From: a virus
DNA length: 22,055 nucleotides
IMG/VR virus record: IMGVR_UViG_3300003691_000062
Location: 1-22,055 of that record
Strand: one strand, 5' to 3'
Each line of letters begins with the position of its first letter. The stretch's first letter is position 1. Below the pieces are notes generated by a model that ran no database searches, had not been told where the DNA came from, and worked only from the letters and a program-made list of their open reading frames with translations. The position numbers and the translations under genes are program-made. Below, one piece after another: positions 1 through 22,055 of the stretch.

Positions 1-3000
1 TCCCAAATCTCTTGAGAGAATAAATTATAGGCTCTGGAGCCGGTATCACCCCAAACCAACGCTGAGGCCACATAGCTATTAGCTGCTGTATAATTATGAG
101 TCAGAGCAGCAGACAGGTTTATATCGCCGTTGATTTGCACATCTGCTGCTTGCACCATATCTTCAATACGATCTACGATAGAAAATGGAGCCACCAAAGC
201 CGCAGCATACTTATCCTGAAGGGTTAATGGATTACCGAATGTAACCGTCCCTGCTGCTCTGTCAGCGACATACTCAGTAGGGTCAAGCCGTTTACCTGCT
301 GAATCAATTACTTCAATGTACGCCTGTCCTGAGCGGGCCAGAGTGTCTACCTGATCAGCAACCGGAGTACCACCAACAACAGCAGTGGTAGTCTCATCAA
401 ATATAATCAAGTGTCTGCCATATTCAAACACAGGTACTCGGCCATCAATCGGTAGCCGGATAGGGTTTAAACCCAGTAGTTCTGGATCAACAGGTAAGTT
501 TTTTTCAGCGATAGCATCATATTTAAAACTGGCAGGGAAAGCAGGGTTGGTAAATTCTAAATGAACCATCCCAGTTTCAGCATCCACATAACTTAACCCT
601 GAGTCTATGTTGGTTCCGGTGATTACTCCATTCTGATCTGTGGTAGCCACTCTCAAAACGGTAGGATCGTCAGCAGTGTTGTATCTCAACTGAAGTGATG
701 AAGTGATGATTTTTGTTGCTGCTGTTTTAAATGTAAATTTAACAGACTGTTCATCCTCTACACCAATCTCATTAGTACCCAAAGCGTAAAATTTTAAATA
801 AAACTGATTAGGGTCGAGTAAATATTGAACATTAATTATTCCATCCGCATAGTTAATATCCCCAACTTGCAGTGAGGTAGTAATGTCCGATCTTTTAAAT
901 ATAACTCCGTCTTTACTGTAAAAATTATTAGCAATTTGATTGTTATCAGTTAATATTTTAAAAGCAACCTCACCACCAATGTACCCGTCAGTGGTAATGA
1001 CGTATTGGCAAACATTTTCCATCTTGTCAGTGATAACTTTATTTAAAGGATATGATGCCGGTACACCTTTTTTATATTTTACATTTACAATAACGTTGGC
1101 TTTCATCACAGGTTTAGCTTGAATGTCTTTATAGCGAGGGTCAGCTTCTGAAATTAATGCTATATTTAGATTCCCAAAACCTGTGATGGTGATAGTAGAG
1201 GGTGTCAATGATACATCGCCATTAGCAGCAACAGACCCCCACACTCTATTCAATTGATCTGTTAAAACACCAGTAACATCACTTTTTAAAGTTACATATG
1301 ACGGTGTTGTTACTGTCCAACCCTCGACAAAAACTGAAGAGTAATATGTTATTGGAAAATTCATAGAAACTAAACCAACATCTACAGTATCACCGATATT
1401 AAACGCATACACACCAGTAGTTCTATTCACCGTAACAAAACTAGCTTCCGCTATTTCAGCAGACAACGGTTCCCCTGGTTCCCCGAACCCTGGAGCAGCA
1501 TAGTCATAAGTAATGACCACATCATTCGCACTTCCAGAATTATCAAATCTGTCACTCAATTGTAAAGCGTTAATCAGTAAATCTCCAGAGTGAGTATCTA
1601 ACTCACCATCAATTGTCCCATCAGTATCTGACAACACACCATTAGCATCACTGGTTATAGTGCTTCCTTTAGCTACCAAACTAAAACTTAAAGGATTAAT
1701 ATTTTCATCCCCTAACTCAAATTTAAGATACATAGGGTGGGTCTCTGCTGTGCGATTTTTTAATTTTTCTAATGACCCCCAACTTATGATTGTTGTACTG
1801 TCAATATCAGGTAAAGAACCAAAGGTAACTAAAAGGGTTCCAGTGCCATCTAAATTATCATTGATAACAAAACTACCTATGGTTGGCTCAGTACCATATT
1901 GAAAAATACGATACCACTTACCTTGACTCCGGTAATCAACATACAGTTGACCGGATGACGGTAAAGGTGACACCACTTTGTTTAAAAAGAAACTTTGATT
2001 GGCTGAGGTTATCAAAATTGAAGTTGTAAATTGTAAATTAGAAGTTGCACCTACCCCTGATTCAAAATTGAAAGTGATATTACCAGATATTGTTATACCG
2101 CCAATCAGATTATCAATATCACCATTGACATAATTTATTGACGCTACAGGTAAATTAGTTAACGTATTAATTATATTGGTTTCACCATCATCAATATAGT
2201 CACCAAAACTTAAAGAACCAGGAGTGATACCGCAATTCAATGAACCAAACCAGTTACCTGTTGGTACAGATAAGCGTAGTGATATTAGATTACCTGAAGG
2301 AATTATTCCTTGACCACCACCTAACGCTGATTGATCAATAAGGGGTTCATGTGCTTTTGATGAAGGAACTAATGCTTCATAGATACTTTCAACAGTTATA
2401 GCAATATCACTAATGTCAGCATCTACAGCCAGTTTTTTAGTGCCGTAAAATTGTGCAGCATTAGCAATCTGAGTCGCGTAAGTGACTGCCTTACCGGATT
2501 GCATTCCTACAGGGTCAAAAGCACTACCCGCAAAACTAAAACCTAATGGTTGTTCTATTTCACATATGATTCTTCTTCTCGCAAAATCAACAATTGAAGA
2601 CCCGTTATTCCACGACAGTAAAATAACTTTCTCATCCATATCAACGATACGGATATATTGCTCAAAACCACTGGGGTCAATCAATAAATAAACTTCACCT
2701 ATGGAAGGAGTAGAGGAAGTTAACGCTTGTAAAAATGTAACTGATCTTGAACCAGTTACATGATTGCCGAAAAGATAAAATTGCTCTTCATAACTTGCTA
2801 CCAAATAAGACTCAATAGCGTTCCTGGCATCAATGCGCTTATCGTGAGCATCATCAGTGTGGAATAATAAAGCACTCACTTTAGGGTCAGTAGGTTTTTT
2901 ACGAATCATAGCATGAGCGCCATAATAGATATCGTTGTTTGCAGTGAAAACAGTAGGGAAAACTTTCCGTAATGCAACGTCACCGGAAACTGTATCAATA

Positions 3001-3134
3001 CGTGAAATGTCAGGAAATAAATTGTTCACATTACCGTCAACTATTTCAGCAGAAGTTCTGCTACCACCACCGGAATCGTTATCAGTGTTATCCTGGGATT
3101 GATATATTTTTATGTCGTTTACAAGTATGGTCAT
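1..3134 (-). CDS. Giant tail-tip/virion structural protein (3' end outside window)
   Basis: An open frame of 1044 codons runs from an ATG at 3134 to the window edge without a stop, so the C-terminus is missing. Translation begins MTILVNDIKIYQSQDN. The protein is rich in Thr, Ser, Asn, Asp, Gly and Val, with no evident membrane segment, catalytic motif or long coiled coil, as in large beta-structured virion proteins. A late region (residues about 880-1020) has the pattern GLNPIRLPIDGRVPVFEYG followed by beta-rich segments and RIEDMVQAADVQINGDI. I associate this pattern, from memory, with large structural proteins encoded after the tape measure in several siphophages. The start follows the upstream stop as TAAAATG, so translation is probably coupled. 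Position after the tape measure and a small tail protein suggests a baseplate-hub or tail-tip component, possibly touching the receptor. The tail location is firm; the exact role is not. Confidence 0.75.
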   Translation of the reverse strand, partial: MTILVNDIKIYQSQDNTDNDSGGGSRTSAEIVDGNVNNLFPDISRIDTVSGDVALRKVFPTVFTANNDIYYGAHAMIRKKPTDPKVSALLFHTDDAHDKRIDARNAIESYLVASYEEQFYLFGNHVTGSRSVTFLQALTSSTPSIGEVYLLIDPSGFEQYIRIVDMDEKVILLSWNNGSSIVDFARRRIICEIEQPLGFSFAGSAFDPVGMQSGKAVTYATQIANAAQFYGTKKLAVDADISDIAITVESIYEALVPSSKAHEPLIDQSALGGGQGIIPSGNLISLRLSVPTGNWFGSLNCGITPGSLSFGDYIDDGETNIINTLTNLPVASINYVNGDIDNLIGGITISGNITFNFESGVGATSNLQFTTSILITSANQSFFLNKVVSPLPSSGQLYVDYRSQGKWYRIFQYGTEPTIGSFVINDNLDGTGTLLVTFGSLPDIDSTTIISWGSLEKLKNRTAETHPMYLKFELGDENINPLSFSLVAKGSTITSDANGVLSDTDGTIDGELDTHSGDLLINALQLSDRFDNSGSANDVVITYDYAAPGFGEPGEPLSAEIAEASFVTVNRTTGVYAFNIGDTVDVGLVSMNFPITYYSSVFVEGWTVTTPSYVTLKSDVTGVLTDQLNRVWGSVAANGDVSLTPSTITITGFGNLNIALISEADPRYKDIQAKPVMKANVIVNVKYKKGVPASYPLNKVITDKMENVCQYVITTDGYIGGEVAFKILTDNNQIANNFYSKDGVIFKRSDITTSLQVGDINYADGIINVQYLLDPNQFYLKFYALGTNEIGVEDEQSVKFTFKTAATKIITSSLQLRYNTADDPTVLRVATTDQNGVITGTNIDSGLSYVDAETGMVHLEFTNPAFPASFKYDAIAEKNLPVDPELLGLNPIRLPIDGRVPVFEYGRHLIIFDETTTAVVGGTPVADQVDTLARSGQAYIEVIDSAGKRLDPTEYVADRAAGTVTFGNPLTLQDKYAAALVAPFSIVDRIEDMVQAADVQINGDINLSAALTHNYTAANSYVASALVWGDTGSRAYNLFSQEIW

Positions 3135-3135
3135 T

Positions 3136-3525
3136 TTATACTTCCATCAGTTTGAGAGTTAAAGTGTAGTAGTCAGCAGTGAGTTGGATAGTTTTTCTCC
3201 AAACTGGTTTTGCTTCAATCGGTTTGTCACCGTCACGTTTGAACATTACAGTGAAAGTTCTGGCATCCGGTAAAGTGAGGGTCATCTGTTTGTCAGCGAC
3301 ATTGAGCATCGTATAGACTTCATCAAGAACAGTCTTAGTGATCCATACATTTTCACCACTAACCAACGTGATCGGTCTACCTGCTGTCAGTACATTTTCA
3401 CTGACAACAATACCCCCACCGACCATAGGTTGAACGTCTTGCTGGATTGTGTTCCAGTCGTATTCATCCACCCATTCCAGGTCGTCAGGCAAGGTGATCG
3501 TTGTCACCCCATCGAATAAAAGCAT
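3136..3525 (-). CDS. Small tail-tip protein, possible distal-tail-like
   Basis: A 129-residue protein starting MLLFDGVTTITLPDD, predicted mostly beta. The C-terminal half has the pattern LTLPDARTFTVMFKRDGD, then KPVW and YYTLTLKLMEV, which resembles small tail proteins that act at the distal end of siphovirus tails. It lies directly after the tape measure gene: the upstream stop and this ATG form TAAAATG, and its own stop forms TAAAATG with the giant tail protein, so all three are likely translated together. Distal-tail assignment is an inference from position and beta-rich composition; no diagnostic motif is visible. It could equally be a minor tail protein linking the tape measure to the hub. 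Confidence 0.7.
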   Translation of the reverse strand: MLLFDGVTTITLPDDLEWVDEYDWNTIQQDVQPMVGGGIVVSENVLTAGRPITLVSGENVWITKTVLDEVYTMLNVADKQMTLTLPDARTFTVMFKRDGDKPIEAKPVWRKTIQLTADYYTLTLKLMEV

Positions 3526-3526
3526 T

Positions 3527-6500
3527 TTAGTTGACCCCTGTTAAATTATTATCTGCTAAATCTGATAGTGAGGATATTAAGGCATCCGCACTCTCTTGTC
3601 CAAACACGCTGACAGTTTTTGTCCCACCATTGTCACCAAACTTAAGATTCACCTGAATTACTTGACCGGCAGCAGCACCTGTCACCTGTCCTCCGCCTAA
3701 TATAGTTGGGGTGGGAGGAGTAGTTGAAATTTTAGCATCATCTCTAAGAGTCTTCTTCTCTTCAGCTAAACGAATTTTTTCTTCCTTAACTTCCTCAATC
3801 CTGTCAGCTTCACGTTGCTTCTTTTCATCCTTAAAATTCTTAGTTTCAATAGTGTGAATCTTACCTAGTGTGATAAGATTTTCTCTGGCTTTTTTGATTG
3901 CATCGGAATCACCTGAAGCAGTTGCTTCATCGAGAAGTTTCTGACCGTCTAACATTTCCTGCTTAAATCTACGTGCAAGAATGTCACCTTCCTTACCTAA
4001 CAATTTATCTAAACGATCCTGAGTTCTGTCGAGTGTCCGGTTTATCGAATCATCTAAACGTTCAAATTCTTTACGTGCAGTATCAATAGCTCTGCGTAAA
4101 GGTTCCAACTGCTGATCACCGAGTTTATTAAAACCTGTGGTAGCACGATTGGTTGCATCATTCAATTCATTAAGCGTAAGGCTACCTTCTTGCACCTGAT
4201 CCAACAGATTACGCATTGCGATAGTCTGGCCGACAGTCTCACGTTTGTGTTGTGATGCAGCGTTTGTCATACTATTAAGATCACCGAACCATTCAGCAGA
4301 ACCTAAACTGAGTTTCCTAACACCTTTTTCCATAGTGTCATACTGCTTGGTTAATTCCTCCATCGATAGTGCTGTAAAATCATACTGTTTACGCAACGCT
4401 AACTGAGCGTTAACATGTGCTGAAACGGCAACGGTTGCTTTATTTTCAGCTTCAACCACTTCATCAATTAAATCTACATTCTCCTGCAACGCATCCGTGT
4501 TATCTTTTACTGATTCAGTATTACCATCTACCTTATCAGTATTTGTTTTGATTGATTTTGTTAAGTTATCTGTGACCCCTTTAAGTAGAGATTGCCTAGC
4601 TATAAGTTCACCCATCTCTTTTTTATATTCACCGACTTTCACTCTACCTGCATCGTATGCTGCTTTCAACGAACTAATTGAAGCTTCATTTTTACGATTT
4701 AATTGCTCAACTTTAAACTTAGTTGCTGACTCAAGTTCTTGAGAAAAAACTAATGTTCGTTGAGCTTCAGCTAAATCCCTGGTTGCAGTTGCGGCATCAC
4801 GAGAAGCTTGCTCATAAAGTATATTACCTTCAGTGGATTCAGCCATTGTTGATTTAGCTTTCTCTAGTGTCAGCTTTAACTTCGCAATATCATCCTTTAA
4901 ACCAATCACCGCATCAGAAGCATTCAAATAAGTATTATTAGAATTTTCAACTTTTAATCTAGCTGCTTCGGTAGCTGCTGCAACTCTTTGTTCCGCAATT
5001 TCTACAGCGGTCAACTGTTCACGATATTCTGTTTCGGTGATGATTTTTTCTTTTAAATCTTTATCAGCTTGTAAACGAATTTCATTGAGGGTTGACTCAC
5101 CTGTTTTAACCAACTGCAACATTGACTCAATTTCAACTAACAATTCAGACTGTTGCTGATATGTTACCTCTCTACGTTTTGCTGCTTGCTCAGATAATTT
5201 TCCTTCAATTTCAATTTCACGATTATTAGCAACAATGCTGACGGTTAATTCACGGTAAATTTCCTGAAGTTCTTTATTAAATTTCCCAGATTTAATTATC
5301 GATTCAAGTTGTTTTTTTTGTTCGTCCGAAAGTCTACTTACACCTTCCGCATATTTGTTAGCGTTATTTAAAACATCACGATACGCATCTGAAGAAACTC
5401 CATTAAAATCACTGATAGCATCTTCAGCATCTTTGAAATCCTCACTAGCCCCCTTAAACAAATTAGCTTGAGCTTCCCGCATGTTGGTAATGTTCTTATC
5501 AAATTGTTTACCAGATGTTGACCACCAATTAAGGAACTCACCTAATTGTATCCGCCATTCTAAAAATCCTGCTGCCGCCAATTGTAGAGTCCCTAGAATA
5601 AGGTTCATACCTGTACGAAACCCATCTACAGCTATCGAAACAAAACTTATCTCATTACCGAAATTTGTAAAACTACCAACAATTTGATTAACAGAAATTC
5701 CCAATTCTAAAATATCTCTACCTGCTTCAACTAGATATTCCATCATTTGTGTTACAGCTTCAGCGTTCTCATCAATAATTCTGGAAAACTCTCTCACTGC
5801 TTCATCGGTTTCATCAGAATAAGCTTCGCCAATTTTAGTTTGTAATTCAGTGAATTTATTAACTAATCGAGATAAAGTCGATTCTTGTGAAGCGTAAGCT
5901 TTAGCAGCTTCCAGAATGTGTCTGTTAGCAGCTTCCGAAGCAGTGCCTACATTTTTAATGTTACGCTCTAATCGATCAACATTATTAGCTAATGCATCGA
6001 ACACAGAAATACTTTCATTGGCGGTAATACCAAATGCTTTAAGTGTATTCTGAGCAGTACCACCCTCATCTTTAACTCGCGCTAAACCAGCAATAAAGTC
6101 ATTCAGGATTTTCTCTGGTCGTTCACCTAAATTTTCCTCAAGTTCAGCAGCAGTTTGTCCAGTAATCAAAGCCAACTGTTCAAGTTCTGCACCACCATTC
6201 AATACTGCGTTTTGTATTGTTGCTGACAATCTAATAAATGCAGATCGTGAACGTTCACCAGTTTGACCGAGTTCTTTTAATGTCGCACCATAAGCAGCAG
6301 CAGCAGTTGACCCTAAACCAATTGCTGTTGTTCCTGTGACAATTTCTTTTGTCATCTGAACGATTTCTGATTCAGTAGTCGCGGTAGTGTTACCTAACTC
6401 AACAACAACAGAAGCGAGAGCATCAATTGCTGGCACACCCTCTTTGGTCATTGTCAGTATGCGAGTCAATAATGTAGCAGCTTCATCACCCGCAAGATCA

Positions 6501-7735
6501 GTGGAAACATTCAGCGCATCCGCAGCAGCAACCATTTGTAAAATGCTGTCCGACCCTTCGACACCAAGTTGACCTGCAACTTCAGCATATTTCAACAGCT
6601 CATTAGTAGCTGTAGGTGTAATTTCTGTAGCGAGAGCTTGCAACTCCTTAGACATCTTAACAACTTCATCACGAGCTAAATCAGTGGTCTTCTGAACCTT
6701 AATCTGAGCAGCTTCTAATTCACCATACCCTTTAACGGATGAGGTTATTGCCTGAGTAGCTTTCTGTGCAGCAATGAATACGGTGTATGCTTGTGCAAGC
6801 CTCCTGGTGGCCTTTGTCAGTAAATCAGTACTTCGAGTACGCTTCGACATGTTGTCAGCAGCAAGGGCAGCATTTGACACCTTGACTTGCTTTTCTGTCA
6901 GCTTCAGTTGATTGCGTAGAGCAGCTTCACCTTTAATGTACTGAGCCTTGGTTATGGTTCCTTTTTTAAGTTCAGCATGAAGTTTACTGAGTTCAGCTTC
7001 ATACGTTTTAAGTTTACTTGTAATTTTATCAGCAGCAAGAGCAGCGTTTTTATCGGCAGCGTCAGCGGCTTTCTGTGCAGCAGCTTTACGTTTAATATCT
7101 TTTATCTGACGGTTAAGTTGATCATTCCGGTCAGCAGCAGATTTCTTATGAACGTCAGCGACCTTTTTTGCAGCAGCGGTTTCCTGTGCTGACTGATCGA
7201 TGACCTTTTTCTTTTCGAGATAAATTTCTTTTAATGTCGCAGCTTCAGTTTTATAAACCAACACTGACTCTTTAATTTCCTGCTGAGTCTTATTAATTCT
7301 CGCTGAGTATTCCTTTTCAACAGCGACAGCATTTTTCTGAGCAACACCTAATGTTTTAATGGCGGCTTTGGATTTATTTAATGCAGTGTTCTTTTTGGTG
7401 AGTTCAGAACGTTGAAGTTTTAATGCCGCGTTCTGATCACGAATTGCTTGACGATCTTCAGCAGTAGCTTTTGTGTTAGCCTTCAATGCTGTTTTAGATT
7501 TATCCATTGCTAGTTCAGCAGCAGATATGTTCGTCTTCAGTTCCTTGACTTCAGTTTGTAACTGATTGAATGACTGAATAGTATCTTGCTCAATCTTCAA
7601 TTTATTAAGTTGTTTCTCTGCTGCGTCAGCGACCTTACCTAATCGTTCGACATCTTCCGATACTTGATTCAATTCATCAGAAGATAAATTCTTAGCGTCA
7701 ATTATCAGTTGTACAATTTCTTCATTATCAGCCAT
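3527..7735 (-). CDS. Tail tape measure protein
   Basis: The 1402-residue protein sets tail length and is packed inside the tail tube. Residues 1 to about 330 are Lys/Ala/Glu/Gln-rich heptad-like coiled coil. About 335-600 form the conserved phage tape-measure core (PhageMin_Tail/TIGR01760 type), recognisable by segments such as YGELEAAQIKVQKTTDLA, ALATEITPTATNELL and LKELGQTGERSRSAFIRL. About 660-730 contain hydrophobic stretches (GISVNQIVGSFTNFG, MNLILGTLQLAAAGFLEW) expected of a protein that inserts in a membrane during DNA delivery. A second long coiled coil spans about 830-1110. The C-terminus is Gly/Thr-rich. The ATG at 7735 has GGAG seven bases upstream. The start lies immediately after a terminator-like hairpin, so transcription into this gene probably depends on read-through. 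By the lambda rule of thumb (about 1.5 angstrom per residue) the tail would be long, around 200 nm. Confidence 0.95.
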   Translation of the reverse strand: MADNEEIVQLIIDAKNLSSDELNQVSEDVERLGKVADAAEKQLNKLKIEQDTIQSFNQLQTEVKELKTNISAAELAMDKSKTALKANTKATAEDRQAIRDQNAALKLQRSELTKKNTALNKSKAAIKTLGVAQKNAVAVEKEYSARINKTQQEIKESVLVYKTEAATLKEIYLEKKKVIDQSAQETAAAKKVADVHKKSAADRNDQLNRQIKDIKRKAAAQKAADAADKNAALAADKITSKLKTYEAELSKLHAELKKGTITKAQYIKGEAALRNQLKLTEKQVKVSNAALAADNMSKRTRSTDLLTKATRRLAQAYTVFIAAQKATQAITSSVKGYGELEAAQIKVQKTTDLARDEVVKMSKELQALATEITPTATNELLKYAEVAGQLGVEGSDSILQMVAAADALNVSTDLAGDEAATLLTRILTMTKEGVPAIDALASVVVELGNTTATTESEIVQMTKEIVTGTTAIGLGSTAAAAYGATLKELGQTGERSRSAFIRLSATIQNAVLNGGAELEQLALITGQTAAELEENLGERPEKILNDFIAGLARVKDEGGTAQNTLKAFGITANESISVFDALANNVDRLERNIKNVGTASEAANRHILEAAKAYASQESTLSRLVNKFTELQTKIGEAYSDETDEAVREFSRIIDENAEAVTQMMEYLVEAGRDILELGISVNQIVGSFTNFGNEISFVSIAVDGFRTGMNLILGTLQLAAAGFLEWRIQLGEFLNWWSTSGKQFDKNITNMREAQANLFKGASEDFKDAEDAISDFNGVSSDAYRDVLNNANKYAEGVSRLSDEQKKQLESIIKSGKFNKELQEIYRELTVSIVANNREIEIEGKLSEQAAKRREVTYQQQSELLVEIESMLQLVKTGESTLNEIRLQADKDLKEKIITETEYREQLTAVEIAEQRVAAATEAARLKVENSNNTYLNASDAVIGLKDDIAKLKLTLEKAKSTMAESTEGNILYEQASRDAATATRDLAEAQRTLVFSQELESATKFKVEQLNRKNEASISSLKAAYDAGRVKVGEYKKEMGELIARQSLLKGVTDNLTKSIKTNTDKVDGNTESVKDNTDALQENVDLIDEVVEAENKATVAVSAHVNAQLALRKQYDFTALSMEELTKQYDTMEKGVRKLSLGSAEWFGDLNSMTNAASQHKRETVGQTIAMRNLLDQVQEGSLTLNELNDATNRATTGFNKLGDQQLEPLRRAIDTARKEFERLDDSINRTLDRTQDRLDKLLGKEGDILARRFKQEMLDGQKLLDEATASGDSDAIKKARENLITLGKIHTIETKNFKDEKKQREADRIEEVKEEKIRLAEEKKTLRDDAKISTTPPTPTILGGGQVTGAAAGQVIQVNLKFGDNGGTKTVSVFGQESADALISSLSDLADNNLTGVN

Positions 7736-7746
7736 TTACATTCTCC

Positions 7747-7777
7747 AAAAAAAAGGGGTCGCACTAGGCAACCCCTT
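7747..7777 (-). terminator. Intrinsic-terminator-like hairpin between tail tube and tape measure
   Basis: On the minus strand a 10-bp stem AAGGGGTTGC / GCGACCCCTT (one G-U pair) closes a 5-base loop CTAGT and runs into eight consecutive T, two of them in the stem. This is a textbook Rho-independent terminator in the direction of the operon, placed between the tail tube stop and the tape-measure ribosome binding site. With no visible promoter between it and the tape measure, it most likely works as an attenuator that lowers tape-measure mRNA relative to the abundant tube protein. Confidence 0.8.
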
Positions 7778-7803
7778 CTTACCTTCTGTGATTAGTATTA
7801 ATC

Positions 7804-8559
7804 TTATACGCTTTGATTCATTTGAATCTTAAAGAACTTAGACTTGGTAGCACCGAGAATCGAAGAATCTTTCAGGATGTCAAAAGTCATCGGTAAGGTC
7901 GCAAATTCATCGGTGATAAGGTTCAACGCTTGAGCAGGGTTGATCTTCACGCGATGTACAGTAACCAGGACAGGCTTGCCGGAGTCAGCTTCATTCAGAC
8001 CATCGAATACCATCTTGTATTCACGACCGGAGTCAGCAAGAGTTTCAACGCTGGCTTCAGCAACACTTGTGTATGTCACCAGTATGTCACCATTAGCACC
8101 GAAAGTATTAGTTCCAGCAGCTTGCATGATAATACCGTTATTCTTAACAATATAATCATCACCGGCAATATAGGTAACCGTAGCCCCAGTGTTAGTAACT
8201 ACCGGTGCGACTGTTTTATCCATCAATAAATTGACAGGAGTTAATGCACCTGCAATAGCCCCCACATGAGATTCAGCAGATTGAACAGCGCCAGCGGTCA
8301 AAGTAACCAACGCTCGTAATGCGAGTTTCAAGTTTGCGCTTGAAATGTCCAGAGCAGTAATTGCACCAGTAACAGAGTCAATGCGCGAGACAGTATTAAC
8401 AACTGCTCCACCGGCATCTTCAAAGTCTTTTTGCTCTTTCTTATCTTCGTTCATAGCAAGGTTTAATTCAGAACAGTTACCTACTGACAGCAAGCCAGTG
8501 GAACCACCGATTTCTTCAAGATACACCGTACCTTTTCCGATAAAAGATTCATTACCCAT
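7804..8559 (-). CDS. Major tail tube protein
   Basis: A 251-residue protein starting MGNESFIGKGTVYLEE. The N-terminal pattern (a G.VYL.E strand, then VGNCSELNLAMNEDKKEQKDFED and a VSRIDSVTGAITALDIS strand) and gene position before the tape measure match siphovirus tail tube subunits. Residues about 105-170 look like an extra beta domain (DDYIVKNNGIIMQ ... GDILVTYTS) of the kind often decorating tube proteins. The C-terminal region VLVTVHRVKINPAQALNLI and PMTFDILKD resembles the conserved last strands of the fold. The ATG lies one base after the preceding TAA, with a GAGGAT Shine-Dalgarno nine bases upstream. The gene is followed by a terminator-like hairpin, fitting a product needed in high copy number. 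Confidence 0.85.
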   Translation of the reverse strand: MGNESFIGKGTVYLEEIGGSTGLLSVGNCSELNLAMNEDKKEQKDFEDAGGAVVNTVSRIDSVTGAITALDISSANLKLALRALVTLTAGAVQSAESHVGAIAGALTPVNLLMDKTVAPVVTNTGATVTYIAGDDYIVKNNGIIMQAAGTNTFGANGDILVTYTSVAEASVETLADSGREYKMVFDGLNEADSGKPVLVTVHRVKINPAQALNLITDEFATLPMTFDILKDSSILGATKSKFFKIQMNQSV

Positions 8560-8560
8560 T

Positions 8561-8740
8561 TTAAATATCCTCGTTAATTAAATTAAAAGTTTTCATAGTA
8601 ACTGCTTGTGTGCTTGTGACAATAAGTTTATCACCAACTTTTCTAGGTGTACCGGCATGATTACAGGCAACACAAAATTTGACTTCAACACTGCCTTTAG
8701 GGATTACAGACTTAACCTTAACAGAAGTGGTTTTCTTCAT
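8561..8740 (-). CDS. Small 59-residue protein of unknown function between GroES-like and tail tube genes
   Basis: I choose the ATG at 8740 (MKKTTSVKVKSVIPKGSVEV) rather than a TTG at 8755, because GGAGG lies six bases upstream of it. The start sits inside the end of the GroES-like gene, overlapping it by 23 nt. The protein is basic, has a CVAC (CxxC) pair in FCVACNHAG and the pattern HAGTPRKVGDKLIV. That pattern resembles short phage proteins in which a histidine/glycine turn is followed by a PGD-like strand; their function is unknown. The CxxC could bind a metal or be redox-active, but no partner cysteines are present for a zinc site within the monomer. Confidence 0.65.
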   Translation of the reverse strand: MKKTTSVKVKSVIPKGSVEVKFCVACNHAGTPRKVGDKLIVTSTQAVTMKTFNLINEDI

Positions 8741-9044
8741 TAGTGTCCTCCACAATGTAGTAAATTAAATCTTCAGGGATAGCCAACCAATCCTGACCAT
8801 CAGGAGCTTCAGGAACACCAGTTCCGGTTTTACCTTTAGGTATTCTGACCAACATGCCTTTCTTCAGGATCGGATCACGCTGCGTACCGTCCCTATAATA
8901 ACTAATTGAATTAGGTACAACAACTTGTGCCAATGTAGATTCTTCAAGGGCAGAACCTGGGATGACAATCATTCCGATTTTTGTATCTTGTGGGATCATT
9001 CTGACAATCACATTGTCATCCATTGGAATTATTTTTTTACTCAT
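8718..9044 (-). CDS. GroES-like co-chaperonin
   Basis: A 108-residue protein that aligns by eye with GroES/Cpn10 along its whole length. KIIPMDDNVIVRMI corresponds to the GroES N-terminal IRPLHDRVIVK strand. Residues about 16-32 (PQDTKIGMIVIPGSAL) match the mobile loop, whose hydrophobic tripeptide (IVL in Escherichia coli, here IVI at 26-28) docks on GroEL. STLAQVVVPN matches STRGEVLAVG. ILKKGMLVRIPKGKTG matches the KVGDIVIF strand, and WLAIPEDLIYYIVED matches the C-terminal LIMSESDILAIVE. A family member caps GroEL and helps fold client proteins; T4 gp31 is a phage-encoded functional equivalent. The start overlaps the upstream stop as TAATG. The gene sits among tail-completion genes, so the client may be the capsid fusion or tail tube. 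The family call is strong; GroEL binding is inferred. Confidence 0.82.
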   Translation of the reverse strand: MSKKIIPMDDNVIVRMIPQDTKIGMIVIPGSALEESTLAQVVVPNSISYYRDGTQRDPILKKGMLVRIPKGKTGTGVPEAPDGQDWLAIPEDLIYYIVEDTNEENHFC

Positions 9045-9505
9045 TAGTTTAAGACCTCTACGTAACTTATTGTTATATCCAGTTCAAAAAACGCATACTG
9101 GTCTTGCGAATCTGGAAGGTTGAAATTGACAGTTCCAAACTCTAAAGTAATTCCTGTCAAAGGGTTATCATAATTGTTCACTACTAAAGCTTTACGGACA
9201 TCGAACAATAATGAATTTATATTCAAATTTACTAACTCTCGATTAACAGTGCTTACAGCTCCAATCAAACGCATCACCCTGTTGTTTTTTAACTTTGAAT
9301 CACGAACCCCTGTTGTAACATCTGTAACAGGTTGAAATGAAATGGCAGGGAATGTCAAAGCACTTTTTGTACTCATTAAATCGTTAGCATAATGAATCAT
9401 CCAACCAGGGAGGATTGAAACGTCATTTAGAAAACCATTTACTACACTGATATTATTCAGAGGAGCATCAATCATTTCCTGGATCACTGTATCTATGATT
9501 GTCAT
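9044..9505 (-). CDS. Tail terminator/completion-like protein
   Basis: A 153-residue protein starting MTIIDTVIQEMID. Its alternating pattern (N-terminal helix, PAISFQPVTD, long central helix around VNRELVNLNINSLLFDVRKALV, then ITLEFGTVNFNLPDSQDQYAFFELDITISYVE) resembles the alpha/beta tail terminator family (lambda gpU and relatives) that caps the growing tail tube. It follows the gpZ-like gene through an ATGA overlap and overlaps the GroES-like gene through TAATG. The position between the head-tail joining genes and the tube gene supports a tail completion role. There is no catalytic motif and the family call rests on context and secondary-structure pattern. Confidence 0.65.
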   Translation of the reverse strand: MTIIDTVIQEMIDAPLNNISVVNGFLNDVSILPGWMIHYANDLMSTKSALTFPAISFQPVTDVTTGVRDSKLKNNRVMRLIGAVSTVNRELVNLNINSLLFDVRKALVVNNYDNPLTGITLEFGTVNFNLPDSQDQYAFFELDITISYVEVLN

Positions 9506-10131
9506 TTATCTAACCTGTTAAAATCTTTTAAGAATTCACCACGCATAAAGCGAGTGAGTCTAGGTTGTATATCTTCCCGAACACTCTTGAACAGTTGGTT
9601 AATGCTCCTGGAATGCAATGGTGTTCTACCGTAAGGTTTATTAGCTGCTCTTGCTTCTATCTGATATAATTTTTTACGTTTATTAGCAGTAGCGCCTTCA
9701 CCTTTATTCAATCCTTTAGTTAATGCCTCCATTAAATCCTTATTGAACATCCCTAAAACCATTTCACCGGAACCCCTCAAGCGAACCTTTCGCGCCCCTT
9801 TTATTTCAAGTGCTGCCCCTGCTTTATTGATTCTAACTGTAGCACCGGTAGGTGATAATGAATAAGGATACCTTTCCATCAATGTACCCCTTTCCTCACC
9901 AGTTACAATTGCTGTCAGACTATCAGATTTAGCACGTTTCCTTACATGCAATCGAGCCTTAACATATGATGCAGTTAAATTAACTTCACTAACAATTTGA
10001 GTAATCGACTCTTGTTTAGAAAAGGTTGCAGCTTTATTCAAAACCAACGCTAAAGCAGTATTTACAATCTTATCTTTTCCGCGAATGCGTTTACTCAAAT
10101 CCTTAATTTTATCTACAGTGTAGACAGGCAT
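9502..10131 (-). CDS. gpZ-like minor tail/tail completion protein
   Basis: I place the start at the ATG at 10131 (MPVYTVDKIKDLSKRI, 209 residues) because it forms a TAATG overlap with the preceding stop, the rule for this operon; an upstream frame extension to 10161 lacks such support. The protein is strongly basic. It begins with a helical segment ending ALALVLNKAATFSKQES, followed by a beta segment (SLTAIVTGEERGTLMERYP) and a C-terminal part with YQIEARAANKPYGRTPLHSRS. This fits the prophage minor tail protein Z family (lambda gpZ), which acts when heads and tails are joined. Its stop overlaps the next start as ATGA. Confidence 0.75.
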   Translation of the reverse strand: MPVYTVDKIKDLSKRIRGKDKIVNTALALVLNKAATFSKQESITQIVSEVNLTASYVKARLHVRKRAKSDSLTAIVTGEERGTLMERYPYSLSPTGATVRINKAGAALEIKGARKVRLRGSGEMVLGMFNKDLMEALTKGLNKGEGATANKRKKLYQIEARAANKPYGRTPLHSRSINQLFKSVREDIQPRLTRFMRGEFLKDFNRLDK

Positions 10132-10445
10132 TAGTTGATCTTCACAATATCGACATACCATTTAGTTTGAGCCTCTTTACTCAAACCTGTAATCCTCCAG
10201 GTTTCATCGTCAGCAATAAATTCATCACCAACCATGACGGTAGATATCTGTGATTTTAAGATTGATGCTTCAACACGATAACCGGCAATTACACCAAAAT
10301 CATTTTTAATAATTTGATTTTTATCAATGATGATGTCGATACCTTTCAACCTGTCACCACCGAATCTTTTATAAACGCATGACACGCCTAAAGTCGTATT
10401 AACGACCTCAGACGCATCACACATCATGTCAGCAAAATCACTCAT
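10131..10445 (-). CDS. Head-tail joining/adaptor protein
   Basis: A 104-residue protein starting MSDFADMMCDASEVVNTTLG. The closing half, YRVEASILKSQI ... VGDEFIADDETWRITGL ... WYVDIVKIN, has the beta-barrel pattern of small head-tail connector proteins (lambda gpFII/gp15-like), where a newly described strand pair frames a D-E-T-W-R-I turn. It starts three bases after the decoration protein stop and ends in a TAATG overlap with the gpZ-like gene. Position between the capsid and tail completion genes supports a connector role. The exact family is inferred. Confidence 0.68.
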   Translation of the reverse strand: MSDFADMMCDASEVVNTTLGVSCVYKRFGGDRLKGIDIIIDKNQIIKNDFGVIAGYRVEASILKSQISTVMVGDEFIADDETWRITGLSKEAQTKWYVDIVKIN

Positions 10446-10448
10446 GCT

Positions 10449-10799
10449 TTAAGATACTGCACCAGCAACAGAAGCAGACTGAATCAAACGAACAGGGACA
10501 GTGAGAACACCGTTACCGGCAGCCTCAGTTGTTACACCAAACAGGAAGTTTGCAGAAGCAGTACTACTCACTTCACCACCGGCAGCAATCAGATAAACCT
10601 TATCACCTTGACCTAGTACATTGGCTGAAGTCTTAGGTAAATCAAAAACACCTTCAGTAACCAGTTCACACAGCTCACCACTAGCAGCATTGTGAGCCGC
10701 TACACCACGTAGATCACCGACAATATAAGGCATACCAGACACCATCGTTTCGGTAGCAGTAACCGAGATGGTGTTACCGTTTTGTACAAAATTTTTCAT
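10449..10799 (-). CDS. DUF2190-type capsid decoration/cement protein
   Basis: A 116-residue protein starting MKNFVQNGNTISVTAT. The pattern of an N-terminal FVQ.G..I.V strand, SGMPYIVGDLRGVAAHNAASGE, an EGVFDLPKTSANVLGQGDKVYL core and VPVRLI near the end is characteristic of DUF2190 proteins, found next to major capsid genes and regarded as capsid stabilising or decorating proteins. An AGAGGAAA Shine-Dalgarno precedes the ATG. It follows the capsid fusion after a 62-nt spacer carrying a TTCG hairpin, and is expected in copy number similar to the capsid subunit. The family call is confident; the decorating role is family knowledge. Confidence 0.85.
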   Translation of the reverse strand: MKNFVQNGNTISVTATETMVSGMPYIVGDLRGVAAHNAASGELCELVTEGVFDLPKTSANVLGQGDKVYLIAAGGEVSSTASANFLFGVTTEAAGNGVLTVPVRLIQSASVAGAVS

Positions 10800-10824
10800 T
10801 GTTGTTTCCTCTAAAATTTAAAGT

Positions 10825-10848
10825 AAGGTGCTACCGAAGCAGCACCTT
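10825..10848 (-). terminator. Stable TTCG-tetraloop hairpin after the capsid gene
   Basis: On the minus strand AAGGTGCTGC and GTAGCACCTT form a 10-bp stem (one G-U pair) around a C(TTCG)G tetraloop, one of the most stable RNA loops. The following bases, ACTTTAAATTTT, are A/T-rich but lack a clean T-run, so termination would be partial at best. It more likely protects the 3' end of capsid mRNA or pauses polymerase between the capsid and decoration genes. Confidence 0.6.
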
Positions 10849-10861
10849 CACTATGAGACTA

Positions 10862-12982
10862 TTAAGCAGCACCAGTTGCCTTAGCCATCGCACGATAATC
10901 CACCAAACCAGCACCAAAATCTTTACGGACTTTCAATTCCATACCGTCGATATCAGTGTGCAAATTTGTTTCAGTGTACATCTCTTCTTCACCAGCAAGA
11001 TATGCATATTCAAAAGTGTCAGCCATATTACTAAATGCATAATATGCAGTTTGTGAAATAACCCCTAAGCGAGGCTCAACACGATGCATAAGTGAACCCT
11101 GGAAAGGATTAGTGTTGCCAGAAGTCGCGGCAAGAATAGTCTGAACCAACACTTTCTCCACTGCTGTTTCCAGGTCTTCAGGAATAACCAACTGCTGATA
11201 AGAAATGTTCATGAAATTATCGTCGAGAGTCTTAACCTTGCGACCCAGTTTACGAAGATTTGATAATGCAGTTTCACCAAACGCAGAACCAGTTGTCAGC
11301 AGATTACCATGATCGGCGTGAAATAACGCTTTACCATCCTCCATAACAATACTATCAGCAGCATTGTTAAAGAAATCGTAATTCAGGATCAAACCCCAAA
11401 CGATATTTGATTCCAAACGCGAACCAGCAGCACCGAACATGGCGGGTACGCGATCCAAAGCAGACATATCGTCATTGATAATCATCTTACGTGTAAACCC
11501 AATCTTACGCGCAAATGTACCGATACCATACTTCTCTTTACCTTCAGAGAATGTACCAGCCTTATACTCACCATGCTCACCCAATGGCAGCAAGTTTGGA
11601 GCGTCACCCAGGCTATAAGTGTGCTTGTCACGGAAATCATTCACAGTAGTTCTGCGACCGAGATCACGGAAGGTTTGCGGAGTTTCGTTGTATGCGGTTT
11701 GTAGATTTTTGTTCATCACATTTTCCAGGATCAGAGGAAAATCTGAAGTGGAATGAAATGCACGTTCCGCGACTTTATTACGCGACATTCCGCGTGTAGA
11801 AATACCCGATGACTCCACAAACTCACGAGCCACATCCAACAGAGTCATACCTGAGAATTGACGGATACCATCGTTCAACTCGATAACTGACCCACAACGA
11901 TAACGTAAAGCGTTTTCAGCAAATTCACGAGTCTGTACCTGTTCATCAGAACGATCATCAGAATTCAGGCTGCCAGGATTCAGGCGAATGATATTTTCAC
12001 TGTCAGCATTACCCAACTCAGAAATAACCAACCCGCGAAAACGATCAATACCTACATTGTCGGTAAAATTACGGATGGCAAAGTCATCTGTCAGACCTAC
12101 AGCGCGTACAGCATCGATCATAGGTTGTAGCTGCGCTCGTTCCTCAGTGCGTACAGCAGTGGTATCAACCGGAGCAGCAGCGCGTACAGGCTCAACCGGA
12201 GCAGCAGCGCGTACAGGCTCAACCGGAGCAGCAGCGCGTACAGGCTCAACCGGAGCAGCAGCCGGAGCAGCAGCCGGAGCAGCAGCAGCAATGACAGCAG
12301 CATCATACTGACGTTGTAAAGTCGCTATCTCGTCAGCAGGAGCAGCACGTTGTTGGGCAGCTAAGATAGCTGCGCGGATTTGTTCAAGGGTCATCGGTAT
12401 TTCCTCTCTAATTAAAATTTCAGAAAACTCAGGGGTAGGATTGTTTCTCACCCCATTGTTCGTTTCAAAGCTCACAGGTACGAATGATAGTTCATTAGCT
12501 GCCCAACTGGTAGCCCTATAAACTGGTAGTTCGCCCTCTTTCCTGGATTGCAGAGTATATTCAAAAACACTATAGCCTAAACTAACATGCGGGAGAATTC
12601 CTTCGCGCACTTTTTGGAATTTAACATCAGATTCTGCATCACTAGCAAAACGAACAATACCTATCAGTTCATTCGTTGCACTATCGATGCGATAATCTTC
12701 AGTGATCCCAAACACACCATCGATACCTGCGTATGATTGATGACTGTCAATCACTGACAAACCTTTATCCAGTCTCTCAGTGACAATGGATCGTTCAGAT
12801 ACGTCTAACTCTTCCATATATTCAGTATCAGTAGTCCAATCGTATCTACGCCCAGCTTGACCCGTAGTGAACACAACTTCAACAGTACGTTTTTCTACAT
12901 TGACTGTTTCAGGACGGAAGGAAGCAACTCTCCGCTGATGTATTGTATTCACCTTCATTGCTCGTGTAACTTTTCTAGGCAT
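10862..12982 (-). CDS. Prohead protease / scaffold / major capsid fusion protein
   Basis: A 706-residue polyprotein. Residues 1 to about 180 are an HK97-type prohead protease (U35-like): likely catalytic His81 in SVIDSHQS, Ser134 in LPHVSLGYSV, and Glu164 in the NELSFVPVSF strand. Residues about 197-300 are an Ala/Pro/Glu-rich scaffold-like helix with three perfect nine-residue repeats. Residues about 330-706 are a Mu gpT-like/HK97-fold capsid: FARKIGFTRKMIINDD, ALFHADHGNL, YQQLVIPEDLETAVEKVL, and a C-terminal EMYTETNLHTDIDGMELKVRKDFGAG. The protease would cleave the scaffold and release capsid subunits during maturation. Such fusions are a known phage family. GGGAGG lies seven bases before the first ATG. 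A second strong start at 12394 could make a protease-free 510-residue form. Followed by the decoration gene. Confidence 0.9.
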   Translation of the reverse strand: MPRKVTRAMKVNTIHQRRVASFRPETVNVEKRTVEVVFTTGQAGRRYDWTTDTEYMEELDVSERSIVTERLDKGLSVIDSHQSYAGIDGVFGITEDYRIDSATNELIGIVRFASDAESDVKFQKVREGILPHVSLGYSVFEYTLQSRKEGELPVYRATSWAANELSFVPVSFETNNGVRNNPTPEFSEILIREEIPMTLEQIRAAILAAQQRAAPADEIATLQRQYDAAVIAAAAPAAAPAAAPVEPVRAAAPVEPVRAAAPVEPVRAAAPVDTTAVRTEERAQLQPMIDAVRAVGLTDDFAIRNFTDNVGIDRFRGLVISELGNADSENIIRLNPGSLNSDDRSDEQVQTREFAENALRYRCGSVIELNDGIRQFSGMTLLDVAREFVESSGISTRGMSRNKVAERAFHSTSDFPLILENVMNKNLQTAYNETPQTFRDLGRRTTVNDFRDKHTYSLGDAPNLLPLGEHGEYKAGTFSEGKEKYGIGTFARKIGFTRKMIINDDMSALDRVPAMFGAAGSRLESNIVWGLILNYDFFNNAADSIVMEDGKALFHADHGNLLTTGSAFGETALSNLRKLGRKVKTLDDNFMNISYQQLVIPEDLETAVEKVLVQTILAATSGNTNPFQGSLMHRVEPRLGVISQTAYYAFSNMADTFEYAYLAGEEEMYTETNLHTDIDGMELKVRKDFGAGLVDYRAMAKATGAA
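12167..12247 (-). repeat. Three perfect 27-bp tandem repeats in the scaffold linker
   Basis: Plus-strand units at 12167-12193, 12194-12220 and 12221-12247 are identical (AACCGGAGCAGCAGCGCGTA then CAGGCTC). On the coding strand they give three in-frame copies of a nine-residue unit, EPVRAAAPV in one register, and are followed by shorter degenerate AAPAAAP copies to about 12290. The array lies between the protease and capsid parts of the fusion and is prone to slippage in whole codon units, so copy number may vary among relatives without breaking the frame. Confidence 0.95.
12392..12409 (-). promoter_or_regulatory. Internal ribosome binding site and start within the protease/capsid fusion
   Basis: On the minus strand AGAGAGGA (12409-12402) lies seven bases before an in-frame ATG at 12394, encoding Met197 of the fusion (MTLEQIRAAILAAQQ). 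Spacing and strength match the site at the gene's main start (GGGAGG, also seven bases). Initiation here would yield a 510-residue scaffold-capsid protein lacking the protease, giving the expected excess of capsid over protease. The site is seen in the sequence; its use is inferred. Confidence 0.7.
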
Positions 12983-13012
12983 CTTTCCGCCTCCCGGTTA
13001 TTAATGGTTAAA

Positions 13013-13366
13013 TTAGCTTTTATTGATATCAGGGTTTAAAATAAAAGAAGATTTTTTGACAGTTTGTTTCTTACCGTTTGCTGCCCAAACAACCTGGACA
13101 TCATATTCAAAGTCACCATCTAAAGTCACATCACCTATAACGAAAGGAATGTAGATAATTCCAGTGAGAGGGTCAGAGTCTTTATCACAAGTGTAAGTAA
13201 CAACAGTTTTATCGGCTTTCTTATATGACCATTGAATTGATGTTGCCAGGGATAAATCGAGAGGTGTTTTTTCTGTCTCACCAGATTTTTTAACTGACAA
13301 TAACAGAGGGTGAGGATAATCATCACCCGTAAATCTTATAATCACATCATCAGGTTGTTCGCTCAT
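13013..13366 (-). CDS. Small beta-sandwich virion protein (BppU-like pattern)
   Basis: A 117-residue protein starting MSEQPDDVIIRFTGDDYP. The pattern of an opening strand with a D-D-Y-P turn, PLDLSLATSIQWSYKKADKT, then GDVTLDGDFEYDVQVVW followed by GKKQTVKKSSFILNPDI resembles the N-terminal immunoglobulin-like domain of BppU and related phage fibre-anchoring proteins, in which a D.tG..i.w core is followed by a G.yeYDvq....G strand pair. It overlaps the upstream stop as TAATG and is 30 bp from the capsid fusion. I infer it anchors or accompanies the fibre-like proteins upstream; it could instead be a small head decoration protein. Confidence 0.6.
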   Translation of the reverse strand: MSEQPDDVIIRFTGDDYPHPLLLSVKKSGETEKTPLDLSLATSIQWSYKKADKTVVTYTCDKDSDPLTGIIYIPFVIGDVTLDGDFEYDVQVVWAANGKKQTVKKSSFILNPDINKS

Positions 13367-13626
13367 TAAATTTCACCTACATCAATTTCATTTTCGTCAA
13401 TGACAATTTCGTTAACTACATCTGCTATGACTAATTCGTTGTCGTGTGTTGATAGAACCAACTCAACAGGAGTAAATTCCTCTATGGAAATTTCTTTGTA
13501 GAATACAGGAAGCACACCCCCAGTACCAGTACCAACCTTCGGGTTATTAATATGATCCCAAAAGGTTGTACCTGATTGAATGGGTAGAGTGCTGTTTCCA
13601 GTTATTATTTCCCATAGATTTGGCAT
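13366..13626 (-). CDS. Small acidic protein of unknown function
   Basis: An 86-residue protein starting MPNLWEIITGNSTLPIQSG. It is strongly acidic; its C-terminal third is a run of short Val/Ile strands alternating with Asp, Glu and Asn (ELVIADVVNEIVIDENEIDV). I do not recognise a family. It is bounded by TAATG overlaps on both sides, which argues that it is a real gene translated with its neighbours. It begins with a WEIITG segment and a Trp-Asp-His turn (TTFWDHINNP). Its position within the fibre-like block suggests a small virion or assembly component. Confidence 0.6.
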   Translation of the reverse strand: MPNLWEIITGNSTLPIQSGTTFWDHINNPKVGTGTGGVLPVFYKEISIEEFTPVELVLSTHDNELVIADVVNEIVIDENEIDVGEI

Positions 13627-13979
13627 TACGGGAAGCTCTCCGTACCTAAGATATCCGCAACAGTAATGTCATTTAGATCACTAGCCAACTTGATACGAAA
13701 ATCAAACATATAAGAATCATCAACCATTCCAGAGACAGTTATTTTAACCACCACCTTATCATGATTAAATTCGGCAGCAGTAAAATCGATTTCATAAATG
13801 CCGGTCGATGCAATTTCAGATACTACATCGGCTACCGAAAGCAAAGTCCATGCTCCAGCCCCATCTTTATAGTATGCAGTTAAGACCGGAGTAATTCCTG
13901 ATTTATATTTGTCCGGTATTGTTGAGTCGATTGCTGGAAACGCCAGATAATACGCAGTATTCTTTTTAGCTACAATCAT
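13626..13979 (-). CDS. Small beta-rich virion protein in the fibre-like block
   Basis: A 117-residue protein starting MIVAKKNTAYYLAFPAID. The sequence alternates hydrophobic strands with turns: PVLTAYYKDGAGAWTLLS, then a characteristic STGIYEIDFTAAEFNHDKVVVKI segment. That G-Y-E-D-F-T-A.E motif recurs in small phage proteins that accompany fibre or baseplate proteins; specific function is unknown. AGAGGA lies upstream of the ATG, which also forms an ATGA overlap with the 57-residue gene before it. It ends in a TAATG overlap. A role as a beta-sandwich connector or decoration module is inferred from pattern and context. Confidence 0.6.
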   Translation of the reverse strand: MIVAKKNTAYYLAFPAIDSTIPDKYKSGITPVLTAYYKDGAGAWTLLSVADVVSEIASTGIYEIDFTAAEFNHDKVVVKITVSGMVDDSYMFDFRIKLASDLNDITVADILGTESFP

Positions 13980-14149
13980 TTCATTCCTCTTGCCATTCCT
14001 CTATTTACCGATCTGGAAAGCCCTTTACCAAAACTAAGTAGCTTAAATATAATAGTAGGCCCGCAGGAACCTAGCTCGCCCCCTGTGTTCATCTTGAGCG
14101 GAGTTCTACAAGGTAGTTCTCCTTTAGTGTTGAGTAGGAAAGGATTCAT
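13976..14149 (-). CDS. Hidden 57-residue basic protein
   Basis: The stretch between the 215- and 117-residue genes contains an intact frame of 57 codons. Its ATG at 14149 forms a TAATG overlap with the previous stop, and its TGA forms an ATGA overlap with the next gene, the same two junction types used across the operon. The product starts MNPFLLNTKGELPCRTPLKM and is basic, with a short hydrophobic stretch (PTIIFKLLSF) and a basic tail SVNRGMARGMK. Two segments look related: NTKGELPCRTP (about 7-17) and NTGGELGSCGP (about 21-31), sharing NTxGEL and a Cys-Pro end. No family is recognised. Perfect coupling on both sides makes chance unlikely. Confidence 0.62.
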   Translation of the reverse strand: MNPFLLNTKGELPCRTPLKMNTGGELGSCGPTIIFKLLSFGKGLSRSVNRGMARGMK

Positions 14150-14796
14150 TAGTAGAAGGGGTAAGCCCTACCTTTAGATGCAGCAAGCATGGTTGGGATA
14201 TGCCAATCGACCCCGTCCATAAAGACATTATCTGTATTCTCTGTTCCAGTGCTTGCCACCCGCTTGATATGGACTTTAATAATCGTATCAATATCTGGAG
14301 TCGCTACCCCTGTGGCATCTTCTGTAATCATATGGCGGTAGGCAGAACCCTGTGCGGCCTCTTGCAAAAACATCTGAGACATAGCCGGATAGTTCGCAGT
14401 GTTATGTCCGTGTGCCATTGTATAGTCAAGCTGCCAACGTGGAGCGCCGGTATGTCCGTTATTAGTCTGCCAATGGACGTGCAAGAACATCTTGGCAGCT
14501 GCGTCAACCGAGGCAGGTAAGATGTTGTGGTTCACATGATAAAACATCCACATTTCATCACCGATGCTAAAGTCCCATCCATAGTCATCACCCTGTATCG
14601 ATACAAAGGCTGGCGCATTCGGGCCTGATCCAATCTCGAACTGGAAAGGGGTTAAATCTGACCAGCCACCAAATAGATCACTCATAGCTATTCTCTCAAG
14701 CGCAGTTTGCCCTGCTTTCTGAATAGCTAGTTCATCGGTTCTATCGACATAACCGACTTGTGCCTGATCCATGCCTGAAATTTTCTTATTTGCCAT
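14149..14796 (-). CDS. Fibre-like virion protein with HVHW domain
   Basis: A 215-residue protein. The N-terminus (KKISGMDQAQ ... DELAIQKAGQTALERIAMSDL) has the short strand-turn pattern common at the start of phage fibre proteins. The middle and end carry aromatic and histidine-rich beta segments: MFYHVNHN, MFLHVHWQTNNGHTG (about 103-117), QLDYTMAHGHNT and DGVDWHIPT (about 195-202). This HVHW-type domain is, from memory, present in fibre or decoration proteins of environmental phages. It overlaps the giant upstream protein as TAATG, so the two are probably co-translated and may form one structure. The cell-surface or capsid-surface role is inferred. Confidence 0.65.
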   Translation of the reverse strand: MANKKISGMDQAQVGYVDRTDELAIQKAGQTALERIAMSDLFGGWSDLTPFQFEIGSGPNAPAFVSIQGDDYGWDFSIGDEMWMFYHVNHNILPASVDAAAKMFLHVHWQTNNGHTGAPRWQLDYTMAHGHNTANYPAMSQMFLQEAAQGSAYRHMITEDATGVATPDIDTIIKVHIKRVASTGTENTDNVFMDGVDWHIPTMLAASKGRAYPFY

Positions 14797-17700
14797 TAGG
14801 GTGTTCTCTCTATTCCTGTTAGTGTAATTTTTCGCTGTAGGCGAGTAGTTGTCCTAATTGATTCAGTTTCCCCATCACCTGAAATCACTACAGGGTCAGC
14901 CACATCAAGCCCTTCTATGTTATGGAAGTCATCAATTCGAGTAGTAAGGGTATCCACTTTAGTTTCTGTGCTAACTCCATTAGCAATTGCAGTATCGACC
15001 TTACCTTCAATTGCTGCAATCCCTGCGTTGTTAGGAGCTACACCAGTCAACCAATCACCTTGATTTAATTGTAGTTCATTGGTATCGACAAGCACTGCAT
15101 CCACCTTACCGTCTATAGTTGCTAACTGACTGTCTAGGTCAGCCACCGCTAGACCTAATGCTGCTCTGGTAGCTGCTGCATCTAAACCACCAACCCCGCT
15201 TATTTGATTAGGTAGAGTAGTTCCAGTATCCTCAAGAATTAAATCAACCTTACCATCAATAACACTGGATGCAATGTCTACATTATCCAAATTAGGTGCT
15301 CTTACAGCGGTATAGCCCTGCTCTGTTAATGCTTCTTTTACGGTAGCCTTATTAACTGCTGTACCAGTAGTTACTTCTACCACTGAAACGTTCCCTAACC
15401 AATTACCTATACCAACCCCAAAGCCGGAACTTGTAGGCTCTCTTGCAGGGTAAAGGCCGTCTGACCGGTAGATACGTTTCGAGTCAGTACGGTGGAAAGA
15501 TGAACCTGCGTTATTGTTAAACCACAGATCAAGAGTAGGTACATTTACGCGGTAAGCACCTTCTGCCGCTGTAATTCCTCCCCAAAATTGGTCGATCCCT
15601 TCTTCCGTAGTCAACTGTAAACAGAAGAAAGCATACGCCTCATCTGAAGTCCAGTTACCAGCCACCATAAAGTCAATCTCATCATTAGCAAAGTCACCCG
15701 CGAACTTAGCTGTAACCGGAGCGCTTGAACCATCTACAGCATTGATAGTGTACCACTCGTCAGTAATAATAAAATTGGTTGCATCTACGCTGAACCCAAG
15801 ACTTGAAGCCGTTACAAAAGTTTCAAAATATTTAAAAGTAGAAGCACCATTCAATTCCGCAAACCTGATACGTACTAAATCCTCTGCCGCGAAAGTAGGA
15901 GCACCAGAGAGGAGCAAATCTCCAGCATCATTAATTAATAGAAAGTCACCAGCATCGTTAATTAACACTAGACCTCCTGGATCTGCGTCGATATAGTTTT
16001 CAAAATAAGATGCACTGGCTGGATCGCCGGAGTAGAAAGGGTGACCTTGTGTAATATTATAGATTTCTAGCCTTATTTCATTCCCATCGGTAGGCAGGTT
16101 AGACACAGTGATACTCGCTGTTACTGCCGGAATATAATAATCGCCTGGAGTATCCGACTCAAATTGAGTAAAATCTGGATGATCTGCACCTGAACGCTCA
16201 ACATAGAATCCCACAGCTACAGGAGTTACCCCTTCTTCATATCCATTTTCTGTCTCTATTGTTGCGCCGTTATAGATCACCATGTCAGGCATTTCAAACC
16301 ACGTAAGACCTGTTCCTCCAGGTATAACGCCATTGGGATCAGCTACCCCCTGCATGTTTATCCAGTCCGCAATATCCGCACCTGAATTATTATTAGCATC
16401 GACCCACTTATACGCAAAAGCTTTATCCCCTACTACTCCGCCTGTAACCAGCGTCATACCAGTTATAGCCGGATCAACCCCTGTATAACCATGATTTACA
16501 TTTGATAGTGGGATTGTGTACAGCGTGGATTTAAGCGCCGATACACCAGCATTAACCAGTACATCTAACCGACCCTGCTTTGAGCCAGCTAGGAATGATT
16601 TAATCAGCAGGTAATCATCAGTGTTACTGTCTGGCGTACCATCATGATTAGCGTCAGCGTAATACTGAAAAGTTTCATCAACCACATCATTCGTCAGAGT
16701 GATGGCAGTTGAATTGCCAGAGTTTGTGTTTCTGTAATGCGTAGTAGCTCCAGCGATATTTCCTACTGACTGAATTGAATACCATTTTTCAATCGGATTT
16801 AAGAAATCAAGTACGTGGTAAACCTCTGAACCTGCACCTTTCCAATACTGCATATCAGTTACAGTCATGCCATCAGTTTGATCAACACGTACCAGTCCTG
16901 GAATAGCATCCATCAATAACGGAGTATTGTAATAGCTGCTATTTAAACGTATCAAATCAGCTATTGATGATCTAATATTCAGTGCGTTTTGATCAGCAAG
17001 GATATTTAGGACTTTCGTCCCCCTGTCATATGTGTAGTGTGTTGTTACTGCCAGGCTATGATTTTCGTTATAGACTTCATCAAAATCCATCTCGATATCG
17101 TAATCACCATCTATCGGGATTACGTTCTGCCTGTTTATTGGCACATAACTTTGGAATACAGCTTCAATGTCAATTGGATCAGCATCAGGCCAAACATAAT
17201 CGAGTGTTGTGTTTGTATCGCTATCAACGATAGTTTGTAAATCATCCTGAAAGTATCGGATCAACGCTGTGCTGTCTGTATTTATTGATAGAGTTAATAC
17301 AGGGGCAGCGAGGGTTAAAGTACCACCACCTGAGCCAGTGGGCCTAAACCCATGCCCTGTATCGACCGTAATTGTCAGGGTTCCTGTTCCTGTGTAATCA
17401 ATATCAAAACTACCTAAACCACCCGATGTGGACATGCCTGTTGCCAACCATGTTTGACCTCCGTGATTACCCGTGATTTGGATTGACAGATTTGAATGAT
17501 TCAAGAACGTACAGTTTTGCAGCTTTTCAAAGTCTGCTTTAGTGCTAACAACAAATTGTGAATTATCTACGCCATCGGTAAACGTATTGCCGCCGGTCAG
17601 TGCTGTTCCTATCACACCTGAGTGTGCTTTACATCTTGAGAATGTCCATCCTGTTATTGTTCCGCCTGTAAATATAGGTGTTGCATTAACTGCTGTAACC

Positions 17701-19256
17701 CGCCCCGTGGCTATGCCTGATTTAATAATACATTGGTGAAAATCACCAAAATTATACACATTAGCTGTTAATGTTGTATTAGTGTCTATAGTGCCGGAAA
17801 GAGACGCAGTAGCAATTTTGGACTGCACCCTGCCGTTAGCAAAATCTAATTTTCCGGGCATTTCTATACCCTGAGCTGTTGAGTCCCACACAGTATCAGT
17901 AGAACCGTCTCCTATTGACCATGACTGGGTTATATAATATTGACCTGTTGCTTGATCTAATTGTTTTTGTACAGTATTTAATCCGTTAGTTTCTGAGTAC
18001 TCGAACATAGTCTCAAAACTCGCAGGTCGTGTAGCATTACCGCCGACTGGCTTCATCATATTAAGACTATGTACCGGTAACCACAATGTGCCATCATTTG
18101 CTGCACTAGGTTCGATCAGTTTGCCAAAAAAGATATGACTTACTTTTGAGATATCAAAACCAGTGCCAACACTTATATCTTCATAACCACCTTCAACATC
18201 AACAAGGATATTAGTCTTAGTCTTAGGAGACGGTATTGAGTCATTGCCTTTTAACCCCCAGATTTTATATGCTGTATTTGTGTCATCATACAGTCCAAAA
18301 TAAATACCTTGATCTGCATAATTTCTTAAAGTAGTTGAGCCAGTAAATACCATTCCAAGAGTGAAAACCTTACCCGTATAGTCTTTAGGTGCTGTCCAGT
18401 TCGTTGCTGTTAGCAGATATTGATCAGTGAACGAGTTTGATGTTACTTGAACATTGGATGAGTAATAACTTTCAAATAAACCACCGTCTACCCCTGACGG
18501 ACGTTGATAGTAAGTAGCAAGAGAATTAATAGTGGTTATTAAGGGTGTTATATCAGATGGAACTACTCCTTCTGTGTTGCCAAAATACCCCATATTATGC
18601 TCTAACGTTGAAGGTAAGGTATCTACTCTAGCCTCATCAACAACGGTATTACATTTAATCGCTAGTGTCAGTGTCGCAAATATGTCTGCACTATTACCTC
18701 CGTAAGGGAATGTTATTGCTCCAGTAGGCGATGCTGTCAGCATATGTTTATATGAGCAAGTTGTCTGCACTGCTGATGCCCCTTTTTCCGTTCCAGCAGA
18801 TAGCCACCCCTCGGGATGTAAGCAGTCTGAAAAAGCTCCGCCCGCTATGGCGGTTATTAATATAGTTCCGTTATGAGCGGGGGTAATAGTTCCAGACTGT
18901 GGTTTGGTCGTATTACCTGTCGTTATATTATTAGATGCCGATATAGGATTAGCAGTGTCTCCATCAGGGATAACGAACCAATGCCCTGTCAGCTCATCTG
19001 AAGAACTAAGCGTAATTGTGTCCGATGTTATGGGAGTGGCAGCACCAGTCATTGTGTAGCTTTTTAAGACTTCGCTGCCACCCGTCGAAATGACTCGCTC
19101 TGTCCACAATCCTGAAGTGAATGTAACTGTTATATTTGCGTCAATACCAAGAATTAAAACAGCTAGATCACCTGTTAAGTGTGCAGGAACATCAATATCA
19201 TGAGTCAATGATGCCGATTCAGATCCGAAAGATGTTTGTTTCGATACTTCACCCAT
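14796..19256 (-). CDS. Giant adhesin-like virion protein encoded in the head region
   Basis: A 1486-residue, Thr/Ser/Asn/Gly/Asp-rich, beta-dominated protein. Residues 1 to about 200 look like a beta-sandwich (LTGDLAVLILGIDANITVTF). About 230-470 resemble a lectin-like sandwich. About 470-690 have the short-strand Asn/Thr-rich pattern of a beta-helix (FEKLQNCTFLNHSNLSIQITG). About 865-960 include acidic loops DANHDGTPDSNTDD and DANNNSGADIADW. Around 1090-1110 a nine-residue unit is repeated (LINDAGDFL/LINDAGDLL). The C-terminus (about 1330-1486) has ID GKVD-type heptads and a FHNIEGLDVADPVVISG end. I associate that end with fibre-type phage proteins. The start ATG cannot be extended (an in-frame stop precedes it) and lacks a strong Shine-Dalgarno. 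Likely a head or tail fibre/adhesin. Confidence 0.75.
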   Translation of the reverse strand: MGEVSKQTSFGSESASLTHDIDVPAHLTGDLAVLILGIDANITVTFTSGLWTERVISTGGSEVLKSYTMTGAATPITSDTITLSSSDELTGHWFVIPDGDTANPISASNNITTGNTTKPQSGTITPAHNGTILITAIAGGAFSDCLHPEGWLSAGTEKGASAVQTTCSYKHMLTASPTGAITFPYGGNSADIFATLTLAIKCNTVVDEARVDTLPSTLEHNMGYFGNTEGVVPSDITPLITTINSLATYYQRPSGVDGGLFESYYSSNVQVTSNSFTDQYLLTATNWTAPKDYTGKVFTLGMVFTGSTTLRNYADQGIYFGLYDDTNTAYKIWGLKGNDSIPSPKTKTNILVDVEGGYEDISVGTGFDISKVSHIFFGKLIEPSAANDGTLWLPVHSLNMMKPVGGNATRPASFETMFEYSETNGLNTVQKQLDQATGQYYITQSWSIGDGSTDTVWDSTAQGIEMPGKLDFANGRVQSKIATASLSGTIDTNTTLTANVYNFGDFHQCIIKSGIATGRVTAVNATPIFTGGTITGWTFSRCKAHSGVIGTALTGGNTFTDGVDNSQFVVSTKADFEKLQNCTFLNHSNLSIQITGNHGGQTWLATGMSTSGGLGSFDIDYTGTGTLTITVDTGHGFRPTGSGGGTLTLAAPVLTLSINTDSTALIRYFQDDLQTIVDSDTNTTLDYVWPDADPIDIEAVFQSYVPINRQNVIPIDGDYDIEMDFDEVYNENHSLAVTTHYTYDRGTKVLNILADQNALNIRSSIADLIRLNSSYYNTPLLMDAIPGLVRVDQTDGMTVTDMQYWKGAGSEVYHVLDFLNPIEKWYSIQSVGNIAGATTHYRNTNSGNSTAITLTNDVVDETFQYYADANHDGTPDSNTDDYLLIKSFLAGSKQGRLDVLVNAGVSALKSTLYTIPLSNVNHGYTGVDPAITGMTLVTGGVVGDKAFAYKWVDANNNSGADIADWINMQGVADPNGVIPGGTGLTWFEMPDMVIYNGATIETENGYEEGVTPVAVGFYVERSGADHPDFTQFESDTPGDYYIPAVTASITVSNLPTDGNEIRLEIYNITQGHPFYSGDPASASYFENYIDADPGGLVLINDAGDFLLINDAGDLLLSGAPTFAAEDLVRIRFAELNGASTFKYFETFVTASSLGFSVDATNFIITDEWYTINAVDGSSAPVTAKFAGDFANDEIDFMVAGNWTSDEAYAFFCLQLTTEEGIDQFWGGITAAEGAYRVNVPTLDLWFNNNAGSSFHRTDSKRIYRSDGLYPAREPTSSGFGVGIGNWLGNVSVVEVTTGTAVNKATVKEALTEQGYTAVRAPNLDNVDIASSVIDGKVDLILEDTGTTLPNQISGVGGLDAAATRAALGLAVADLDSQLATIDGKVDAVLVDTNELQLNQGDWLTGVAPNNAGIAAIEGKVDTAIANGVSTETKVDTLTTRIDDFHNIEGLDVADPVVISGDGETESIRTTTRLQRKITLTGIERTP
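15922..15975 (-). repeat. Tandem nine-residue repeat in the giant virion protein
   Basis: Two 27-bp units about 27 bp apart on the plus strand (CCAGCATCATTAATTAA and CCAGCATCGTTAATTAA) encode LINDAGDFL and LINDAGDLL around residues 1095-1112. Short LL-x-D-G/N repeats of this sort are seen as small beta-turn repeats in phage fibre proteins. Confidence 0.75.
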
Positions 19257-19285
19257 TACATTTTAATCCGCCATGTAATATTCAT
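19256..19285 (-). promoter_or_regulatory. Candidate leader mini-ORF coupled to the giant virion gene
   Basis: In the 34-bp spacer an AAGGGG Shine-Dalgarno-like sequence precedes ATG at 19285, which opens a nine-codon frame (MNITWRIKM). Its TAA forms a TAATG overlap with the start of the giant protein. That giant start lacks a good Shine-Dalgarno of its own, so a translated mini-ORF could deliver ribosomes by re-initiation. Seen directly; function is speculative and chance is possible in such a short stretch. Confidence 0.35.
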
Positions 19286-19290
19286 CTCAT

Positions 19291-19647
19291 TCACCCCTTC
19301 TTAGCCCAAATTCCGACCATTAGAATGAGAACAGCTTGAAACAAATGCAGCAACCAATTTAATGCCCGGCCCCTACCTGTTGAAACAACTTCTAATGATG
19401 TAATCCGCTTTTCATCTTTTTGCCTGTTTGATTTGAGTTCCTTTATTTCTGCTTCACAACCTACTTTACACGTCCTTAACTCCCCACCTACCCTTGTAAT
19501 TGTTAGCCGGTCATCATTCTGTCTTTCATTAAGCACAGCGACAGAGGCTTTCATGTCGGAAGCAACCTGCCCTAACGCATCAATTTTACTGAACAGAACT
19601 TTATTACCGTCTATTAACTGCTGAATAAGGATTGATTCTTGTGTCAT
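19291..19647 (-). CDS. Coiled-coil protein with C-terminal membrane segment (XhlA-like architecture)
   Basis: A 118-residue protein starting MTQESILIQQLIDGNKVLF. Residues 1 to about 90 form heptad-rich coiled coil (IDALGQVASDMKASVAVLNERQ, ITSLEVV) with two cysteines at 60 and 64 (TCKVGC). Residues about 96-114 (LNWLLHLFQAVLILMVGIW) are one hydrophobic helix followed by AKKG. This soluble-coil plus C-terminal membrane anchor layout is that of XhlA-type proteins, associated with lysis or surface proteins, but the similarity is architectural only. It overlaps the portal stop as ATGA. The location between portal and giant virion protein is unusual for a lysis gene. Alternatives: a membrane-anchored assembly factor or an accessory virion protein. 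Confidence 0.6.
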   Translation of the reverse strand: MTQESILIQQLIDGNKVLFSKIDALGQVASDMKASVAVLNERQNDDRLTITRVGGELRTCKVGCEAEIKELKSNRQKDEKRITSLEVVSTGRGRALNWLLHLFQAVLILMVGIWAKKG

Positions 19648-21077
19648 TGGTCATTACCTGCATTACTGCTTGCCGCATCATCAACATTCAACTGATTACC
19701 TGTGCTTGCGAATTTACTAGGGTCAATGTCAAAAGGCAAGTCACCAAACAACACTTTATCCTTTTTCCACTGCTCCACAACCTTCTCAAGACGCTCACCA
19801 AGGATTTTAGCTGCTTTAGTAGGTGATATCATACCGGAACGAACTTTCGCTGCTAGAACGTCAAATTCTTCCTGTGGATTGACTGCTGCACGAGCAGGGA
19901 ATGTCCAATCGGGAGAAAAGTCACCTTTACCAGTGACAGCCTGATAAATTCCATCGAACCACCTGAATACTTTCTGCAATCCTGGTTTGAACATAAGCTT
20001 CTGCGCGAAGTCGAGTTCATTGTAAAATTCCGATCTACCCATGCGACCTGAAGCAAAATTAACCAACGAGTAATCGCCGGTAATTTGCTCGTAAGTTAAC
20101 CCAACACCTACAGCCATATCCCTTTTAAGGCCAGTATCAAACCCCATCGCATTATCGGCTCGTGGTGGAGTAACTACATGAGGTGTTGACCCTGGTTTAA
20201 TGTGCTGGATCATTGCAGGTTCTAATTCGTCAGGAAAATCTTTAGTACCGTCACCGCCTAACCCTAATTTTTCATCCGCATCTTCAACAAACAATGCAAA
20301 CAATGCAGAAATCTGTTGTTGCATCAACTTGGCATCTTTATAGGTGTCATAGTCGCGCATGAGTGTTGCGACAGCAGCCAACCATGTCATACCTAAATGT
20401 TGACCAGGGCGTTCTTTACGGAAAATATGAACTATATTTTCAGCAGGATAAAATTTAGATTCAGTTCTTAGTTTTCGAGAGTCAGTTAAGAACCAGTACC
20501 CCTTCAATTGTCCTTCTTTTGTGTACTCGATCCCATCGACAATATCCAACCCTGTTTTTGCTCGATCAAGCTGGCTTTGCTCAAAAGTTTGAAGCTGCAA
20601 CGGAAACTTTAAAGCTGCATTGATATGTTTACGAATAAACACTCCACCTGACTCAACCACTACAGTTGACCATAACCACTGAAGACCATATAAATCATAA
20701 TGACCTTCAAAATCACAATCGGTACTTTCCGCCCAATTATCCCAACTTTCCTGGAATTTTTTAGCTTTCTTATCGTTAGTTGCGGTAACATCTACAGAAA
20801 TTCCAGCACCAACGATATTGTTTGCCCAAACACGTTTAACCCGATTAGCTAAAGGATTATTTCTACCAAGTTCTTGTGCACCGGCTGTAGCTAATGAAAC
20901 ACCTTTGCTAACTTCACCAGCGCCGGAGGTATTTTTCCGATTCCAACCGTCTGTTCTTCTACCTCTCGACGATATATCATATTCACGAATCGCAGTTTGA
21001 ACAATTCTCGCTCTGGTACGTTTTAATCCTGATTCAGGGTTGAAGAAATTAACTACTACGTCGATGGGATTTTTCAT
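19644..21077 (-). CDS. Portal protein, lambda gpB-like
   Basis: A 477-residue protein (lambda gpB is 533) that forms the dodecameric ring through which DNA is packaged and to which head-tail joiners attach. The N-terminal arrangement of RARIVQTAIREYDISSRGRR, then GAQELGRNNPLANRVKRVWANNIVGAGI is the hallmark of the lambda-type portal family. Further conserved segments include WVVVESGGVF-type strand (residues about 126-135), ENIVHIFRKERPGQHLGMTWL and GVGLTYEQITGDYSLVNFASGRMGRSEF, a motif shared with portals of lambda, Mu-like and related phages. The ATG follows the gpW-like stop as TAATATG, with a weak upstream GG. Placement after terminase and gpW, before the head-structure genes, is canonical. 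Confidence 0.95.
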   Translation of the reverse strand: MKNPIDVVVNFFNPESGLKRTRARIVQTAIREYDISSRGRRTDGWNRKNTSGAGEVSKGVSLATAGAQELGRNNPLANRVKRVWANNIVGAGISVDVTATNDKKAKKFQESWDNWAESTDCDFEGHYDLYGLQWLWSTVVVESGGVFIRKHINAALKFPLQLQTFEQSQLDRAKTGLDIVDGIEYTKEGQLKGYWFLTDSRKLRTESKFYPAENIVHIFRKERPGQHLGMTWLAAVATLMRDYDTYKDAKLMQQQISALFALFVEDADEKLGLGGDGTKDFPDELEPAMIQHIKPGSTPHVVTPPRADNAMGFDTGLKRDMAVGVGLTYEQITGDYSLVNFASGRMGRSEFYNELDFAQKLMFKPGLQKVFRWFDGIYQAVTGKGDFSPDWTFPARAAVNPQEEFDVLAAKVRSGMISPTKAAKILGERLEKVVEQWKKDKVLFGDLPFDIDPSKFASTGNQLNVDDAASSNAGNDQ

Positions 21078-21078
21078 A

Positions 21079-21270
21079 TTAATAACCTTTGCTCGTTGTC
21101 ACCAGTCTCGTGCCTTTCGGTTTAGTTCCGGCAATTTCAGTTTCAATATCCCTGATTGCAATTCGCATTTCTTTCATGGTTTGATATTCTAACCATGTGT
21201 CACCCTCACGAATTTTCAACACACCACGAGCATAGGCGTTTTTTAATTTATCAAGTTGTGCTTGAGTCAT
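21079..21270 (-). CDS. gpW-like head-tail joining protein
   Basis: A 63-residue protein (lambda gpW is 68) starting MTQAQLDKLKNAYARGVLKIREGDTWLEYQ. The pattern of a short N-terminal helix with LDKLKNAYARGVL, an exposed beta hairpin (KIREGDTWLEYQ) and a second helix (EMRIAIRDIETEI) is the gpW fold. gpW is needed to stabilise packaged DNA and to allow tail joining; in lambda it lies between terminase and portal, exactly as here. The ATG overlaps the terminase stop as ATGA. Confidence 0.85.
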   Translation of the reverse strand: MTQAQLDKLKNAYARGVLKIREGDTWLEYQTMKEMRIAIRDIETEIAGTKPKGTRLVTTSKGY

Positions 21271-22055
21271 CTTTTTATCCAGTTTTTGCGTCGAAGTTTA
21301 GGTTTACGATCATCATCAACCTTAATTGTATCTGATACTTCAGGGAAATATATATTCTCTAATTCAACCCAGTCTTCTTCCGACATTCGATCAATTTGAA
21401 GCATAGCAGAAGCAGCACGGGAGTACACTCTACAGTCTAAAAAATGGTTATCTTTTCGCATATTTTTCCAAATATATCGTAAAAAACCATTATTATCGAC
21501 TTCAGCGATGTATTGTTCTGCTGTAAGTTGCTTAAAATACTCTTCGTCAAGCAACGGGAAATGACAGTATCCAGACGGAAATCGATGATCTTTTTCCAAT
21601 TTTTCATCGGTAGGACGTAGTAAATTAAACCACCGATAAAGTTGCTCTTTTATCACGGATGAACCAACTTTCCACAACATTACACCCCTAGTTATTCTCT
21701 TACCGTCTAACCGTATGTCAACAGGTGTGGGGGTTCCTAATATCGTCTTGATATTATCATCACCCCTTATCGGAACTACTCTTTCCGAACCATAGTTACG
21801 GCAAAAGTTATAAACTTCATGGGTATTATAGTTGGAGTCAATTGCTACTTTCATGATTGGAATCTGAATACCAGCAGAGTTATCAAATGTACGATCCAGA
21901 AATTGAGTTAATTTAAGTTGAGTAGACTCATTCTCAATACTTCCGTCTATGACCCCTTTTTCTATACACCATGATTCCTTCCGTCTTCCCCAACCAGTCA
22001 CTTCATAAACCAAATAATCTTTCTGAACATCGATACCACAAGTTATGATTAACGC
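21267..22055 (-). CDS. Terminase large subunit, GpA-type, C-terminal (nuclease) part
   Basis: The open frame runs off the right edge of the window, so the N-terminal ATPase half is missing; 262 codons are visible. A TTG at 22013 is not the true start because the frame continues upstream with the conserved GIDVQ strand (visible residues 6-10). Segments typical of the GpA nuclease domain are present: GIDVQKDYLVYEVTGWG, an acidic AIDSNYNTHEVYNFCR, RFPSGYCHFPLLDEEYF, QLTAEQY, and a C-terminal DCRVYSRAASA. The acidic residues in GIDVQ, AIDS and the final DC are candidate metal ligands. The protein cuts concatemeric DNA and drives packaging. It is followed by gpW through an ATGA overlap. Confidence 0.93.
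   Translation of the reverse strand, partial: ALIITCGIDVQKDYLVYEVTGWGRRKESWCIEKGVIDGSIENESTQLKLTQFLDRTFDNSAGIQIPIMKVAIDSNYNTHEVYNFCRNYGSERVVPIRGDDNIKTILGTPTPVDIRLDGKRITRGVMLWKVGSSVIKEQLYRWFNLLRPTDEKLEKDHRFPSGYCHFPLLDEEYFKQLTAEQYIAEVDNNGFLRYIWKNMRKDNHFLDCRVYSRAASAMLQIDRMSEEDWVELENIYFPEVSDTIKVDDDRKPKLRRKNWIKR

Follow-up and report, generated by a model that had tools for sequence, protein, structure and literature searches.

Conserved internal start signal in a fused prohead protease–scaffold–capsid gene of tailed phages

HK97-type phage heads need hundreds of capsid subunits and far fewer proteases. In HK97, a protease gene (gp4) is followed by a separate gene for gp5, a capsid protein that carries a delta domain and forms the bulk of the shell. 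In lambda (C/Nu3), a scaffold is encoded in-frame inside the protease gene, the protease C being an S49-type peptidase and the capsid protein E being encoded separately. In Mu (I/Z), translation of the scaffold likewise begins in frame within the protease gene, and the capsid protein T has its own gene. The herpesvirus UL26/UL26.5 pair also includes an in-frame nested scaffold that shares its C-terminus with the protease–scaffold protein, although UL26.5 has its own transcript and the herpesvirus capsid protein is separate. Fusions of protease and capsid protein are already known, as are scaffold starts nested inside protease genes. Such a fusion poses a puzzle of stoichiometry, which a conserved nested start would resolve.

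The fused gene and its internal start site

The window, a 22,055-nucleotide stretch of viral DNA, carries at positions 10862–12982 (minus strand) a single open frame for a fused prohead protease, scaffold (delta) and major capsid protein of 706 aa and 78.0 kDa. The product belongs to phrog_4523 (profile match over residues 9–705, E=2e-208) and matched NF045541 (scaf_prot_MCP2, prohead protease/major capsid protein fusion) over its full length with 567 bits against a cutoff of 525; in these families, the fused protease/capsid annotation is already known. The capsid profile PF25209 matched the C-terminal part (E=1.6e-43). The profile for the ClpP-like protease/MCP fusion, NF045540, gave 257 bits, under its cutoff of 475, with a match starting only at residue 209. 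Rhodobacter RcC phages are among the relatives with a fused protease/capsid annotation (PMC8601537). A His-Ser protease (S78/U35-like) and an HK97-fold capsid thus lie within one ORF, as in the fusion family, and protease and delta-capsid were not found as separate genes in the window. The order of the parts and the type of fold are those of HK97 gp4/gp5; in HK97, however, the two genes are separated by a stop codon, which ends the protease frame 2 nt ahead of the capsid ATG, whereas the window gene has no such stop and part of its product would be covalently fused.

The S78/U35-like prohead protease domain (12479–12982, minus strand; residues ~1–168) contains the dyad His81 and Ser134, of which the former was invariant in 41 homologues and the latter in 34. 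Its AF2 model had a pLDDT of 83.5, and the top fold match was T4 gp21 (5jbl; probability 1.00, E=1.5e-3). A disordered linker between protease and scaffold (12425–12466, minus strand; residues 173–186, AF2 pLDDT <50) precedes the delta-like scaffold domain (11960–12394, minus strand; residues 197–341), which is predicted to consist of two helices (199–211 and 216–234), an Ala/Pro-rich linker and three further helices (274–295, 299–307 and 312–324). Within this domain, positions 12170–12277 encode Ala/Pro-rich direct repeats (AAAPVEPVR, three times), predicted to be disordered. The HK97-fold capsid domain (10865–11959, minus strand; residues ~342–706) was delimited by PF25209 and Foldseek, which matched it to HK97-fold capsids with probability 1.00; a solved structure close to the fusion family was not found in the structure search. 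Elsewhere in the head/tail region, positions 8718–9044 encode a probable GroES-like co-chaperonin; at the equivalent position, relatives have a co-chaperonin or a 'chaperonin 10 Kd subunit'.

The candidate internal start codon is the ATG of Met197 (12392–12394, minus strand). The Shine–Dalgarno (SD) sequence AGAGAGGA, which the first-pass annotation had placed seven bases upstream, was located there at 12402–12409 (minus strand), within Arg-Glu-Glu codons and with a 7-nt spacer; its GAGGA was retained in relatives. That annotation had also rated the site equal in strength to the start of the full-length gene, which the duplex energies contradict: the internal SD gave −6.4 kcal/mol, against −10.3 kcal/mol for GGGAGG at 12990–12995 (minus strand), 7 nt before the full-length ATG. 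When the sites of 17 minus-strand genes in the window were scored, the internal SD still ranked with the better ones. Over −30 to +20, the folding energy of the RNA was −3.3 kcal/mol at the internal start (more open, at the 94th percentile of the gene) and −6.7 kcal/mol at the gene's own start. The putative nested gene (10862–12394, minus strand) encodes a scaffold–capsid precursor of 510 aa and 55.7 kDa. In the full AF2 model, Met197 marks a boundary, with the disordered linker on one side and the first scaffold helix on the other. For the window gene alone, synonymous shuffling gave p=0.16, a value possible by chance, and about 9–11% of the other in-frame ATGs in the same homologous genes scored like the Met197 site. 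Chance is excluded because the site is kept across homologues, and not from the window gene by itself.

Conservation of the junction start in fused and unfused relatives

The first-pass annotation had named absence of the site from most homologues as evidence against two nested products; the outcome was the opposite. Among first-round homologues, with SD energies of −4.5 or better counted, the junction ATG was preceded by an SD in 34/36, compared with 11% of 636 other in-frame ATGs. Among divergent representatives, an in-frame ATG with an SD of −5.3 or better, 70–160 codons upstream of the capsid domain, was present in 59/69, against 0–34% in other frames or regions. Because one first-round scan pattern had included the junction peptide, with a risk of ascertainment bias, we fetched 80 further loci using capsid-only patterns. 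Of the 29 representatives from this set, 21 had the junction SD-ATG, compared with 0–41% in control frames and regions, except for one region, scorable in only 18 genes, with 8/18 (44%). An SD-blind rule, taking the first ATG past the protease end motif, found an SD in 36 of 46 cases, against a control rate of 22% (p=4e-16), and synonymous shuffling pooled over genes gave p=0.003, the weakest of the tests and one of low power, the encoded residues themselves being SD-like; these p-values are too small, since related sequences are not independent, while the direction was alike in every test. The two nested products proposed earlier, and the nested start itself, are strongly supported by this comparative evidence.

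About 10 of the 69 representatives had no clear junction SD-ATG (for example, L082, L131, L139, L142, L145 and L147), and two genes, L024 and L026, had the junction Met with the SD absent. In such exceptions, translation may begin at weak starts or at starts lacking an SD, or the fusion may be the sole product; in the hosts of L024 and L026, initiation is perhaps independent of an SD. These two genes are divergent and A+T-rich, with an A-rich stretch upstream of the junction Met.

A similar signal was detected in fusions with another protease. In Paracoccus Psul1, JBD68 and mEp043, a ClpP-like protease precedes a related capsid. An SD-ATG occurred at the homologous junction Met in 9/12 fused representatives of the Psul1 type and within the junction region in 28/30 of a further type, represented by L069. 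Five genes with L069-type capsids (L241, L242, L250, L251 and L254) had an S78-like protease in place of the ClpP-like one, and the SD-ATG was still there. In this set, capsids of one kind are preceded by different protease modules, apparently through exchange, and the sequences indicate that the internal start stays while the protease changes. Capsid identity among the fused genes sharing the start signal ranged from 28 to 80%.

Two unfused relatives, L173 and L174, have an S78-like protease gene (32–34% identical to window residues 26–186), a stop, about 70 nt, and then an SD-ATG that opens a 485-aa scaffold–capsid gene. When aligned, the N-termini of this capsid protein and of the window's nested product lay about 9 residues apart (106 vs 97). 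From this alignment and the HK97 gene order, the nested product therefore corresponds to the protein expected of a separate capsid gene. Two other candidates for unfused capsid genes (L028 and L029) were set aside, as a protease ORF was not seen just upstream, and so was a frameshift in PAN70 that resembled a natural split, as it is annotated as a homopolymer deletion. A segment resembling a signal peptide, which is unexpected in a capsid protein, opens the ORF of six further unfused capsid genes (L177, L178, L179, L181, L183 and L184); it lies about 190 aa ahead of the capsid domain and reads, for example, MKMKNVLAVACTLAIACVMSFGLVSEAFAA in L179.

Proposed roles of the two products and alternative explanations

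On the comparative evidence, we consider it highly probable that the gene yields both the 78-kDa fusion and a 55.7-kDa nested precursor resembling HK97 gp5, and that only some subunits bear a protease. The upstream start would give the protease–scaffold–capsid protein, and the internal start at Met197 the scaffold–capsid protein. The capsid domain common to both products would allow them to co-assemble; the fusion would then carry its tethered protease into the prohead interior, the nested protein being the source of protease-free subunits, and the protease would finally cut off itself and the scaffold, leaving a mature capsid protein of ~40 kDa. The initiation signals and their conservation, the boundary between domains and the unfused counterparts were observed; we infer the synthesis of both proteins, their co-assembly, their ratio and the cleavage, as well as a ratio-setting role for the internal start.

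The in-frame internal start, the ribosome-binding site and the shared C-terminus of nested genes are all present here in the sequence signal and its conservation. The likeness to lambda C/Nu3 drawn in the first-pass annotation holds for the mechanism, but not for the product, which would be a capsid protein with a scaffold domain and not a scaffold alone; in both lambda and Mu, the nested product lacks a capsid domain, whereas here that domain forms its C-terminal end. The initiation site itself resembles that of Mu I/Z more closely: the annotated Z start inside gene I, used as a positive control, has a similar signal (CAGGAGAACAAACCCATG) in unstructured RNA, while the Nu3 start of lambda lies in structured RNA. 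The SD energies were strong-then-weak, as in the window gene, for HK97 gp4/gp5 (−8.4/−3.7) and lambda C/Nu3 (−12.0/−6.9), and in the reverse order for Mu I/Z (−2.0/−7.4). Since the known systems thus differ in order, SD strength by itself does not decide the ratio, and since the internal SD of the window gene is weaker than its own, it does not predict an excess of capsid protein.

An alternative explanation is that the full-length fusion is the only product, GAGGA being a by-product of Glu-Glu in the linker and the protease being present on every subunit and later cut off. A 22-kDa protease on each subunit is physically conceivable, relatives annotate the gene as one protein, and synonymous shuffling has little force for individual genes. 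We nevertheless regard this explanation as very improbable, because the peptide around the site varies and the DNA does not follow it. The four residues before the junction Met formed 55 distinct 4-mers in the 59 genes; the SD core started in all three codon phases (27/20/10 in this set, in which the automatic choice of the 'strongest' ATG fell inside the protease domain or at its end, off the junction, for L063, L074 and L132); and the SD was retained over residues other than Glu-Glu (GD, KGK, QEH, KGG, RS and others). At Glu-Glu or Glu-Asp sites, the SD-forming Glu was encoded by GAG in 22/23 representatives, with 9.9 expected (p=5e-9), an excess that held in A+T-rich genes in which GAG makes up 15–40% of Glu codons. 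The RNA at the junction start was also unusually open (median 92nd percentile within the gene, p=5e-8). These phase, peptide and codon tests rule out an SD that is a by-product of Glu-Glu, and what is conserved at the junction is, by these tests and by the open RNA, the DNA signal and not the protein. Moreover, the unfused relatives begin their capsid gene at the equivalent place.

If the internal start is used, it could still be mainly a relic of an ancestral separate capsid gene that became fused to the protease gene when a stop codon was lost, with the ratio not under selection. Unfused relatives with separate genes do exist, and the 2-nt distance in HK97 implies that fusion needs little change; yet the signal persists over the whole range of capsid identity, with the flanking peptide rewritten and in front of it two unrelated proteases, which is unlike a relic and makes this origin extremely unlikely as the main explanation. 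It is also unlikely that the nested protein is a minor regulator of assembly and that most subunits come from the fusion; this is a version of the two-product reading, and the probabilities of the two overlap. The stronger SD of the upstream start would fit such a division, both here and in several relatives (e.g. L097, L105 and L119). However, HK97 gp4/gp5 show the same strong-then-weak order with gp5 as the bulk subunit, and the internal site lies in the less structured RNA.

Implications for fused capsid genes

No mention of an internal start was found in the annotations of the fusion families (phrog_4523, NF045541 and NF045540) or in accessible papers, and we could not find a published account in the open literature; subscription papers were mostly outside this search, and an earlier description is possible. 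A nested start that gives the capsid protein itself, across the fusion family and two protease types, thus appears to be undescribed.

Beyond this locus, we think it likely that tailed-phage protease–capsid fusions, with S78-like or ClpP-like proteases, generally hide an in-frame second capsid gene, that the fusion is a dosage-limited carrier bringing a tethered protease inside the prohead, and that database annotation lacks the true major capsid precursor. The nested-start reading is directly testable in cultured phages. If true, it would explain how a shell can be built from a fused gene without a protease on every subunit, it would extend the nesting seen in lambda and Mu to the capsid protein itself, and it would imply that a large group of phages lacks an annotation for its main capsid precursor.
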